From the NCBI RefSeq assembly GCF_019668485.1, contig NZ_AP024619.1, positions 380,501 through 444,500 on the forward strand: a DNA stretch of 64,000 nucleotides, read 5' to 3'. Positions 1-64,000 of this stretch are shown in pieces. Under the pieces are notes generated by a model that saw only the letters and a program-made list of their open reading frames with translations, had not been told where the DNA came from and searched no databases. The DNA is from Gelria sp. Kuro-4. GTDB taxonomy: Bacteria > Bacillota > DTU030 > DUMP01. The position numbers were made by a program, and so were the translations under genes. The first letter of the stretch is position 1. Each line of letters opens with the position of its first letter.

Positions 1-987
1 GCGCAAAAAGGCATCCCGGAGATCCGTCGCCGGATCCGGCGCCGTTAAGGTAACGATGGGGGTGGTGGGGTGGGTAGTCGACGGCCTTAGGACCTTGAGG
101 GAACGCAGGACCTCCGCCTTCACCGCGCCCACGCGTCGGCGGGAGCGGACGGCGAATTCCCGGTCGGCCAGGGCCGCCCGCGCCGCCCTGCACGCCGCCC
201 GGCTGAGGCTGAAAGGGAGGTCCACGCGGCTGTAGAGGGAGCGCAGCTCGTCCCGGAGCACCGCGTAGCCCACCCGCAACCCCGCCAGGCCCCAGCCCTT
301 GGAGAAAGAACGGACCACAAGAAGGTTCGAGAAGGAAGTACTGAGATAGACGGCGGAACTTTCCGGCGAAACGAACTCCCCGTATGCCTCGTCCACCAGC
401 ACCGGAACAGAAAGCTCCTGGGCGCGCTCAAGGATGGTGCGGAGGGTGGCGAGGTCCAGCAGCTGACCCGTAGGGTTGTTGGGATTATCAAGATAAACCA
501 GAGTAACGGCGGGCGTGAGACGCTCGAGAAAGGCAGCCGGGTCAAATTCCAGCTTTTCGCCGGCCAGCGGCAGGCTGCAGTAGACAGCCCCGTTGGCGCG
601 GGCGTCGCTCACGTACTCGGAAAACTGCGGCGTATACCCTAGGACCTGCGCTCCCGGAAAGAGGAACAACTTGTTCAAGCGCTCCAGCACGCCCATGGAA
701 CCGGGACCGACGGCGATGTCCGCCGCCGTTATTCCCGCCCCGGCCCAGAAGCGGGCCAGGTTTTCCCGCAGCTCGTCCGCCCAGGGGTCCGGGTAACGTG
801 AGAAGTCCTCCCCGGCCGCGGCCCGGTAAGCCTCCCGGGCCGCCGGCGGCGCCCCCAAGGGGTTGGTGCCCAAGGCGCAGTCCAGCACCTTCTCTTCCGG
901 CCAGCCGTAGGACCGCAGTTTCTCCCGCACGTCCACCACGTAACTGTCCCGTTTGAGTTTATAGAGGTAGGCATTAGAACAAAGCAT
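1..987 (-). CDS. PLP-dependent class I/II aminotransferase, HisC/CobD-like (3' end outside window)
   Basis: The 329 codons in the window run to the left edge without a stop, so the C-terminus is missing. The start is ATG at 987 behind a clear AGGAGG. The protein carries the fold-type I aminotransferase signatures NPNNPTG (about residue 160) and SFSKGWGLAGLRVGY (about 215-230), whose lysine should form the PLP Schiff base. Compact N-terminus and the DEAYGEF motif fit the histidinol-phosphate aminotransferase / threonine-phosphate decarboxylase group. No his or cob genes are visible next to it, so which of the two activities applies cannot be settled here. It is divergent from the M20 operon. 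Confidence 0.82.
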   Translation of the reverse strand, partial: MLCSNAYLYKLKRDSYVVDVREKLRSYGWPEEKVLDCALGTNPLGAPPAAREAYRAAAGEDFSRYPDPWADELRENLARFWAGAGITAADIAVGPGSMGVLERLNKLFLFPGAQVLGYTPQFSEYVSDARANGAVYCSLPLAGEKLEFDPAAFLERLTPAVTLVYLDNPNNPTGQLLDLATLRTILERAQELSVPVLVDEAYGEFVSPESSAVYLSTSFSNLLVVRSFSKGWGLAGLRVGYAVLRDELRSLYSRVDLPFSLSRAACRAARAALADREFAVRSRRRVGAVKAEVLRSLKVLRPSTTHPTTPIVTLTAPDPATDLRDAFLR

Positions 988-1216
988 GGGTTTTCCTCCT
1001 CCGCGGCCTAAGATTCAGTCCCTTGAGAGTATTCGCCGCCGGCCCCGGGGCCATCCTCTTTTAAACGCCAAAGATAAGGGCGCAGCACCAAGCCCTGCCG
1101 GCGCGGCCCGTCTACCGGCGTTCGGCATCTTAAGGCGTGTGAACAAGCCCGAAGCGCTGCACGCACCGCCAGCGTCCCAGCCGGCGTCTCAGGCGGCTGC
1201 ACAGTCGCCCGTCCGG

Positions 1217-1245
1217 TTGAAAACACCCTTTTTCTGCGCTATAAT
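1217..1245 (+). promoter_or_regulatory. sigma-A type promoter of the amidohydrolase operon
   Basis: TTGAAA (1217-1222), 17-base spacer, TATAAT (1240-1245), about 50 bases upstream of the ATG at 1300. The rest of 988-1216 holds no gene I can support. Confidence 0.75.
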
Positions 1246-1299
1246 TTGTCCATTGTGGATGGAGTAGTGTTTACTGCACACATACAGAGGAGGATTCGC

Positions 1300-2625
1300 A
1301 TGAACGAAGCAGAGTTGGCGCAGCTGAAGCAGCAGGTATGCCGGAGCATCGCCGCCGCCCGCGACGAGATTGTGGCGCTGGCGGAGGACATCTTCACCCA
1401 CCCGGAGCTCGGCTACAAGGAGACGCGCACCTCCGAGCTGGTGGCGGGCAAACTCGCCGGGCTGGGCCTCACCGTCGAGCGCGGGCTGGCCCTCACCGGG
1501 GTAAGGGCGGTGGCACCCGGCCGGGAACATAACGCCCGGGTGGCCATCCTGGGCGAACTGGACGCCGTGGTTTCCCCCCAGCACCCCCAGGCCGACCCGC
1601 ACACGGGCGCCGCGCACGCCTGCGGGCACCACGGGCAGCTGGCGGCCATGCTGGGGGCCGGAATCGGCCTCGTCCGCTCCGGGGCGGTGAAGGAGCTGGG
1701 CGGTGACGTGGTGCTCATGGCCGTGCCGGCCGAAGAGTTTGTGGAGCTGGGGTATCGCCGCCGCTTGATGGAAGAAGGCAAGATCGAGTTTTTCGGCGGC
1801 AAGCAGGAACTCATCAAGGCAGGTGCCTTCTCCGACCTGGACGCCGTGATGATGGTCCACTCGGAAGCGCAAACGCCGGAGCGCAAGGCCTTCGTCGGCG
1901 GCACCTGCAACGGCTTCATCGGCAAGATCGTCACCTACCTGGGCAAGGCGGCCCACGCCGGCGGTGCTCCCCACGAGGGGATCAATGCCCTTAACGCCGC
2001 CATGCTGGGGCTCATGGCCATCCATGCCCAGCGCGAGACCTTCCGCGACGAGGACTCCATCCGCGTCCACCCCATCATCACCAAGGGCGGCGACCTGGTG
2101 AACATCGTCCCGGCTGAGGTCACCGTGGAAACCTACGTGCGCGGGCGCAGCATGCCGGCGGTCTTCGACGCCAACCACAAGGTCAACCGCGCCCTTAAGG
2201 CCGGCGCTTACGCCGTCGGCGCCGAGTGCCAGATTGATGAGATCCCGGGGTATCTGCCGCTGAGCCAGCACCCGGAGCTCTCGGAACTCTTTGCCGCCAA
2301 CATGCGCCGGCTTATTGGAGCAGAAAACGTGGTCCCGGGTGCACACATGGCAGGCTCCTCCGACATCGGCGACATCTCCCAGCTCGTGCCGGCCATCCAA
2401 CCCACCATCGGCGGCTTCAGCGGCCTGGCCCACGGCAAGGACTTTTGCGTGAGCGACCCAGATATGGCCTATATTTTCCCTGCCCAGGCCCTGGCCATGA
2501 CCGCGGTCGACCTCCTGGTGAACGGCGCTGCTAAGGCCCGCGCCATCAAGGCCGCTTTCCAGGCACCGCTTGATCGGGAAAGCTACCTCAAGATGTGGGC
2601 CGACTTCCGGGCCGGTAAGGAATAG
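1300..2625 (+). CDS. M20 family metallo-amidohydrolase (AbgB-like)
   Basis: A 441-residue cytosolic zinc hydrolase of the M20D/amidohydrolase group, which removes acyl or aminoacyl groups from amides such as N-acyl amino acids or p-aminobenzoyl-glutamate. Visible signatures are the HPELGYKE motif near the N-terminus (about 38), the metal-site HACGHHG (about 107), PAEEF (about 142), the dimerisation-domain segment GKAAHAGGAPHEGINAL (about 220) and a C-terminal GFSGLAHGKDF with the last metal histidine. Start is ATG 1300 with AGGAGG eight bases upstream; longer readings have no ribosome site. It is first in an operon with two membrane proteins that may import its substrate. Length matches the AbgB branch; the natural substrate is not evident. 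Confidence 0.85.
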   Translation: MNEAELAQLKQQVCRSIAAARDEIVALAEDIFTHPELGYKETRTSELVAGKLAGLGLTVERGLALTGVRAVAPGREHNARVAILGELDAVVSPQHPQADPHTGAAHACGHHGQLAAMLGAGIGLVRSGAVKELGGDVVLMAVPAEEFVELGYRRRLMEEGKIEFFGGKQELIKAGAFSDLDAVMMVHSEAQTPERKAFVGGTCNGFIGKIVTYLGKAAHAGGAPHEGINALNAAMLGLMAIHAQRETFRDEDSIRVHPIITKGGDLVNIVPAEVTVETYVRGRSMPAVFDANHKVNRALKAGAYAVGAECQIDEIPGYLPLSQHPELSELFAANMRRLIGAENVVPGAHMAGSSDIGDISQLVPAIQPTIGGFSGLAHGKDFCVSDPDMAYIFPAQALAMTAVDLLVNGAAKARAIKAAFQAPLDRESYLKMWADFRAGKE

Positions 2626-2653
2626 AAACTTAAGGAAAGCGAGGTTGGAGCCC

Positions 2654-3478
2654 ATGCAGAAGCCGTCGGAATGGAAGATCCACGCCCTGGTGCTGGCCAT
2701 GGTGGCGGTGTCTGAGTTCATCGGCATCAAGAGCTTCCAGGTCGGGCCGGGCAAGGCGATCCTGCTCCCCATGCTCTACGCTTTGGTCATCGGGTTGATG
2801 CTGGGGCCGAAGTTCCTCAAGGTGGTCGACCTGGAGGAGATGAAGCTGGCCACGCCCTTCATCGGCCTCTCGGTGATGCTCCTCATCGCCAAGTACGGCA
2901 CCACCATCGGGCCTTCGGTACCTCTCCTCATCAAGGCGGGCCCTGCCCTGATTCTCCAGGAGATCGGCAACTTCGGCACCATCATCCTAGCCTTCCCCAT
3001 CGCCATGCTGCTCGGCTTCCGGCGCGAAGCCATCGGCGCCGTGCACTCCATCGCCCGTGAGGGAAACCTGGCCATCATTGGTGAAATGTACGGGCTCGAG
3101 TCGCCGGAGGGCCGCGGCGTGATGGGCGTCTACATCTGCGGGACCCTGTTCGGCGCCATCTTCTTCGGCATCATGGCCGGCTTCTTCGCCAGCCTCAAGA
3201 TCTTTCATCCTTATGCCCTGGCCATGGCCTGCGGCGTGGGCAGCGCCAGCATGATGGCCGCGAGTTCCGGCGCCTTAACGGCGGCGGTCCCGGCGATGGC
3301 GAAAGAGATTCAGGCCTTCGCCTCCGCCAGCAACCTGCTTACGGCGGCGGACGGTGTCTACGCCTCAGTGTTTGTGGCCATCCCCTTCACCGAATGGCTC
3401 TACCGCAAGTTCGGACCCAAGGAAGCAGCGCAGGCCGTCGCCCAGGCAGAACCAGCCGCCGGACAGGAGGGGAAGTAA
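2654..3478 (+). CDS. DUF3100-family integral membrane protein
   Basis: A 274-residue protein with about eight hydrophobic segments (for example residues 11-30, 45-62, 75-95, 100-125 and 150-175), matching my memory of the DUF3100 family, whose biochemical role is not established. It lies 28 bases after the amidohydrolase stop and its stop codon abuts the next gene's ATG, so the two membrane genes are very likely co-translated. The pairing of a longer and a shorter hydrophobic protein recalls two-component carriers. Start is ATG 2654, the first methionine after the upstream stop with GGAG close by. An Ala/Glu-rich cytoplasmic tail ends the protein. Transport of the amidohydrolase substrate is inference from context. 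Confidence 0.7.
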   Translation: MQKPSEWKIHALVLAMVAVSEFIGIKSFQVGPGKAILLPMLYALVIGLMLGPKFLKVVDLEEMKLATPFIGLSVMLLIAKYGTTIGPSVPLLIKAGPALILQEIGNFGTIILAFPIAMLLGFRREAIGAVHSIAREGNLAIIGEMYGLESPEGRGVMGVYICGTLFGAIFFGIMAGFFASLKIFHPYALAMACGVGSASMMAASSGALTAAVPAMAKEIQAFASASNLLTAADGVYASVFVAIPFTEWLYRKFGPKEAAQAVAQAEPAAGQEGK

Positions 3479-3928
3479 ATGATGGACTGGCGTGACACCC
3501 TGAAGATCCTCGTTATCGTGGCCGCCATCACCCTGGTCGGCAATCGCATCGGCTTCAAGGTCAACCCTATGGAGGCCATTCCGGGGATGCTGGTCCTCCT
3601 CGGCATCGTCATCAGCGGCCTCGTCCTGGCCAAGCTCATCCCGGTGAAGCTGCCCAGCATCGTCTATATCTCGCTCATCGGTATCATCCTCACCATCCCC
3701 GGGTTCCCGGGTGCCGCCTGGTTCACCGCCCAGGCGAACAAGGTGCAGTTCCTTGCCCTTTGTACCCCGGTACTGGCCTACGCCGGCATTGCCTCGGGGA
3801 AGGACCTGGACGACTTTAAGAAACTCGGCTGGCGCATCATCGTCGTCTCCGCCTTCGTCTTTATCGGCACTTTCATCGGCTCGGCCGTCATCGCCCAGCT
3901 GGTACTGAAGCTCACCGGGCAAATCTAA
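3479..3928 (+). CDS. small four- to five-helix membrane protein, partner of DUF3100 protein
   Basis: 149 residues with about five hydrophobic helices (roughly 8-22, 32-52, 60-78, 95-112, 122-145) and conserved-looking polar spots NRIGFKVNP and ASGKDLDDF between them. GGAGGGG stands six bases before the ATG. It directly follows the DUF3100 gene and precedes a strong terminator, so it closes the operon. I do not recognise a named family with certainty; by position it is the second subunit of a putative importer or exporter serving the M20 amidohydrolase. Confidence 0.68.
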   Translation: MMDWRDTLKILVIVAAITLVGNRIGFKVNPMEAIPGMLVLLGIVISGLVLAKLIPVKLPSIVYISLIGIILTIPGFPGAAWFTAQANKVQFLALCTPVLAYAGIASGKDLDDFKKLGWRIIVVSAFVFIGTFIGSAVIAQLVLKLTGQI

Positions 3929-4011
3929 AGCAGCCGTTCGCGCCGAAGGAGAGGGCCCGAGGTAGGCAGGACTGCTGTAGTTCTGCTTCAGCAGCGTGGA
4001 GGTCCGAGGAA

Positions 4012-4037
4012 AAAACCCGGGGAAGTCCCCGGGTTTT
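4012..4037. terminator. bidirectional rho-independent terminator
   Basis: Perfect 11-base inverted repeat AAAACCCGGGG / CCCCGGGTTTT around a 4-base loop, with A and T runs at either end, between the converging M20 operon (+) and the nucleoside phosphorylase gene (-). Confidence 0.88.
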
Positions 4038-4042
4038 CCCCT

Positions 4043-5347
4043 TTACTTAACGGTTTCATACAGCAGCGGCCGGGGGGCCGGCGGCTGCGGGACGATGCTA
4101 CAGGCGCTGAGAAACAGTGCCGTAGCTTCCTGGGCGCGTGCCGCATCGTTCGCGTGCACCACAGCCAGCGGCTCGCCGGCGGCGACGCGGTCGCCCACCT
4201 TCTTCTTAAGAACAAGGCCCACCGCCAGGTCGATCTCGTCCTCCTTCTTTTCCCGGCCGGCGCCGAGCAGCATGGCGGCGCGGCCGATGACGTCGGCGCG
4301 CAGGTCGGCCACGTAGCCGGCGCTTGGGGCGGGGACCGGTATCTTCAGCTGTGCCTGCGGCAGCATCCCGGGGTCGTCCACCACCTGCGGGTTGCCGCCC
4401 TGGGCCGCCACCAGCTCGCGAAACTTATCGAGGGCCGCGCCGCTGGTAAGAAGGTCCGTAAGGAGCGCCTTGCCTGCCGCTTCATTTTCTACGCGCCCGG
4501 CCAGGACCAGCATCTGGGCCCCCAGGGCCAGGGAGAGGCCGGTAAGGTCGGCCGGACCCCGGCCGCGCAGGGCAGCCAGGGCCTCCTCTACCTCCAAAGC
4601 GTTGCCTACGGCATAGCCCAGCGGCTGGTTCATGTCCGTGATCAAGGCCACCGTCTTCCGCCCTACCGCAGCGCCGGTATCCACCATGGTGCGGGCCAGC
4701 TCGCGGGCCTCTTCCAAACGCGGCAGAAAGGCCCCCGAGCCGCACTTCACGTCCAGCACGATGGCGTCGGCCCCGGCAGCGATCTTCTTGGACATGATGG
4801 AGCTAGCGATGAGCGGGATGCTGGCGGTGGTGGCCGTGACATCGCGCAGGGCGTAGATCTTTTTGTCCGCCGGGGCCAGGTTCCCGGTCTGGCCGGTGAG
4901 GGCCAGGCCGATCCGCCGCACATTGGCCAGGAACTCTTCCTGCGTAAGATTGACCCGGAACCCGGGGACGGCGGCCAGTTTGTCCACCGTACCGCCGGTG
5001 TGTCCCAGGCCCCGCCCCGACATCTTGGCCACCGGCACGCCGGCCGCCGCCACCAGCGGTGCCACCACCAGCGTCGTCTTGTCCCCGACGCCACCGGTGG
5101 AGTGCTTGTCCACCTTGCGCCCGGGCAGCGCGGAGAGGTCCAGCTGTTCGCCCGAACGGGCCATAGCCAAAGTGAGTGCGCCGGTCTCGCGCCGGTTCAT
5201 CCCGCGGATGTAGACAGCCATAAGAAAGGCCGCCATTTGGTAGTCCGGTATCTCGCCTGCGGTATAGGCGCGTACCATAAATTCAATCTCGGCCGCCGTA
5301 AGTTCGCCGCCGTCCCGTTTTTTGGCGATTACGTCCAGCGCCCGCAC
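4043..5347 (-). CDS. pdp: pyrimidine-nucleoside phosphorylase
   Basis: 434 residues, the usual length for the NP-II family (thymidine/pyrimidine-nucleoside phosphorylase), which cleaves thymidine, uridine or deoxyuridine with phosphate to base and (deoxy)ribose-1-phosphate. Visible motifs: KHSTGGVGDKTTL and SGRGLGHTGGTVDKLAAVPGF (phosphate and substrate binding, residues about 81-125), the K-containing SSIMSKKIAAGADAIVLDVKCGSGAF segment (about 185-210) and the C-terminal beta-hammerhead domain. GTG start at 5347 with GGGGGAG upstream. It sits four bases behind mtnA, as last gene of a three-gene operon. The family's archaeal AMP phosphorylases are longer, so the bacterial activity is more likely. 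Confidence 0.92.
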   Translation of the reverse strand: MRALDVIAKKRDGGELTAAEIEFMVRAYTAGEIPDYQMAAFLMAVYIRGMNRRETGALTLAMARSGEQLDLSALPGRKVDKHSTGGVGDKTTLVVAPLVAAAGVPVAKMSGRGLGHTGGTVDKLAAVPGFRVNLTQEEFLANVRRIGLALTGQTGNLAPADKKIYALRDVTATTASIPLIASSIMSKKIAAGADAIVLDVKCGSGAFLPRLEEARELARTMVDTGAAVGRKTVALITDMNQPLGYAVGNALEVEEALAALRGRGPADLTGLSLALGAQMLVLAGRVENEAAGKALLTDLLTSGAALDKFRELVAAQGGNPQVVDDPGMLPQAQLKIPVPAPSAGYVADLRADVIGRAAMLLGAGREKKEDEIDLAVGLVLKKKVGDRVAAGEPLAVVHANDAARAQEATALFLSACSIVPQPPAPRPLLYETVK

Positions 5348-5351
5348 CTCT

Positions 5352-6398
5352 TCACTCCCCCTTTGGTGCCGCCAGGGCCTTTTGGATGGCCTCCTTAAAG
5401 GGCGGCCGCAAGATGCCGGCCTCGGTGATGATGCCGCTCAGGTACCAGTGGGGCGTCACGTCGAAAGCCGGGTTCCAGACAGACACCCCCGCCCGCGCCA
5501 GCCTCCGGCCGCCGATGTGGGTGACCTCCTCCGGGTCGCGCTCCTCGATGGGGATCTCCCGGCCGCTCGTGAGCCTTTCATCGATGGTGGCCAGCGGTGC
5601 CGCCACATAGACCGGGATACCGTGCTCACGGGCAAGGACGGCCACGCTGTAGGAGCCGATTTTGTTGGCGGTGTCGCCATTGGCGGCGATGCGGTCGGCA
5701 CCGAAGATCACCAAGTCCACCCGGCCCTTTTGCATGGCGTAGCCGGCCATATCATCGCAGATCAGAGTCACAGGAATGCCGTCCTCCTGGAGCTCGTAGG
5801 CGGTAAGGCGCGCACCCTGCAGCAGGGGCCTGGTTTCGTCGGCGTACACCATGGCCACCTTGCCCGCCGCGTGGGCCGCCCGGATCACCCCCAGTGCCGT
5901 CCCGTACCCGGCCGTGGCCAGGGCACCGGCGTTGCAGTGGGTAAGGATGCGGGCGCCGGGCGGGACCACCGCCGCGCCGTGCGCACCGATTCGCCGGCAA
6001 ATCTCCATATCTTCCGCAAAGAGGTGATGGGCCGCGTCCAGGAGGGCCTGCTGCATGGCCGCGACGCTCTCATCCGCCAGCTCTTCGGCCCGCCGGTAGG
6101 CGCGCTCGAGCGCCCGAAAGAGGTTTACCGCCGTGGGCCGCGTCCCGGCCAGAAGTTCTTTCACCGCCCTGAGGTGCCGCAGGAACTCCTCCCTCTCCGT
6201 ACCCTTAAACTCGCGCGCTCCCAAGGCCAGGCCGTAGGCCGCCGCAATGCCGATGGCCGGCGCCCCGCGCACCGCCAGCCGCCGGATGGCAGCCGCCACC
6301 TCCTCCGGCCGGGTGCAGCGCAGGTACTCCGTTTTCTCCGGGAGCTTCGTCTGGTCGAGCAGTAAGAGCGCCCCGTCCTCCCAGCGCATGGTGTCCAT
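5352..6398 (-). CDS. mtnA: S-methyl-5-thioribose-1-phosphate isomerase
   Basis: 348 residues of the eIF2B-like aldose-ketose isomerase family, converting methylthioribose-1-phosphate to methylthioribulose-1-phosphate in methionine salvage. Seen: RGAPAIGIAAAYGLALG near residue 45, the catalytic-cysteine segment LTHCNAGALATAGYGTALG (about 152-170), the catalytic-aspartate segment FGADRIAANGDTANKIG (about 233-250) and DVTPHWYLSGIITEAG at the end. ATG 6398 follows AAAGGAG with nine-base spacing. Middle gene of asparaginase-mtnA-pdp. A related family acts on ribose-1,5-bisphosphate; next to a nucleoside phosphorylase that alternative deserves mention, but sequence motifs alone favour MtnA. Confidence 0.9.
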   Translation of the reverse strand: MDTMRWEDGALLLLDQTKLPEKTEYLRCTRPEEVAAAIRRLAVRGAPAIGIAAAYGLALGAREFKGTEREEFLRHLRAVKELLAGTRPTAVNLFRALERAYRRAEELADESVAAMQQALLDAAHHLFAEDMEICRRIGAHGAAVVPPGARILTHCNAGALATAGYGTALGVIRAAHAAGKVAMVYADETRPLLQGARLTAYELQEDGIPVTLICDDMAGYAMQKGRVDLVIFGADRIAANGDTANKIGSYSVAVLAREHGIPVYVAAPLATIDERLTSGREIPIEERDPEEVTHIGGRRLARAGVSVWNPAFDVTPHWYLSGIITEAGILRPPFKEAIQKALAAPKGE

Positions 6399-6412
6399 CG
6401 CGTCCAGCTCCT

Positions 6413-7417
6413 TTACTTAAAGAAAGGTACCGCCTCCAACCGGCCGGCGGTTAACCCGCCCCAGGTCTTGATCGCATAGCTGCGAAAGGGGCTCAGCGCC
6501 TGCAAGGCGCCTTCGTCCAGCAGGGACAGTTCGGCGAGCACCTCGGTCACCACCGGTGCCAGCGCCCGGTCGGACCCATCCTCGATCTTCACGGCCACAC
6601 CGATGCCCGCAGGGATGCTGCCCACGCCGAAAGAGGCTTCTGCCCCGTCCTTGGCCACCAGGGCACCGTTGGCAGTTTTGAGAAGCGCGGTAGTGTAGCG
6701 CTCCGTTCCGGCAATGAGCTCCGGGTAGCGGGCCATGGCCTCTTGGATGAGCGCGATCCCCCGGCGCTGCTCCCCTGCAGGCCCGCCGGCGCCCGCCAGC
6801 CGGGCGTAGCCCCAGGCCATGTTCCGAAGCGGCACGGCGAACACCGGCACTCCGCAGGTGTCGCGCCCCGTCCTGATCGCTTCCGCCGGGTAACCGGTGA
6901 GCTCCGCCACCGTCCGCAGCATCAGCTGCTGTACCGGGTGGCCCAGCTCCAGGTAGCCGGCCGTGTCCCAGCCCCGGTGACGGCAGAGGGCAAGCATGGC
7001 GGCGTGCTTCCCCGAGCAGGCATTGCGGGCCGGGCCGATCGGCTCGCCCGCCCGGCGCAGGCGGCGGGCGGTAGGTTTGTGGAAAGGGGTATGGACCCCA
7101 CACTGCAGGCTCGCCTCATCCAGGCCGATCTTATGAAGGACCGAAAGCACCCGTGCCACGTGCATATCTTCCCCACTGTGCGAGGCGCACATTACCGCCA
7201 GTTCGTCCAAGGTGAAACCAAAGGCGTCATAGGCGCCCGTGGTTACAACCGGCAGCGCCTGGAAGGGCTTGGCCGCCGAGCGCAAAAAGGTCAGGCGCTC
7301 CGGATCACCCCGGCTGTAAAGCAGATTTCCCTCCCCGTCCACCACCGCGATCGACCCGTAGTGGCGGCTTTCCTCCCACCGGCCGCGGTAGGCCACGGCC
7401 ACAACTTCCGGCTGCAC
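6413..7417 (-). CDS. type II L-asparaginase family protein (Rhizobium-type)
   Basis: 334 residues matching the asparaginase II family, which is unrelated to E. coli AnsA/AnsB: SRHYGSIAVVD, FLRSAAKPFQALPVV (serine and lysine thought catalytic), CASHSGEDMHV, and the CSGKHAAMLALC motif with SGKH. It is predicted cytosolic (no signal peptide). Start chosen at GTG 7417, nine bases after AGGAG; the GTG at 7423 is only three bases from that site. First gene of the operon with mtnA 14 bases behind. No transcription signal could be identified upstream. Confidence 0.85.
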   Translation of the reverse strand: MQPEVVAVAYRGRWEESRHYGSIAVVDGEGNLLYSRGDPERLTFLRSAAKPFQALPVVTTGAYDAFGFTLDELAVMCASHSGEDMHVARVLSVLHKIGLDEASLQCGVHTPFHKPTARRLRRAGEPIGPARNACSGKHAAMLALCRHRGWDTAGYLELGHPVQQLMLRTVAELTGYPAEAIRTGRDTCGVPVFAVPLRNMAWGYARLAGAGGPAGEQRRGIALIQEAMARYPELIAGTERYTTALLKTANGALVAKDGAEASFGVGSIPAGIGVAVKIEDGSDRALAPVVTEVLAELSLLDEGALQALSPFRSYAIKTWGGLTAGRLEAVPFFK

Positions 7418-7493
7418 TGCCACCAGCTCCTGTTCTTTACTGTCCAGTCTTTTTTAGGTATTCTTTCCGCCCCCTGCCTTCTCCTTCTCCTCA

Positions 7494-7518
7494 CCCCGCC
7501 CGGACCTGCCGGGCGGGG
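7494..7518. terminator. GC-rich hairpin at the end of the M29/AroM gene unit
   Basis: CCCCGCCCGG / CCGGGCGGGG with a 5-base loop, followed on the plus side by a T-rich stretch and on the minus side by no T-run. Position just after the stop of the 7572-8525 gene suggests it ends that transcript, though the T-run orientation is imperfect. Confidence 0.5.
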
Positions 7519-7571
7519 TTCTTGTTCTCTGTTTCTGTGCCTCCTACGCGAACTGTGAAGCCGGCCGCGAT

Positions 7572-8525
7572 TTAATCGAGCAGTATTCTACCTCCGCTTA
7601 GAACTTTGCGCCCATCTATATACAGGTCCGGCGCCTTGATCACGCCATCCACGTGGATACCGGCCGCCACCCGGCCACCAAAGGTATCGTTGCTTCCTAA
7701 AGCGACATGAACGGTACCGTACGCCTTCTCGTCCTCCAGTATAACTCCGGTGATGCGCGCCTTGTCGTTGGTTCCAATGCCTAGTTCCGCCAGGTTCCGC
7801 GCCTGCGGGTCGTCCCCTAAAAGGTTCAGCAGCCGTCCGCCGTCCGGCCCTTCCACTGCCGTCAGCACGCCACGCGTAAAGGTGAGTTTGAGTGGAGCGG
7901 CCGGCCTGCCCAGGCCGGCAAATGAGCCGTCCACAATGACCACCCCTTCAGCGCTGCCCTCCACGGGTGCGATGTACGCCTCACCGGAGGGCAGGTTGCC
8001 GGATGCCCCCCTCTCCCGATACACGCCGGTACTGGCTATGCCCTTACGGCCTCGAAGGGACAGGCGCAAGCGTTGGCCATCTTTCTCAAGCGTAGCCTCC
8101 TCGGCCGAACTGAGGAGATCGGCGATTCTACGAGTTAGGGCGGCAACGCGGTTATAATCCGCCGTTATTGGGCCGGCGAAAAACATCTCCTCGGTAATCC
8201 CGGGCATGGTAGCAACCCTTACCCCGGCGGCACAGGCCGCCTTTTTTGCCTGGGTGTGCGTTAGTGAGTGTGCCGTGGCCGCTATTACCACGTCGGCTGC
8301 CCCCATGGCCCGGGCCACCGCTTCCGGCGGTTCTGCTCCGCTGCGGCCCAAAGGCTGGATCCGAAGAAGCAGCGCCCGGGCTCCCAGCTGCGCCCCGGCC
8401 GCAAAAAGCGCTTCCCCTATCTTCAGCGTGGTCTCGTCTTCGATGACCAGCAGTTGCTCCCCGGCCTGAAGCCCCAGGTTATCCTGTAACACCTGCCGCG
8501 CCACCTGCAGCATGTCTTCACCCAC
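7572..8525 (-). CDS. M29-like aminopeptidase / NicX-like metal-dependent enzyme
   Basis: 317 residues resembling the thermophilic aminopeptidase (M29) superfamily, which also includes the ring-opening dihydroxypyridine dioxygenase NicX. Seen: an N-terminal Rossmann-like half (residues 1-150), then GEAYIAPVEGSAEGVVIVDGSF with the first metal glutamate, NLAELGIGTNDKARITGVILEDEKAYGTVHVALGSNDTFGG with the second metal glutamates and histidine, and HVDGVIKAPDLYIDG at the end, the expected order of metal ligands. GTG start at 8525, ten bases after GGGAGG. Last gene of the IclR-to-M29 unit; it may act on an opened ring or a dipeptide-like intermediate. The exact reaction is unknown. Confidence 0.75.
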   Translation of the reverse strand: MGEDMLQVARQVLQDNLGLQAGEQLLVIEDETTLKIGEALFAAGAQLGARALLLRIQPLGRSGAEPPEAVARAMGAADVVIAATAHSLTHTQAKKAACAAGVRVATMPGITEEMFFAGPITADYNRVAALTRRIADLLSSAEEATLEKDGQRLRLSLRGRKGIASTGVYRERGASGNLPSGEAYIAPVEGSAEGVVIVDGSFAGLGRPAAPLKLTFTRGVLTAVEGPDGGRLLNLLGDDPQARNLAELGIGTNDKARITGVILEDEKAYGTVHVALGSNDTFGGRVAAGIHVDGVIKAPDLYIDGRKVLSGGRILLD

Positions 8526-8541
8526 GCGTTATTTTCCTCCC

Positions 8542-9213
8542 TCAGCCCAAGATTTCCCGCAGCACCCTGGCCACGATGCCGCGGGCCAAAACAACGGGCG
8601 CCCCGGTCAGCCGGCGAACCTTTTCCTGCATAGCCAGTGTGTAGCCCATGCAGTCCATTACGGTAAGCTCCACCCCGGCTGCGGCCAGATCTCCGGCCGC
8701 TTCTTCCAGTTCTCGCGGGTCACCATAGGGTGAAGCGGCCCGCACTATCTGCGCGCGTCCCACAGCCCGCCAACGAGTTGCAGCTTGAGCAATCTGGTCC
8801 GGCGCAGGGATCAGCACACCCAGCCTCAGGTCGGCAGCCAGGGCGGCGGTCACGTTATAGAGCACAGGCTGCGGCCGCACCAAAAGCCCTGCCCCAGCAA
8901 AACGTGGGAATTCGCCGGTACAGAGCAGTGCCACCACGGGAATCCCCTGGCGAAAGAGCTCTGCGGTTTTGGCCTGAAGGCGGGGATAAATGTGCTTCTC
9001 CGCCACCTTTACCGCGGAGCCGTCCTGCAGACGCGTCACGAGCACATAGTCTCCCGGCTCCGGGGCAAGGCGGGCGATCTCTTCTTTGGTCAAGCCGTCC
9101 AGGGCGCCGGCTTCCTTAATTTCTGTGTCCCGGCCCAGAATTGCCGCCAGCTCCGGCACCAGGTCCTCGCGCGGCGCCTGGCCGATGGTCACCGTGCCAA
9201 GAACTTTTTTCAC
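8542..9213 (-). CDS. AroM family protein
   Basis: 223 residues starting with the family hallmark TVTIGQAPREDLVPEL, followed by AGALDGLTKEEI and a C-terminal VMDCMGYTL segment reminiscent of Asp/Glu racemase cysteine sites (Cys about residue 189), plus an earlier LLCTGEF cysteine (about 114). The two-cysteine arrangement in a racemase-like fold is inference. AroM was named from its position beside aroL in E. coli and has no assigned reaction. GTG start at 9213 with AGGGGG seven bases upstream; the longer reading overlaps the gene before it. Its context here, beside a second racemase-family protein, suggests work on the same acidic or cyclic amide substrate. Confidence 0.8.
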   Translation of the reverse strand: MKKVLGTVTIGQAPREDLVPELAAILGRDTEIKEAGALDGLTKEEIARLAPEPGDYVLVTRLQDGSAVKVAEKHIYPRLQAKTAELFRQGIPVVALLCTGEFPRFAGAGLLVRPQPVLYNVTAALAADLRLGVLIPAPDQIAQAATRWRAVGRAQIVRAASPYGDPRELEEAAGDLAAAGVELTVMDCMGYTLAMQEKVRRLTGAPVVLARGIVARVLREILG

Positions 9214-9224
9214 CTGTCCGCCCC

Positions 9225-10052
9225 CTAATGATTTGCTTTGCCGCCATAGATGCAGCCCACGTGCAGCTGACAGTTGGGGCCACCGCGCCGGCACTCGACC
9301 AAGCTGCCCTCGGCGCCGCTGGTCCGGGCGCCTTTGAGCGCCAACACCAGTTCCCACAGTCTCTCCACATTTTCCGCTTCCCCCTCGACGGCCAAGGTCG
9401 TGGACCCCTCAGCGCCGTCGATGCCGCCGCGACCGATTACGGTGGCTTTCACCGGAGCGAGCAGCGTGATCGCAGTAACCTCGGTGATAACGCGTCCCGG
9501 GACCGGTATCAGGCCCACCGCCATTCCCATGGACCGGGACGTGTCCCTGCGCCCAGCGGCGGCGATGGCCTCGGTTATGGAACACGGCGAGAGTTTTTCT
9601 AAACCGGCGGCAATGATGGTGGTGATCCCCTCGGCTTCCAATGCCGCGAGGACCTTCCCCGGTTTACCGCCCAGAGGGCTTCCAGCCATGATGGCAGCCC
9701 GCCCCGAAGCATCGATCAGATTCGCCCCGCAAACTGCCACATCTGAAGGGGCCATCCCGAGGACCGCTTCTTCCAACTCAGCGTCCACATTGCGCCACAG
9801 GCCCCGCTCCAGCAGCACTGTGTGCGGGGCAGGTAGCTGTTCACGGCCGGCGCGCGTACCCCGCGGGGTGATGCGCCCGGAAATGCGCAGGGCAATGCCG
9901 GCGAGTTCCTCAGCAACAGCAGATACTGTTGTTCCTCCTTTGAGGAGAATCTTTCCTTCACGCAGTGCCTGCTGCACCTCGGGGAGGTTGGCGATGGCTT
10001 TGGCAATCAGCCGCTTGCCCTCGCTCACGGTCAGCGTTATTTGGGCTTTCAT
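9225..10052 (-). CDS. conserved-looking protein of unknown function, 275 residues
   Basis: I do not recognise this family. ATG 10052 gives MKAQITLTVSEGKRLIAKAI; there is no clear Shine-Dalgarno, and the gene overlaps the end of the DUF1177 gene, so translation coupling is likely. Glycine-rich motifs suggest a nucleotide or sugar-binding fold: LLKGGTTVSAVAEELAG (about 38-55), NLIDASGRAAIMAGSPLGGKPGKV (about 110-135), and VIGRGGIDGAEGSTTL (about 220-235). The C-terminal tail has CRRGGPNCQLHVGC, a possible metal or redox trio of cysteines. No signal peptide or membrane helix. It lies inside a dedicated catabolic unit and is probably an enzyme of it. Confidence 0.65.
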   Translation of the reverse strand: MKAQITLTVSEGKRLIAKAIANLPEVQQALREGKILLKGGTTVSAVAEELAGIALRISGRITPRGTRAGREQLPAPHTVLLERGLWRNVDAELEEAVLGMAPSDVAVCGANLIDASGRAAIMAGSPLGGKPGKVLAALEAEGITTIIAAGLEKLSPCSITEAIAAAGRRDTSRSMGMAVGLIPVPGRVITEVTAITLLAPVKATVIGRGGIDGAEGSTTLAVEGEAENVERLWELVLALKGARTSGAEGSLVECRRGGPNCQLHVGCIYGGKANH

Positions 10053-11004
10053 GCCGAACACTCGCGCCGCCGTGGCGCCCCAGGGTCTGGAGGTGGGCTA
10101 AGGACCCGTAAAGGTCAAGGAGCCGCTGATACTCCCCCTCGTCGTAGAAACGGCACTTCCCGGCTCCGAAGGCCTTTGCCGCTTCCAGTGCGAAGCGGAC
10201 GGTCTCTTCGATGTCCACCACGTGGCTGGCGCCGGTGCCACAACCGGGCACAGCCACCTGCGCAGTGATTGCTACTCCCACCACCGGCGCCGCCGTAGCC
10301 GTGGCGGGCTGAACCAAGCTGTTCAGGTGAAAAACCCCGTTTCCATAAGGCGTGATGTCCTGCGTGGTTATGGCCAGAACAGCCGGCAGCCGTCCCGACA
10401 CCATCTGCATTATATCGAGCAGGTCTTCAGAAACCCGCAGGATGTAGCCTTCTTTTACGGTGGGCGTGATGGCAAAACCGCGCTGGTTGATGATGCGGTT
10501 GCCCTTCGTGGTATCGATGGACAGCACCGCCTCCATCTCCGGCGTAACCTCATAGCGGTTCATCGCCGCCATGTCGACCGGAGAACCCATAAACGGGACC
10601 GGTTCGTGGGGTTGGGTGGGGGCATGGGGACAAATGTGCGTGCTTATCATGACGTCCCCCGGAAGCACATCGCCCTTTTGTTGCATCCGGGCCAGTTTCA
10701 AAGCCAGAGCCAGGGCGGCTACAGCCCCGTCGCCGTCCGAGACCAGGCCAATCCTCTCCGGACGCGCGCCGATGCCGCCAAGGCGTCCAACTACGCCGAG
10801 CGTAGGGCTGGGCCCGCCCGCCTGCCTGCCCTGCGTTCCCGGTATCACGACTTGCACAAAATCCGTGAAACCCTGTGGCCCGTCCACCCGGGTGACCTTT
10901 ACCTGTTCCAAACCGGCCGCCAGCAAGGCCTTTCTAACGCGTTCGCCATCCACCCGCGCATCATCCAGCAGGTCGTACGCTTCTAAGGTAGCCTTAAACG
11001 TCAT
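9958..11004 (-). CDS. DUF1177 family protein
   Basis: 348 residues as read; the first about 305 match the DUF1177 family, whose function is not established. Segments such as IGLVSDGDGAVAALALALKLARMQ, STHICPHAPTQPHEPVPFMGSPVDM and VPGCGTGASHVVDIEETVRFA, with several His/Asp/Cys positions, suggest a metal-dependent peptidase-like fold (inference). Start is ATG 11004 with GGGAGG eight bases upstream. The last about 40 residues overlap the next gene by 95 bases and are low-complexity, Arg/Gln-rich, as expected of an out-of-frame reading; the family proteins I know end near LYGSLAHLQ, so a frameshift or lost stop codon is possible. Confidence 0.8.
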   Translation of the reverse strand: MTFKATLEAYDLLDDARVDGERVRKALLAAGLEQVKVTRVDGPQGFTDFVQVVIPGTQGRQAGGPSPTLGVVGRLGGIGARPERIGLVSDGDGAVAALALALKLARMQQKGDVLPGDVMISTHICPHAPTQPHEPVPFMGSPVDMAAMNRYEVTPEMEAVLSIDTTKGNRIINQRGFAITPTVKEGYILRVSEDLLDIMQMVSGRLPAVLAITTQDITPYGNGVFHLNSLVQPATATAAPVVGVAITAQVAVPGCGTGASHVVDIEETVRFALEAAKAFGAGKCRFYDEGEYQRLLDLYGSLAHLQTLGRHGGASVRHESPNNADRERGQAADCQSHRQPPRGAAGTA

Positions 11005-11019
11005 CTCCTCACCCTCCCG

Positions 11020-12099
11020 TCAAGCCAAATACTTTACTATTTCTTTTCCAATGGCTTGTTCCACCGCTGCAAAGAGCGCCTGGTTTTGCATGCTGGCACC
11101 GAGGAGCAACCTTTCCCGCGGTACATGGAGCACTGCAACCTCCTGCCCAGCGGCGATCTCAGCTGAGGTTAAGGGATACCCGGTCCTAGCGTCCATCGTT
11201 GTGATCAAATCTGGAAAGGTGCCGTGCCTCACTCCACCCTTTTCCAGCGTCATGTACTCGTTCCAGAAGTCTAGGGTAACGGTGTCATCAGCCTCTATCG
11301 TCACCTTACCAACGTCAAAGCCACCTGTTGTGGTGAGGTCTACCCTGGTAACCCGACCTGCAGCAAAGATGGTACCGCCCAGGGTACCGGCTGCAGCTTC
11401 GAGGACGTCCTGGGGACCCCGCGCTGCAGCCTGCAGCATGGCCTGGCCCAAGGCTATGGCCTGGCGTACCGCACCCACCGCCGCGTTTTTCTTGGCATAG
11501 CCGATGGTAACCGGATTGCGCGCCACCGCGACCAGGCCACCGGCCTGCACGGCCGCCTGCCGCACCATATTGGAGCAACGGCTCAAATCGCCTTTGACGA
11601 CAAGTTCCACGTAGGTACCGGCCTCCCGGTCCCCGCCGATGGCCGCCTGTACTGATTCGTAACCCTTGTTGCGTTCCAGACCCATGGCCCCCATGATGCT
11701 GGCCGGGTGAGCGCGGCCGTTTCCCGGGGCGTCGACCACAGGCAATCCCATTAGGGCGGCCTGCAGCCACCCGTTTACGGTGGCCAGGCCGCCGGCTTCG
11801 TTGGTTATGATTCCTCCGGTGCTGATGCCTGTGGCTTGTTCAATCAGCTGAGCTGCGCGCACATAGTACATGGGTTCAGCATGCCGTCCCTTGGCCGCCG
11901 GCGCCCCCACCGCCGAAACCATCAGCACCCAGGTATCATCACTCAGGTCGGTGGCGTCTACCAACCAGGTGCGCCCAAGTTCGGCCGCCAGGTAGCCCAG
12001 GCGGCGGCCGGTTTCGCGCGACCCGCCGCCGCCCCCACCGAGGACGGCGCCACCCAAGCTGGCAGCATCGACAAGTTCTTTGGTAACCAGGGTTTTCAT
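11020..12099 (-). CDS. DUF917 family protein (hydantoinase/thiohydantoin-desulfurase-like)
   Basis: 359 residues with the DUF917 hallmarks: the N-terminal GGAVLGGGGGGSRETGRRL glycine run, ISTGGIITNEAGGLATVNGWLQAALMGLPVVDAPGNGRAHPASIMG in the middle, and a C-terminal half that resembles hydantoinase/N-methylhydantoinase A folds. A DUF917 member has been described as S-methyl-thiohydantoin desulfurase, so cyclic-amide chemistry is plausible. ATG 12099 has GGGGAGG seven bases upstream; the gene follows the racemase by one base, so they are surely co-transcribed. Cytosolic. Substrate remains unknown. Confidence 0.85.
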   Translation of the reverse strand: MKTLVTKELVDAASLGGAVLGGGGGGSRETGRRLGYLAAELGRTWLVDATDLSDDTWVLMVSAVGAPAAKGRHAEPMYYVRAAQLIEQATGISTGGIITNEAGGLATVNGWLQAALMGLPVVDAPGNGRAHPASIMGAMGLERNKGYESVQAAIGGDREAGTYVELVVKGDLSRCSNMVRQAAVQAGGLVAVARNPVTIGYAKKNAAVGAVRQAIALGQAMLQAAARGPQDVLEAAAGTLGGTIFAAGRVTRVDLTTTGGFDVGKVTIEADDTVTLDFWNEYMTLEKGGVRHGTFPDLITTMDARTGYPLTSAEIAAGQEVAVLHVPRERLLLGASMQNQALFAAVEQAIGKEIVKYLA

Positions 12100-12100
12100 C

Positions 12101-12778
12101 TTACGTCCTCCCCAGCTTTATATTATTTTGTGTGCCGCGGCGAAGTAGATAGTCGGCTACGACACCGGCGGCAATTACCGGATCCACCACTGGAAGGCCC
12201 GTGGCACGGCCGAGTTCGTCCGCAATTTGGAGGGTAGACAAACCGGTACAGGCCAGGCAAATGACGTCGCAGCCGCGCTCCTTCAGTTCCCGGGCAGCGG
12301 CAAAAATGCCTGTTGTCCCGCTCTCGGTCAAGAGGTCGAGGGTGGTCCTTACTGCTGCAGGTCTACTCTGTGCGACAAGGTGTGTGCCCAGAACGCGCTT
12401 CATGGGCTCCGGCGCCTCAGCGGTTATCCCCAATGTGCCTACACGTCGACCTAGCGCCAGGGCCAAAGCGGCCGCCGCCGATCCGGCCCCGATCACAGGG
12501 AGGGAAAGCTCGCGTCGCACTTCTGGCACGCCGGGGTCGGCGGCGCAGCTGACGATCAGGGCCTCGGCGCCGGCCGCCGCCATCTCCTTGGCCAGGTGGA
12601 CGATCTTCGGTACAGCCACGGCCTCCGTCGCCGCATCGTAAATGCCCTGCGGTTGGTCGGGAATGCACCGGCTTCTTACCTGGAGATGCGGAAAGGCTTC
12701 CTCTATGAGCCGCCCGTGAAGCTGCAGGAGGGGTTGCTCGTCAGTCGTAAGGACGCGAATCAGTCCGACTTTGTGCAT
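12101..12778 (-). CDS. Asp/Glu/hydantoin racemase family protein
   Basis: 225 residues with the two catalytic cysteines of the cofactor-independent racemase fold: IVSCAADPG (about residue 77) and ICLACTGLS (about 179), and the conserved SLPVIGAGSAAAALAL between. ATG 12778 follows AAGGAG at nine bases; the longer GTG-initiated reading lacks a site. The family interconverts L- and D-forms of aspartate, glutamate or 5-substituted hydantoins, or acts as maleate isomerase-type enzymes. Next to DUF917 and an OPT transporter, racemisation of an imported amino-acid derivative or hydantoin is the most economical guess. Confidence 0.87.
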   Translation of the reverse strand: MHKVGLIRVLTTDEQPLLQLHGRLIEEAFPHLQVRSRCIPDQPQGIYDAATEAVAVPKIVHLAKEMAAAGAEALIVSCAADPGVPEVRRELSLPVIGAGSAAAALALALGRRVGTLGITAEAPEPMKRVLGTHLVAQSRPAAVRTTLDLLTESGTTGIFAAARELKERGCDVICLACTGLSTLQIADELGRATGLPVVDPVIAAGVVADYLLRRGTQNNIKLGRT

Positions 12779-12791
12779 AACGCTCAGCTCC

Positions 12792-14378
12792 TTAGAACAT
12801 GGTCCTGACCACCGCACTCACAAAGCCGTAAATCCCATCGCCGGCAATCAGGCCTGCGTCGCGCACCTCCATGAACTTGGTTCCGAAGACAAGGCGTACA
12901 ACCACCGCCGCCAGGACACCTATACCGTAGATCGGGTTTTGAATCAAGAGGCCGGTCGCGAAGAGGATGCCCATGGCCTTTCCTGAGCCACCAATACCCT
13001 GCAGGATGGCACCGGGAATTGCCCAGATGATTAGCTGGCGCAGGATGTCCGGGTTGGCTCCGGCTTTGACGGTGGCGGCAAAGACGCGGCTTACGGGCGG
13101 CAGCATATCCAGCTTGAAGTGCATGTTCATGAAGAGGAAGACCACTACCATGGCCACCAGGCCGCCGACCAATTCGGCAATAAGCTGTTGCCGGCGCCCG
13201 TCCAGTTCATACTCCACATCCTTGCCCCGCCCGCGCAGTAGCCAGCCCGTTTTCAGGTCATATCCCAGGTCGGCGAAGCAGGGACCCGCAGAAGCCACGT
13301 AGCCGGTCAGCAAAGCCAGCGGCAGCGCCGGTATCTTAAGAAACATACCGATGGTAAGGAAGATGACCGAGATGGCGAACCCCGGGAACCAGCCGGAGTG
13401 CATGGCGCTCAGCCCCACCAGTACAGCCGCGATGACTGCGGAGAGGCCCGCCCATACCACCCAGATGAGCAGCTGGACGGCCGTCATCTGGCTGACGATT
13501 CCCGCAACCAGAGCCATGACAACGGCACCGCCCAGGTAGAGCAGTGTTCCATGGCCCAGCACCTGCTTCACTCGCTCGCCCGTTACCGTGGGTTCCCATT
13601 GCACCTCTTTCTCTTTAGAGACCTCCTGCCGCGGCGTTTCTGGTTTGCGTTTTGAACCGCGGTTGATGATGGCCAGGGCCTGCAGCAAGGAAATAAAGCC
13701 CGCTCCAATCATCACGCCGTGAGGAATATAGGTTTTCCCTAAATCGATGCCTAAAAGGAGCGGTGAATAGCCCCGGATCACTAGGCCGACACCCAGGGAT
13801 GCCATGGCAAATATGTTCGCGATAAACACAATGCCAATTCCCGCCATCGGCAGCTTAAAGTGCGTGCCGACAACCCCCAACAGTATCCCCTGGACCAGCC
13901 GCATAGCGCGGTGTCCGCCCTCGTCGCCGGCGATCAAGGCTTCCGCCGTGGCCACGCCCGGGGGCCAGGCGGCAGCCGCCGGGTACACGTCTGAGTCATA
14001 AAGGCTGCAGGCAAACCAGATGCCGATGAGGGTTGAGAAGGCCGAACCGATCAGCATGGGAATCACCAGGTTGGGTTGGCCGAGCAAGAAGACAATGCCA
14101 ACCGCAAGCAGGCCGCAGTTTGCCGCGGCGAAGCCGCCTGCCGAGGCCATGGTTTGGACGAGGTTTTGCCGTTCGAGGGAACGGAAGCGCGTCAAGTCCC
14201 CAAAGGGAATCCGCGCCAGGATCATGGCCAGGATGGCGCCGACTATTGACGTGTTAGGAGTGATACCAATGCGCGAGATAATCTGCATACAGATGACAGC
14301 GGCAAAGGCGGCCATGAGCAGGCTGATCACTAAGGTTGCAGGTTCCAAGGCCCGTACGTGCCGGTTCCCTTCCTTCAT
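12792..14378 (-). CDS. OPT family transporter
   Basis: 528 residues with about 14 hydrophobic segments, in the oligopeptide transporter (OPT/YSL) superfamily. Seen: the early TM with ISRIGITPNTSIVGAILAMILARIPF, the SLYDSDVYPAAAAWPPGVATAEALIAGDEGG loop, and the second half starting about residue 300 after a charged cytoplasmic linker (RGSKRKPETPRQEVSKEKEV). OPT members import small peptides, peptide-like compounds or metal chelates with protons. ATG 14378 is nine bases after GAGGAGG. It is the first structural gene after the IclR regulator and presumably supplies the substrate for the enzymes encoded behind it. Confidence 0.85.
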   Translation of the reverse strand: MKEGNRHVRALEPATLVISLLMAAFAAVICMQIISRIGITPNTSIVGAILAMILARIPFGDLTRFRSLERQNLVQTMASAGGFAAANCGLLAVGIVFLLGQPNLVIPMLIGSAFSTLIGIWFACSLYDSDVYPAAAAWPPGVATAEALIAGDEGGHRAMRLVQGILLGVVGTHFKLPMAGIGIVFIANIFAMASLGVGLVIRGYSPLLLGIDLGKTYIPHGVMIGAGFISLLQALAIINRGSKRKPETPRQEVSKEKEVQWEPTVTGERVKQVLGHGTLLYLGGAVVMALVAGIVSQMTAVQLLIWVVWAGLSAVIAAVLVGLSAMHSGWFPGFAISVIFLTIGMFLKIPALPLALLTGYVASAGPCFADLGYDLKTGWLLRGRGKDVEYELDGRRQQLIAELVGGLVAMVVVFLFMNMHFKLDMLPPVSRVFAATVKAGANPDILRQLIIWAIPGAILQGIGGSGKAMGILFATGLLIQNPIYGIGVLAAVVVRLVFGTKFMEVRDAGLIAGDGIYGFVSAVVRTMF

Positions 14379-14449
14379 TTCAACTCGCCTCCTCTTCTTT
14401 CTTAAGCAACCCTCTTGGACGTGCTTTGCAGCAGATTCGTCGACCCCCC

Positions 14450-15172
14450 TTACTTCACATGGTCCAATGCATGCGCCGCCGCCTGCAACAGCCGCAGCAA
14501 CTCCGACACTCTTCCTGCAAAGCGAAAAGCGGGACCACCAATACTTAAACCAACTGTCCCTGGATACGCAGCCGTGTCCAGTTTCACGGCCAGGGCGGCA
14601 ACCCCCTCATCTAATTCCCCGATGCTGTACGCGTAACCTTGAGTCCGGATGCGTTCCAGGTCCTGCCGCAGGGTCTCCGCGTCGGTAATAGTGGCAGGGG
14701 TGAAAGGTTTAAGCTGTACGCTGGTAAAAAAGTCCTGTAGCTGCTCTGCAGAAAAAGTTGACAGCAGCACCTTGCCCGATGCGCCCGCGTAAAGGGGCAC
14801 CCGCCGGCCGGCGCTGTAGGTAACTTTGACGGCCTGCGGTCCTTCTTGTACCAGGACCACCAGCCCTTCAAAACCTACTACGCTGTTGAGAAACACTGAT
14901 TCTCCTGAATCCTCTGCCAGGCGTGCCATGACCTGTCTGGCATGCTCCAAAAACTCCTGGTGCTGGTTTACCAGATTGCCCAACTCCCAAACGCGCAGAC
15001 CGAGGCGGTAACGTTTATTCGCGGGACTGCGCACTAAGACCCCGTGCCGGCAAAACGTTCGTAATATCCGGTGCACGATGGTTTTGTGCAGGCCCAGCCG
15101 CTGAGACAGTTCCGTTTGACTCCAGTCCGGTTGCTCCTCAAAACAAAAGAGAAGTTCCAGGCTCTTGTCCAA
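14450..15172 (-). CDS. IclR family transcriptional regulator (N-terminus uncertain)
   Basis: 240 residues from TTG 15172: an N-terminal winged helix-turn-helix (WSQTELSQRLGLHKTIVHRILRTF, residues about 17-40) and the IclR effector-binding domain (RVPLYAGASGKVLLS, LDEGVAALAVKLDTAAYPGTVGLSIGG). The family senses small metabolites such as glyoxylate, pyruvate or aromatic acids. It heads the OPT/racemase/DUF917 unit and is probably its regulator. The start is doubtful: TTG 15172 has no ribosome site, while a good GGAAGG with GTG about 50 bases upstream lies in another frame, so a one-base frameshift or an unusual start is possible. A perfect palindrome lies in the promoter region. Confidence 0.83.
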   Translation of the reverse strand: MDKSLELLFCFEEQPDWSQTELSQRLGLHKTIVHRILRTFCRHGVLVRSPANKRYRLGLRVWELGNLVNQHQEFLEHARQVMARLAEDSGESVFLNSVVGFEGLVVLVQEGPQAVKVTYSAGRRVPLYAGASGKVLLSTFSAEQLQDFFTSVQLKPFTPATITDAETLRQDLERIRTQGYAYSIGELDEGVAALAVKLDTAAYPGTVGLSIGGPAFRFAGRVSELLRLLQAAAHALDHVK

Positions 15173-15237
15173 GGTGTGCAGTGTATCTTTCCGTGTCTGT
15201 TCTTTTGGACCCGTGACGCACCGCCTTCCTTTCCTGG

Positions 15238-15252
15238 TTGCGATTATCGCAA
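15238..15252. promoter_or_regulatory. candidate IclR operator, 15-base palindrome
   Basis: TTGCGATTATCGCAA, a perfect palindrome 65 bases upstream of the IclR reading frame. On the minus strand it overlaps GATAAT, a possible -10 with TTGAAA 19 bases further upstream. Position fits autoregulation (inference). Confidence 0.5.
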
Positions 15253-15330
15253 TATGGTTGCCTTGTTTTTCAATTTATATTCTTCGTTCGGTCGTGATAT
15301 TCCTCCTCAAAGATATAAAAAAAGATATAA

Positions 15331-15356
15331 AAACCCCGCTCGCTTGAGCGGGGTTT
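15331..15356 (-). terminator. terminator of the yhaO-yhaN operon
   Basis: AAACCCCGCTC / GAGCGGGGTTT, 4-base loop, followed on the minus strand by a T-rich run; lies 56 bases past the yhaN stop. Confidence 0.88.
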
Positions 15357-15411
15357 CGCTTATCTGCCTCTGCTTTTTCCAGCCATGGTAAGCCCCTGGC
15401 CTGCGCGGGTA

Positions 15412-18400
15412 CTAGCTTCCACAAAACTGCAGCGGCTCGCCCCAGGTCCGGTACGTTTCCTGGTGGGAAAGAAGGATGATCTGTCGCTCCTTCCCTAGTT
15501 CGGTGAGCGTGGCCTGGAGCTGGGCCAGGCGCTCGCTGTCAAAGTTGAGAAAAGGATCGTCGAAGATTAGCGGCAGGTTGAAGTTGCCCGCGACGAGGTC
15601 GGCAATCGCCAGGCGCAGGGCGATCTGCAGCTGGTCCTGCGCCCCCTGGCTGAGCTGAGCGATGGCCACCACTTGGCCATCCGGCTCCGCGATGCTGACG
15701 TCGAATTCTGTATCAAAGAGCACCTGGCGCCCCGGGACCCCGGTGAAGGCCGCGAAGTACCCGCTTGCCCGCCGGGCCAGGCGCTCCCGGTACGCCGCAC
15801 TAAACTCGTCGCGCGCCGCCGCCAGCTCACGGTGGGCCAGGGCCAGGGCTTCCGCCTCGAGCTCCAGCCGCGCGCACTCATCTTCCAGTTCTTTAAGTCT
15901 ATCCTGGGCCGCGGCAATATTGATCACCCGCCGGCCGAGGAGGGCGCTCAGCTCCTTGTTTTTCGCGTAGATGTCGTCTTCCAGGGCCTTTTTCTTTTGC
16001 GCCAGCTCCGCGCGCGCCCGCTCCAGCGCGCTGTACTCCTTCTCCAGTTCTGCCCGCTCTTGCGCCTGGGCCGTGCTCGGGAGGCCCGGGCGGCCGGCGA
16101 TGAGGTTTTCCCACTCCCGCTTAATGGCGAGGGCGGTATTGGCGGCATCCAGGGCCTTGGCGCTGAGGTCCGTTAGGCTGGCCGCGCCCTGCCCCTTGAG
16201 CAAACCCTCCAAGCGCGACGCCAGGCCCTGCCGCACCGTTTCTTTTTCCTGCCATGCCAGCCAGCGCGCTTTGGCCGCCGCCGCGCTGCCGCCTGCGGGG
16301 GTCAAAATAGGCGCCAGCTCTTGCCGCAAGCCTGCTTCCTTCTCTTGGAGTGCCCTGAGCTTCTCTTTCAGCTTGGCCAGGTTGTCTGTTTCATTTTTTA
16401 CCACCGCCAGCTTTTCTTGCAGCTCCTGCTCCGCCTCCCGGCAGGCCGCCACCAGCCCGGCGATCTCCGCCGCCGGGGTGTTTTCGTTGAAGGGATGAAT
16501 AGCGGCGCGCAGGGCCTGGATACCTGCCTCCAGCTGCTCGCGCCGGCTCTTTCCGGTTGCATCCGGCTTTTCCAGTTCTGCCCGCTGAATGCCTAAGGTG
16601 CGCAGCTCTTCTTCAGCTGCGCGATACCGCTCCGCCGCCCGCCGCCAGCTCTCCCACTCGGCCGGGGTTAATGCCTCCAGCCAGCGCACAGCGTCGCCCA
16701 CCGTCGGTACGTCCCGGCCCACGGCTTCTGCCAGAGGCTGCAGGTCCCGCCAGAGCGCTACACTCTCCAGGGGGGCCGCCGCGATCTGGGCGGCCAGCCG
16801 GCCGAAATCCCGCTCGGCCGCCCCTGCCAACTCCTTTTCCAGCTCCGCCACCGCCTGTACCAGCCCCTGCCAGGCCAAATACGCGGCCTGGGGGTCGGCA
16901 AACTGGGCGCACACCGGTGCCAGCTCTTCCCGAAAACTCTCCAGGTCCTTTTCCGCCCGCGCCGCCTGCTCCCGCAAAGCGGCGAGCTCGTCTTCCGTAG
17001 GCAGGTCCGCAGCCGCCGCCGTAAGTTCGCGCCGCTGCTCTTCCCAGAGCCGCAGCCGCTCGCGCCGGGCCGCCAGCTCGGGCAGGGGCAGGACGGCGAG
17101 TGACCCGAGTCTGGCATCCAGGGCCTCGAGCGCGGTTGCAACTCGCGCCCGCTCCGGGTCGGCCGCCGGAGCACGCCGGCGCCCGGCGGCCGCGCCGTAG
17201 ATCCAAAGTCCTGCCCCGGCCGCCAGCAGGGCCAGCGCAAGGCCAGCCGCATGCCCCGCGGCCCAAAGCACCGCCGCCGCCACAAGTAGAGCCGCCCCGG
17301 CCACCCACAAGCCTGTCCCACCCGCCTTTTGCCGCTGCGCGGCGGCTTTTTCCTCTAGACGCTGCCGGGCCGCGGCCAACGCCAGTTTCTCATCGAGCAG
17401 CGCGGCGCTGTCCGGGGGCAGGTCGGCCACGTCGGCGAACTGCTGCTTAAGTTTCTCCTCTTGCTGTTTCTGCCGCACCAGCTTGGCTTCGGCCGCCTTA
17501 AGTGCGGCCTGCGCCCTGTCCCTGGCTCCCTCGCGTTCGCGGGTCAGGGTGTGATAATCCCGGCACTGGGCCAAAAGCTCCGGGGGCGCGGCGGCAAAGA
17601 AACCGTAACGCTCGGCCAGTTCCTTTTGCTTGGCCGCCAGGGCGCGGGCGCGCGCCTGCAGGCCCTCATATTTCTCCAGCGCCGCCCGGGCGGTACGGCG
17701 GTAAAAATCCAGGGGTCTGTCGCCCAGCGCTGCCCAGGTTTGTACCTCCTCGAGCACCGCCTCAGCTTCCCTGGCGCGCCGTTCCAGGTCGGCCAGGCGT
17801 GCCGCCAAGTCGCGTGCCTCCGCCAGCCGGCGCACCAGTTCCTGGTGATCCCGCACCAGGTGCGGCCGCCCTACGGCCGCCGCCAGCGGGCCGTGCAGCT
17901 TTTCCTCCAGCGCCCTGCTTTCCGTGCGGAGGTCTTCTATTCGCTGCTCAAGGCCCGCGCTTTCCGCTTGGAGGCGTTTCAGCTCTTCCGCGGTGGCCAG
18001 GAGTTCGTCCAACCTATCCTTGACCCCCGGAGGTGCTTCCTGAAACTCCTCGTACTCTTCGGCCAAGCCGGCGTTCACCAGGGCCAATTGCCTCTCTAGC
18101 TGGGCAGCCTGCTCTCGGGCCTCCTCCAGCTTTACCTGCTCCTTAAGTGCCGCCTCATACTGGTCGCGTAACAGCCGCCAGCGATTCCAGCCCTGGTAGA
18201 GCCCCTCCTTGGCGGTGAGGGCATCCTGGGTGTCCTTTTTTTCTTGCTCCAACCGGCTCAACTCCTGCTGCAGGGCGTGTTGTGCGTCAACGCCGGCGGC
18301 GCTTTCCTTCACGGCCTGCTCCAGGTTCCTTTTTTCTTCTTGCAGTCTCTCCAGCTCGCGGTCCTTGTTCTTGTCCCGGCCGGTCACGCCCAGGCGCCCG

Positions 18401-18987
18401 GTGTAGCGGGTCTTTTTCTCCAGGTGTTCCTCCAAAAATGCCAGCGCCTCCGCCCCCGTGGCGCCGGCACCGGCCAGCAGTTGCTGCACGCTGTGGCTGA
18501 TTTGCCCGGGCTCGGGCGGCGGCTGGCCCACACAAAAGGTGGACCAGAAAAGGTCGGCCGAAGCGATGCCGATGAGGCCCGCCAGTGACTCTTCATAGGT
18601 CAAATTGCGCTTCCGGGCCCGCGCGCGGTGCTCGCCGCCCGCGAGTTGCGTCCAGCGGTTGCCGTCCTTACGGCTGAGGGTCACCCGGTCGCTGTCAAAA
18701 TCGCGCTGAACGCGGTAGGTGGTGCCGTCGACACTAAAGTAAACCTCGCCCTCAAAGCGCTCGGGCTCCGCCCAGTTACGGTAACGGGCTTTACCGCGTC
18801 GGGCAGGATCGCTGCTGGCCGGCAGCCCGAAGAGCACCGCCGCCAGCCCGGCCACCAAGGTGGACTTTCCTTGCTCGTTGGGGGCCACGGCGTGGTTCAG
18901 GCCGGGGTGAAAGGTAAGCTCCACTTCGCCCGCGAAGCGCCCGAAACCGCGGAGCACCAGCCGCTGCCAGCGGATCTTTTTACTCAC
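15412..18987 (-). CDS. yhaN: Rad50/SbcC-like coiled-coil ATPase, YhaN type
   Basis: 1191 residues. The N-terminal ATPase half has APNEQGKSTL (about residue 40), the Walker A position, here with Ala where Gly is usual; the C-terminal half has the signature LSQGAQDQLQIALRLAI and Walker B LPLIFDDPFLNFD, then LLSHQ. Long coiled coils lie between, interrupted near residues 560-610 by two hydrophobic helices (LWVAGAALLVAAAVLWAAGH and the next one), as in Bacillus YhaN rather than SbcC. Works with the adjoining Mre11-like nuclease in DNA end processing. GTG 18987 is preferred because GGGAGG stands eight bases upstream; GTG 18996 overlaps that site. Starts within the last bases of yhaO. Confidence 0.88.
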   Translation of the reverse strand: MSKKIRWQRLVLRGFGRFAGEVELTFHPGLNHAVAPNEQGKSTLVAGLAAVLFGLPASSDPARRGKARYRNWAEPERFEGEVYFSVDGTTYRVQRDFDSDRVTLSRKDGNRWTQLAGGEHRARARKRNLTYEESLAGLIGIASADLFWSTFCVGQPPPEPGQISHSVQQLLAGAGATGAEALAFLEEHLEKKTRYTGRLGVTGRDKNKDRELERLQEEKRNLEQAVKESAAGVDAQHALQQELSRLEQEKKDTQDALTAKEGLYQGWNRWRLLRDQYEAALKEQVKLEEAREQAAQLERQLALVNAGLAEEYEEFQEAPPGVKDRLDELLATAEELKRLQAESAGLEQRIEDLRTESRALEEKLHGPLAAAVGRPHLVRDHQELVRRLAEARDLAARLADLERRAREAEAVLEEVQTWAALGDRPLDFYRRTARAALEKYEGLQARARALAAKQKELAERYGFFAAAPPELLAQCRDYHTLTREREGARDRAQAALKAAEAKLVRQKQQEEKLKQQFADVADLPPDSAALLDEKLALAAARQRLEEKAAAQRQKAGGTGLWVAGAALLVAAAVLWAAGHAAGLALALLAAGAGLWIYGAAAGRRRAPAADPERARVATALEALDARLGSLAVLPLPELAARRERLRLWEEQRRELTAAAADLPTEDELAALREQAARAEKDLESFREELAPVCAQFADPQAAYLAWQGLVQAVAELEKELAGAAERDFGRLAAQIAAAPLESVALWRDLQPLAEAVGRDVPTVGDAVRWLEALTPAEWESWRRAAERYRAAEEELRTLGIQRAELEKPDATGKSRREQLEAGIQALRAAIHPFNENTPAAEIAGLVAACREAEQELQEKLAVVKNETDNLAKLKEKLRALQEKEAGLRQELAPILTPAGGSAAAAKARWLAWQEKETVRQGLASRLEGLLKGQGAASLTDLSAKALDAANTALAIKREWENLIAGRPGLPSTAQAQERAELEKEYSALERARAELAQKKKALEDDIYAKNKELSALLGRRVINIAAAQDRLKELEDECARLELEAEALALAHRELAAARDEFSAAYRERLARRASGYFAAFTGVPGRQVLFDTEFDVSIAEPDGQVVAIAQLSQGAQDQLQIALRLAIADLVAGNFNLPLIFDDPFLNFDSERLAQLQATLTELGKERQIILLSHQETYRTWGEPLQFCGS

Positions 18988-20116
18988 CCGCCTCACCTCC
19001 CAGCGCTTTGAGGCCCCAGGTGAGCGCCCGGCTCACCAGGCGGCGTTCCCGTTCATCGTGCACAGCCGCCAGGCGCGCCTTCATCCGGCGGACAAAATAG
19101 CCGCGCAATGTGGTCTCGCGCGCCCAGGCCTCCAGTGCTCCCGGCGCAGCGGCCGCCGTTTCGTCGCGCACCTCCAGGTAGTAGCAACAAGGAGCTAAGA
19201 GTTCCTGGAGGTGCTGCGGCTCCACCGGGTAACTGGGACTGCCGGTCAGGTGCACGCAGGCGATATCTTTTTGCCCGAGCCGCGCTTTAAGGCCGTCCGC
19301 AAGCTCGGCCGCGGAGCCGTACATGCCGGCGTCCACCTCCAGGGTGCGGCAGGTGCAGCACCCCGGGTGGTCGAGGACGACCGTTTCCGTGCGCACCCCG
19401 CTGCCGGAGAGGGTTGCCACCGTGAGCCGTCCCGTGCCCGGGTCCGACCAGCCCTTCGCGGCCAGACCGCCCGGGTACACGGCAACTCCTCTGCCCAGTA
19501 CCCGTTCCGTCCGCTTATGTATGTGCCCCAGGGCCACGTAGTTGTAACCCGCCCGCCCCAGCGCCGCCTCCGCCAGCGGCAGGCTGCGGTCGCCCGCGTT
19601 CCAGTTGAGCGAGCCGTGGAAGGCGGCGATGTGCCAGCCCGGCTGGCCGTTGCAGGGGAAATCGGCGATGGGCGGATCGGTGCGGGTGAGACCTCCGGTG
19701 TAGGCCAGTGAGTAGAGATAGCAGGTCTCGTCCCTGATGTTCAAGGTCGCCACCAGATCGGGCTGTGGATTTTGGACCAGAATGCCCGGCCACACGCCGG
19801 CCGCCCGGCGGTAGACGGAGTCAGGGTAAGAGATTTCGTCGTGGTTGCCCGGCACGGTTACCACCTGCCGCCCGTGCTCCACCAACCGTCGCAGCTGGGC
19901 CTCAACCTGGTTCACCAGTGCCGGCCCGGGCTTATGGGTGTCGAACAGATCCCCTACGATCAGCACCAGGTCAATGCCGTGTTCCGGCGCCACGGCGTAG
20001 TCCACCACCGCTGTCAGAAGATCGTCGCGCCGGCGCTGCCACTCCTCCGCCTTAGGCCCTAAAAACCGCGGCTCCCAACCCAAGTGCAGGTCGGCCACGT
20101 GCAGGATTCTAACCAT
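18980..20116 (-). CDS. yhaO: Mre11/SbcD-like metallophosphoesterase, YhaO type
   Basis: 378 residues. Calcineurin-like nuclease motifs are present in order: HVADLHLG (about 6), VGDLFDTHKPG (about 54), VPGNHDEIS (about 92), AAFHGSLN (about 165) and ALGHIHKR (about 196), giving the two-metal site. After residue 240 comes the capping domain. It overlaps yhaN by eight bases, the standard pairing of nuclease and ATPase subunit in a DNA double-strand end-processing complex. Start: ATG 20116 (GGGGAG four bases before) or GTG 20119. No promoter clearly seen upstream. Confidence 0.88.
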   Translation of the reverse strand: MVRILHVADLHLGWEPRFLGPKAEEWQRRRDDLLTAVVDYAVAPEHGIDLVLIVGDLFDTHKPGPALVNQVEAQLRRLVEHGRQVVTVPGNHDEISYPDSVYRRAAGVWPGILVQNPQPDLVATLNIRDETCYLYSLAYTGGLTRTDPPIADFPCNGQPGWHIAAFHGSLNWNAGDRSLPLAEAALGRAGYNYVALGHIHKRTERVLGRGVAVYPGGLAAKGWSDPGTGRLTVATLSGSGVRTETVVLDHPGCCTCRTLEVDAGMYGSAAELADGLKARLGQKDIACVHLTGSPSYPVEPQHLQELLAPCCYYLEVRDETAAAAPGALEAWARETTLRGYFVRRMKARLAAVHDERERRLVSRALTWGLKALGGEAGE

Positions 20117-20119
20117 CAC

Positions 20120-20593
20120 GCTCCCCGACCGAACCGGGGGTCACCCCTTTCCCCTTGGTGTCTCGGTACGGAATGCCTTTCTACCATTTTAGCACATCCA
20201 CCCCCGTCAGAGGCCGGCGGGTTAAAAGAAAAAAGCGGCCGCCGCGGCCTTTCTTAAGCAACGTGCAAACTTCCTGTCACCTCCGCTTAACACAGATCTG
20301 GTACCTTATAAGAGAGCTATCCAATACCCCCCTTCTTCTATATACTTGACGCCCGGCTCGGCCGGGCCGTTTTTCTGCCCCGCTGTGCATCCCATTCAGC
20401 CCAGCGGCATCCCTCCCCCGTCACCGGGGGTGGAATTTTTTAGGTGGACCCCCATAGTCTAAATGTTTCCTTTCATGCTGCCGCAACCTCATTGCGCATA
20501 CGGGATACATCCCTGAAAAGCGCTCTGCTTTGCCCAGAGGCAACCAAGAGGACGGTTGCGGGGCGGTTTGTGGCAACCGGCCTGCTTACAAAA
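20120..20593. other. non-coding stretch with three hairpins
   Basis: I see no convincing gene. Three terminator-like hairpins are visible: GGCCG/CGGCC at 20237-20249 with a T-run on the minus strand; GCCCGGC/GCCGGGC at 20351-20367 followed by TTTTT on the plus strand; CCCCCG/CGGGGG at 20415-20430 followed by TTTTTT on the plus strand. The first could be a backup terminator for the tRNA transcript. Confidence 0.5.
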
Positions 20594-20626
20594 AAGCTCC
20601 CGGCACCACTTCGGCACCGGGAGCTT
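20594..20626 (-). terminator. terminator of the tRNA-Gln/tRNA-Glu transcript
   Basis: AAGCTCCCGG / CCGGGAGCTT hairpin followed by a T-run on the minus strand, 15 bases past the CCA end of tRNA-Glu. Confidence 0.85.
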
Positions 20627-20640
20627 GGCTGTGCTACGTT

Positions 20641-20716
20641 TGGTAGCCCCGAGGGGACTCGAACCCCTGTTGCCGCCGTGAAAGGGCGGTGTCCTAGACC
20701 ACTAGACCACGGGGCC
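20641..20716 (-). tRNA. tRNA-Glu (anticodon TTC)
   Basis: 76 bases with encoded CCA. On the minus strand it starts GGCCCCG and folds with a 3' arm CGGGGCT; the anticodon stem CCGCC/GGCGG encloses loop CTTTCAC, giving TTC; the T-arm has GGTTCGAGTCC. Second of a two-tRNA transcript. Confidence 0.96.
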
Positions 20717-20733
20717 GCAAGACACAAAAAAAT

Positions 20734-20807
20734 TGGCTGCGGGACTAGGATTCGAACCTAGGCAACATGATCCAGAGTCATGTGTGCTACCGCTACACCA
20801 TCCCGCA
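20734..20807 (-). tRNA. tRNA-Gln (anticodon CTG)
   Basis: 74 bases with encoded CCA. Acceptor TGCGGGA pairs with TCCCGCA; anticodon stem CATGA/TCATG encloses loop CTCTGGA, giving CTG; T-loop GGTTCGAATCC. Transcribed first, 17 bases before tRNA-Glu. Confidence 0.95.
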
Positions 20808-20824
20808 GCGTTTCGACAACACAT

Positions 20825-20853
20825 ATCTTAGCACAGGCAATCCGGAAAGTCAA
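20825..20853 (-). promoter_or_regulatory. promoter of the tRNA pair
   Basis: On the minus strand TTGACT, 17-base spacer, TAAGAT, about 18 bases before tRNA-Gln. Confidence 0.85.
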
Positions 20854-20993
20854 GGGAAACCCCGCCGCAGCCTACACGCGGCAGGTTCAGGCTGGGGCGC
20901 AGGCCAAAAGGCGTTCGGCGTATGTTGCGATTGAAGTGCGCTTATGAAGCGCGTTCGAGTCAGGGAGCCGGAATGCCGCGGATAGCCGGCGGT

Positions 20994-23042
20994 TCAATGA
21001 TCTCCACCTGCGTCCCCGCCCCTTTCGCCGGCCTTACTGACCTTGATCCGGCTGTCGCTGAAGGTGCTGCCGCCGCCGAAGTCGGAAAGGCGCTGGGAGG
21101 TGAGGAAGTTCACGCTCCAGCCGGGCGCGGAGGTAGGGTCGACCAGGCCCTGGATGTAGGCGGCGCCGGGCCGGATGGCCGCGCTCACCGCCAGGGGAAG
21201 ATCGACTTCACCCTGGGCGCTCTTGGCGCGCACCAGGTCTCCGTCCTTGAGCCCGCGGTCGGCGGCATCCGCGGGGTTAAGCACCAGCACCGGCCGCTTC
21301 CCCCCGCCGCGCGCCCGTGCCGGCGGCACTAGGCTGGAATTGATGAAGTCGTGTGGGTGGGCAGTGATGAGGTGCAGTGTATCGGCGTCCGCGGAAGGTT
21401 CGTCTTCCTGGTAGTCCGGCAGCGGCGGCAGGCCCTGGGCGGCCAGGGTCGCGGAATAGATCTCAAGCTTGCCCGAGGGCGTGGGAAAACCGTGCGCAAA
21501 CGGGTTCGCGCCCCGCGGCAACACCCGCACCGGCTCGCCGCGCCAGAGCGCGGCCCACTGGTCGTCGCTTAAGCCGCCCGGCCCGCGCCGCACCACCTGC
21601 TCGGCCCACTGCCGGGCTGTCAGCGAAAACACCGGGTCTTTAAGTCCCAGCCGGCCGGCCAGTTCCTGGAAGACCGCCAGGTTGCTGCGCGCCGCCGCGC
21701 GCGGCGGCAGCACCGCCTCCGCCCACTTGAGGTAGTAGTGGCCGTAAGCGCTGTAGAGGTCGGCGTGCTCCCAGGCGGTGGTGGCCGGGAGAATGATGTC
21801 GGCGTAGGCCGTGGTCTCTGTGGGAAACTGCTCCAGCACCACGGTGAAAAGGTCGTCCCGGGCCAGGCCCGCGCGCACGCTGTTCTGGTCCGGGCAGGTG
21901 GCCGCCGGGTTGGCGTTGTAAACAAAAAGCAGGCGAACGGGTTGCTCTGCCATGGCACCTAAGGCTTTTCCCAGCTCCAGCATGTTCACGACGCGCGCCG
22001 GCACAGGCCGGAGGTCCACCCGGTGCACCGCCGAACGGTCGAGCGGGAAGCCCTGGCTGGTGGAGAACAGGGCCCCGCCCCGCTTTCGCCCGTATGCTCC
22101 CACCAGCGCCGGCAGGCAGGCCAGGGCCCGGAAGAGTTGCCCGGCGCCGCGCTGGCGCGAGAGGCCGTAACCGATAAGGAGAAAGGGCGCCTGGGCGGCG
22201 GCATACGCGCGGGCCAGGGCGACAATCTCTTCGGCGAGGACGCCGGTGATGCCGGCCGTCTGCTCGGGCGTGTAGCGCGGCAGGACCCGGCGGACCAACT
22301 CGGAAAAACCCACCGTATGCCGCTCCAGGTAGGCATGGTCGAGGAGGTCTTCCCGCCAGAGGACGTGCATGAGTCCCAGGGCCAGGGCCGTGTCGGTGCC
22401 CGGCCGCGGGCAGAGCCGGCGGTCGGCCAGGCGGGCCGTGCGGCTGGCGTAGGGATCTATCAGCACCACCCGGGCGCCCCGGCGGCGCGCCTCCTGCAGC
22501 AGGGGCACGAAGTGCTGGCGCGTCGAGGCCGGGTTGGCGCCCCAAATGAGGATAAGGTCGCAGTCGACTGCTGTCTCGGGATCCGTCCCCAGCCGGCGGC
22601 CGAGGGTGGCCTCCCACCCCGCCTCGCCGGCGGCGCTGCAGATGGTGTCGGCCAGGGAAAGGGCCCCGAGGGCGTTGAAAAAGGGGTCGCCGGCCCGCCC
22701 CTGGATGGCTCCCAAGGTGCCGGAGGAGGCGTAAGGCAGGATGCTCGCGCCGCTCCAGCGGGTGAGCGTTTCTTCCAAGCGCGCCGCGATTTCCGCCAGG
22801 GCCTCCTCCCAGCTCACCGGCCGAAAGATCGCGCTGCCCTTCGGCCCCACCCTTTTGAGCGGGGTGAGGAGCCGGTCAGGGGAAAAGACCAGCTCAGGGT
22901 AGCGGCGCCCCTTGGCGCAAAGAAACCCGCGGGTGTACGGGTCGGCCGGGTCGCCGCGGCAGCTTCTTCCGTCATCCGCCACCAGAACACTGCAGGTGTC
23001 AGGACAATCGAAAGGACAAACAGCGCGTTTCGTGGCAAACAC
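20994..23042 (-). CDS. molybdopterin oxidoreductase (BisC/PhsA-like catalytic subunit)
   Basis: 682 residues. The N-terminus has the [4Fe-4S] motif with Cys 9, 13, 17 and 42, then molybdopterin-binding regions (LIWGANPASTRQHF about 170, VLIDPYASRTA about 195, FVYNANPAATCPDQ about 375, the C-terminal HPHDFINSS and PADAADRGLKDGDLV). Cys 135 in DTICSAAGEAG is a candidate molybdenum ligand. No twin-arginine signal, so cytoplasmic. No electron-transfer subunits follow, so the acceptor and the substrate (formate, thiosulfate/polysulfide, an aromatic) remain open. GTG start with AAGAG directly before; no better start in frame. Last of an operon with mobA and two small genes. Confidence 0.85.
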   Translation of the reverse strand: MFATKRAVCPFDCPDTCSVLVADDGRSCRGDPADPYTRGFLCAKGRRYPELVFSPDRLLTPLKRVGPKGSAIFRPVSWEEALAEIAARLEETLTRWSGASILPYASSGTLGAIQGRAGDPFFNALGALSLADTICSAAGEAGWEATLGRRLGTDPETAVDCDLILIWGANPASTRQHFVPLLQEARRRGARVVLIDPYASRTARLADRRLCPRPGTDTALALGLMHVLWREDLLDHAYLERHTVGFSELVRRVLPRYTPEQTAGITGVLAEEIVALARAYAAAQAPFLLIGYGLSRQRGAGQLFRALACLPALVGAYGRKRGGALFSTSQGFPLDRSAVHRVDLRPVPARVVNMLELGKALGAMAEQPVRLLFVYNANPAATCPDQNSVRAGLARDDLFTVVLEQFPTETTAYADIILPATTAWEHADLYSAYGHYYLKWAEAVLPPRAAARSNLAVFQELAGRLGLKDPVFSLTARQWAEQVVRRGPGGLSDDQWAALWRGEPVRVLPRGANPFAHGFPTPSGKLEIYSATLAAQGLPPLPDYQEDEPSADADTLHLITAHPHDFINSSLVPPARARGGGKRPVLVLNPADAADRGLKDGDLVRAKSAQGEVDLPLAVSAAIRPGAAYIQGLVDPTSAPGWSVNFLTSQRLSDFGGGSTFSDSRIKVSKAGERGGDAGGDH

Positions 23043-23081
23043 CTCTTTTCGCCCGCGTGAGAAACAGTGTCCCCGCCGGGT

Positions 23082-23765
23082 TTATCCCCGCAGGACGTAT
23101 CCAGTCCTTTTCTCTGAGAAGCGCGGCACAACCGGCACGGCCGCCGCCCGGGAGGGCCGGCCACACGCCGTAAGGCGCCCGTAGTCGGCCCAGGTGTTGA
23201 CGTTGAGGAAGGAGACAAGCTCTGGATCCCAGCGGCGCAGCTTCGCCTCCGGGATCAGCTTGAGCTCCCCGGGCGGGAGGGAGCGTGCCCAGGCCTGGAG
23301 CCCCTGCCCGGACCCCAGCGCCTCCAGGCGGGGAAGAAGGTCCCGGCGGTAAAGGCCCACGAGGGGTTCGAGAAAGCCGTTCACCGCCGGGAGAACGAGG
23401 GGGCTTCCCTCGGCCTCGCCTTCGCTTAGGAGCCCCGCCAAAAGCTCCCGCCGCACCAAGGGTAGGTCCACGGCCAGCACCAGGCAGGTGCTGTAGCGGG
23501 CGTGCCGTAAGGCCGCCCGCAGCCCGCGCGCCGGGTGCGGCGGGGCGTCCTCGGCTTCCCGGAGGAAACGGGCACCGAGCCTCGCTTGCGGCGTGACGCA
23601 GTTTCCCACCACCAGCACCTCGGCGCACAGCGCACCCAGCTTCTCCACTGCCAGCTCGAGAAAGGTTTGAGCGCCCAGCGTAAGGTAGGCTTTGCTTGCG
23701 CCCAAGCGTCGGCCTGTGCCTCCCGCCAGCACCACACCGCTTACGTTCCTCAGCGGCTGAGCCAT
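23082..23765 (-). CDS. mobA: molybdenum cofactor guanylyltransferase
   Basis: 227 residues; attaches GMP to molybdopterin to make the bis-MGD cofactor needed by DMSO-reductase-family enzymes. The nucleotide-binding motif LAGGTGRRLGASKAYL stands at residues 13-28, VLAVDLPLV (about 95) carries the metal aspartate, and GFLEPLVGLYRRDLLP (about 130) follows. The C-terminal 30 residues are Arg/Pro-rich and probably loose. The gene overlaps DUF1294 by 16 bases and precedes the molybdoenzyme by 39, tying cofactor maturation to that enzyme. Confidence 0.92.
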   Translation of the reverse strand: MAQPLRNVSGVVLAGGTGRRLGASKAYLTLGAQTFLELAVEKLGALCAEVLVVGNCVTPQARLGARFLREAEDAPPHPARGLRAALRHARYSTCLVLAVDLPLVRRELLAGLLSEGEAEGSPLVLPAVNGFLEPLVGLYRRDLLPRLEALGSGQGLQAWARSLPPGELKLIPEAKLRRWDPELVSFLNVNTWADYGRLTACGRPSRAAAVPVVPRFSEKRTGYVLRG

Positions 23766-24034
23766 ACGAGTACCCCCAGCTGCAGGGCGATGATGGCCGG
23801 GATGCCGAGAACGAAGGACAGGTGCCGGGTCTTGTGGCGGAAAAGGTACATGCCGGCCAGGATTCCCAAGGCAGCGCCTGTGAAGGCAAGGGTGAAGAGC
23901 GTCCGTTCCGGTACCCGCCAGGCGCCACGCCGGGCCTGCCGCTTGTCCCAGCCCATGAGAGCGCCGCCGACAAGGTTGTAGAAAAAAAGTGCGGCACCTA
24001 AGTAAGTGAAGTACGGTGCAGGCGCTTGGGTCAT
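23750..24034 (-). CDS. DUF1294 family membrane protein
   Basis: 94 residues with three hydrophobic helices and the family signature MGWDKRQARRGAWRVPERTLFTLAFTGAALGILAGM plus FRHKTRH. The function of DUF1294 is unknown. Its ATG overlaps the stop of the upstream cysteine-rich gene in an ATGA arrangement, so translation is coupled. No evident link of this family to molybdenum; presence in the operon may be incidental. Confidence 0.85.
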   Translation of the reverse strand: MTQAPAPYFTYLGAALFFYNLVGGALMGWDKRQARRGAWRVPERTLFTLAFTGAALGILAGMYLFRHKTRHLSFVLGIPAIIALQLGVLVWLSR

Positions 24035-24246
24035 TTCAAGTCTTTACTCCAGCGGTCTTTGGCCCGGATAAGCGCTTCCAAGGAGCGGTCGTACGTCCGT
24101 TCCACCTCCGGTGGAAAGAGGCAGCCGGGGAGTTCCCCGTATTTCCGGTGAAAGGCGATGCACTCGCAGCAACGGCCCTTGCGCGCGCAGGGCTCGTAGG
24201 TGCAGGGGCAGTTCTTCTTGTTGCGTTCCATATTGCACTCGGGCAC
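24031..24246 (-). CDS. cysteine-rich small protein, DUF6485-like
   Basis: 71 residues with nine cysteines in a row of short-spaced motifs (C4, C13, C15, C20, C26, C27, C29 and one near residue 43), which suggests zinc or iron-sulfur binding. GTG 24246 is chosen because GAGGAG stands five to six bases upstream and it adds the PECN segment; ATG 24231 would lose the first cysteine. I match it to DUF6485 from memory. First gene of the transcript with DUF1294, mobA and the molybdoenzyme. Confidence 0.78.
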   Translation of the reverse strand: MPECNMERNKKNCPCTYEPCARKGRCCECIAFHRKYGELPGCLFPPEVERTYDRSLEALIRAKDRWSKDLK

Positions 24247-24462
24247 AGCAACTCCTCCTTCAGGGTTTCGGGCGCTGACTTTCTCTTTCCTAAATTCGGG
24301 GCGCCGGCCGTTTTTCCTTCCCCGAACGGCGGAGAGCGAAGGCGGCACCACCCGGTAGAGTGCCTGCTTCCCCGGTACTGCCAGGCGAGGCAGGATTTGC
24401 GCCGGGCATGCGGAAAGAGAATAAGGGAAGCATGAAAGCGAGAAACAAAGGGGGATACAGCC

Positions 24463-25596
24463 TTGTTTGTCTGCCCGCGCTGCGGCGCGCGCTACCCGGC
24501 CGAGGAGCCGTGCTGGCGCTGTGCCTGCGGCAGCCGCCTTGACTGGGACAAGCCGGTGCGCTTTGACCGGGAGAGCATTAACCGGCACGATTATTCTCTC
24601 TGGCGCTACCGACACGTCCTCCCGCTCCCGGCAGGAGCGGAGCCGGTGACACTGGGGGAGGGCTGGACGCCGCTCGTGCCGGTGAAGTGGCACGGCCGGG
24701 AGATCCTCTTCAAGCTCGATTACCTGTGCCCCAGCGGGTCCTTCAAGGACCGGGGTACCACGGTGCTGGTCTCGCAGCTCAAGGCCTGGGGCATACAGGA
24801 TGTGGTAGAAGATTCCTCTGGAAACGCCGGCGCCTCGCTGGCCACCTACGCCGCCCGCGCCGGGATCGGCTGCACCATCTACGTGCCGGCTTCGGCCAGC
24901 CGAGGGAAGCTGGTGCAGGTCGCTCTCGCCGGTGCACACCTGGTGCCCGTACGGGGAAGCCGCGAGGACACCGCCCGGGCCGTCCTTCAGGCCGCTCGGA
25001 CCACGTTTTACGCCAGCCACAACCTGAGCCCGCTCTTCGCCGAGGGAGTAAAGACCCTGGCCCTGGAGCTGGCCGAGCAGCTGGGCTGGGCAGCACCAGA
25101 CAGCATCGTCATCCCGGTGGGCAACGGCAGTCTGGCCCTGGGGCTGGCGGCCGGGTTTAAACTCCTTGCGGCTGCCGGCGTCATAGGCCGGCTGCCGCGC
25201 CTCATCGCCGTGCAAAGCGCCGCCTGTGCCCCGCTGGCGGCAGCCTTCGCCGCCGGTGCGGCGGAGCCGGCCGGCATCGCCAAGGGTCCGACCCTGGCCG
25301 AGGGAATCGCCTCGGCCGCGCCGCCGCGCGGGCGCGAGGTGCTGGCAGCCGTGCAGGCAAGCGGCGGCCGTTTCATCACCGTGACGGAAGAAGAGATCGT
25401 CACGGCTTTGGCGGAGCTGGCCGCCTGCGGCCTGTATGTCGAGCCCACCTCGGCCACCGTAGCCGCCGCCCTCACCAAGCTCCGCGCCCAGGGAGATCTG
25501 CGCCCTGCGGAACGGGCGGTGGCGGTGTTGACGGGCAGCGGGCTGAAGGCGACGGATAAGCTGCAGGAGGTGTTTGGCAACAAGTTGCCCTTGTAG
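24463..25596 (+). CDS. thrC: threonine synthase
   Basis: 377 residues, PLP fold type II; converts O-phosphohomoserine to threonine. An N-terminal zinc ribbon (CPRCGARYPAEEPCWRCACG, residues 4-23) precedes the catalytic domain, common in this branch. PLP lysine lies in PSGSFKDRG (about residue 92); SSGNAGASLATYAARAG (about 118) and VGNGSLALG (phosphate loop) follow. TTG start at 24463 with AAAGGGGG eight bases upstream. Monocistronic; hom and thrB are not in view. A close relative family (cysteate synthase, diaminopropionate enzymes) cannot be fully excluded. Confidence 0.88.
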   Translation: MFVCPRCGARYPAEEPCWRCACGSRLDWDKPVRFDRESINRHDYSLWRYRHVLPLPAGAEPVTLGEGWTPLVPVKWHGREILFKLDYLCPSGSFKDRGTTVLVSQLKAWGIQDVVEDSSGNAGASLATYAARAGIGCTIYVPASASRGKLVQVALAGAHLVPVRGSREDTARAVLQAARTTFYASHNLSPLFAEGVKTLALELAEQLGWAAPDSIVIPVGNGSLALGLAAGFKLLAAAGVIGRLPRLIAVQSAACAPLAAAFAAGAAEPAGIAKGPTLAEGIASAAPPRGREVLAAVQASGGRFITVTEEEIVTALAELAACGLYVEPTSATVAAALTKLRAQGDLRPAERAVAVLTGSGLKATDKLQEVFGNKLPL

Positions 25597-25646
25597 GGCG
25601 CGCGCGTGCTGAATCGCGCCCCGGCGCTCGACCGGCGCCGGGCACA

Positions 25647-25684
25647 AAAAAGGGCGGGGGCAGGTGCTGCTTCCCGTCCTTTTT
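25647..25684. terminator. bidirectional terminator between thrC and gltX
   Basis: AAAAAGGGCGGG / CCCGTCCTTTTT (one G-T pair) around a 14-base loop serves both converging genes; a second GC hairpin (25621-25642) lies just before it. Confidence 0.8.
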
Positions 25685-25718
25685 GCCTTCCAAGCTGACG
25701 CAGTCCGGCGTCGCCGTT

Positions 25719-27224
25719 CTACATCGGCGGCGCACCCTCCGCCTGTTCCGGAGCCGGCAGGCCGGCCTCGATGAAGGCGACGGCCCGGTCCAGGCGCGCC
25801 AGGCACTTTTCCCGCCCCAGGAGCGCCATGAGCTCAAAGAGGCCGGGGCCGATGGTACGCCCGCTCACGGCCAGGCGCGTGGGGTGAATAAGCTGTGCCG
25901 CCTTAACGCCCAGCTCGGCGGCCAGGGTACGGTAGGCCGTCTCGACGGCCTCGGCGCTGAAGGGCTCGACGCCCGCCAGCCGCTCCCGCGCCTGCCGCAG
26001 GCGCTCCGCCGTCCCCGCGGAGGCGAAGTGCTTGCGTACGCCCTTTTCGTCGTACGCCCAGTCATCCTTAAAGAAGTAACTTACGCCGTCGGTGAGCTCC
26101 ACCAGTGTCTTGGCCCGGTCGCGCGTCAGCGCAATGCTTGCGGTGGCGAGCTCCAGCTCTTCCTCCGTCGGCTCCGCACCGATGAGCCCCTCTTTCTTTA
26201 AGAACGGCAGGGCCTCCTCCACCACGCGCTCGAGGGGAAGCTCGCGCAGGTAGTGGCCGTTGATCCAGGTCATCTTTTTAACGTCGTAGATGGCGGCGTT
26301 CTTGGAGATGCGCTCCAGGCTGAACTCCTCAACGATGCGCTCGAGCGGCATAATCTCGTCGGTGCCCTCCGGCGACCAGCCCAGGAGCGCCAGGTAGTTG
26401 ATGATGCCCTCTTTGAGGTACCCCTGCTCGCGGAACTCCTCCACCGAGGTGGCACCGTGCCTTTTGCTGAGCTTGGAGCGGTCGGGTGCCAGGATCATGG
26501 GCACGTGGGCGAATTTCGGGAGCTCATAACCGAGCGCCTGGTATAAGAGCACCTGGCGCGGGGTGTTGGAGAGGTGCTCCTCCGCCCGGATGATGTGGGT
26601 AAGGCCCATGGCATGGTCGTCCACCACGCAGGCAAAGTTGTAGGTGGGCATGCCGTTCGATTTCACCAGGACGAAGTCATCCAGGATGCTGTTCTGGAAC
26701 GCCACACGGCCGCGGATGAGGTCGTCGACCACCGTCTCGCCCGTTTCCGGTACCTTGAAGCGGATTACCGGCTGGCGCCCTTCGGCGGCCAGGCGGGCGC
26801 ATTCCTCCTCGCTCAGGTTGCGGCAGCGCCCGTCGTAACGCGGCGGGCGGCCGGTACGCCGGGCCTCCTCGCGCTTGGCCGCCAGCTCCTCCGGCGTACA
26901 GTAACACAGGTAGGCCAGGCCCTTTTCGATGAGCTCCTGCGCCTTGTCCTCATAAAGGTGCAGCCGCTGCGACTGGTAATACGGCCCGTACTCCCCGCCG
27001 ATCTCGGGCCCTTCGTCCCAGTCCAAGCCCAGCCACTTGAGCGAAGCGATAATCTGGTCCACGGAAGCCCGGGTAGAACGCTCCAGGTCCGTGTCCTCAA
27101 TGCGCAGCACAAAGGTGCCGCCGGTGTGGCGGGCAAGCAGCCAGTTGAAAAGGGCTGTGCGGGCCCCGCCGATATGTAGCTTACCGGTAGGGCTAGGCGC
27201 AAAGCGCACGCGCACTTTCTCCAC
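25719..27224 (-). CDS. gltX: glutamyl-tRNA synthetase
   Basis: 501 residues. The class I HIGH site is PTGKLHIGGAR (about residue 12-22) and the KMSKS site is DRSKLSKRHGATS (about 250). The zinc-like CYCTPEELAAKREEARR segment follows at about 107. C-terminal anticodon-binding domain from about 330. GTG start at 27224 with GGGAGG seven bases upstream. In many Clostridia one GluRS charges both tRNA-Glu and tRNA-Gln; whether this is the non-discriminating type cannot be judged without gatCAB in view. Confidence 0.95.
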   Translation of the reverse strand: MEKVRVRFAPSPTGKLHIGGARTALFNWLLARHTGGTFVLRIEDTDLERSTRASVDQIIASLKWLGLDWDEGPEIGGEYGPYYQSQRLHLYEDKAQELIEKGLAYLCYCTPEELAAKREEARRTGRPPRYDGRCRNLSEEECARLAAEGRQPVIRFKVPETGETVVDDLIRGRVAFQNSILDDFVLVKSNGMPTYNFACVVDDHAMGLTHIIRAEEHLSNTPRQVLLYQALGYELPKFAHVPMILAPDRSKLSKRHGATSVEEFREQGYLKEGIINYLALLGWSPEGTDEIMPLERIVEEFSLERISKNAAIYDVKKMTWINGHYLRELPLERVVEEALPFLKKEGLIGAEPTEEELELATASIALTRDRAKTLVELTDGVSYFFKDDWAYDEKGVRKHFASAGTAERLRQARERLAGVEPFSAEAVETAYRTLAAELGVKAAQLIHPTRLAVSGRTIGPGLFELMALLGREKCLARLDRAVAFIEAGLPAPEQAEGAPPM

Positions 27225-27318
27225 TTCAATCCCTCCCGTGGGCCTTCACCCGAAGGCTTGTCACAGGTTTCAGTATACCACACGCAGCAGGGAATTGCAT
27301 CCCCGCCGCCGTGCGGCG

Positions 27319-27549
27319 TCAGCGGTGGAGGGGCGGCAGGGTGAGGCCGCTCAGGAGGTTCACGCCTGTCGCCCGGCCCCGGGCAACGATGTAGCTGAGG
27401 AAATCGCCCAGGAAATTCTGCCACAACCGGATGACTTCCTCTTTCTGGCCGGCGCGGCGCAGCGCGATGCTGGCGTCCACCGCACCTTTGAGGTCCTTTC
27501 CTATCCGCTCGAGCTGGGCCTGAAGCTCAGCCACCGCCGGCGGGGTCAC
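27319..27549 (-). CDS. small protein of unknown function, 76 residues
   Basis: Two amphipathic helices are predicted (residues 5-30 and 38-60); no signal peptide or cysteine. It starts at a GTG that overlaps the stop of the upstream membrane-protein gene (GTGA), with GGGGAGGG before it. I recognise no family. Coupled to the 27546-28214 gene, so likely part of the same P-type ATPase-linked set. Confidence 0.6.
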   Translation of the reverse strand: MTPPAVAELQAQLERIGKDLKGAVDASIALRRAGQKEEVIRLWQNFLGDFLSYIVARGRATGVNLLSGLTLPPLHR

Positions 27550-28214
27550 TCTTCACCCTCCCCGGCCGGGCCGGTTGCGGCCTCCCCCGCCGCCTGCACC
27601 GCCGACTGCGCCCGGGCAAACTGGGCCTCCGCCATGATGTCCTGCAGCCCTTCTTTTGCCTGGCCCAGCGAAGCTTGGAACTGCTCAGCAATCTCCATGA
27701 CCTCTTGCGCCACCTTCACCGCCAGGGGCCGCAGCGTCTTCTGCGCCGCCGGGACCAGGGCCAGCACCACCACCGCCGCGCCCATGCCGAGGAGAAAACT
27801 CCTCCCCTGCTCGGAGCGGAAAAAGCGCTGCAGGCGCGGCTGCAGGATGCCGGCACCCACGCGGCTGATCTCCGGAAGGCTTAAGATAAGCTCCCGTATG
27901 GTCAGGCCCTGCTCCTCCGCCTCGGCCAAAAGCGCCTCCAGGGCGCGGTAGACAAAGGGATCTTCGGCTCCTTCCATGCGGCTCCTCAGCCCGCGCCCAC
28001 GGCGCAGGTCCGCGCGGATACCGCGCAGCACCCGCGCCCGGAGCGGCAGGCCGGCCGGCGGGTCCTCGTCCGCTTCATCACAAGACGGGCGCCCGCGGCC
28101 GAAACGACCCGCGCGCTCCCGCTCCTCCCGTTCCAGCTCCCGGCGCACCTCTTCGCGCACGGCGTGTAAGGTCTCTGGGTCCAGGCCGTAGCGCATCCGT
28201 TCCAGAAGTGCCAT
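27546..28214 (-). CDS. single-span membrane protein with helical tail, unknown function
   Basis: 222 residues: a charged N-terminal region (residues 1-130), a hydrophobic span (FLLGMGAAVVVLALVPAA, about 142-160), then an amphipathic tail (LRPLAVKVAQEVMEIAEQFQASLGQAKEGLQDIMAEAQ). The FLLG-x-AAVV-x-P-x-L-R pattern is shared with the plus-strand protein at 28378-28710. ATG 28214 with GGGGTGG four bases before. It lies between gltX and the large P-type ATPase. A role as an ATPase-associated adaptor is inference. Confidence 0.65.
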   Translation of the reverse strand: MALLERMRYGLDPETLHAVREEVRRELEREERERAGRFGRGRPSCDEADEDPPAGLPLRARVLRGIRADLRRGRGLRSRMEGAEDPFVYRALEALLAEAEEQGLTIRELILSLPEISRVGAGILQPRLQRFFRSEQGRSFLLGMGAAVVVLALVPAAQKTLRPLAVKVAQEVMEIAEQFQASLGQAKEGLQDIMAEAQFARAQSAVQAAGEAATGPAGEGEE

Positions 28215-28377
28215 TTCGCCACCCCGCTTGAAATGGTTTACCCTCCTATTCTTGCCTCTTAGGGGCCAAATTATGCTAAAACTGGATACAATCTCTTGTG
28301 CCCCCACCGGGATAGGCCCGCCGGCCATGGCTAAAACTAGTGTTAAGGTTGTTTTACAAGAAAAGGGAGGGTGCGTA

Positions 28378-28710
28378 GTGGCGTGGCGGGAAGAGATGTC
28401 TAAAATGCTCCGGCGCCGGGGCCGTATTTCCTGGGGTGGTTTTCTTTTGGGGACGGCCGCCGTGATCGCCTTTTCGCCTTGGGCCCGGCGCCAACTCCGC
28501 AAAGCGGCCGTCGCCGCCGCGGTGGGTGCTTTGAACCTGTACGACCAGGCCCACAAGTGGAAGCAACAAGCAATGAGCAAAACCCAAAGCGCCGCGCAGG
28601 GAGGCGGTGAGGACCAAACCCCGCCCCCCGCCGGCGGCGGCCGGGAAGAACCTTGGAAGCCCGCCGATGACTGCAACGCCGGCCCCAGCGTCCAGCCGGC
28701 GGAAGAGTAA
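28378..28710 (+). CDS. small single-span membrane protein, possible P-ATPase partner
   Basis: 110 residues: WGGFLLGTAAVIAFSPWARRQLRKAAVAAAVGALNLYDQ (about 18-57) is a membrane span followed by an amphipathic helix, then a Pro/Gly-rich acidic tail ending ADDCNAGPSVQPAEE. The design recalls the DUF1490/PacL and DUF5132-type proteins that accompany metal P-type ATPases. GTG 28378 with GGGAGGG six bases upstream is preferred over ATG 28327, which lacks a site. Converges with the P-type ATPase gene, sharing a terminator region. Confidence 0.65.
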   Translation: MAWREEMSKMLRRRGRISWGGFLLGTAAVIAFSPWARRQLRKAAVAAAVGALNLYDQAHKWKQQAMSKTQSAAQGGGEDQTPPPAGGGREEPWKPADDCNAGPSVQPAEE

Positions 28711-28727
28711 AGTCTAAAAAGAGGAAG

Positions 28728-28757
28728 GCCTCCCGTTGCCGGGAGGCGTTTCTTTTT
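28728..28757 (+). terminator. rho-independent terminator after the small membrane protein
   Basis: GCCTCCCG / CGGGAGGC with loop TTGC, then a T-run 28748-28757; the run reaches the stop codon of the converging ATPase gene. Confidence 0.88.
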
Positions 28758-31700
28758 TACCTGGGGCCGGCGGGAGGGAAGCCCTGAGGCCTTGGGTCGG
28801 TCCCGCCGGATACTGGTCTTTGGCCGGCCAAGCTGCCCTGCGCCGGGGCGCCTTTCGGTGCCCGGGGGACAAGACCTCTGCCGGCGGTCAGCAGCAAATG
28901 GCTGCCGCCGGGAAGAAGCGCCAGCGCCATGTCCGGGGCCGCGAGCGGCTGAGTGTAAAACACGCGCTGCAGGGGCGGGATGCCTATGGCGGCCGCGAGC
29001 AGCCCCGCTGAGGCCCCGACCGCCGGCACCAGATAACTTCGGCCCAGGACTGCGCCCGGCGGGCGGCCCTCCAGCCGGCACTCAAAGACGTGCAGCAGCT
29101 GGCTGGCCGCCAGAGAGGCGAAGGCCGTGGTGCGGGCGCGGCGCAGGTTGCCGAAGAGGCTCAGGCTGCCGGCAAATACCCCCGCCGTCGCCAGGCCGGT
29201 GAGGAACCCCCGGGTGACGATTTGCTCCGCCAGGCCACCGTCTAGTATTCCATCCTCCGGCGAGCGCGGGCGGCGCCGCATCACCGCACCGTCGGGTGCG
29301 TCCGCCCCCAGCGCCAGGGCGGGCAGGCCCTCGGTTACCATGTTCACCCAGAGGATTTGCGTCGGCAGCAACGGAAGCGGCAGGCCCAGGAGGGAGGTGG
29401 TGAACATGAGGGTCACCTGGGCCAGGCTTCCCGTGAGTACGTAGCGGATAAAGCGGCGAATGTTCTCATAGATGCCCCGCCCCTCTTCGATGGCGCGGAC
29501 GATAGTGGCGAAGTTGTCGTCCGTGAGGATGAGGCAGGAGGCTTGCTTGGTCACCTCGGTACCGGTGCGGCCCATGGTAATACCGATGTCGGCCTCTTTT
29601 ACCGCCGGGGCGTCGTTAACGCCGTCACCCGTCATGGCCACCACGTAACCCTGGGACTTAAAGGCGCGCACGATCCGAACCTTATGCTGCGGCAGGGCAC
29701 GGGCAAAGATGACCACGCGCGCCAGCAGCTGGGCGAGCTCGGCATCGGAGAGCTCTTCCAGCTCCGGGCCGGTCAGCGCCAGGGAGTCCTTTTCCCACAG
29801 TCCCAGCTCGCCCGCCACCGCGCGGGCGGTGTCCGGGTGGTCGCCGGTGATGAGCACCGTCTTCACTCCGGCCTGGCGGCAGCGCGCCACCGCCGCCTTG
29901 ACCTCCGGGCGCAGCGGGTCCACCATGCCGACGAGTCCAAGGAGGATGAGCCCCTCCTCAAAATCTTCCGGGAGTGGTTCCGCCGGCAAGACCTGGTCAG
30001 GGAGAGGTTTGAGGCCCACCGCCAGTACCCTGAGCGCGCGGGCCGTCATTTCCCCGCCCGCAGCCGCCAGATGCGCCCGCCGCTCTTCGCCGAGCGGCGT
30101 GAGCTTGCCCTGCCAGATGCAGTAACGCGCCCGCCTAAGCAGCACCTCCGGTGCCCCCTTGACGCAGGCAAAGGTGTGGCCCGCTTCTTCCTTCACCACC
30201 GTCGTCATGCTACGGCGTTCGCTCTCGAAGGGGCGCTCCGCCAGCCGCACCGCCCAGCGCCTCACCTCGTCCGGGTCAAGCCCGGCCTTGGCCGCCGCCA
30301 CCGCCAGAGCGCCTTCCGTGGGATCGCCTTCCATCCGCCACTCCCCGCCGGGGCGCTCCGGCGGCACCAGCCGGGCGTCGCTGGCCAACACGCCGGCCGC
30401 CAGGGTGAGAAGGAGCGCCGCTTCGTCGTGCTCGGCCGGTTCGCCCCCCGCCCAGCTGAGCGTGCCTGCCGGACGGTAGCCCTCCCCGCCCAGCTTCACC
30501 CAACGCCCGTTGGTGTAGATGCAGCGTACGGTCATGGCGTTACAGGTAAGGGTCCCGGTTTTGTCGGAGCAGATTACCGTAGCGCAGCCCAGGGTCTCCA
30601 CCGCCGGCAGCCGGCGGACGATGGCGTGCTTGGCGATCATGCGGCGCACACCCAGGGCCAGGGAGATGGTGACGAACGTGGGGAGCCCTTCCGGGATGGC
30701 CCCCACCGCCAGGCTGAGGCCAGAGAGCACCATTTGCCGGACCGGCTGGCCGCGCAGCAGACCCACGGTCACAACAGCGGCGCACAGGCCCAGGCAGGCG
30801 GCCACCAGCTGACGGCTCAGGCGTTCCAGACGTTTCTCCAGAGGCACTACGTCGGCCTCGACCGTCTGGATGAGACTGGTCACTTCACCGAGCTGCGTTC
30901 CCATACCCGTGGCGGTCACTACCGCCCGGGCGCGCCCGCGGGTAACGCTGGTCCCGAGAAAAACCATCGAGCGCCGCGGGTCCGCGACAGCCGCCGCGCC
31001 CGCAGCGCCCGGCGCCTCCTTGCTCACCGGGACGCTCTCCCCCGTGAGCGCCGCCTCCTCCACCTCCAGTCCCGCCGCCGTAAGCAGCCGGGCATCGGCC
31101 GGGACCCGATCCCCGGCACCTAGGAGAATGACGTCGCCCGGTACCAGGCCGTCGGCCGGGATCTCCCGCTCCTCACCGCCGCGCAGCACCCGCGCCTGGG
31201 GAGCAGTAAGCTCCCTGAGCGCCTGCACGGCCCGTTCGGCCCGGTACTCCTGCCACGAACCGAGCACCACGTCGAGGAGGATGATGGCACCGATGGTAAA
31301 GGTCTCGCCGCGCCGCCCCAACCAGAGGGAGACCACCGCCGCCCCTAGAAGGACGAGCAGCATGAAGTCCGAAAGCTGACGCAGCGCCACCGCCAGGATG
31401 TTGGGTGGCGGCAGTTCCTGCAGGCGGTTCGCCCCCACCGCCTGCAGGCGGCGCAGGGCTTCCCTGGTGCTGAGGCCGTGTACCAGGTCCGTGCCCAGGT
31501 GGCGCACCAGGGCAGGTTCATCGAGCTCCCACCAGGGGACAGTACTCAGGAGATCGCCTCCAGAGCGAGGGCCGGGCACCTCAGCGTTGCCCGGTGGGTG
31601 CCGGCGTTGAAAACCGTCCCACGGCCGCCGGTGGCGGCGGGCGGTGTTGGCAAGAACGCTCAGGGTGACCAGGTTGTGCACCACCGCAGCGGAAAGGGGG

Positions 31701-33640
31701 TCCAGGAAACCCGTCAAGGCGGCCGCCAGGGCGGCCAGGCTGAGGCCGACGGCCAAGGTGTAATTCTGCTCCACCGTTTCTTTAAGGCGCGCCCCGGCGG
31801 CGATGAGCCCGGGGACCCCACCCAGTTGGGCGGCCGGCGCAACGAGCGAACCGGCGGCCGGCAGCGGGTATCCCGGGCGAGCCAGGGCAATGCCGACATC
31901 TGCTGCTTCCAGCGCCGGCTCATCGGCCGGGCTGTCCCCTACAAACGCTACGCGCAGGCCTTCTGCCTGCAGGCGCCGCACCAGGCCGGCCTTGCCTGCG
32001 GGGCTCAGTCCGGCGTAAACCTCCGCGATGCCGAGCGCCTCCGCCACGGGGCGTGCCGCGGCCGGCGCATCGCCCGTAACCAGCGCCACCCGCGCTACAC
32101 CGGCCCGGCGGACCCCGCTCACCGCTTCCCGCGCCCCCTCTGCCAGGACCTCTTCCGTCCCCAGCGTTCCCACCACCCGGCGCCCGTGGACCACGTAGAG
32201 CACCAGGCGCCCCTGGTGTTCCAAGCGCCGGGCGGCCGGGAGAAGCGGCAGCCGGAAACCGTGGCGGCGCAAAAAGTCGGCGCTGCCGACCCACAGGCTT
32301 TTGCCTGCCACCTCTCCCCAGCAGCCCTGGGCCAGGGGCAGGGCCTCGCCGGGCACCGTGCCGGCGGCTCCCGCAAGGAGCTCCCGGACCCGTTCGGGGG
32401 ACCGGACTGGTTCCCGGGGCAGAACCTCGCGCAGGCTGAGCTCGCCCGCGGTGAGGGTCCCGGTCTTGTCGAAGAGCACCACGTCCACCGTGCCAACCTG
32501 GAGGAGCGCCCCGCTTTCGCGCACGACCAGGCCCTGCCGTTCGGCAGCCCGCAGCCCGGCGCGCCGGGCCGCCGGCTCGGCCAGGTAAACGACACAGGGG
32601 CAGCCCAGGATAAGGAGAGACAGGCCGGCAAGCGGGTTACGGGTACCCAGGTAGGTAAGGGCCGCTAGAGCCAGGGCCAGGGGCGGTACCCGGCGGGCAT
32701 AACGCTCGGCACGCTCCTCCGTCAAGGCGCGACGCGGGGCGGGGGCCGGGCGCACGGGAGCGGGACCCAAGGCAGTAAGCTGCACCTTCCCCGCCAGGAG
32801 CAGGACGCCGGCAGGGAGCTCATCGCCGCGGCCCACGCGCCGCGGTAAGGCCGCACCGGTAAGGAGGCTCTCGGCCACCAACCCCTTCCCTTCCTCCACA
32901 CGGCCCGGTACCGACACCAGGCTGCCGGTGCCGAACTCCAGGCGGTCGCCGGGCACGACGGCCGCAGGTGAGACGACAATCTCTTTGCCGGCCCGGCGCA
33001 CGGTGAGAAGCCGGGCCGGCGGTGACGGCCGGGCCGCCGCCCGCCGTCCCTTCTCTTCGCCCCAGGCCAGGAGGAGGCCGTTCAGGTTGACCAGGGTGGC
33101 CACCGCAAGGCCGAGCAAGCTCTCCCGGGCCGTCAGCGTTCCAAGGAGCGCCAGGCTGAGGAGCACGTCGCCGGAAAGGCGGCCTAAGCTGCGGACGGCG
33201 CCGGCGAAGATAGGGTAACCCGCCAGTGCTGTAGCTACCGCATGCAGGGCGTACAGGGTTCCAGAGCGCCCGCCGCGGCCCGGACCGCGCGCCAGGCGCG
33301 CCAGGGCAAGGCCGAGCAGAGCTCCCCCACCGGCGAGAGTAAGGGCAGCTTGCGCCGGTAAAGCTAAAGGCGGCGCGGCGCTTACGTACCGCGGCTGGGC
33401 GGCCGAGCATCGCTCTCCGCCCGCCAGGCGCGCCAGAAGGGTCAGAACCTCTTTCTCCCCGGCCCCCGGTCGGGTATAAATTAAAAGGCGGCCGGTACGG
33501 GTGCTTACCTCGTAGGCCTTGATTTCCGGCCGGCCGGTCAGGTTTTCCTGAAGGCGCGCCGCCAGGGGCGCGTTCCGGCGCAGCCCCGGAACATCGATTC
33601 GGAGGCGTCCCGGCAGGCGATGGACGACTTGAACGTTCAA
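28757..33640 (-). CDS. tandem-fused P-type cation ATPase (CtpI-like), 1627 residues
   Basis: Two P-type ATPase modules in one chain. Residues 1-70 form an HMA-like domain (VVHRLPGRLRIDVPGL). Module 1 (about 90-680) has a CPC membrane motif (ILGCPCVVYLAEP) and DKTGTLTAGEL, but TGES is replaced by TGAAL and GDGxND by GDSPADEPAL, so it is probably inactive. Module 2 (about 740-1600) has intact TGESVPVSK, SDKTGTLTCNAMT, KGAPEVLL, TGDHPDTARA and TGDGVNDAPAVK, with IPEGLPTF in helix 4 as in calcium/manganese pumps. TTG 33640 with AAAGGAG six bases upstream is the better start; GTG 33667 lacks a site. Mycobacterial CtpI has the same size and layout. The ion is unknown. Confidence 0.85.
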   Translation of the reverse strand: MNVQVVHRLPGRLRIDVPGLRRNAPLAARLQENLTGRPEIKAYEVSTRTGRLLIYTRPGAGEKEVLTLLARLAGGERCSAAQPRYVSAAPPLALPAQAALTLAGGGALLGLALARLARGPGRGGRSGTLYALHAVATALAGYPIFAGAVRSLGRLSGDVLLSLALLGTLTARESLLGLAVATLVNLNGLLLAWGEEKGRRAAARPSPPARLLTVRRAGKEIVVSPAAVVPGDRLEFGTGSLVSVPGRVEEGKGLVAESLLTGAALPRRVGRGDELPAGVLLLAGKVQLTALGPAPVRPAPAPRRALTEERAERYARRVPPLALALAALTYLGTRNPLAGLSLLILGCPCVVYLAEPAARRAGLRAAERQGLVVRESGALLQVGTVDVVLFDKTGTLTAGELSLREVLPREPVRSPERVRELLAGAAGTVPGEALPLAQGCWGEVAGKSLWVGSADFLRRHGFRLPLLPAARRLEHQGRLVLYVVHGRRVVGTLGTEEVLAEGAREAVSGVRRAGVARVALVTGDAPAAARPVAEALGIAEVYAGLSPAGKAGLVRRLQAEGLRVAFVGDSPADEPALEAADVGIALARPGYPLPAAGSLVAPAAQLGGVPGLIAAGARLKETVEQNYTLAVGLSLAALAAALTGFLDPLSAAVVHNLVTLSVLANTARRHRRPWDGFQRRHPPGNAEVPGPRSGGDLLSTVPWWELDEPALVRHLGTDLVHGLSTREALRRLQAVGANRLQELPPPNILAVALRQLSDFMLLVLLGAAVVSLWLGRRGETFTIGAIILLDVVLGSWQEYRAERAVQALRELTAPQARVLRGGEEREIPADGLVPGDVILLGAGDRVPADARLLTAAGLEVEEAALTGESVPVSKEAPGAAGAAAVADPRRSMVFLGTSVTRGRARAVVTATGMGTQLGEVTSLIQTVEADVVPLEKRLERLSRQLVAACLGLCAAVVTVGLLRGQPVRQMVLSGLSLAVGAIPEGLPTFVTISLALGVRRMIAKHAIVRRLPAVETLGCATVICSDKTGTLTCNAMTVRCIYTNGRWVKLGGEGYRPAGTLSWAGGEPAEHDEAALLLTLAAGVLASDARLVPPERPGGEWRMEGDPTEGALAVAAAKAGLDPDEVRRWAVRLAERPFESERRSMTTVVKEEAGHTFACVKGAPEVLLRRARYCIWQGKLTPLGEERRAHLAAAGGEMTARALRVLAVGLKPLPDQVLPAEPLPEDFEEGLILLGLVGMVDPLRPEVKAAVARCRQAGVKTVLITGDHPDTARAVAGELGLWEKDSLALTGPELEELSDAELAQLLARVVIFARALPQHKVRIVRAFKSQGYVVAMTGDGVNDAPAVKEADIGITMGRTGTEVTKQASCLILTDDNFATIVRAIEEGRGIYENIRRFIRYVLTGSLAQVTLMFTTSLLGLPLPLLPTQILWVNMVTEGLPALALGADAPDGAVMRRRPRSPEDGILDGGLAEQIVTRGFLTGLATAGVFAGSLSLFGNLRRARTTAFASLAASQLLHVFECRLEGRPPGAVLGRSYLVPAVGASAGLLAAAIGIPPLQRVFYTQPLAAPDMALALLPGGSHLLLTAGRGLVPRAPKGAPAQGSLAGQRPVSGGTDPRPQGFPPAGPR

Positions 33641-33730
33641 GGTTGACTCCTTTCCGGTTTCGAGCACCTGGGAGGACTGAACGGTTCGACGTCGAATCTC
33701 CTTTTAGTTTGGGCGAAAGAAGGTCGGAAC

Positions 33731-34219
33731 ATGCAACGCCGCTATCCCGTGCAGCCCCTGGTCGGAGTGGGTGCCCTCATCGTCCGGGAAGGAAACGTTC
33801 TTTTGGTGCGCCGGGGTAAAGAACCCGCCCGGGGCCTCTGGAGTTTCCCGGGCGGGACGGTGGAGGTGGGCGAAACGCTGCCGGCCGCCGTAAAGCGCGA
33901 GCTTGCCGAGGAGTGCGGCCTTACCATCGCGGTGGGGTCCCCGGTGGCCGTCCTGGACTCGCTCACCACCGACACCAGCGGCCGCATCGTTTACCACTAT
34001 GTACTGGTGGACTTTTGGGCGAAGGTCCTGAGCGGGGAACTCCGCCCTGCATCCGACGCCCGCGCCGCCCGCTGGGTACCCTTGACCGAGGTGGGTGCTC
34101 TCGCGCTCACCGATGGCCTGCTGCCTCTTCTGGAGCACCTGGGCCTTCTGGGCGGCGCCGTCCCCCGGCCGGCTGAAGTTTTTTACTGGACCCAACGGGC
34201 GGAACTCAAGGAGTTTTAA
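33731..34219 (+). CDS. Nudix hydrolase
   Basis: 162 residues with a complete Nudix box, GGTVEVGETLPAAVKRELAEECG (about residues 38-60), binding the metal that hydrolyses nucleoside diphosphates linked to another moiety. VGVGALIVREGNVLLVRRGKEPARGLWSFPGG precedes it, as in MutT/ADP-ribose-pyrophosphatase-like members. ATG 33731, seven bases after AGAAGG. Substrate cannot be told from motifs. Next gene is lgt, with a possible promoter (TATAAT at 34282-34287) between. Confidence 0.9.
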   Translation: MQRRYPVQPLVGVGALIVREGNVLLVRRGKEPARGLWSFPGGTVEVGETLPAAVKRELAEECGLTIAVGSPVAVLDSLTTDTSGRIVYHYVLVDFWAKVLSGELRPASDARAARWVPLTEVGALALTDGLLPLLEHLGLLGGAVPRPAEVFYWTQRAELKEF

Positions 34220-34330
34220 GGGCACAAATAACCAGGTTTGTTGCCTGGCAGCTTTCGGGGCGGGGCGCCCGCCGCCCCCGGTATAATAGGGGCGAAACCC
34301 CAGTTCAGCATGAAAGGCCAGGTGTTTTTC

Positions 34331-35083
34331 GTGACTCCCAATCCCATCGCCTTCAGCCTGGGTCCCCTCACCGTGCGCTGGTACGGCATCCTCATGGCCG
34401 TGGCCCTCCTGGTAGGGACGTGGCTCGCCCTTAAAGAGGCCCGCCGCCAGGGCCTGGATGAAGATGCCCTGCTTAATCTCATCATCTTGGCGGCACCAAT
34501 CGGCTGGATCGGCGCCCGCATCTACTACGTCATCTTCGAGTGGAGCTACTACCGGGCGCACTTGGCTGAGATCCCGCAGCTGTGGAAGGGAGGCCTGGCC
34601 ATCCACGGTGGGCTGATCGCCGCTGTGCTGGTGGGGCTCTGGTACACCCGCCGGCACCGCCTGGATTTCTGGCAAATTGCCGACATTGCAGCCCCGAGCC
34701 TGATCCTGGGCCAGGCCATCGGCCGCTGGGGCAACTTCTTCAACCAGGAGGCGTACGGTTATCCTACCCGCCTCCCCTGGGCCATGTACATCGCCGGCGA
34801 GTGGCGTCACCCCACCTTCCTCTACGAGTCGCTGTGGGACCTGGGGGTCTTTGCCCTGCTGCTCTGGGGAAGGCACCGGCAAGGCGTAAGGCGCGGCGAC
34901 GTGTTTTTGGCCTACCTCGTCCTTTACTCCCTGGGGCGCTTTTGGGTTGAGGGCCTGCGCACCGACAGCCTCATGCTGGGGCCGCTGCGTGCCGCCCAGG
35001 TGATGAGCCTGCTCCTCGCCGCCGGCGCCGGCTACCTCCTCTGGCGGCGCCACCGTGCAGCCCGGGAACAGTCAGGGCAGTAA
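34331..35083 (+). CDS. lgt: prolipoprotein diacylglyceryl transferase
   Basis: 250 residues, seven membrane helices; transfers diacylglycerol from phosphatidylglycerol to the lipobox cysteine of prolipoproteins. Seen: RWYGILMAVALLVG, the essential-histidine AIHGGLIAA (about residue 86), the Lgt signature GRWGNFFNQEAYG (about 130) with its arginine, and GRFWVEGLRTDSL near the end. GTG 34331 puts the family's usual NPIAFSLGP at the N-terminus and has AGGCCAGG upstream; ATG 34310 would add seven residues. Confidence 0.92.
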   Translation: MTPNPIAFSLGPLTVRWYGILMAVALLVGTWLALKEARRQGLDEDALLNLIILAAPIGWIGARIYYVIFEWSYYRAHLAEIPQLWKGGLAIHGGLIAAVLVGLWYTRRHRLDFWQIADIAAPSLILGQAIGRWGNFFNQEAYGYPTRLPWAMYIAGEWRHPTFLYESLWDLGVFALLLWGRHRQGVRRGDVFLAYLVLYSLGRFWVEGLRTDSLMLGPLRAAQVMSLLLAAGAGYLLWRRHRAAREQSGQ

Positions 35084-35172
35084 ACTTCCCCCCGGCCGGC
35101 AGGATTTCCTGCTTAGGCGGCGAAAGTTTCAGGTTATACCCTGCTCTAGACTTGGCGCTAGGAGGTAAAACA

Positions 35173-35457
35173 GTGGAGGAAAAGGACGGACGCGCCATTG
35201 TCACCGTCATCGGCGAGGACCGGGTGGGCATTATCGCCGGGGTGGCAGGCGTGCTGGCAGAGAACAACGTTAACATCCTTGACATCAGCCAGACGGTGCT
35301 GCAGGAGTTTTTCGCCATGATCATGGTGGTGGACCTGAAGGCCAGCCGCGTCGGTTTCAGCGAGCTCCAGGCCCGTCTCGCTGCGGCAGGCGAGAAGCTG
35401 GGGGTAAAAGTAGAGCTCCAGCACGCCGACGTTTTCCGCTACATGCACCGCATTTAG
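35173..35457 (+). CDS. ACT-domain protein, UPF0237 type
   Basis: 94 residues forming one ACT domain: [46 protein letters not shown]. This stand-alone type is usually encoded just before UPF0210, as here (11 bases). ACT domains bind amino acids; the ligand of this family is not established. GTG 35173 follows AGGAGG at seven bases. Confidence 0.9.
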
Positions 35458-35468
35458 GAGGGCCTGCC

Positions 35469-36836
35469 ATGCCAACGCTTTTTTCTCCCAGCGAGATCCT
35501 GGAAACCATTCGCATGGTGCAGGCCGAAAACCTGGATATCCGCACGGTTACCCTGGGCATCAGCCTGCGCGACTGCGCGACGGGCGACCTTAAGGAAACC
35601 TGCCGGCGCATCTACGATAAAGTCACCCGCGCCGCCGCGCGCCTGGTGCCGGTGGCCGAAGAGGTGGAGGCGCGCTTTGGCATCCCCATCGTCAACAAGC
35701 GCATCGCCGTGACCCCCATCGCCCTGGTGGGTGAGCCTTCCGGGGCGACCGACTATGCGCCCTTGGCCGCGGCGCTGGATAAAGCGGCGGCGGAGGTCGG
35801 GGTAAACTTCATCGGTGGCTTCTCGGCCCTGGTACACAAGGGCTTCACCACCGGCGACCGGGCGCTTTTTGGTTCCCTGCCGCGCGCCTTGGCCAGCACC
35901 GAACGGGTCTGCGCCTCGGTGAACGTCGCCACCACCAAAGCCGGCCTTAACATGGACGCGGTGCGCGAGCTGGGGCAGATCATCAAGGAAACAGCCCAGC
36001 TCACCGCCGACCGCGGCGGCCTAGGCTGCGCCAAGCTGGTGGTGTTCTGCAACGCCCCGGAGGACAACCCCTTTATGGCCGGCGCCTTTCACGGCGTGGG
36101 CGAAGCCGAGTTCGCCCTCAACGTTGGCGTAAGCGGCCCCGGTGTGGTCTTGGCGGCGGTGCGCCAGCACCCCGAGGCCGATCTGGGGACCATCGCCGCC
36201 GTCATCAAGAACACGGCCTTCAAGGTGACGCGCATGGGCGAGCTGGTCGGCCGCGAGGTCTCCCAGCGCCTGGGGGTGCCTTTCGGTATCGTCGATCTCT
36301 CCCTCGCCCCCACCACCGCCCAGGGCGACAGCGTGGCCGAGATCCTGGAAGCCCTGGGGCTGGAACGCTGCGGCGCCTGCGGCACCACCGCCGCTCTGGC
36401 CCTCTTAAACGACGCCGTCAAAAAGGGCGGGGCCATGGCCTCATCCTACGTAGGCGGCTTAAGCGGCGCCTTTATCCCGGTTAGTGAGGACAGCGGCATG
36501 ATCCGGGCGGTAAAGGAGGGTGCCCTTACCCTGGCCAAGCTCGAGGCCATGACCGCCGTCTGCTCGGTGGGGCTCGATATGTTTGCCGTGCCGGGCGATA
36601 CCCCCGCCGAGGTCATCGCCGCTCTTATTGCCGACGAAGCGGCCATCGGGATGATCAACAAAAAGACCACGGCGGTGCGGGTGATCCCGGCGCCAGGCAA
36701 GAAGCCGGGCGACACGGTGGAGTTCGGCGGCCTCCTGGGCCGTGCCCCCGTCATGCCCGTGAACACCTTCAGCCCGGCCGCCTTCGTCACCCGCGGCGGC
36801 CGCATCCCGGCACCGCTTATGGCGCTGGGGAACTAG
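35469..36836 (+). CDS. PFL/UPF0210 family protein
   Basis: 455 residues, the usual length of the DUF711/UPF0210 family, whose structures resemble the pyruvate-formate-lyase barrel although no glycyl-radical activity is established. Conserved-looking stretches: [128 protein letters not shown] stands before ATG 35469. Pairing with the ACT protein suggests amino-acid-regulated metabolism (inference). Confidence 0.9.
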
Positions 36837-37052
36837 GGCCTACCGGTGCGGGCGTAGGAAGAACATCCCTGGAAGCATTTCCCACAGGGAGCTTCCCCGG
36901 AGGGACGACCGTAGCGGGGAAATTCCGAGCGGAACGGCTTTAAAGCGAGCGGGTAAGGATCTACAGCGAGGCCAAAACTCAGAGGCGGGGCCAAGCACAG
37001 GACGTGCAAGGCGGCGGTTGAGGGCTGGATGCCCGAGTCAACTGGGACCAAC

Positions 37053-37074
37053 AAAAAAGGCCCGGCCGGGCCTT
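37053..37074 (-). terminator. terminator of the ykuK-like gene
   Basis: AAGGCCCGG / CCGGGCCTT followed on the minus strand by TTTTTTG. The 216 bases between it and the UPF0210 gene hold nothing I can name. Confidence 0.85.
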
Positions 37075-37076
37075 GT

Positions 37077-37559
37077 CTATTTGGTGTATTTGTCCGCCAC
37101 CTTGGAGGCGCCGTATGAGTCGGGCTTGATGCGGGCCTCGAAGCCGCTCCCGGTCACCATACCCACGATCTCGCGGATCAGCTCCCGCGTCTCCCCCACC
37201 TTGCCTACGTCCAGGTGGATCTCGATGTTGAGGTCTCCGTGGCCGCTGTCGGCAAGGAGCGCGGTGAGCCGGCTGGCCACGTCCAGGCTGAGGGAAGCCT
37301 CATAGAAGATGCGCTGGCGCAGGGAGAAAAACTTGTTCTGGTAGCGCTTGCTGTAGTAGTAGCGCGCCCCTTTACCCTCGCGGTGGACGATGATGGCGCT
37401 CACAAAGCAGACATGATCCTCCCGCGGCTGCGAGTCGCTGCCGATGATGAGGCGGTAGTTCATATCCGGCTCGGCGGAAACATATTCTAAGATGTCGGCG
37501 AAAACCTGTCGCAAGGACATGGGCCCCCTGGTGGGGCTCATGAACTCTTTGCGCACCAC
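37077..37559 (-). CDS. ykuK: YkuK family RNase H-like protein
   Basis: 160 residues with the DUF458/YkuK features: SPTRGPMSLRQVFADILEYV at the N-terminus, then LIIGSDSQ (about 38) with the first acidic residue of an RNase H-like fold, YYYSKRYQNKFFSLRQRIFYEASLSL and IEIHLDVGKVGETRELIREIVGMV. GTG 37559 is eight bases behind AGAAGG; GTG 37568 overlaps it. Function unknown in the family; expressed alone, with its own terminator. Confidence 0.85.
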   Translation of the reverse strand: MVRKEFMSPTRGPMSLRQVFADILEYVSAEPDMNYRLIIGSDSQPREDHVCFVSAIIVHREGKGARYYYSKRYQNKFFSLRQRIFYEASLSLDVASRLTALLADSGHGDLNIEIHLDVGKVGETRELIREIVGMVTGSGFEARIKPDSYGASKVADKYTK

Positions 37560-37658
37560 AGCGCGCACCTTCTTCCCCTAGACATCCTAATTCAGGAGCG
37601 TAAAGCGTCGGCTCCCCGGCCCTTCCCCGGCGGCGCGGCCGGCCGCGCGGCGCCTTTG

Positions 37659-38516
37659 CTAGCCTCTCGCCAAAAGGGCGCGGGTGAGGGCCGCGAACTC
37701 CCCCAGGCTCAGGGTTTCCCCGCGGCGCGCCGGGTCGATGCCGGCTGTCGCCAGGGCCGCGCTGAGCCCTTCTTTGCCGATGGCGGGCGCCAGCCCCGCC
37801 GCCAGGGCGTTGAGCACTGTCTTGCGCCGCTGCCCGAATGCCGCCCGCACCACCCGAAAGAAAAAGGCAGGATCGCCGGCTTCCACCGGCGGCGCCGGGC
37901 GCAGGCGCAGCCGAACCGCCGCCGAGGAAACCTCCGGCGGAGGAAAGAAAGCGCCCGGCGGCACTCTAAGCACCAGTTCCGGCGCGCTGTAGAACTGCAC
38001 CAACACGCTCAGGCTGCCATACGCCCGGGTCCCAGGAGCGGCCAGCAAGCGGTCCGCCACCTCTTCCTGGACCAGGAGCACCGCCAGGGCCGGTGGCGTC
38101 CGGCTGGTCAGAAGCTTCACCAGAATAGGGCTGGTTATATAGTAAGGCAAATTGGCGGCCACCTTACGCGCCCCGCCGGCGGCCGGGGGAGCCAGCGCCC
38201 AGAGGGCATCCAGGTCCGCGGCGAGAAAGTCGCCCCACACCAGGTGGACGTTCTCGCAGGCCGCCAGGGTTTCGGCCAGCAGGGGCGCCAGCTCGCGGTC
38301 CCGCTCCACCGCTATCACCGTGCCGGCCCGCCGGGCAAGCTCCAGCGTAAGGTTGCCGGTACCCGGGCCGATCTCGAGCACGGTGTCCGCGGCGCTAAGT
38401 TCCGCGGACTCGGCCAGCCGGGCGAGAATCCCGGCGTCGAGGAGGAAATTCTGCCCCAGGTGCCGCTTGGCCCGGAAGCGGTGCCGCTTAAGAAGGGCGC
38501 GTGTGCTAGAAACGAT
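37659..38516 (-). CDS. rsmA: 16S rRNA dimethyladenosine transferase (start at ATC?)
   Basis: About 285 residues; dimethylates the two adenines of the 16S 3' hairpin. Motifs: KRHLGQNFLLD, VLEIGPGTGNLTLEL (SAM binding), NLPYYITSPIL (catalytic), PPGAFFPPPEVSSAAVRL. The homologous protein must begin well before GTG 38381, because LGQNFLLD is in frame upstream; yet no ATG, GTG or TTG in frame exists between the promoter and that region. ATC 38516, eight bases after AGGGGG, or GTA 38525 are the only sensible starts. Located beside yabE, as in Bacillus and Clostridia; rnmV is missing between them. Confidence 0.88.
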   Translation of the reverse strand: MVSSTRALLKRHRFRAKRHLGQNFLLDAGILARLAESAELSAADTVLEIGPGTGNLTLELARRAGTVIAVERDRELAPLLAETLAACENVHLVWGDFLAADLDALWALAPPAAGGARKVAANLPYYITSPILVKLLTSRTPPALAVLLVQEEVADRLLAAPGTRAYGSLSVLVQFYSAPELVLRVPPGAFFPPPEVSSAAVRLRLRPAPPVEAGDPAFFFRVVRAAFGQRRKTVLNALAAGLAPAIGKEGLSAALATAGIDPARRGETLSLGEFAALTRALLARG

Positions 38517-38548
38517 GGCTCTTACCCCCTGCTCCCAACCTCTTTTTA

Positions 38549-38577
38549 GTATAACCTTTGCCGAGCGCCGAAATCAA
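38549..38577 (-). promoter_or_regulatory. promoter of rsmA
   Basis: Minus strand TTGATT (38572-38577), 17-base spacer, TATACT (38549-38554). A start site near 38542 leaves only about 25 bases of leader before the ATC codon. Confidence 0.7.
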
Positions 38578-38598
38578 GCCGGCCCCCGTTAAGCGTGA

Positions 38599-38624
38599 AA
38601 AAGAGGGCAGTTGCTGCCCTCTTT
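38599..38624 (-). terminator. terminator of yabE
   Basis: AAAGAGGGCAG / CTGCCCTCTTT with a 3-base loop and a T-run on the minus strand; the hairpin overlaps the stop codon. Confidence 0.85.
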
Positions 38625-39621
38625 ACTCTTGCTTCAGTACGTACACCTTCACCCGCCGGCGGCCGAAATTTACGGCCTCGCGGTGGGAGTCCATAAAAAG
38701 ATCGATACGCTGGCCCTTGATGGCGCTGCCCGTATCGCCGGCCAGGGCCGGACCATAGCCCTCCACATAAAGCTGGGTGCCGAGCGGGATGACGCGCGGG
38801 TCCACCGCCACTATCCCCCGCCGGGCCGGCAGGCCCAGGGCGGTAAAGTTACCGCCGCGATCGCTAGGGCAGTATGCGGTCGCCACCAGGTCGAGCGCCC
38901 GTATGTAGCGATAGTCACGGCCGCCCCGGCTGATGGTGCCCAGGGTGCCGACGGCCACCACTTCCGTTACCGGTGGGCGCAGCAGGCGTTCGGCTACCAC
39001 TTCTTCCCACTTGAGCTGACCATCTTCAAAGATGGCGCGCACCTGCCGCTCCAGGAGGCCGCTCTGGCCCGCCTGGAGAACCCGCGTTTGCCCGCGTGGC
39101 AGGTTGTCGTCTTCCCGGCGCTGCACGCTGTACGGTACGGCCACATAACGAGGCTGGAGCTTCTCCTCCACCTTAACGACGGTAATGGTTTGGCCGGCCT
39201 GGACGGGCGCTTGCCGTCCGGGCGTCACCTTATCCAAGGGGCCGAGGGCAATGCCCAGGGCCGCCAGGGCTTCGCCCACCGTCTCCTGGGCAGTGCGCGC
39301 TGCCCGGCTGCTTCCGCCCGCACACACCGTGATGGGCACCGCCCGGCGCACGGTGATGGTCATCCCACGCTTGAGCTCCGTCTCCAGCGCGGGCAGGGTC
39401 AAATCTCCCTCGCCCAGCTTTACCTTTTCTTGTTCCAAAAGTCCGGCTACGCTGTCCTTTAGGGTATCCACTACCCGGGATTCCCCGTCGACAACCAGGG
39501 TGACCTCTTTGTGCGCATCCGCGTACCCAACCACAAAGAGGGAAAGGAGCGCGGCCACCGCCAGGCCTGCCGCAGCCCAGCTTCTTACTTTCCCTGGCCG
39601 CAGGGCGGGCATCTCCGGCAT
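38623..39621 (-). CDS. yabE: G5/3D-domain cell-wall protein, YabE-like
   Basis: 332 residues. An N-terminal hydrophobic signal/anchor (about 14-36) is followed by two DUF348 repeats (about 38-145), a G5 domain (about 150-225: EEKLQPRYVAVPYSVQRREDDNLPRGQTRVLQAGQSGLLERQVR) and a C-terminal 3D domain (DLVATAYCPSDRGG ... RGIVAVDPRVIPLGTQLYVEGYG ... GDTGSAIKGQRIDLFMDSH) with the three catalytic aspartates of a lytic transglycosylase-like fold. Exported peptidoglycan hydrolase related to resuscitation-promoting factors. ATG 39621 with GGAAGGGGG nine bases upstream. In the usual order it sits between tatD and rsmA; here 12 kb separates it from tatD. Confidence 0.9.
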   Translation of the reverse strand: MPEMPALRPGKVRSWAAAGLAVAALLSLFVVGYADAHKEVTLVVDGESRVVDTLKDSVAGLLEQEKVKLGEGDLTLPALETELKRGMTITVRRAVPITVCAGGSSRAARTAQETVGEALAALGIALGPLDKVTPGRQAPVQAGQTITVVKVEEKLQPRYVAVPYSVQRREDDNLPRGQTRVLQAGQSGLLERQVRAIFEDGQLKWEEVVAERLLRPPVTEVVAVGTLGTISRGGRDYRYIRALDLVATAYCPSDRGGNFTALGLPARRGIVAVDPRVIPLGTQLYVEGYGPALAGDTGSAIKGQRIDLFMDSHREAVNFGRRRVKVYVLKQE

Positions 39622-39678
39622 ACCTGGAACCCCCTTCCTTTAACCGACATCTTTTCTAATCTCTATTGTATGTCACCT

Positions 39679-39707
39679 ATTGTACCGAATTTCTTCCTAA
39701 AAGTCAA
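39679..39707 (-). promoter_or_regulatory. promoter of yabE
   Basis: Minus strand TTGACT, 17-base spacer, TACAAT, about 58 bases before the ATG. Confidence 0.8.
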
Positions 39708-39781
39708 TTAAACAGGGGCTGGGTGTCAACCCTTTCGCAGGTTGGCCGACGGCAGCATGCCGGACTTCCGAATCATTGCTG

Positions 39782-40082
39782 CCTCCAAGCAGTGCCGCCT
39801 TAAGGGCCGCAAGGGATTCTTTCTTGAGGTTCAAGCCCTGTCAAAAAGCAAAACCCGTAAGCTCGGCCTATAGTTCTGGACGACATTAAGGTCAAGGCAA
39901 ACGCATCCAAGCATAAAGCCGCGAACTATGAAGGAATGAAAAGAAAGGCAGACGAACTAAAGAAAAAGATCGAGGATCTTATCGGCGTAGCGGAACAGGC
40001 CAACTACGCGGAAGAGAGACCCCGCGCGGACCCATTCCCCGAGATGTCTGTGGCCACCGCACGCCTTCCAGCGGCTCGATAG
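39782..40082 (+). pseudogene. transposase relic (IS1182-like)
   Basis: From 39876 the plus strand reads LDDIKVKANASKHKAANYEG then MKRKADELKKKIEDLIGVAEQ up to TAG at 40080, which matches the DGTKIKANASKHKAMSY segment and following coiled region typical of IS1182-family transposases. The upstream part (EVQALSKSKTRKLGL) joins it only through a frameshift at about 39870. Both ends of the transposase gene are missing. It marks the left border of the lower-GC insertion. Confidence 0.72.
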
Positions 40083-40150
40083 TGTGCGGCCCCGAGAGTC
40101 GCTCCTATGTGAGGCTCTAAAAATGCAAAACCTTTTCGGAGGCGATGTCC

Positions 40151-42187
40151 ATGCGTATCAAGGTAGCTGTCATGGGATACAAGACACTGGCGGATCTGTT
40201 CAAGAACATGACTCTGCCTCCCGACCTGGTAGGCAAAATATCCATGCAAGTTTACGATGTTCTTTTCGAAAAGGCCCTGGAAATAGCAACCAGGCTCGAG
40301 CAAGAGGAGGCCGTCGACGTCTTCGTAAGCGGCAGTGCCAATGCCAGCTTTATCAAACCGCACCTGCAGACCCCCGTGGTCAGCATCAACGTCAGTGCAT
40401 TCGATCTCATGTCGGCCATCAAGACGGCTTCTTCATACGGGGGTACGGTAGCGGTGGTAAGCTTTCGCGAACCTATAGAAGGTCTTTCCGAGGTTCTTGA
40501 TGTGTTGAAGCCCGAGGTTATACCCGTGATATACGATACCTACCAAGATTTGTGGGACAAGATAAGATCTCTCAAAGAAAAGAACTGTAGAGCAGTGGTA
40601 GGAGCCAGTCTGGTCTGTGAAACAGCCCGCTATCACGGACTCGAGAGCGTCCTTGTGTACTCGAATGAAAGCCTGCGCTTTGCCATCAGGCACGCATTTG
40701 AAGTCGCTCAGTCCAGAAGAAGGGAAAGTGAAAGGACCGAAAGGCTGCGGACCATAATCAACTTTGCCTACGGCGGGATTATGGTCACGGACGCCGAAGG
40801 CAGAATTATCCTGTTCAATCCGGCCGCCGAACGTATCATGGGTATCTCGGCCAAAAAGGTAGTGGGCAAGAAAGCCACTGAGGTAATAGAGAATTCCAGG
40901 ATTGACGAAGTTCTCAAGTCAGGTCAAGCTGAGCTGAATCAAGTGCAGGATGTTGGCGACGTGAAAATAGTGACTAACAGAGTGCCCATCACCAACGGCC
41001 AGGAGATTGTGGGTGTCGTAGCTACCTTCCAGGACGTAGGGTCCATCCAGACGGCTACCGAAGCAATCCGGCGGTCCCAGTACAAGAAGGGATTCGAAGC
41101 AAAAGCCACCTTTAAGGACATAGTTCACAAAAGTTCAAAGCTACATTCTGTCATACATCGGGCCGTCCGGTTTGCCTACTCGGATCTGTCCGTACTCATA
41201 ACAGGTGAGAGTGGTGTGGGGAAGGAGTTGTTTGCCCAGAGCATCCACAACGAAAGCCCCCGCAGGTTCGGCCCCTTTGTTGCTGTGAATTGCGCCGCCT
41301 TGTCTGAGAACCTCCTCGAGAGCGAGCTGTTTGGGTATGAAGAAGGGTCTTTTACCGGTGCTAGGAGAGGCGGCAAAGAGGGGCTCTTTGAGCTTGCCCA
41401 CCGTGGCACCATTTTCCTGGATGAAATCGGAGATATCTCTCCGGGGCTGCAGGCCCGGCTTCTCAGGGTCCTTCAAGAAAAAGAGATACTCCGGGTGGGT
41501 GGAACTCGTGTCATCCCTGTGGACGTCAGGGTGATTTCCTCGACCAACAAGAACCTATGGCAGATGGTACGGGAGGGCCGCTTCCGGGACGACCTCTATT
41601 ACAGACTCAGCGTGCTCACGCTGAATATTCCTCCGTTGAGAAAGAGGATTGAGGACATTCCTGCTCTTGTAGGATCGTTTTTGTCAAAGCGTCCGGAGGC
41701 AAACCCGCGGCTTCTCGAGGAAACGCGGCTTCGCGCTATTTGTAAGGTTCTGTGCAAGTATGACTGGCCTGGAAATGTGAGGGAACTGGAAAATATTATC
41801 GATCGGCTCTTAGTTGTCCTTGACGGACAAGCCCCTTCCCCTGTAGAACTTGAAACCTGCGTGGGGGATCTCCTTGTTACGTCGTGGGCGGAACGGAGTG
41901 CCGACAACTGCTACTCCTTGCAGCCTGCTGTTAGTATCGGTACGGCAGAGAAACACAAAGACACAGGCTCTACCCTTTTAAGTTTTTTCCCGAGTTTTTC
42001 CCGAACCGGTCCTGTTGCAGACAAACTTCTGGCCCGGGAACTGGAGAAATTCAAACTCGAAAAACTAGTGGAAGCTGTGAACAAGGCGGGGGGCAACAAA
42101 GCTCAAGCCGCCCGCCTGCTCGGCATAAGCCGCACCACGCTGTGGAGACATCTGAAAGATTTAGAGCGCATCAGTCCTAGCCGGTGA
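40151..42187 (+). CDS. sigma-54 dependent activator with PrpR-type sensor
   Basis: 678 residues: an N-terminal PrpR_N domain (about 1-190, in PrpR the 2-methylcitrate sensor), a PAS domain (about 200-310, [23 protein letters not shown]), an AAA+ domain with Walker [16 protein letters not shown] (about 348), the sigma-54 contact loop [11 protein letters not shown] and Walker [11 protein letters not shown], and a Fis-type HTH at the end ([22 protein letters not shown]). ATG 40151 stands eight bases after GGAGG; ATG 40145 is too close. It precedes the lyase/hydratase/symporter genes, which have a sigma-54 promoter, so it most likely activates them in response to a carboxylate. Confidence 0.92.
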
Positions 42188-42287
42188 AATAGTCGCGGTG
42201 CCGGCGTTCCCCATGTCTTTGAGTGTTGGGTGTGAACTGTAACGTAGCCGAAACATCATATGTTCCATGATTGAAACGCACTGTGTA

Positions 42288-42301
42288 CGTGTTGCAACAC
42301 G
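42288..42301. promoter_or_regulatory. candidate activator binding site
   Basis: CGTGTTGCAACACG, a perfect 14-base palindrome about 40 bases upstream of the sigma-54 promoter. Suited as upstream activating sequence for the PrpR-type regulator. A second palindrome, CGAACATGTTCG, lies downstream at 42370-42381. Confidence 0.55.
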
Positions 42302-42339
42302 ATACCAGTGCTTTTCATGCAATATGCGTCGTCAGACGT

Positions 42340-42355
42340 TGGCACGGTTCTTGCT
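42340..42355 (+). promoter_or_regulatory. sigma-54 promoter
   Basis: TGGCAC-N5-TTGCT, matching the consensus TGGCAC-N5-TTGCA/T, with GG and GC 12 bases apart. It lies about 130 bases upstream of the lyase gene in a 299-base intergenic space after the activator gene. Confidence 0.88.
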
Positions 42356-42486
42356 CTTTATGAAAGTCGCGAACATGTTCGGTACTGCTGAGGCTTCAGT
42401 ATGTATTATTTCGAAAGCTCTGCCGTAGCTGGCTACGTTCATCTTCCAGAAGACGGCAGATGACTGGCAAGGAGGTAATTATTGCA

Positions 42487-43353
42487 ATGAAAAAGACGAC
42501 GCAGCTCAGAAAATTTCTTTCTAGCGGGAAAATCGTTGTGGCACCCGGAGCTTTCAACGCGCTTTCGGCAAGGATAATCGAACAGGCTGGTTTCCCGGCG
42601 GTTTACATGACCGGGTACGGCGCCTCTGCAGACCTCTTAGGCGCTCCCGACTACGGGCTCTTGACTTTGACCGAGATGGCCAATCACGCAGCGAGGATGG
42701 CCCAGGCGGTGAACGTTCCCCTCATAGCCGACGGCGATACGGGTTACGGTAATGCAATTAACGTCAGGCGCACTATTCAGGAATACGAAAGGGCTGGTGT
42801 CGCGGCCATCCACCTCGAAGACCAGGTAATGCCTAAGCGCTGCGGGCACATGGAAGGAAAGCAGGTGATTGACGCCAAGGACTGGGCCAAGAAGATCGAG
42901 GCCGCAGTCGACGCCAGGACCGATGGTGACTTCGTGATTATCGCCAGGACCGACGCTAGAGCGGTGTACGGTCTGGACGAGGCTCTTTCGAGAGCAAAGA
43001 TGGCGGTCGCAGCCGGAGCTGACGTAATATTTGTGGAGGCCCCCCAAAGCGTCGATGAACTAAAGAAAGTCGCCGACACCATTGACGTCCCGGTTATGGC
43101 CAACATGATCGAACACGGGAAGACACCTCTGTTGTCGGTGGATGAGCTTCAGGAACTCGGCTACAGCCTGGTTATTTACCCTCTGGCGACTCTTTACATG
43201 GCAACACAGGCGATGTGCGAGGCCGTGAAGGAACTCAAAGACACAGGTACTACGGCCGGCCTTGTTGACAGAATGCTTGCTTTTCACGAGTTCAATGACC
43301 TGGTCGGGCTTAAGGATTTCCAGGCCCTCGAGCGGCAATACCAGGTCAAATAA
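42487..43353 (+). CDS. isocitrate lyase/PEP mutase family lyase, possibly 2,3-dimethylmalate or methylisocitrate lyase
   Basis: 288 residues, a TIM-barrel carbon-carbon lyase. Seen: VAPGAFNALSARIIEQAGFPAVYMTGYG, LIADGDTGYGN (metal site), IHLEDQVMPKRCGHMEG with the catalytic-loop KRCGH, IIARTDAR, and VMANMIEHGKTPLLS. Members cleave 2-methylisocitrate, 2,3-dimethylmalate, oxaloacetate or related acids. No methylcitrate synthase or dehydratase is near; the partner genes are aconitase-like, which favours dimethylmalate or citramalate cleavage to pyruvate plus propionate or acetate (inference). ATG 42487, 11 bases after AGGAGG. First gene behind the sigma-54 promoter. Confidence 0.87.
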   Translation: MKKTTQLRKFLSSGKIVVAPGAFNALSARIIEQAGFPAVYMTGYGASADLLGAPDYGLLTLTEMANHAARMAQAVNVPLIADGDTGYGNAINVRRTIQEYERAGVAAIHLEDQVMPKRCGHMEGKQVIDAKDWAKKIEAAVDARTDGDFVIIARTDARAVYGLDEALSRAKMAVAAGADVIFVEAPQSVDELKKVADTIDVPVMANMIEHGKTPLLSVDELQELGYSLVIYPLATLYMATQAMCEAVKELKDTGTTAGLVDRMLAFHEFNDLVGLKDFQALERQYQVK

Positions 43354-43409
43354 ACTGTGGCCGGCCATTTCTCGGCCGGGTAACGAAATTCCGGGGGGTG
43401 AGGTCCCAA

Positions 43410-44717
43410 ATGGGTATGACGATAACCGAGAAAATTCTTGCGGCCCATGCAGGAAGAGATAAGGTATGTCCCGGAGAGATAGTTGAAGTCCGTCCCGATC
43501 TCCTTATGACAAACGACATTTCGGGGCCCATAGCCGTCGATGTTTTCAAGAGCATGGGAGCGGCCAGGGTGTTCAACCGGGAGAAGGTAGTTATAGTCCT
43601 TGACCACTTCACGCCGAACAAAGATGTGAAAGCGGCGAAATCCAGCAGCAAAATGCGGGAATTCGCCCAGAGCCAAGGTCTCGTTCACTTCTACGATGCA
43701 GGCTTTGGCATCGAGCACGTAGTGCTACCTGAATTAGGCCTGATTAAGCCCGGTGACTTGGTGATAGGCGCCGATTCTCACACGGTGACTTACGGCGCCC
43801 TGGGTGCATTTGCCACGGGTGTGGGAAGCACGGACCTTGCAGGGGCCATGGCGCTCGGACAGATTTGGCTCAAAGTGCCGGAGACCATAAGATTCGAATT
43901 TAAAGGCAGGCCAAACAGGTGGATAGGCGGAAAAGACCTGATCCTGCTCGCTATCGGGAAGATAGGGGTTAGCGGAGCCCTTTACTGCGCCATGGAGTTC
44001 GGCGGTGAAGCCATCGCCTCTCTGGGGATGGATGGACGCTTCACCATGTGTAACATGGCCATTGAAGCCGGAGCCAAGGCGGGGATAGTCGAACCCGATG
44101 AAAAGACTCTGGAATGGTTGAAAGAGATCAGAGCGCGCCGAGGGATGGTAGAGAAACCCGTCAGTGAAGCTGATGGTCCGTTGAACGAGGCCATTGCCCG
44201 GCTCCGTAGCGACGGGGACTGCAATTACAAGTCGATCATAACCTTTGACGTTGCGGCACTTGAACCCCAGGTTGCCGCACCCCACCTTCCATCAAATGTA
44301 CGGCCGGTATCTGAAATCAAGGATGTGAAGATCCATCAGGTCGTTATAGGGTCTTGTACAAACGGTAGGATTTCTGACCTCAGGGCTGCTGCAGAGATTC
44401 TAAAGGGGAAAAAAGTCAGTAAGTGGGTGAGGACCCTTGTCATACCCGGGAGTCAAGCGGTCTACAAACAAGCTCTCGAGGAAGGACTCATCGACGTGTT
44501 TGTAGACTCCGGAGCCATCGTTTCTGTTCCTACCTGCGGGCCGTGTTTTGGCGGCCATATGGGGGCTTTGGACGAAGGTGAGCGCTGCGTGTCCACCACC
44601 AACAGAAACTTCGTGGGGCGGATGGGCCACGAAAAGAGCCAGGTCTACCTGTCAGGTCCCTACGTTGCAGCGGCCTCAGCCATAGCGGGTCGGATCGCCC
44701 ATCCCGAGGAGGTGTAA
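43410..44717 (+). CDS. aconitase-family hydratase, large subunit (LeuC/DmdA-like)
   Basis: 435 residues, the length of two-subunit hydro-lyases such as isopropylmalate isomerase, homoaconitase and dimethylmaleate hydratase. [4Fe-4S] cysteines appear in GSCTNGR (about residue 317) and PTCGPCFGGHMG (about 378), active-site segments in DHFTPNKD, GADSHTVTYGALGAFATGVGSTD. ATG 43410 with a strong GGGGGGTGAGG upstream. It sits between the lyase and the small subunit gene. Leucine biosynthesis is unlikely because leuA and leuB are absent and the operon carries a transporter and a catabolic regulator. Confidence 0.9.
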   Translation: MGMTITEKILAAHAGRDKVCPGEIVEVRPDLLMTNDISGPIAVDVFKSMGAARVFNREKVVIVLDHFTPNKDVKAAKSSSKMREFAQSQGLVHFYDAGFGIEHVVLPELGLIKPGDLVIGADSHTVTYGALGAFATGVGSTDLAGAMALGQIWLKVPETIRFEFKGRPNRWIGGKDLILLAIGKIGVSGALYCAMEFGGEAIASLGMDGRFTMCNMAIEAGAKAGIVEPDEKTLEWLKEIRARRGMVEKPVSEADGPLNEAIARLRSDGDCNYKSIITFDVAALEPQVAAPHLPSNVRPVSEIKDVKIHQVVIGSCTNGRISDLRAAAEILKGKKVSKWVRTLVIPGSQAVYKQALEEGLIDVFVDSGAIVSVPTCGPCFGGHMGALDEGERCVSTTNRNFVGRMGHEKSQVYLSGPYVAAASAIAGRIAHPEEV

Positions 44718-44721
44718 CGTC

Positions 44722-45225
44722 ATGGAAGTGCGTGGCCGCGCATGGAAATTCGGGGACAACATCGACACTGACCTTATAATTCCCGGCCAGTATTTGACGG
44801 TTCAGGACCCGAAAGAGCTGGGTAAGCACTGCATGGAAGGCGCCGACCGGGATTTCGCCTCAAAGGTAAAGTCCGGAGACATACTGGTGGCTGGCCAAAA
44901 TTTCGGTTGTGGGAGTTCCAGGGAGCATGCCCCTTTAGCCCTGAAATCTTGCGGAGTGGGAGCGGTAATTGCGTCTTCTTTCGCAAGGATATTCTTCAGG
45001 AACGCCGTAAACATCGGCCTTTTGGTTCTGGAATCCGAGGAAGCCTACCGCAAGACCAAACCCCAGGATGAACTCTTAATTCAACCGAAACTCGGTGTGA
45101 TCAAAAACCTGACTACGGGGGAGGAGTTTAAGGCTGCTCCGTACCCACCCTTGGTCGCTGGTATCATTCAGGCCGGCGGGTTGGTGCCTTACGTACAGAT
45201 GAGGTTACAGTCCTCGGAAAAGTAG
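44722..45225 (+). CDS. aconitase-family hydratase, small subunit (LeuD/DmdB-like)
   Basis: 167 residues with the swivel-domain motifs GDNIDTDLIIPGQYL (about 12), GQNFGCGSSREHAPLALK (about 58; substrate-specificity region) and ASSFARIFFRNAVNIGL. It follows the large subunit by four bases with GGAGG upstream. The two chains form a [4Fe-4S] hydro-lyase; the specificity loop differs between isopropylmalate, homoaconitate and dimethylmalate types, which would help decide the substrate. Confidence 0.9.
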   Translation: MEVRGRAWKFGDNIDTDLIIPGQYLTVQDPKELGKHCMEGADRDFASKVKSGDILVAGQNFGCGSSREHAPLALKSCGVGAVIASSFARIFFRNAVNIGLLVLESEEAYRKTKPQDELLIQPKLGVIKNLTTGEEFKAAPYPPLVAGIIQAGGLVPYVQMRLQSSEK

Positions 45226-45261
45226 CACAGGTCGGTTAGGTTATAAAGGGAGGGACAAGCG

Positions 45262-45516
45262 GTGGTTCGCGAACCGGTAAGGATTAAATGGATCTGGCCG
45301 GTCCTCGTCGTTATCATTTTGCTCGGGGTTCCGTGGTACCTTCCCCAGGGCACAATCGAGCCTGTAATAATGGGCTTCCCCTACTGGGCTTTTATTTCCT
45401 TCCTAATGACGGCAATACTGTCTCTCTTCCTCGGGTACGTCATCAATCGTTGCTGGGACATGGAAACTCTCCTGGATAACAGTTCCGGAAAGGGCAAGGG
45501 GGGTGAACGGAAGTGA
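45262..45516 (+). CDS. DUF3311 family membrane protein
   Basis: 84 residues with two membrane helices (about 10-28 and 38-62) and a short charged tail. DUF3311 proteins are regularly encoded just before sodium:solute symporters, and here its stop overlaps the symporter GTG (GTGA). GTG start 45262 after GGGAGGGACAAGC. Probably an accessory subunit of the carrier (inference). Confidence 0.82.
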   Translation: MVREPVRIKWIWPVLVVIILLGVPWYLPQGTIEPVIMGFPYWAFISFLMTAILSLFLGYVINRCWDMETLLDNSSGKGKGGERK

Positions 45517-47012
45517 AGCTGCCATTTATAGGCTGGCATGGAGTAATAACCATTGTAGCTTACGCCCTCTTCATACTGGGAAGCACATTGTACCTGGCTA
45601 CCCGTGGGGTGAGCCGGAAGAATCTCAGCAGTTTCTACTTAGCAAACAAGGGTTTAGGACCGCTGCTCCTGTTCTTCACTCTGTTTGCGACTCAGTACAG
45701 CGGTAACACGGTTATAGGATACCCAGCCACCGCATATCGGCTCGGTTTCGCCTGGTGGCAGTCGGTACCCTACATGGTACTGGTGATCGCCGGCTACCTG
45801 TTGTTTGCTCCTAGGCTTCATGTTGTCTCAAAAAAATACGGATTCGTCACTCCCTCTGACTGGTTTGACAAGAGGTTTAACTCCAAAGCCGTGACTCTGG
45901 TTGCTACGCTTCTCATGGCATACGGGCTCTTGAACTACCTTCTGGAACAGCTCGTCGCCATGGGCCAGGCGATCTCTGGCCTCACGGCCGGCGTCATCCC
46001 ATACATCTACGGGGTTATATTCCTGGTGACCATAATGCTTATTTACGAATGGATGGGCGGGATGAAAGCGGTCGCCCTAGCCGACTTTATCAATGGAGTC
46101 GTTATACTTATCGGTGTCATAGGTTTTGTGTTGCTGGCGTGGGCGAATTTTGGGTCCCTCAGTTCAGCGACACAGAATCTGATTGCGACGGCACCTAAGA
46201 AAGTGGCAGTCCCTCCGCTTCAGACCTCGGTCAACTGGATTAGTATGTATATCCTGGTCGGGATAGGGGCAGCGGTTTATCCCCACGCCATTCAGAGGAT
46301 TTACGCTGCCGAGAGCGAGAAGACTCTCAAGAAGTCCCTCCTCCGGATGGCCTGGATGCCTTTCTTCACCACCGGTGTCGTGTTCCTCATCGGGATCATC
46401 GGTACCCAGGCCTTTCCGGGACTCGACAAAATGCAGTCGGAACAGCTGGTAGGGATGATGGCCAACGTGATCGCAGGAAAATCCGCGTTCAATTACTGGT
46501 TCATGATGTTGCTCTTCTCCGGCGTCATCGCGGCTATCATGTCCACCACCGACTCGGTGCTGCTGTCGTTGTCTTCTCTTTTATCCAACGACATTTACGG
46601 CAAGGTCATAAAGCCCAACGCCGATGAGGCGGAGAAGGTCATCTGGGGCAAGATCGCAGGCATAATCCTGGTCTTTTGCCTCCTCTGGATCGCGTGGAAA
46701 CCGCCTGCTACTCTGGTCGAGATATTCACCCTGAAGTTCGAAGTCCTCATCCAGGTAGCACCCGCCTTCCTTCTGGGGTTGTATTGGAGAGGTCTCAGCA
46801 AGACAGGGGTGCTTCTCGGGATGCTTTCCGGAGCTATCTTGGCCGGCGGCATGACTTTCTCGGGCATGAAGACTCTGTGGGGATGGCACGGCGGTGTGCT
46901 GGGTCTTGGTCTTAACATCGCGATTGCAGTGGTTTTCAGCCTACTGTTCCCTGACAAGAAAGAGGAACAGGAACAAGCCGAAGAAGTATATTCGTGGGTC
47001 GTACAAGATTAA
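45513..47012 (+). CDS. sodium:solute symporter (SSS family)
   Basis: 499 residues with about 13 membrane helices. Seen: FALFATQYSGNTVIGYPATAYRLGF-like helix 2 (sodium site region), GFVTPSDWFDKRF, YEWMGGMKAVALADFINGV (helix 6), YPHAIQRIYAAESEKTLKKS and VIAAIMSTTDSVLLSLSSLLSNDIY, typical of the PutP/PanF-like branch. With DUF3311 it forms the uptake module of the catabolic operon; the operon's enzymes suggest a small dicarboxylate or branched acid as substrate. The last gene before the right border repeat. Confidence 0.9.
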   Translation: MKLPFIGWHGVITIVAYALFILGSTLYLATRGVSRKNLSSFYLANKGLGPLLLFFTLFATQYSGNTVIGYPATAYRLGFAWWQSVPYMVLVIAGYLLFAPRLHVVSKKYGFVTPSDWFDKRFNSKAVTLVATLLMAYGLLNYLLEQLVAMGQAISGLTAGVIPYIYGVIFLVTIMLIYEWMGGMKAVALADFINGVVILIGVIGFVLLAWANFGSLSSATQNLIATAPKKVAVPPLQTSVNWISMYILVGIGAAVYPHAIQRIYAAESEKTLKKSLLRMAWMPFFTTGVVFLIGIIGTQAFPGLDKMQSEQLVGMMANVIAGKSAFNYWFMMLLFSGVIAAIMSTTDSVLLSLSSLLSNDIYGKVIKPNADEAEKVIWGKIAGIILVFCLLWIAWKPPATLVEIFTLKFEVLIQVAPAFLLGLYWRGLSKTGVLLGMLSGAILAGGMTFSGMKTLWGWHGGVLGLGLNIAIAVVFSLLFPDKKEEQEQAEEVYSWVVQD

Positions 47013-47037
47013 GATGTGTGCCAGGCACTTGAGAAAG

Positions 47038-47091
47038 AGCCGGGGCTAGCTGTGCTCCGGCTCTTCGGTTTCGCGGTTCCGAACCTGGCTA
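47038..47091. repeat. direct repeat copy 1 (copy of the BON gene 3' end)
   Basis: 54 bases identical to 51921-51977 except for a 3-base deletion. Copy 2 contains the last about 16 codons and stop of the BON-domain gene plus its hairpin (AGCCGGGG / CTCCGGCT). It starts 26 bases after the symporter stop and runs into the transposase relic at 47092. Confidence 0.85.
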
Positions 47092-47357
47092 GGGAACATC
47101 AAGGCCGATCAGCCGGCACATCTGGGCGAGGTTCCCGGATATTCGGGCGTAAGCGGGCAGCCCGAGCACCTCATCAAGGAGAAACACTGTCCTACCGGTC
47201 TCGGTGTCAGTATCGTTCGGGAGCGAGTTCCGACCGGGCGAAGGGAGTCTTCTCGTTGGGCCATAAGTTCTCGGTGCATGGCTTCCAAGATGGCTCCCCG
47301 GAGGTCGGCCGCCACCTGCTGGGTGAAAGCCTGCACTCCCCGCTCTAGTTCTGACAT
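47092..47357 (-). pseudogene. ISLre2/UPF0236-type transposase relic
   Basis: Minus strand from ATG 47357 reads MSELERGVQAFTQQVAADLR then GAILEAMHRELMAQREDSLR, as at the N-terminus of UPF0236 (ISLre2) transposases; after a frameshift near 47190 it continues TETGRTVFLLDEVLGLPAYA, another conserved stretch, and stops at the border with the repeat. About one fifth of a full transposase remains. Confidence 0.72.
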
Positions 47358-47438
47358 ATCGTGGCTCTCGCGTAGAAGGGTTAGAATTCCTTTGATCAGA
47401 AGAAGGACTGCATCAATAGCGTGGCGAATACTTAATAT

Positions 47439-47504
47439 GAGAGATCTCACGCTCCTTGGCGGGATTTGGGTGGTTTTCCAGACCAACCCTGCGTGAGATC
47501 TCTC
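47439..47504. repeat. 14-base inverted repeat, possible insertion-sequence end
   Basis: GAGAGATCTCACGC (47439-47452) and its exact complement at 47491-47504, spaced by 38 bases. It lies upstream of the UPF0236-type relic and next to the IS110-type relic, so it may be the left end of the inserted element. Confidence 0.6.
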
Positions 47505-47529
47505 TTTGTATATCTCGCTAGAGATCTCC

Positions 47530-47658
47530 TCTTCTCCTCCTCCGTGCCGCAAATTGTCCCATACGTCCGCATTGCTTTTCCTTCCGGGTGATAACACACG
47601 CATTCACGCTCTTCTTGTGAACATCCAACCCGCTGCAACGTTCATAGGTCACTTGCAT
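47530..47658 (-). pseudogene. IS110-type transposase relic
   Basis: From ATG 47658 the minus strand reads MQVTYERCSGLDVHKKSVNA, the DEDD-transposase N-terminus of IS110 elements, then after a one-base frameshift (about 47587) PEGKAMRTYGTI, the next conserved piece. The rest is gone, cut by the neighbouring element. Confidence 0.78.
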
Positions 47659-48084
47659 CGCCTTAACCCTCCGTTTTTCCCGGCGCGGCGATCGCCCTTA
47701 TGCGATTTTCCTTCGCGCGCTCTCCCCTTGGAAGCTACATTTTGTCGTGCCCCTGCGATCGCCGAGGTCAGACTACTAATCGGGCTTATCGGCACCAAGG
47801 GAAAACGACCTTCTTCATCCGGGTAGTGCGATACAAGTTCGCCCTCTATCCATTTTCATCCTTCGTGGTGCCGCTACTTGGCGGCATGGATGACTACTAA
47901 GAGTTTACTCTACCGGCGTCAAGCCACCGTAGGTAGAACGTGCTGAAAGAGACTCGCCGCGAAGCCGGCGAGCACTGCAAAAAGAGAGCCGGGAATTAGA
48001 GAAAGAGCTGGGATACCGCTTGCCGCCTGTGCCGGCCGCGCGCCGGAGCCTGAAGTAGCTCTATCCGGTGTGGTAATTTCTGTC
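47659..48084. other. 426 bases without a recognisable gene
   Basis: No reading frame here has a ribosome site or a family I can recognise. Degenerate mobile-element sequence is likely given the relics next to it. Confidence 0.4.
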
Positions 48085-48450
48085 TCAAACTTCTTTCCCG
48101 CCGCCAGTACAATCGTTGTCCGAAATCTGGAGCGCAGCGATAAAGGCAGCGATGCTCTTCGCTCGGACGCCGGTTCGCTCGGCCAGGAGTTTTACCAGCG
48201 GGTCAGAAACCAGGGAGCAGTAGCAGGCCAGGGGTAATGCGGTGGCGACTTTGGTGACACCCAGCAGTTCGTCCAGAGAAATACCGAAGAGCTGGCCCAG
48301 CTTCACCAGCGTCTCAAGGCTGGGCTGCTTCGCCCCGCGTTCCCAGTTGGCTACAGTGGAACGTTCTACACCGACCATCCTGGCCACATCGTCCTGCCGG
48401 AGGCCCATCCTTTGGCGCAGCTTCTTTAAAGTATCTCCGAACTGGATCAT
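48085..48450 (-). CDS. XRE-family repressor-like regulator
   Basis: 121 residues: an HTH domain (FGDTLKKLRQRMGLRQDDVARMVGVERSTVANWERGAKQPS, residues about 4-42, then LVKLGQLFGISLDELLGV) and a C-terminal region of about 55 residues that I do not recognise. ATG 48450 with GGAGGTGG five bases upstream. Divergent from a second HTH gene with overlapping promoters and two operator-like palindromes, as in phage cI/cro-type switches. Confidence 0.85.
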   Translation of the reverse strand: MIQFGDTLKKLRQRMGLRQDDVARMVGVERSTVANWERGAKQPSLETLVKLGQLFGISLDELLGVTKVATALPLACYCSLVSDPLVKLLAERTGVRAKSIAAFIAALQISDNDCTGGGKEV

Positions 48451-48474
48451 GACAACCACCTCCAATGGGGTTTT

Positions 48475-48542
48475 AAGGTTTCCGATAGAAACCTTACTTT
48501 TTCTCAACCCCATTGACAAGTTTCCATCAGAACACATATAAT
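48475..48542. promoter_or_regulatory. divergent promoters with two operator-like repeats
   Basis: Plus strand: TTGACA (48513-48518), 18-base spacer, TATAAT (48537-48542). Minus strand: TTGTCA (48514-48519), 17-base spacer, TAAGGT (48491-48496). The two -35 boxes overlap. Operator-like repeats: AAGGTTTCCGATAGAAACCTT (48475-48495) covers the minus -10, and GTTTCCATCAGAAC (48520-48533) lies in the plus spacer. Confidence 0.75.
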
Positions 48543-48595
48543 GTGTCCAGGCGACACGCCAGGCAACTATGCTAAGTCCACAAAGGAGGCAGCCA

Positions 48596-48838
48596 ATGCG
48601 CATCAGGCTGTGCAAGGCCCGCCTCGCGCTAGGTTTGACCCAATCTGAAGTGGCACGGCGGGCTGGTCTTACGCGCGCTTCCTATACAAACATCGAGAGA
48701 GGGCATAAGAATCCTTCGGTAGTCACCGCTCTGCACATCGCCCAGGTTCTCAACAGATCTGTCGAGGAACTCTTCGCCGATAAGCCCCCACCGGCCGGGC
48801 TGCAAAAGGTAGGAGAAAGACGGGGGTACAGTAGTTGA
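48596..48838 (+). CDS. small XRE-family HTH protein (Cro-like)
   Basis: 80 residues, essentially one HTH domain: RLALGLTQSEVARRAGLTRASYTNIERGHKNPSVVTALHIAQVLNRSVEELF. ATG 48596 with AGGAGG six bases upstream, behind a consensus promoter. Likely the opposing regulator to the divergent repressor gene. Confidence 0.87.
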   Translation: MRIRLCKARLALGLTQSEVARRAGLTRASYTNIERGHKNPSVVTALHIAQVLNRSVEELFADKPPPAGLQKVGERRGYSS

Positions 48839-49165
48839 CCGGCGAACACGACACTTGAGAAGGCGGTAGGCGGAGGAGGGGCGCGTAAATACAATAAAAA
48901 AGTCTTCGTACGGAAAAGCCGCGAACAACCGTGAGTGATAATGGCACAAGTATACGTTATAAGGGTGCGCGAAGGGTGGTTTTTATTACGCTCTCGCCCT
49001 ATTCGCGTGGCTCTTGCCGGCCGTTCCAGGGTGGCGGCTCTCATATAAACGTAGGCGCCACGGCGGCCGACAATAAAGCCGGCGCCACCGGAATCAAATA
49101 CGACGCCAGCTTTGCCGCACCTAACGGGCTTGGGGGCGTATTTTCGGAAGGAGGAGGAACAAAGG
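48839..49165 (+). other. 327-base leader with inverted repeats, no gene
   Basis: No gene is supported. Inverted repeats suggest a structured leader RNA before the secreted-protein operon: GGTGGCG (49030-49036) with CGCCACC (49083-49089), an inner GGCGCC pair, and AAATACG (49096-49102) with CGTATTT (49137-49143) just before the ribosome site. It matches no riboswitch consensus known to me, including the cyclic-di-GMP types. Confidence 0.45.
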
Positions 49166-49318
49166 ATGGTCGATGGCCCATTAACCCGAGAAGAAATCGA
49201 AGAACTGCTAGTAGCTCTGATCAAGGAAGGAATTCCGGCACCCGCCGACCGGTCCAAGCTGGAAGGAGAAGCCGGTGATTGTTTTTCCAATGAGCTGCGT
49301 GCTATGCACATGAGTTGA
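49166..49318 (+). CDS. small acidic protein, 50 residues, unknown
   Basis: ATG 49166 has GGAGGAGG eight to ten bases upstream, a strong site. The product is mostly helical (LTREEIEELLVALIKEGIPAPADRS...) with a single cysteine. No family recognised. Its end is 20 bases before the secreted-protein gene, so it may be the first gene of that operon or a leader peptide. Confidence 0.55.
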   Translation: MVDGPLTREEIEELLVALIKEGIPAPADRSKLEGEAGDCFSNELRAMHMS

Positions 49319-49338
49319 TCATGAGGGAAGGAAGCAGC

Positions 49339-49842
49339 ATGAAGAAGTGGTTGTTAACGGGCGCCTCGATAATTTTTACCACAAGCATAATCCTGTTCTT
49401 CTTACAAAACGGCGCAGCGGGGGCAGTTCCGGGAAGCATCACCGTACAGGCCAAAGTTAACCCTAACATCTCCGTGAGCGTCGACCCCACCAGCATATTG
49501 CTCGAAGGAATACCTGGTTCTACAGTTACCAGCAGCAGCCCGGTGGTGGTCAACGTCAAGTCTAATGTGGACTACAACTTAAGCGTCCAGGCGACCCAGG
49601 ACCTGACGGATACCAGTGTGAGCCCGGCCTCGACCCTGCCTATCAGCCGCTTGAGCTGGGCGCCGGCAGGAACAGGGGCTTGGACGGCCTTTAGCCTGGC
49701 GGACACAGCCATCGCCGTTGCTGAGCCCAAGGCTGTAGGAGGCGGGAAAGACTATCTTTTTGATTACCGGTTTGTAATTGATCCAAGCGATCCTGTAGGA
49801 GCCTATTCCACGGAAATCGTCTACACCGCTGTTGCCTACTAG
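49339..49842 (+). CDS. secreted beta-rich protein, possible surface/pilus-like subunit
   Basis: 167 residues with a signal peptide (KKWLLTGASIIFTTSIILFFLQNGAAGAV, cleavage about residue 31) and a mature part rich in Thr/Ser/Val: ITVQAKVNPNISVSVDPTSILLEGIPGSTVTSSSPVVVNVKSNVDYNLSVQA, fitting a beta-sandwich like spore coat U, WxL or fimbrial subunits. No cysteine or sorting motif. ATG 49339. The next gene encodes a chaperone-like membrane protein, so this may be its cargo or co-factor (inference). Confidence 0.7.
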   Translation: MKKWLLTGASIIFTTSIILFFLQNGAAGAVPGSITVQAKVNPNISVSVDPTSILLEGIPGSTVTSSSPVVVNVKSNVDYNLSVQATQDLTDTSVSPASTLPISRLSWAPAGTGAWTAFSLADTAIAVAEPKAVGGGKDYLFDYRFVIDPSDPVGAYSTEIVYTAVAY

Positions 49843-49960
49843 ACCGTGCGAGGGCGAAGCAGTTGTAGTTTCTATAGCTTACCTCTTCTCTTTTTTTATC
49901 CGGCCCGGTGGTGAGGAGTAGCGCACGGCTAACTTCGCGGCCGGGGACGGAGGGATGCCG

Positions 49961-51340
49961 TTGAATAACCTGAAACAGAAAGCCGTGTTATTTTTTCTAA
50001 GTTTGTTCTCCTGGTTGCTTTTCAGTCCGACGGCCTATGCGGAAGTAAGGTTGGGACTCACGCCGGCTAAGGTTGAGTTGTCTCTGGCTGGCGGCGAAGG
50101 CAGCAGCGGAGAAATAATTGTGGTCAACGAAGGCAGTGAACCTTTGGAAGTAAGCTTCTACGTTCGTGACTATTACTTCACAGACGACGGCAAGATCGTT
50201 TTCGCCGAGGGCCGGGAAAAAAGGTGGTCGGCCAGCAGGTGGTTTGAAGTCGGGCGAGTCTCTGGTCACCTCTCCCCAGGCGCAAGTATCAGGCTCCCCT
50301 ATCATGTGCGCGTGCCGCCAGGTGCCGAACCTGGCAGCTACTGGGCGGTCATCTTTGCCGAAGGCAGGGCGACAGGAAACAATGCGCCCACCTCGCCCCT
50401 AGGCGTTCGAGTAGGGTCAGTGGTTCTGATTACCGTTCCCGGCAACGTGATTATCAAGGGAGAAATACTTGACTTTCACGTCCCTCCAATCGGCTACAGG
50501 CAGGTTCCCTTCGCCTTCAGGTTCCTTAACAGTGGCAACGTCCACATCAACCTGCGCCCCCAGATAGAGGTGTTGCGCGGAGGCCAGATTGTCAATCGCA
50601 CACAGGTGGATGAGGTTATTTCTTACCCACAGACTGTCCGCGAGGTCAAGGGCTACTTGCAGCTTGAGAATATCTGGGGGTTGCACGAGGCTGTGCTGAA
50701 AATCGAACAGGAGGGAAGTACTATGCTTTATCGGGCTCCATTCCTTTTGCTTCCCTGGCCGCAGCTCCTGGGCGGTCTTCTTCTTGTTTCTCTCCTGGCC
50801 TGGCTTATCGTGCCCAGGAGAAGGAAGCAGGCCAACTCAAGACTTGAGAAGCACCCGGCTCCCACCGCGTTGACTGCAGAGGGAGAAGAAGCGGCCGCGG
50901 TTCGCCAGGCCCTGGGCATCAGTGCGGCCCTCCCGCTCCCGGCGCAGCGCTCCTTTTCCCGGTCAGGGCGGGCGGATTTTACCAAGACGCTCAACCTCTT
51001 GATGGAAGTCATCGAACAACTAAGGCAGGAAAACGCCCTGCTAAGGCACAATCTGGAAGACCTCTCCAGCCAGGCGAGTAACGAACGCTGGGAAAAGGCG
51101 GTGGCAGAAAGCCTCATCAACGCCGAGACGGAAATCGAAAACGTCCGGGCCAAAGCTGCGGCGAGCATAGAGAGGTTAAGCCGTGAGAGCCAAAAGCAGT
51201 TGACCGAGATCGAAAACCGTCTTAGGGAAAAGTTCAGAGCATTGCTCAATGATTATAAAGCTACGCGCTCGGAGGTAGAGGAGTTTCTAGGCAGGCTTGG
51301 CAGTGCAGGAGGAGCAGAAGATGAGAGCGGGGATAATTAA
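49961..51340 (+). CDS. chaperone-like (DUF916/PapD-like) membrane protein with cytoplasmic coiled coil
   Basis: 459 residues: a signal peptide (ends at AYA, about 28); an extracellular two-domain beta region (about 30-260: LTPAKVELSLAGGEGSSGEIIVVNEGSEPLEVSFYVRDY and GNVIIKGEILDFHV) as in fimbrial chaperones and DUF916 proteins; a membrane span (LLGGLLLVSLLAWLIVPRRRKQ, about 273-295); and a cytoplasmic tail with a coiled coil (about 350-450). TTG 49961 is seven bases after GGAGG, better placed than ATG 49955, one base away. The 3' end overlaps the CheX-like gene by 20 bases. Confidence 0.78.
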   Translation: MNNLKQKAVLFFLSLFSWLLFSPTAYAEVRLGLTPAKVELSLAGGEGSSGEIIVVNEGSEPLEVSFYVRDYYFTDDGKIVFAEGREKRWSASRWFEVGRVSGHLSPGASIRLPYHVRVPPGAEPGSYWAVIFAEGRATGNNAPTSPLGVRVGSVVLITVPGNVIIKGEILDFHVPPIGYRQVPFAFRFLNSGNVHINLRPQIEVLRGGQIVNRTQVDEVISYPQTVREVKGYLQLENIWGLHEAVLKIEQEGSTMLYRAPFLLLPWPQLLGGLLLVSLLAWLIVPRRRKQANSRLEKHPAPTALTAEGEEAAAVRQALGISAALPLPAQRSFSRSGRADFTKTLNLLMEVIEQLRQENALLRHNLEDLSSQASNERWEKAVAESLINAETEIENVRAKAAASIERLSRESQKQLTEIENRLREKFRALLNDYKATRSEVEEFLGRLGSAGGAEDESGDN

Positions 51341-51797
51341 TCCTTTTATTGAAGAAATGGTGATGGTTTTCCAAGAGAAGCTGGCCATGGCCTGCCAAAA
51401 GAAAAACGTTTGCCTCCAGTATGTCCCAGTGACCTGGCATGCGGTAAACGTGCTTATAGACATCACGGGCGGGGCAGAAGGAGCTGTTATCTACGGCATG
51501 GAGGAAGGTACGGCCTGTGCCCTGGCCGGGGCCTTTTACAGGAATAAGTGCTTCCAGGACTATTGCTGCGAGGTCGAAGATTCGCTAAAAGAATTGTTTA
51601 ACATCGTCAGCGGGCAGGCCATGAAAAAGTTAGAGAATGAAGGTCTGACTTGTACCCTGCTGGGACCGCCGTCCGTCATCATAGGGCGTCTCCGGGCCGT
51701 CTCTGTAGTACACCGTCCCCTGTTAGCGGTGATTTTGGATACGCCTGTTGGCGTGGTCCGGGTGAGTGCATCAATGGTGGAGAAGGCTGCCCGCTAA
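51321..51797 (+). CDS. CheX/CheC-family phosphatase-like protein
   Basis: 158 residues resembling CheX: NPFIEEMVMVFQEKLAM at the N-terminus, then DSLKELFNIVSGQAMKKLENEG (about 92-113) with the Glu and Asn pair used by CheC/CheX to dephosphorylate CheY-P, and a C-terminal strand region. ATG 51321 with AGGAGG upstream inside the end of the previous gene. No chemotaxis genes are nearby, so the target could be a CheY-like protein elsewhere, or the domain acts as a binding module for the coiled-coil tail of its neighbour (inference). Confidence 0.78.
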   Translation: MRAGIINPFIEEMVMVFQEKLAMACQKKNVCLQYVPVTWHAVNVLIDITGGAEGAVIYGMEEGTACALAGAFYRNKCFQDYCCEVEDSLKELFNIVSGQAMKKLENEGLTCTLLGPPSVIIGRLRAVSVVHRPLLAVILDTPVGVVRVSASMVEKAAR

Positions 51798-51920
51798 GCT
51801 GTTTTCCCGCCACGCCCTCCAGGAGGCCGGAGCAGATAAGGTCATCCCGGGAAGCCCTTCCGCCGTTCGCGGTTTACGATGAGATTGAAGACGTGCTGGC
51901 GCAAGTCAAGGGGGTAGCTC

Positions 51921-51977
51921 AGCCGGGGCTAGCTGTGCTCCGGCTCTTCGGTTTCGCGGTCGTTCCGAACCTGGCTA
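51921..51977. repeat. direct repeat copy 2 (intact BON gene 3' end)
   Basis: 57 bases, the copy that keeps the reading frame and stop of the BON gene. The other copy lies 4.9 kb to the left. Between them are relics, the repressor pair and the secreted/CheX operon. Confidence 0.85.
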
Positions 51978-52447
51978 TGGAAGATCTCTTCGAGCGTCGG
52001 GTTAGGCTCTCGGGTGCGCACCTGGTCGAGTACCCGTGTAACCCCGCGGGCGCGCGCGGCGGCCTCCCGGGCAGCCGCCACGGCCTTCCGATCTTCTTCC
52101 CGGCCCGCCAGAACAACTGTGCCGCCGGACGTCCGGGCACGGATGCGGCGCGCATCTACCCGCGGGTCGGCCGCCAGCTCCTCCGCGACCTCGCTTTCCA
52201 CGTCGCCGTCGGTGATGTCGCCGTCGGTGCTGACCGCGATGGCGCTCGCGACGCCCCGGATCCCCAAAACGCTTCGCGCCAGGCGCTCAGCCCGTTTTTT
52301 CTTGGCGAGCACGTCGACCACGCCGGAAAGCTGAGCCTCGCCCTTCACCACATCGGCCTTCAGGCCGTAGCTCGAAAGCTGCGGGTCGCGCTCGAGTTCA
52401 GCCTGTACTTCTTCCCTGAGCCGGTCGTCATCGGACCTCTCGGGCAT
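51929..52447 (-). CDS. BON-domain protein
   Basis: 172 residues with two BON domains (about 8-75 and 78-140: RLREEVQAELERDPQLSSYGLKADVVKGEAQLSGVV..., SEVAEELAADPRVDARRIRARTSGGTVVLAGREEDRKAV), which are thought to bind phospholipids or surfaces. No signal peptide. ATG 52447 lies within the end of tatD (20-base overlap), so it is translated from the metG-tatD transcript. Its last codons are duplicated 4.9 kb away. Confidence 0.85.
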   Translation of the reverse strand: MPERSDDDRLREEVQAELERDPQLSSYGLKADVVKGEAQLSGVVDVLAKKKRAERLARSVLGIRGVASAIAVSTDGDITDGDVESEVAEELAADPRVDARRIRARTSGGTVVLAGREEDRKAVAAAREAAARARGVTRVLDQVRTREPNPTLEEIFHSQVRNDRETEEPEHS

Positions 52448-53282
52448 GCTCTTCCCCCTCTCGCAAATCCTCAAGGATAGTATGCCCCGGCCTGCGCAGG
52501 GAATCCCCAGGAAATGCTTCTAAGCCGAACAGCCGGCGCGCGTTGGCCGTAAGGTGCGGGGCGAAAGTCGGGAGCGTTTCTCCAAAGAGGGCCGCGAGCC
52601 GCCCCGCCACCTCCAGCACCCGTGCCGGCTCGTTGCGCTGACCGCGATAAGGCTCCGGGGATAGGTAGGGGCTATCCGTCTCGCAGAGAAGGCGCTCGAC
52701 CGGAATCGTGGCGGCCACCTCCCGCACGCGCCGGGCGTTTTTAAACGTTACCGGTCCGGCAAAAGAGATGTAGTAGCCGAGCGCCAGGCACTCCTGAGCG
52801 AAGGCAGCACTGCCCGAAAAGCAGTGCATGACGCCGGCGCGCGGCCGCGGCCCTGCCTCCTTGAGGATCGCCAGCGTATCAGCATGCGCCTCGCGGTCGT
52901 GGATGATCACCGGCAGGTTGAGGGCTCGGGCCTGTACCAGCTGCCGGCGGAAGGCCTCCTTTTGCCGGTCGCGGTCGGGAGCGCCGTTGACGTAGTCGAG
53001 CCCGATCTCGCCCCAGGCCACCACCCGCGGGTGCTGTGCCAGCCGGGCAAGTTCGGCAAAGGTCTCAGCCTCTAGGGAAGCCAGGTTTTCCGGGTGCAGA
53101 CCCACGGCCGCCCACACGCTGGCGTACCGGCCGGCCAGCTCCACCGCGAGCTTTGAGGAGGTGAGGTCGTAGCCGGCGCAGATGATCCCTTCCACGCCGG
53201 CCGCCTGCGCCCGCGCCAGCACCGCCTCGAGGTCGGGCAAAAGCTCCGGGTCCTGCAGGTGGGCGTGACTGTCGATGAGCAT
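52428..53282 (-). CDS. tatD: TatD family deoxyribonuclease
   Basis: 284 residues, amidohydrolase-fold metal nuclease. Metal-site motifs in order: DSHAHLQ (about 4), GEIGLDYVN (about 90), IIHDREAH (about 127), MHCFSGS (about 152) and ETDSPYLSPEPYRGQRNEP (about 203). ATG 53282 with TCAGG seven bases upstream, four bases after metG. Conserved neighbour of metG and yabE in Firmicutes. Confidence 0.94.
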   Translation of the reverse strand: MLIDSHAHLQDPELLPDLEAVLARAQAAGVEGIICAGYDLTSSKLAVELAGRYASVWAAVGLHPENLASLEAETFAELARLAQHPRVVAWGEIGLDYVNGAPDRDRQKEAFRRQLVQARALNLPVIIHDREAHADTLAILKEAGPRPRAGVMHCFSGSAAFAQECLALGYYISFAGPVTFKNARRVREVAATIPVERLLCETDSPYLSPEPYRGQRNEPARVLEVAGRLAALFGETLPTFAPHLTANARRLFGLEAFPGDSLRRPGHTILEDLREGEEHAREVR

Positions 53283-53286
53283 GGCT

Positions 53287-55224
53287 TTACCTGATGCGGG
53301 CGCCGCTTGCGATATCCCGGTCTACGGTGAGCACGGAGATGCTCTCCTCCTCGCCCTCGCCGGGGATGCTGGCGGCGAGCAGCATGCCGTTGGACTCGTA
53401 CCCCATGAGCTTGGCCGGCTTAAGGTTCGCCACCACGACGATCTTTTTCCCGACCAGCTCCTCCGGTGTATAGGAGCGGCCGATGCCGGCCAGGATCTGG
53501 CGCCGCTCCCCGCCCAGGGCGATCTCCAGGCGGATGAGCTTCTTGGACTTGGGTACGCGTTCGGCGGCCAGCACTTCGGCCACCTTCAGCTGCACCTGGG
53601 CGAACTGGTCGATGCTGATCTTTTCTGCGGCCGCCGGGGCCGCAGCTTCTGTACTCACTTGTTTTCTCTCCTCCTTTTCGGCTTTAACGGTTTCAATACG
53701 GGGGAAGAGCGGGGCGCCGCGGCGGGTTTGCACCCCCGGGGTGAGCAGGCCCCACCGGCGCGCCGCCTGCCAGCCGGCATCGGCCGGGCTGCCGGCGAGA
53801 CCCAGCTGCCGCCAGACGGCGCCCGGAGTGTGGGTAAGGTAGGGAACGAGCATCACAGCCAAGGTGCGCAGGGCTTCGGCCAGGTTGTACATCACCGTGG
53901 CCAGCCGCTCGCTTTTACCCTCGCGGGCCAGTGTCCAGGGTGCCACTTCGTCGATGTACTTGTTGGCCCGCTTCACCAGCTCCCAGATGGCCTCGAGCGC
54001 GGCGCTGATCTCCAGGCGGTCCATGGCGGCCTCCGCGTCGGCGCCCGCCGCTTGCGCCACCGCTTTCAGCTCGGCGTCCGGTCCCTCCTCCGGCCCCGGC
54101 GCCGGCACGCGCCCGTCGAAGTACTTCTCCAGCATGGTGAGCGTGCGGTAAAGGAGATTCCCCAAGTCGTTGGCCAGGTCGGAATTGATACGCTTCACCA
54201 GGGCCGCTTCGGAGTAAAAACCGTCGGCGCCGAAGGGGATCTCCCGAAGGAGAAAGTAGCGGACGGCATCCACCCCGTACTTATCCACCAGGACCAGCGG
54301 ATCCACCACGTTGCCCTTGGACTTGGACATCTTGCCCCCTTCCAGCACCAGCCAGCCGTGGCCGAACACCTTTTTCGGAAGCGGCAGATCCAGCGCCATC
54401 AGCATCATGGGCCAGATAATGGTGTGGAAGCGGACAATCTCCTTCCCCACCAGGTGCAGGTCGGCCGGCCAGTAACGCTGGAACTTGCTCTCGTCCGCCG
54501 ACGCGTAGCCCAGGGCGGTGATATAGTTGGAAAGGGCGTCAACCCACACGTAGATAACGTGCTTCGGGTCCCAGGGTACGGGGATACCCCAGTCGAAGGT
54601 GGTGCGGGAGACGCACAGATCCTCCAGGCCCTGCTTGACGAAGCTGACCATCTCGTTTTTGCGCGAGGGCGGCTGGATGAAGTCCGGGTTCTCTTCAATG
54701 AACTTCAGCCAGCGGTCGGCGTACTTGGAGAGGCGGAAGAAGTAGCTCTCCTCCTTGACCAGCTCCACCGGCCGGCCGCAGTCGGGGCAGACATGCCCGG
54801 CCCCCGCCTGGCGCTCCGTCCAGAAGGTCTCGCAGGGCACACAGTACCAACCCGCGTACTCGGCCTTGTAGATGTCCCCGTGGTCGTAAAGGCGCTGGAA
54901 GATGGTCTGCACCGCCTTGACGTGGCGCTCCTCGGTGGTGCGGATGAAGTCATCATAGCTGATGTCGAGCGTTTTCCACAGTTGCTTGATGCCGGCCACA
55001 ATCTTGTCCACGTACTCGATGGGGGCAACGCCGTGTTCCCGGGCGATACGTTCAATCTTTTGCCCGTGTTCGTCGCTGCCGGTGAGGAACATCACGTCGT
55101 AGCCCTGATGGCGCTTGAAACGCGCCAGCGCATCGGCGGCCACGGTGGTGTAGGCATGGCCGATGTGCAGCTTGTCGCTCGGGTAGTAGATGGGCGTTGT
55201 CAGGTAAAAGGTTTTCGCTGTCAC
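53287..55224 (-). CDS. metG: methionyl-tRNA synthetase
   Basis: 645 residues. HIGH site is KLHIGHAY (about 20), KMSKS site is GGKMSKSKGN (about 300); zinc knuckle cysteines in CVPCETFW and CPDCGRP (about 126-150). C-terminal tRNA-binding domain (about 540-645, FAQVQLKVAEVLAAERVPKSKKLIRLEIALGGERRQILAGIG), which helps dimerisation and tRNA capture. GTG 55224, ten bases after AAGGAGGG, and behind a T-box, which forces the start to lie downstream of the terminator. Confidence 0.96.
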   Translation of the reverse strand: MTAKTFYLTTPIYYPSDKLHIGHAYTTVAADALARFKRHQGYDVMFLTGSDEHGQKIERIAREHGVAPIEYVDKIVAGIKQLWKTLDISYDDFIRTTEERHVKAVQTIFQRLYDHGDIYKAEYAGWYCVPCETFWTERQAGAGHVCPDCGRPVELVKEESYFFRLSKYADRWLKFIEENPDFIQPPSRKNEMVSFVKQGLEDLCVSRTTFDWGIPVPWDPKHVIYVWVDALSNYITALGYASADESKFQRYWPADLHLVGKEIVRFHTIIWPMMLMALDLPLPKKVFGHGWLVLEGGKMSKSKGNVVDPLVLVDKYGVDAVRYFLLREIPFGADGFYSEAALVKRINSDLANDLGNLLYRTLTMLEKYFDGRVPAPGPEEGPDAELKAVAQAAGADAEAAMDRLEISAALEAIWELVKRANKYIDEVAPWTLAREGKSERLATVMYNLAEALRTLAVMLVPYLTHTPGAVWRQLGLAGSPADAGWQAARRWGLLTPGVQTRRGAPLFPRIETVKAEKEERKQVSTEAAAPAAAEKISIDQFAQVQLKVAEVLAAERVPKSKKLIRLEIALGGERRQILAGIGRSYTPEELVGKKIVVVANLKPAKLMGYESNGMLLAASIPGEGEEESISVLTVDRDIASGARIR

Positions 55225-55247
55225 TCGGTGCTTACCCTCCTTTGTAT

Positions 55248-55546
55248 AAAAAATCCCCTGCCCCGGCTCAGCCAGGGGCAAGGGATTTCCTCGCGGTACC
55301 ACCCCAGTTCGCGCGGCTTTGCGGCCGCGCCTCGTGAGGTACAAGGCCGCAGCCTTATACCCCGGCAAGGTAACGGTTGCCTTCCCCCTACGGGGCCCGG
55401 CGCAGCGTACTCGCCCGGCCGTGCCAGGCTTTCCACCCGCGGCTTCGGGGCCATGTTCGGCAGTTTTCCGAGCACCGGCTCGCACCTTCCCCGGCTCTCT
55501 TAGGCTCGCCCGCTGCCTACTCTTCCCCTGCATCGCCTTTATCTTG
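55248..55546 (-). promoter_or_regulatory. T-box riboswitch (methionine) controlling metG
   Basis: On the minus strand the leader has Stem I elements (GAAGAGTAGG, AGAGAGCCGG, GGTGCGAGCCGG), a GAAC-ATG-GCC context whose ATG (55452-55454) is the likely methionine specifier, the T-box core GGTGGTACCGCG (55292-55304) and a terminator stem (55253-55286) followed by TTTTTT. Uncharged tRNA-Met would stabilise the antiterminator and turn on metG and tatD. Confidence 0.92.
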
Positions 55547-55552
55547 CCATCC

Positions 55553-55581
55553 ACTTTAATCGATTTTTTCTCCGTTGTCAA
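55553..55581 (-). promoter_or_regulatory. promoter of the T-box/metG transcript
   Basis: Minus strand TTGACA, 17-base spacer, TAAAGT. Confidence 0.82.
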
Positions 55582-55600
55582 GTTGCGCCGCCCGGGCACT

Positions 55601-55638
55601 CCAGTCCTATGTCTAAAGCCTAGGTGCTCTAGGACTGG
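55601..55638. promoter_or_regulatory. 9-base inverted repeat in the metG-abrB gap
   Basis: CCAGTCCTA (55601-55609) and TAGGACTGG (55630-55638), loop of 20 bases, between two divergent promoters. May be an operator; no T-run for termination. Confidence 0.4.
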
Positions 55639-55696
55639 CGATGGGGTCCTCCTTCCCTCCGACGCATACTTCCTGTGTGAAATTTTATCTACCCGG

Positions 55697-55725
55697 TTGA
55701 CTTTAATTGCCATCCTTGGTATACT
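55697..55725 (+). promoter_or_regulatory. promoter of the AbrB-family gene
   Basis: TTGACT, 17-base spacer, TATACT, about 45 bases before the ATG. Confidence 0.85.
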
Positions 55726-55769
55726 TTACTTGTAAAAGGTTGTCGAAAGGGAGGGAGAAGGAGAGAACC

Positions 55770-56021
55770 ATGATTAAGTCAACGGGAATAGTGCGGAAGG
55801 TAGACGAACTGGGGCGGGTCGTTATTCCTATCGAACTGCGCCGTACGCTGGATATAGCGGAGCGCGACGCCCTAGAGATCTACGTGGACGCTGATAAGAT
55901 CATCCTGCGGAAGTACGAACCGGCTTGTGTTTTCTGCGGCAGCGCCGAAGACGTTGTCAGTTTTCGCGGGAAGAACGTCTGCCAGGCCTGCCTGCACGCC
56001 ATGCAGGCGAAGGCTGTCTAA
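55770..56021 (+). CDS. AbrB-family transition-state regulator
   Basis: 83 residues. The N-terminal swapped-hairpin DNA-binding domain (STGIVRKVDELGRVVIPIELRRTLDIAERDALEIYVDADKIILRKY) is nearly canonical AbrB. The C-terminal part adds CVFCGSAEDVVSFRGKNVCQACL, a four-cysteine zinc-ribbon-like tail common in clostridial AbrB/SpoVT-like proteins. ATG 55770 after AAGGAGAG. Own promoter and terminator. Probably controls genes at the shift to stationary phase or sporulation (family knowledge). Confidence 0.9.
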   Translation: MIKSTGIVRKVDELGRVVIPIELRRTLDIAERDALEIYVDADKIILRKYEPACVFCGSAEDVVSFRGKNVCQACLHAMQAKAV

Positions 56022-56073
56022 CAGATCTGTCTAACAGATAAGGTAAGCTCTCTGCTGGGCGGCAGAGTCTCCC

Positions 56074-56101
56074 GGGCAACACGCAGCTGTTGCCCTTTTT
56101 T
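56074..56101 (+). terminator. terminator of the AbrB-family gene
   Basis: GGGCAACA / TGTTGCCC with a 6-base loop and TTTTTT. A smaller hairpin, CTCTGC / GCAGAG, precedes it at 56051-56068. Confidence 0.9.
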
Positions 56102-56120
56102 GTTTGGGTTTCTCCCCGGC

Positions 56121-56975
56121 CTACAGGGAGCCCTTTTCCTTCTTGGCTACCCAGGCGCTGTAAACCGCCCGGCGGGAGAGCCCCGAGCGCCGCGCCGCCT
56201 CGCGCAGGGCCTCCTTGCGCTCCCAGCCCTGGCGCAGCAGGTCCTCCACCAGGCGAACGGGGTCCGCTTCCAGCCGCGCCGCCGTCCCCTCTTGCTCCCC
56301 TGCCGGCCGCCCGGCCACCACCAGGCAGATCTCCCCCTTCACCTCCCGGTCGGCGAAGGTCGTTGCCAGCTCGGCCAGGACGCCGCGGCAAACCTCCTCG
56401 TGCGCCTTGGTGAGCTCGCGCACCACCGCCGCACGCCGCGCCGGCGCCAGCTCCGCCAGGTCCGCCAAGGTGCGCGCGAGGCGTGTCGGCGCTTCATAGA
56501 AGATGGCCGTCTTTTCCTCGGCCAGGGCCGCGGCCAGAAACTCCCGCCGTTCGCGCCCCTGGCGCGGTGGGAAGCCCCAAAAGGCAAAGCGCTCTGTGGA
56601 AAGGCCCGATACCACCAGGGCCAGGGCAAAGGCCGTAGGGCCGGGAACGGCCGCCACCGGTATGCCTCTGGCCGCCGCCGCCTGCACCAGGAAGGCACCG
56701 GGATCGGAGATGCCCGGCAGGCCGGCGTCCGTCACCAGCGCCAGGTCCGCGCCGCCCTCCAGCCGGGCGAGGGCCTCCGGCGCCAGAGCGCGTTCGTTAT
56801 GCTCGTGGTAACTTCTAAGCGGCGTATGAATGTCGTAGTGGCTGAGGAGCTTGCGCGTGCGCCGCGTGTCCTCGGCCAGGATCAGGTCTGCCTCTTTGAG
56901 AATGCGCAGGGCGCGCAGGCTGATGTCCTCCAGATTGCCGATGGGGGTGCCCACCAGGTAGAGGGTGCCGGCCAT
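56121..56975 (-). CDS. rsmI: 16S rRNA (cytidine-2'-O) methyltransferase
   Basis: 284 residues of the tetrapyrrole-methylase fold family: GTLYLVGTPIGNLEDISLRAL at the N-terminus, EDTRRTRKLLSHYDI, SYHEHNE, LVTDAGLPGISDPG (SAM/substrate), AVPGPTAFALALVVSGL and FWGFPPRQ. Methylates C1402 of 16S rRNA. ATG 56975 with GGAGGTAG upstream. Directly follows yabA, as in Bacillus. Confidence 0.95.
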   Translation of the reverse strand: MAGTLYLVGTPIGNLEDISLRALRILKEADLILAEDTRRTRKLLSHYDIHTPLRSYHEHNERALAPEALARLEGGADLALVTDAGLPGISDPGAFLVQAAAARGIPVAAVPGPTAFALALVVSGLSTERFAFWGFPPRQGRERREFLAAALAEEKTAIFYEAPTRLARTLADLAELAPARRAAVVRELTKAHEEVCRGVLAELATTFADREVKGEICLVVAGRPAGEQEGTAARLEADPVRLVEDLLRQGWERKEALREAARRSGLSRRAVYSAWVAKKEKGSL

Positions 56976-56978
56976 GGG

Positions 56979-57260
56979 CTACCTCCGCAGCAGGGCGGCA
57001 CAGAGCAGGCATTCTTCACCGCCGCGCTGGCTGCCAAAGTGCATGGGGCAGATATGGTACCCTTCCTGGTAAAGGCGCGCCAGGTTGGCATAGCCTTCGC
57101 CTAAAACCTGCTGGCGTTCCTGCGGTGTTTGCGGCGCGACGTCATTTGGCGCCGCCGGCGCAAGCTGGGCGCGGAGCTCCCGCACCGCCGCCGTAAGCAT
57201 CTCCAGCTGCTTTTCCAGCCAGGCCAGCCGCGCTTCGATATCTCCTTGCTCTCCCTGCAT
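56979..57260 (-). CDS. yabA: replication initiation-control protein YabA
   Basis: 93 residues: an N-terminal coiled coil (about 3-40) and a C-terminal zinc region [28 protein letters not shown] with His and Cys ligands. YabA forms tetramers bridging DnaA and DnaN to restrain replication starts. ATG 57260, eight bases after GGAGAGG. Followed by rsmI after three bases. Confidence 0.9.
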
Positions 57261-57311
57261 CTTAAGAACCTCTCCTTTACCGCCAGGCGCATATCTACCT
57301 TTGCCGGTGCA

Positions 57312-57339
57312 AAAACGGGGGGCCAAACCCCCCCGTTTT
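57312..57339. terminator. terminator of the FMN-binding protein gene
   Basis: AAAACGGGGGG / CCCCCCGTTTT with short loop; T-run on both strands, so it can also block read-through from the other direction. Confidence 0.82.
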
Positions 57340-57348
57340 GCGGCCTGC

Positions 57349-58455
57349 TTACTTCTGCAGAGCGTTCTTTAAGGCATCCAGGAATCCCTGGCTCGAGAAC
57401 GTGGCCCCGCTCACCGTATCCACATCGAGCTTTTGCTGGGTCTTAACCTCTTCCACCAGCTTTTTAACAGCCGCTCCACCGACTTCCGGGGTCTCTTGTG
57501 CGGCGTCCACTTTGATGTCCGCGATCTTGCCGCCCTGTACCGTGACTTCCACGTTGATATCGCCGCCGAAGCCGCTGCCCGTACCCTTGTAGGTCCCGTC
57601 GGCGAGCTTCCCGAGGTCAACGGCCGCCGCCGGACCGGCCGTGGCAAACTTGGAGAGCGCGCTCTGCACCGCCGCCTTCACACCTTCGCTGGTAAAGGTA
57701 GCGCCGCTGACATTATCCACATTGAGCCTTTGCTCCTGCACCACGCGCTGGGTCACCTCAGGCAGGGCCTTGCCGCCCACCTCGGGGGTCTCGTGCTGTT
57801 CGGCCACCTGGATGTCGACGATCTTGCCGCCGGCCACCTTAACGGTAACCTTGATGGGACCTTCGAAGCCGTCCGCCTGACCCTCGTAGTTGCCGTCGGG
57901 AACCGCCTTGAGGTCGACCGCGGCTTGCTCCTTGGCCAGGAACTTCTTTTCAATCTCCCCGGCCATGAGCTTCAGGCCGCCGGTAACCGAACGCGAGGAG
58001 ATGGTGGCGCCGGAGATGGCCTGCACGTCCTTACCCACCTGGAACGGGTCGGACACGCTCTTACCGACAAACTGCTGCTGGAACTCGGCCTCGGTGATGC
58101 GCGCGCCCAACCCCGGCGTTTCGGAATGCTCCAGCACGCGGAACCCGGTGATCTTACCCTCGCTGTCGACGCCCAGCATCAGCTTCATGAAGCCGCCGAA
58201 GCCTTTTTGCGGGAAAACAGCGACCACGCCCACCTTTTCGTCCCCTTTGAGACCCTGGTAAAAGGTCTTGCCGTCTTCTTCCGTGGTCTCGAACTTTTCA
58301 GCCGTCGGCAGCAGCTCTTTGAGCGCCGCCTCCAGCTTGGCCTGATCGTTTTTTGCGATGACCGGTGCGGTTTGGGCGTTGGTAAAGGCCAGAAGGCCCG
58401 CTGCCAGCGCGCACAGGAGCATCAGCGTAAGGCCCAGGCGCACAGGACTCTGCAC
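57349..58455 (-). CDS. triple FMN-binding-domain protein, RnfG-like
   Basis: 368 residues with an N-terminal membrane anchor (about 7-27) and three FMN-binding domains. The first (about 60-175) is RnfG-like and ends [13 protein letters not shown]; the second (about 185-270) ends [14 protein letters not shown]; the third (about 285-368) ends [14 protein letters not shown]. The SGAT(x)S threonine is the flavin attachment site when a flavin transferase is present. Extracellular electron transfer or redox relay is likely. GTG 58455 with GGAGGAG upstream. It is an extra gene inside the otherwise conserved yabA-yaaT block; no rnf or apbE gene is in view. Confidence 0.87.
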
Positions 58456-58537
58456 AGTTGTTCTCCTCCCCCACAGTATCCTTAACCTTAACTGTATTCT
58501 ACATCAAAGCAGGGCTTCCTGCCAAGCAAGGTGGCAG

Positions 58538-59206
58538 TTATTCCCGTTTCTTGGCACACTCCTTGCCTGCACCGTTGCCTGCTTCAAATTTTAGGCAGCA
58601 CATCAGCCGGCCGCAGAGGCCCGAGATCTTGGTGGGGTTAAGGGAGAGGTTCTGCTCCTTGGCCATGCGGATAGAAACCGGCTGGAATTCGCCCAGAAAG
58701 CTGCTGCAGCAACAGACGCGCCCGCAGGGCCCTAGCCCGCCCAAAAGTTTTGCCTCATCGCGCACACCAATCTGCCTCAGTTCAATGCGCGTGCGAAAAA
58801 CCGAGGCCAGGTCGCGCACCAGCTCCCGAAAGTCAACGCGGCCTTCCGCCGTAAAGTAAAAGATGATTTTGGAACGGTCGAAGGTGTACTCCACATCAAC
58901 CAGTTTCATGGGCAGGCCGTGGGCGGCGATCTTCGCCTGGCAGATCTTAAAGGCTTCCTTCTCCCGGGCCTTGTTCTCCTTGACCTGCTGCCGGTCTTCC
59001 GGGGTGGCCGCCCGCATCACCTGTTTCAGAGGGGCCACCACATCTTCATCGGGTACCTCGCGCGGGGCCATCACCACCTCGCCGAACTCCACCCCGCGCG
59101 CCGTCTCCACTATCACATGACTGCCCTGCGGCAGCTCGAGTTCTCCCGGGTCAAAATAGTATATTTTGCCCGCCTTCTTAAAGCGGACTCCCACCACGCG
59201 TTGGAT
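58538..59206 (-). CDS. yaaT: PSP1-domain protein YaaT (start at ATC?)
   Basis: 222 residues with the PSP1 features VVGVRFKKAGKIYYFDPGELELPQG and the cysteine cluster GLGPCGRVCCCSSFLGEFQPVSIRMAKEQNLSLNPTKISGLCGRLMCCLKFE. In Bacillus YaaT forms part of the Y-complex (YaaT/YlbF/YmcA) acting on mRNA maturation and development. Bacillus YaaT begins MYNVIGVRFKKAG; here the aligned position is IQRVVGVRF, with ATC 59206 ten bases after AAAGGAGG. In-frame GTG 59197 is 19 bases from the site. Confidence 0.9.
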   Translation of the reverse strand: MQRVVGVRFKKAGKIYYFDPGELELPQGSHVIVETARGVEFGEVVMAPREVPDEDVVAPLKQVMRAATPEDRQQVKENKAREKEAFKICQAKIAAHGLPMKLVDVEYTFDRSKIIFYFTAEGRVDFRELVRDLASVFRTRIELRQIGVRDEAKLLGGLGPCGRVCCCSSFLGEFQPVSIRMAKEQNLSLNPTKISGLCGRLMCCLKFEAGNGAGKECAKKRE

Positions 59207-59222
59207 AGCACCTTCGCCTCCT

Positions 59223-60215
59223 TTAGCGCCGCTGCGGCCACCTGTCCGTCCCCGCGGCGACGATAAGTTCCACCAGGAGCGCCTCGAAAGCCAGGCGCAC
59301 ATTGACATTGCTGCGCCCGGAAAACCGGCGCGCCGCCTTTTCAATGGCCTGGTTGGCGCGCACCAACTCCACCGGCCGATAGAAGGCCGCCACCCGGTCG
59401 ATGGCCGCTTCGGCCCCTTGAAAGCAGATGAGGTCACGGCACCCGGTAAGCCACACCAGAAGATCGCGGTACCAGGCACCCAAAAGGGTTAGAAACCGGC
59501 CGGCGTCCTGGGCGAAGGCCTCCGCCGCCGTCACCAAAGCACCTCGGCCGGCGGGAAGACGCGGCGCCAGCGCCAAAAAAGTCTCCTGGGCACGGCGCCC
59601 TTCCTCCTCCAGCCAGCCCGCCGCCGCTTTTACATCCCCGCCCGCCAGGTAGGCCGCCCGGTGGGCCAGCTGCGGCGCGTGGCCCTCCGCCACCAGCAAC
59701 TCTGCCGCCTTTTCCGGCGGCAAAGGGTGAAACGGCACCACTTGGCAGCGCGAGACAACGGTAGGCATCAGCGCATACGGTCGCTCCGCGCTGAGGAGGA
59801 AAAAGGTATCCGCCGGTGGCTCTTCCAGTACCTTAAGGAGGTGGTTGGCCGCCTCCGGCAAAAGTTTATCCGCCTCTTTTACGAGGTATACCTTGGCCCG
59901 GCCGACCAGGGGAGAATTGCCCACCGCGCGGCAGAGCGCCCGCACATCCTCCAGCCGCAGGTAACGCCCACTGGGGGCAAAAGTCCGTACGTCCGGGTGC
60001 GTCCCCGCCGCGATGAGGTGGCAGCTGCGGCAGCGGCCGCAGGGCGTACCCGGGCCGGTTTCGCAGTTCAAGGCCTGGGCCAGCCAGCGGGCCGCCTCCT
60101 CCTTCCCCCGCCCGTCCGGGCCGAGGAAAAGGTAGGCATGGGCAACGCGGCCGGCGGCCACGGCGCCCGTCAGCAACCGGCGCGCCGCCCTTTGTTCACT
60201 CTCTTCCCACACCAT
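59223..60215 (-). CDS. holB: DNA polymerase III delta' subunit
   Basis: 330 residues of the clamp-loader AAA+ family: HAYLFLGPDGRGKEEAARWLAQAL (about 24-47, P-loop GPDGRGKE deviates from GKT/S, as delta' is usually inactive), zinc cysteines CGRCRSC (about 57), EADKLLPEAANHLLKVLEEPP and VVSRCQVVPF. ATG 60215. Between yaaQ and yaaT, the standard place. Confidence 0.9.
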   Translation of the reverse strand: MVWEESEQRAARRLLTGAVAAGRVAHAYLFLGPDGRGKEEAARWLAQALNCETGPGTPCGRCRSCHLIAAGTHPDVRTFAPSGRYLRLEDVRALCRAVGNSPLVGRAKVYLVKEADKLLPEAANHLLKVLEEPPADTFFLLSAERPYALMPTVVSRCQVVPFHPLPPEKAAELLVAEGHAPQLAHRAAYLAGGDVKAAAGWLEEEGRRAQETFLALAPRLPAGRGALVTAAEAFAQDAGRFLTLLGAWYRDLLVWLTGCRDLICFQGAEAAIDRVAAFYRPVELVRANQAIEKAARRFSGRSNVNVRLAFEALLVELIVAAGTDRWPQRR

Positions 60216-60222
60216 AGCTACT

Positions 60223-61175
<953 letters not shown>

Positions 61176-61178
61176 GCA

Positions 61179-62633
61179 TCATTCCTCCACCACCGCCACC
61201 AGGGGCTCACCGCCCTCTCCCGGTGTCAGTCCGTGTAGCTCAGTGCCCGCTGCTTGCAGGGCCTCGCCGGCCGCCAGCACCTCCGGCGTCAGCTCTTCCC
61301 CCGGCCAGGCGAGGGGGACGCCCGGCGGATAGGGCACCACCGCCCGCGCCGCCACCCGCCCGCGCGCCGCTCGCCAGGGCAGGTACGCTTTGGGCGCGAA
61401 GGCCGCCGCGCGCGGCCGCAGTCGCTGGACCGGGCGGGGAAGTTCGGGGAGCTCCCCCACCCGCGCCTTCTCACCCCGGCGTTCCCGCGCCAGGGCCGCC
61501 AGGGCCGTAAGCAGCCTTTCCCCGTCTTTTTCGCCGTCCGCCGGCGTAAGGACAAACAGCACCGTCCTCAGATCGGCCAGCTCCGCCTGAATCCCGTGCG
61601 CCCGCCGCAGGTAACAAGCGGCCTCCCGCCCGGTAAGCCCCAGGCCGGACACACGCACGGTCAGCTTGCACAAGTCCTGCCCCGTCACACCCGGCCAGCC
61701 CGCAGCCTCCAGGCAGGCCAGCCCGGGAAGGCGGGCCGCGCCGCTGCGCACCATCCGGGCAAGCTCCAGCGCCCTTTGCCAGGCCGCACGCCCGTTACGG
61801 GCGGCCTGCCGCCGGGCCAGGTCCAGCGAAGCCAAAAGAAGATAAGAAGGGCTGGAGCTCTCCACCCAGCGCAGCGCCTCCGCCACGGCCGCCGCCGGCA
61901 CCCGCCCGCCGCCCAGGTGCAGCCAGGAGCTCTGCGTGAGCGAGCCCAGGAGCTTATGCGTGCTCTGGGCCGCCAGGTCGGCACCCAGGGTAAGGGCCCC
62001 CGGCGGCAGCTCCGGGTGCAGGTAGAAGTGCGGCCCGTGCGCCTCGTCGGCAATTACGGTAAGTCCGGCGGCCTGTGCCGCTGCAATAAGCTCCCGGGCC
62101 GGGCCGACCAGGCCGTGATAGGTGGGATGGACCAGCACCAGGGCGGCTGCACCCGGCGTCTGCCGGATGAGCGCTTCCACGGCCGTCTCGTCCCAGCCGC
62201 CCGGGAGGCCCCACTCCTTGTCCACCTCGACGGGATAAAAAACCGGCTCCAGGTCGGCCAGGATTGTGGCCGCAAGGAGCGAGCGGTGGGCGTGCCGTGG
62301 TAGGAGAATGCGCTGCCCCGGGCGGGTAGCGGCCAAAACCGCCGCCACTAGCCCGGCCGTTGTTCCGCCCACCAGAAAAAACGTCGCCCGGGCGCCGTAA
62401 AGCTCCGCCGCCAGCTCTTGGGCCGCCCGGACGGCCCCCGCCGGCGCATGCAGGTTGTCTAAACCCGGTAGTTCCGTAAGATCATACTTGAAGACAGGCC
62501 GGCCCCACGCCGCGCCCAGCTCCGGCGGCGCCCCCCGCCCCCCTTTGTGTCCGGGGACGTGAAAGGCGGCATAGCCGTGACGCACGTGTGCCACCAGCGC
62601 TTCCCAAAGGGGTGCCCTTTCCTGTCTCTGCAC
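61179..62633 (-). CDS. Orn/Lys/Arg decarboxylase family protein, YaaO-like
   Basis: 484 residues, PLP fold type I: FHVPGHKGG (about 24-32), FLVGGTTAGL (about 82), DEAHGPHF (about 190) and the PLP lysine in QSTHKLLGSLTQ (about 215). Members make agmatine, cadaverine or putrescine. GTG 62633 has GGAGGG 12 bases upstream. Note TATAAT just three bases before the GTG; a transcript from it could not carry this start in the usual way, so transcription probably comes from the gin gene. Confidence 0.87.
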   Translation of the reverse strand: MQRQERAPLWEALVAHVRHGYAAFHVPGHKGGRGAPPELGAAWGRPVFKYDLTELPGLDNLHAPAGAVRAAQELAAELYGARATFFLVGGTTAGLVAAVLAATRPGQRILLPRHAHRSLLAATILADLEPVFYPVEVDKEWGLPGGWDETAVEALIRQTPGAAALVLVHPTYHGLVGPARELIAAAQAAGLTVIADEAHGPHFYLHPELPPGALTLGADLAAQSTHKLLGSLTQSSWLHLGGGRVPAAAVAEALRWVESSSPSYLLLASLDLARRQAARNGRAAWQRALELARMVRSGAARLPGLACLEAAGWPGVTGQDLCKLTVRVSGLGLTGREAACYLRRAHGIQAELADLRTVLFVLTPADGEKDGERLLTALAALARERRGEKARVGELPELPRPVQRLRPRAAAFAPKAYLPWRAARGRVAARAVVPYPPGVPLAWPGEELTPEVLAAGEALQAAGTELHGLTPGEGGEPLVAVVEE

Positions 62634-62670
62634 TTATTATACCGTCCCTCCGCGCCGATGTACAGGGAAA

Positions 62671-62871
62671 CTACGCCCAGAGAAGTTTGAGGCGTTCGCG
62701 AAAGAAGTCGTACTCCCGGTCGCCGGCCTGAAGCCGGACAATTCTGGCTTCGCAGCGTTCACAGATGTAGCATCCCCGGATGGAAAGCCCCTCTTCGCCG
62801 GCAGCGGCGCAGATGATGCAGGGGCCGCAGGCAGCCGGGGCGGCTTTTGTGCTTTCAGCAGCGGCCACCAT
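62671..62871 (-). CDS. sigma-G inhibitor Gin-like zinc protein
   Basis: 66 residues with CIIC (about 18-21) and CYICERCE (about 34-41), the four-cysteine zinc site of the Gin/CsfB family that holds sigma-G inactive until engulfment. Tail YDFFRERLKLLW fits the family. ATG 62871. Its presence upstream of the yaaO-tmk block indicates a spore-former. Confidence 0.82.
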   Translation of the reverse strand: MVAAAESTKAAPAACGPCIICAAAGEEGLSIRGCYICERCEARIVRLQAGDREYDFFRERLKLLWA

Positions 62872-62965
62872 AGCACGTCACCTGCCTGGGATAAGTTTCG
62901 GCACCGTAGCGCCGATTCCTGCTGTTTGTTCTAGTCTATGCTGCTTCGCCTGCGACGTGAAAAAA

Positions 62966-62987
62966 AGGCGCCGGTTTACCGGCGCCT
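62966..62987 (-). terminator. terminator of the por operon
   Basis: AGGCGCCGG / CCGGCGCCT with loop TTTA and, on the minus strand, TTTTTT; 16 bases past the porB stop. Confidence 0.9.
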
Positions 62988-63002
62988 CGCGTTCAGGGTT
63001 CC

Positions 63003-63929
63003 TTACGCCTCGCCGCAGCGCTTCAGGAGCTTCTCCCACTCCTGGTCGACGCGCCGCTGGAACTCCTCAAGGAGCGGTTTGTTCGCCTCGGTGAACAGGT
63101 GGCGGAAGCGACCCTGCTTCTTCAGCCACTCGACGAGGGGCTTCTTTTCGCGCGGCTTATAGGTGAGGCGCCACTCGCCGTTCTCCACCTCGTAGAGCGG
63201 CCAGTAGCAGGTCTCCACCGCCAGGCGGGTCATCTCGATGCCCTCCCGGGTATCGTACCGCCAGCCGCGCGGGCAGGGGGCCATGGCGTTGATAAAGGCC
63301 GGCCCGTCCACCGCCAGGGCCTTTTGCACCTTGGCGATGAGGTCGTTGAAGTGGCTGGGCGCCGCCTGCGCCACGTAGGGGATGTTGTGGGCCGCCATGA
63401 TGGCCGCGAGATCCTTGCGCCACTGTACCTTCCCTGGGATGACTTTGCCGGCCGGGCTGGTGGTGGTGTCGGCAAACTGCGGCGTCGCGCTGGAGCGCTG
63501 AATGCCGGTGTTCATGTAGGCGCCGTTGTCATAGCAGACATACACGATGTTGTGGCCGCGTTCCATGGCACCGGACAGGGACTGCAGGCCGATATCGTAG
63601 GTACCGCCGTCGCCGCCGAAGGCGATGAACTTAACCTCTTTATCGATCTTGCCCTGCTTTTTGAGCGACCGGTAAGCCGTCTCCACGCCGCTTAAGGTCG
63701 CCGACGTGTTCTCAAAGGCGTTGTGAATCCAGGAGCAGCGCCAGGCGGTGTAAGGAAAAATAGTGCTGGCCACTTCCAGGCAGCCGGTGGCGTTGGCCAC
63801 CACCACGGGCGTGTCCCCGGCGGCCATGGCTACCTGCCGGACCACTACGGGGGCTACACAACCCGCGCACATGCGATGTCCGGGGGTGAAGAATCCCTCG
63901 TGCTCCGAGAGTTGTTTGAGATTAGCCAT
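63003..63929 (-). CDS. porB: pyruvate:ferredoxin oxidoreductase, beta subunit
   Basis: 308 residues, thiamine-diphosphate and iron-sulfur binding subunit. GHRMCAGCVAPVV (Cys 21 and 24) and ATGCLEV (Cys 50) bind the cluster; GGDGGTYDIGLQSLSGAMERGHNIVYVCYDNGAYMNTGIQRS (about 105-148) is the ThDP-Mg motif GDG-x-NN variant; APCPRGW near the end has a further cysteine. ATG 63929 with GGAGGTGG upstream, 13 bases after porA. Enzyme oxidises pyruvate to acetyl-CoA and CO2, central to anaerobic Clostridia. Confidence 0.94.
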   Translation of the reverse strand: MANLKQLSEHEGFFTPGHRMCAGCVAPVVVRQVAMAAGDTPVVVANATGCLEVASTIFPYTAWRCSWIHNAFENTSATLSGVETAYRSLKKQGKIDKEVKFIAFGGDGGTYDIGLQSLSGAMERGHNIVYVCYDNGAYMNTGIQRSSATPQFADTTTSPAGKVIPGKVQWRKDLAAIMAAHNIPYVAQAAPSHFNDLIAKVQKALAVDGPAFINAMAPCPRGWRYDTREGIEMTRLAVETCYWPLYEVENGEWRLTYKPREKKPLVEWLKKQGRFRHLFTEANKPLLEEFQRRVDQEWEKLLKRCGEA

Positions 63930-63942
63930 CTACTGCCACCTC

Positions 63943-64000
63943 CTATTCCCGCACACCCAGGTAGTTGACGGTTTGGACCGCCGCACCCGTGCGGGCAATC
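63943..64000 (-). CDS. porA: pyruvate:ferredoxin oxidoreductase, alpha subunit (C-terminal end only)
   Basis: Only 18 codons and the stop lie in the window: IARTGAAVQTVNYLGVRE. Assigned by its place directly before porB; the rest is beyond the right edge. Confidence 0.65.
   Translation of the reverse strand, partial: IARTGAAVQTVNYLGVRE

Follow-up and report, generated by a model that had tools for sequence, protein, structure and literature searches.

Four tightly packed genes of Gelria sp. Kuro-4, at 49166–51797 of the 64-kb stretch of contig NZ_AP024619.1 that we analysed (hereafter the window; Table 1), encode a 50-residue protein, a secreted protein, a WxLIP-like membrane protein and a CheX-family protein whose catalytic pair is intact, and the last three of these genes are conserved in three genomes. 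We give roughly even weight to the reading that this is a horizontally acquired operon of the motility regulon, which would provide a wall complex of the WxL/WxLIP type together with a means of lowering CheY-P. The simplest function for such an operon would be that CheY-P is lowered or buffered when the surface protein is made; if so, production of a surface protein would be linked to chemotaxis output in a single transcript, and Firmicute-type bacteria would have a direct gene-level route for the decision between swimming and attaching. The initial annotation had named the last three genes, all of which we recovered in place, and its operon also began at the 50-residue ORF, which it left unnamed. 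It described the arrangement as unfamiliar from the literature, and we likewise found no paper on CheX with DUF916; the main domain families are known, while the combination, the long cytoplasmic tail of the WxLIP-like protein and the small protein are undescribed in the papers that we found.

Recurrence and probable mobility of the gene set

A scan of 84,980 species identified full-length relatives in Moorella mulderi DSM 14980 (77%) and in a metagenome-assembled (MAG) contig (76%), although, as only two short peptide patterns were used, distant copies could have been missed. The secreted, membrane and CheX proteins occur in the same order in all three, with 75–77% identity between the window and M. 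mulderi and 69–76% between the window and the MAG contig. M. mulderi carries all four genes (71–77% identity), while in the MAG contig the small gene is missing and the remaining three abut rather than overlap. This contig (JAIMBK010000026.1), which holds the cassette at about 76% identity, was binned as Armatimonadetes, a placement that we consider doubtful. With dN/dS values of 0.15–0.37, all of the genes are under purifying selection, and by these comparisons the recurrence of one order under such selection makes the set more than a chance grouping; the association is thus not confined to the window.

The three copies, which are the only known occurrences of the set, lie in different surroundings. 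The set was absent from the sampled congeners and family members of the window's genome and from all 21 further genomes of the Moorella order, and the plasmid and viral collections yielded no copy. Across 399 genomes of the phylum, 67 matched some part of the WxLIP-like protein, and among the matches listed CheX and a WxLIP-like protein occurred together in two genomes only, that of the window and that of M. mulderi; we therefore rejected a general association of CheX with DUF916-like genes, as no further case appeared among those matches. Horizontal spread would be the simplest account of this distribution. In the window, the region from 45 to 52 kb has a GC content of 51–59%, against 62–69% beyond 52 kb. 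A direct repeat of 63–66 nt (92% identical, 40 nt exact) brackets the operon and the two XRE genes in a 4.9-kb low-GC segment, and the GC content jumps from 58% to 69% at its right copy, at the 3' end of a host-like gene; the segment so bounded looks like an insertion site.

Table 1. Coordinates of the features discussed; positions refer to the window unless a Moorella locus (L164–L169) is given.
Feature	Position	Strand	Remarks
Direct repeat, left copy	47038–47100	+	First 40 nt identical to right copy
XRE-type regulator, divergent	48085–48615	-	HTH_3, E 1.8e-17
Second XRE-type regulator	48569–48838	+	HTH_3, E 3.8e-15
Sigma-28 (FliA/SigD)-type promoter-like site, TAAA-N16-GCCGACAA	49046–49073	+	93 nt before ATG of first gene
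50-residue protein with FliM/FliY-N-like motif LTREEIEELL	49166–49318	+	Good/strong RBS; homologue in M. mulderi
Secreted beta-rich protein, signal peptide, ~140 aa mature	49339–49842	+	Start ATG 49339, alternative TTG 49315
WxLIP-like membrane protein	49955–51340	+	EfmWxLIP1 profile match; best Foldseek match WxLIP 9i1y
CheX-family CheY-P phosphatase (predicted)	51321–51797	+	PF13690; E91/N94 intact
Direct repeat, right copy	51921–51986	+	At 3' end of BON-domain gene
BON-domain gene, host-like	51929–52474	-	3' end holds right direct-repeat copy
Moorella small-protein paralogue	L164 5478–5696	-	Precedes MCP gene
Moorella small-protein paralogue	L165 1358–1541	-	Precedes MCP gene
Moorella small-protein paralogue	L166 6568–6765	+	Precedes MCP gene
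Moorella small-protein paralogue	L167 6824–7024	+	Precedes MCP gene
Moorella small-protein paralogue	L168 6724–6885	+	Precedes MCP gene
Moorella small-protein paralogue	L169 ~6165–6263	-	Precedes MCP gene

A WxLIP-like membrane protein and its secreted neighbour

The membrane protein consists of a signal peptide (residues 1–29), two Ig-like domains (~30–265) and a coiled coil (~338–451). By hydropathy its long hydrophobic stretches are the signal peptide and residues ~262–289 (TM ~268–287), the latter directly followed by RRRK and then by a long helical tail, which agrees with the one membrane span and the cytoplasmic coiled coil proposed initially. No family reached its Pfam cut-off over the ectodomain, and the window protein alone did not reach PF06030, which its relatives reach weakly. 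A profile built from nine relatives matched EfmWxLIP1 of Enterococcus faecium (9i25, 9i1y) with an E-value of 8e-6 over positions 41–251, that is, over both domains, and its other matches had E-values of 0.08 or worse. Foldseek ranked the WxLIP 9i1y first and RbmA next, with the fimbrial chaperones CfaA and FimC lower, and, since the model searched has a mean pLDDT of 47.6, the weight rests on the sequence result (AlphaFold2 from three close sequences gave pLDDT values of 47.6 and 36.6, both of low confidence, and the model of the secreted protein could not be used). The likeness in sequence and fold to WxLIPs covers PGBD and HBD, and the C-terminal TM helix, which is also found in the relatives L069 and L006, is present. 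Based on these matches we class the membrane protein as a divergent WxLIP (DUF916/DUF3324), not as a proven fimbrial chaperone.

The initial annotation had described the outside of this protein as fimbrial-chaperone-like, a description that gives way to WxLIP as the best fold match and sole strong sequence-profile match. For the same reason we think it very improbable that the locus encodes a chaperone-type pilus, in which the membrane protein would act as a periplasmic-type chaperone for the folding of the secreted one, with CheX incidental: the lower-ranked CfaA and FimC matches speak for it, as do the large barrel-like proteins that adjoin related pairs in other genomes, but the locus has just one subunit gene as partner and no usher or pilin polymerisation gene, and no usher-like gene was found at the window, M. 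mulderi or MAG loci. With WxLIP leading both the profile and the fold searches, the chaperone/usher assignment was rejected.

In the WxL/WxLIP clusters of Enterococcus, Listeria and Lactobacillus (DUF916-DUF3324-TM; PMC10599100) a secreted beta protein likewise lies beside a WxLIP-type protein, and published WxLIPs share with the membrane protein described here a signal peptide, two Ig-like domains and a C-terminal TM. The WxLIP binds and stabilises WxL at the wall, the predicted mode being insertion of a WxLIP strand (PMC10599100). The secreted protein of the window had no Pfam or NCBIfam match above cut-off, and its profile matched nothing in the PDB; the places that seemingly correspond to the W-x-L motifs read Y-N-L and Y-T-A, and neither two W-x-L motifs nor a match to the WxL profile could be found in it. 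We regard it as the putative partner of the WxLIP-like protein, with no more than its position and its pattern recalling WxL. WxL clusters as published have at least one WxLIP and at least two WxL proteins; the window, M. mulderi and the MAG contig each hold one secreted partner, and so the locus falls outside that definition. It differs from those clusters further in its want of a canonical W-x-L pair, in the 165-residue cytoplasmic coiled coil, and in having CheX and a FliM-N-like small protein within the operon.

Published WxLIPs are 337–365 residues long, and their TM has been proposed to insert into the host membrane (PMC10599100); the conserved 165-residue tail and the positive-inside flank seen here argue that the TM lies in the bacterium's own membrane and not in the host's. 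The tail, a coiled coil of cytoplasmic type, is by itself under purifying selection (dN/dS 0.31–0.37). Outside the set, the closest relatives (G283 and G035) have the same ectodomain and TM and end just after the TM, from which we take the tail and CheX to be additions; in further relatives even the TM is missing. Against the DivIVA Pfam profile the tail scored 27.6 bits (cut-off 28), aligning to profile positions 26–129, and hhalign scored tail against DivIVA at 34.9, compared with no more than 23.5 across 100 shuffles of heptad blocks and with 19.7 for the reversed sequence. This alignment above shuffled controls is the tail's likeness to segmented coiled coils of the DivIVA/FliH type; DivIVA, however, has an N-terminal membrane-binding part where the WxLIP-like protein has its TM. 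Membership in DivIVA was rejected, as the score is under the cut-off, profile positions 1–25 are unmatched and other coiled coils reach similar Pfam scores, and the tail is at most suggestive of a DivIVA/FliH-like element.

Elsewhere in the phylum, the secreted/WxLIP-like pair adjoins very large beta-rich or barrel-like proteins (L016 5003–10703, L017 5054–8473, L070 697–5525), in some with several secreted partners. Such pairs may represent an outer-membrane form of the WxL/WxLIP system.

CheX and the 50-residue protein

CheX dephosphorylates CheY-P. The protein encoded by the last gene matched the CheX family PF13690 with 40.6 bits (cut-off 27) and solved CheX structures with E-values of ~2e-6, those of Thermotoga maritima (1squ/1xko) aligning over the catalytic motif. 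E91 and N94, with the three-residue spacing on the active helix that marks the family, fall at the positions of the catalytic pair of T. maritima CheX, with Pro-Pro 22–23 residues later, and both catalytic residues are invariant in the window, M. mulderi and MAG contig proteins. As the initial annotation had noted, the Glu/Asn pair is intact and the gene (start ATG 51321) overlaps that of the membrane protein, by 20 nt. The homology to the CheX proteins of Thermotoga and Borrelia (PF13690; 1squ/1xko, 3hzh) is near full-length and includes the E/N pair and the following Pro-Pro; those proteins, however, are encoded with chemotaxis genes or cheY and not with a surface complex. The genome has a FliM-FliY-CheY group and also CheA, and genes that we named from their sequences as CheW, CheC, CheD and a FliA-like sigma factor lie in one region beside cheA; a CheY-P pathway on which CheX could act is therefore available. 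A second CheX gene of this genome (L001 1456–1926, minus strand) immediately follows a SpoIIP-like sporulation gene and has a LepA-like gene next to it.

The 50-residue ORF has a homologue upstream of the same genes in M. mulderi; the two differ by indels whose lengths are multiples of three, at a dN/dS of 0.34. Its N-terminus has the form MVDGPLT-x-EEI-x-EL, with a motif beginning at residue 6, inside the range of 3–7 residues used to define motifs of this type and at the same distance from the start as LSQXEIDALL in FliM and FliY (PMC7595845). The latter is the CheY-P site of both, FliY combining the motif with a phosphatase domain (PMC7595845). We scored the candidate CheY-binding peptide (MVDGPLTREEIEELLVAL) with a matrix built from 56 FliM/FliY starts against a background of 17,306 starts. 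The versions in the small-protein family (LTREEIEELL, LTQEEIEELV and LTEEEINELL) scored 11.9–16.8, compared with 27–35 for true FliM/FliY, and the motif is degenerate in the window and M. mulderi proteins (11.9 and 15.1). No start outside FliM/FliY among the 17,306 scores as high; across the 91,368 positions of 261 proteins, a single chance match attained this score. These values are suggestive of a CheY-P-binding motif in the 50-residue protein. The FliY of Bacillus and Thermotoga joins a CheY-P peptide to a CheC-like phosphatase domain, and the operon likewise encodes a peptide resembling the FliM/FliY N-terminus along with a phosphatase of the CheC superfamily; here, in contrast, they are two separate proteins with no FliN-like domain, and the motif is weaker than in FliM/FliY.

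Paralogues of the small protein were found at six sites (one degenerate) in three Moorella genomes including M. mulderi, all before an MCP gene; the six share ancestry and are not independent events. This family has 50–70 residues, of the form MVDGPLTEEEINELLAAYEELIxQIKEGK. At two of the six sites triple-CheW and CheB genes follow the MCP gene, and five of the six have c-di-GMP-I riboswitches next to them. We found no description of the family, which is a candidate chemotaxis component. The earlier remark that no chemotaxis genes are near holds for the window's genes of annotated type, but has to be amended for the 50-residue ORF, whose family precedes MCP operons. The link of the operon to chemotaxis is well supported.

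CheX could instead serve a non-flagellar response regulator, for example one over the surface genes, making the operon a self-contained wall-to-cytoplasm signalling unit. CheX genes of related genomes sometimes lie beside an orphan CheY, and neither CheY nor CheA adjoins the set in the window; none of the three copies, however, includes a response-regulator gene, and the small protein resembles the CheY-binding peptide of the flagellar switch and has paralogues preceding MCPs, so that we judge this reading unlikely. Under the preferred reading, of an operon that lowers CheY-P, CheX would dephosphorylate CheY-P, and the 50-residue protein would bind CheY-P and either deliver it to CheX or keep it from the motor, the two together amounting to a functionally split FliY.

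Upstream signals and the proposed coupling

The sigma-28-type site before the first gene is the sole match with at most one mismatch on both strands of the 64-kb window, where 0.1 would be expected per strand. It is a sequence match, and in the stretches that we read the pattern did not turn up at any other flagellar gene of the Gelria genome. The small ORF of M. mulderi is preceded, at a distance of ~310 nt, by a c-di-GMP-I riboswitch (56.9 bits); with 11 such riboswitches in 3.0 Mb, we estimate the chance of one falling within 600 nt on the right strand at about 1 in 1000. No c-di-GMP riboswitch was found in the window, even at an E-value of 5, or in the MAG contig. Control of the operon by the sigma-28-type site and the riboswitch is suggested by these matches.

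Further upstream, the divergent XRE gene probably has its real start in the region of MIQFGDTL..., and a consensus sigma-70 promoter (12/12) at 48513–48542 precedes the second XRE gene. An MCP locus in another Moorella genome (L168) is collinear with the window over the two XRE genes and the small ORF, with identities of 71–72% (48085–48615) and 74% (48569–48838) for the XRE genes. By this collinearity, the surface genes and CheX occupy the position that an MCP operon has elsewhere.

The initial annotation had suggested that the set ties a surface structure to CheY-like signalling, and this gains weight from the recurrence in three genomes, the FliM/FliY-like small protein, the sigma-28-type match and the M. 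mulderi riboswitch. In the working that we propose, the sigma-28-type promoter (in M. mulderi together with the c-di-GMP-I riboswitch) would control the operon. The ectodomain of the WxLIP-like protein would hold the secreted beta protein at the wall, as WxLIP holds WxL, and the protein would span the membrane, its coiled coil forming an oligomeric platform inside. Based on the gene overlap and the co-occurrence, we infer that the coiled coil may hold CheX at the membrane. Flagellar switching would change while the surface protein is made, which may help cells to attach; both the direction of the motility effect and the role in attachment are conjectural, and at the level of gene content this small mobile group suggests a coupling of surface attachment to flagellar control.

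Two variants differ in how far the parts would touch. The genes may share regulation with no physical coupling, co-transcribed in a motility/c-di-GMP regulon with CheX free and the coiled coil oligomerising or localising the WxLIP-like protein. The small-ORF family and riboswitch already accompany Moorella MCP operons, into which the surface pair may have been inserted, and in the MAG contig the genes abut with no overlap, but relatives of the WxLIP-like protein with the same TM have no tail, and tail and cheX occur together in three of three cases, both under selection; we regard this variant as possible, if on the doubtful side. Rather less likely in our view is a transenvelope device, in which the WxLIP-like protein would be a wall/surface receptor acting through its TM on a coiled coil that docks and controls CheX, with the FliM mimic presenting CheY-P. 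If this device were real, attachment or surface-protein loading would directly reset flagellar switching with no chemoreceptor involved.

At one of the Moorella sites (L166) the small ORF is flanked by two c-di-GMP-I riboswitches, at 6331–6417 and 6815–6901 (plus strand); behind these, an apparent two-gene insertion sequence of the IstA/IstB type (8887–11138, minus strand) interrupts the MCP gene.
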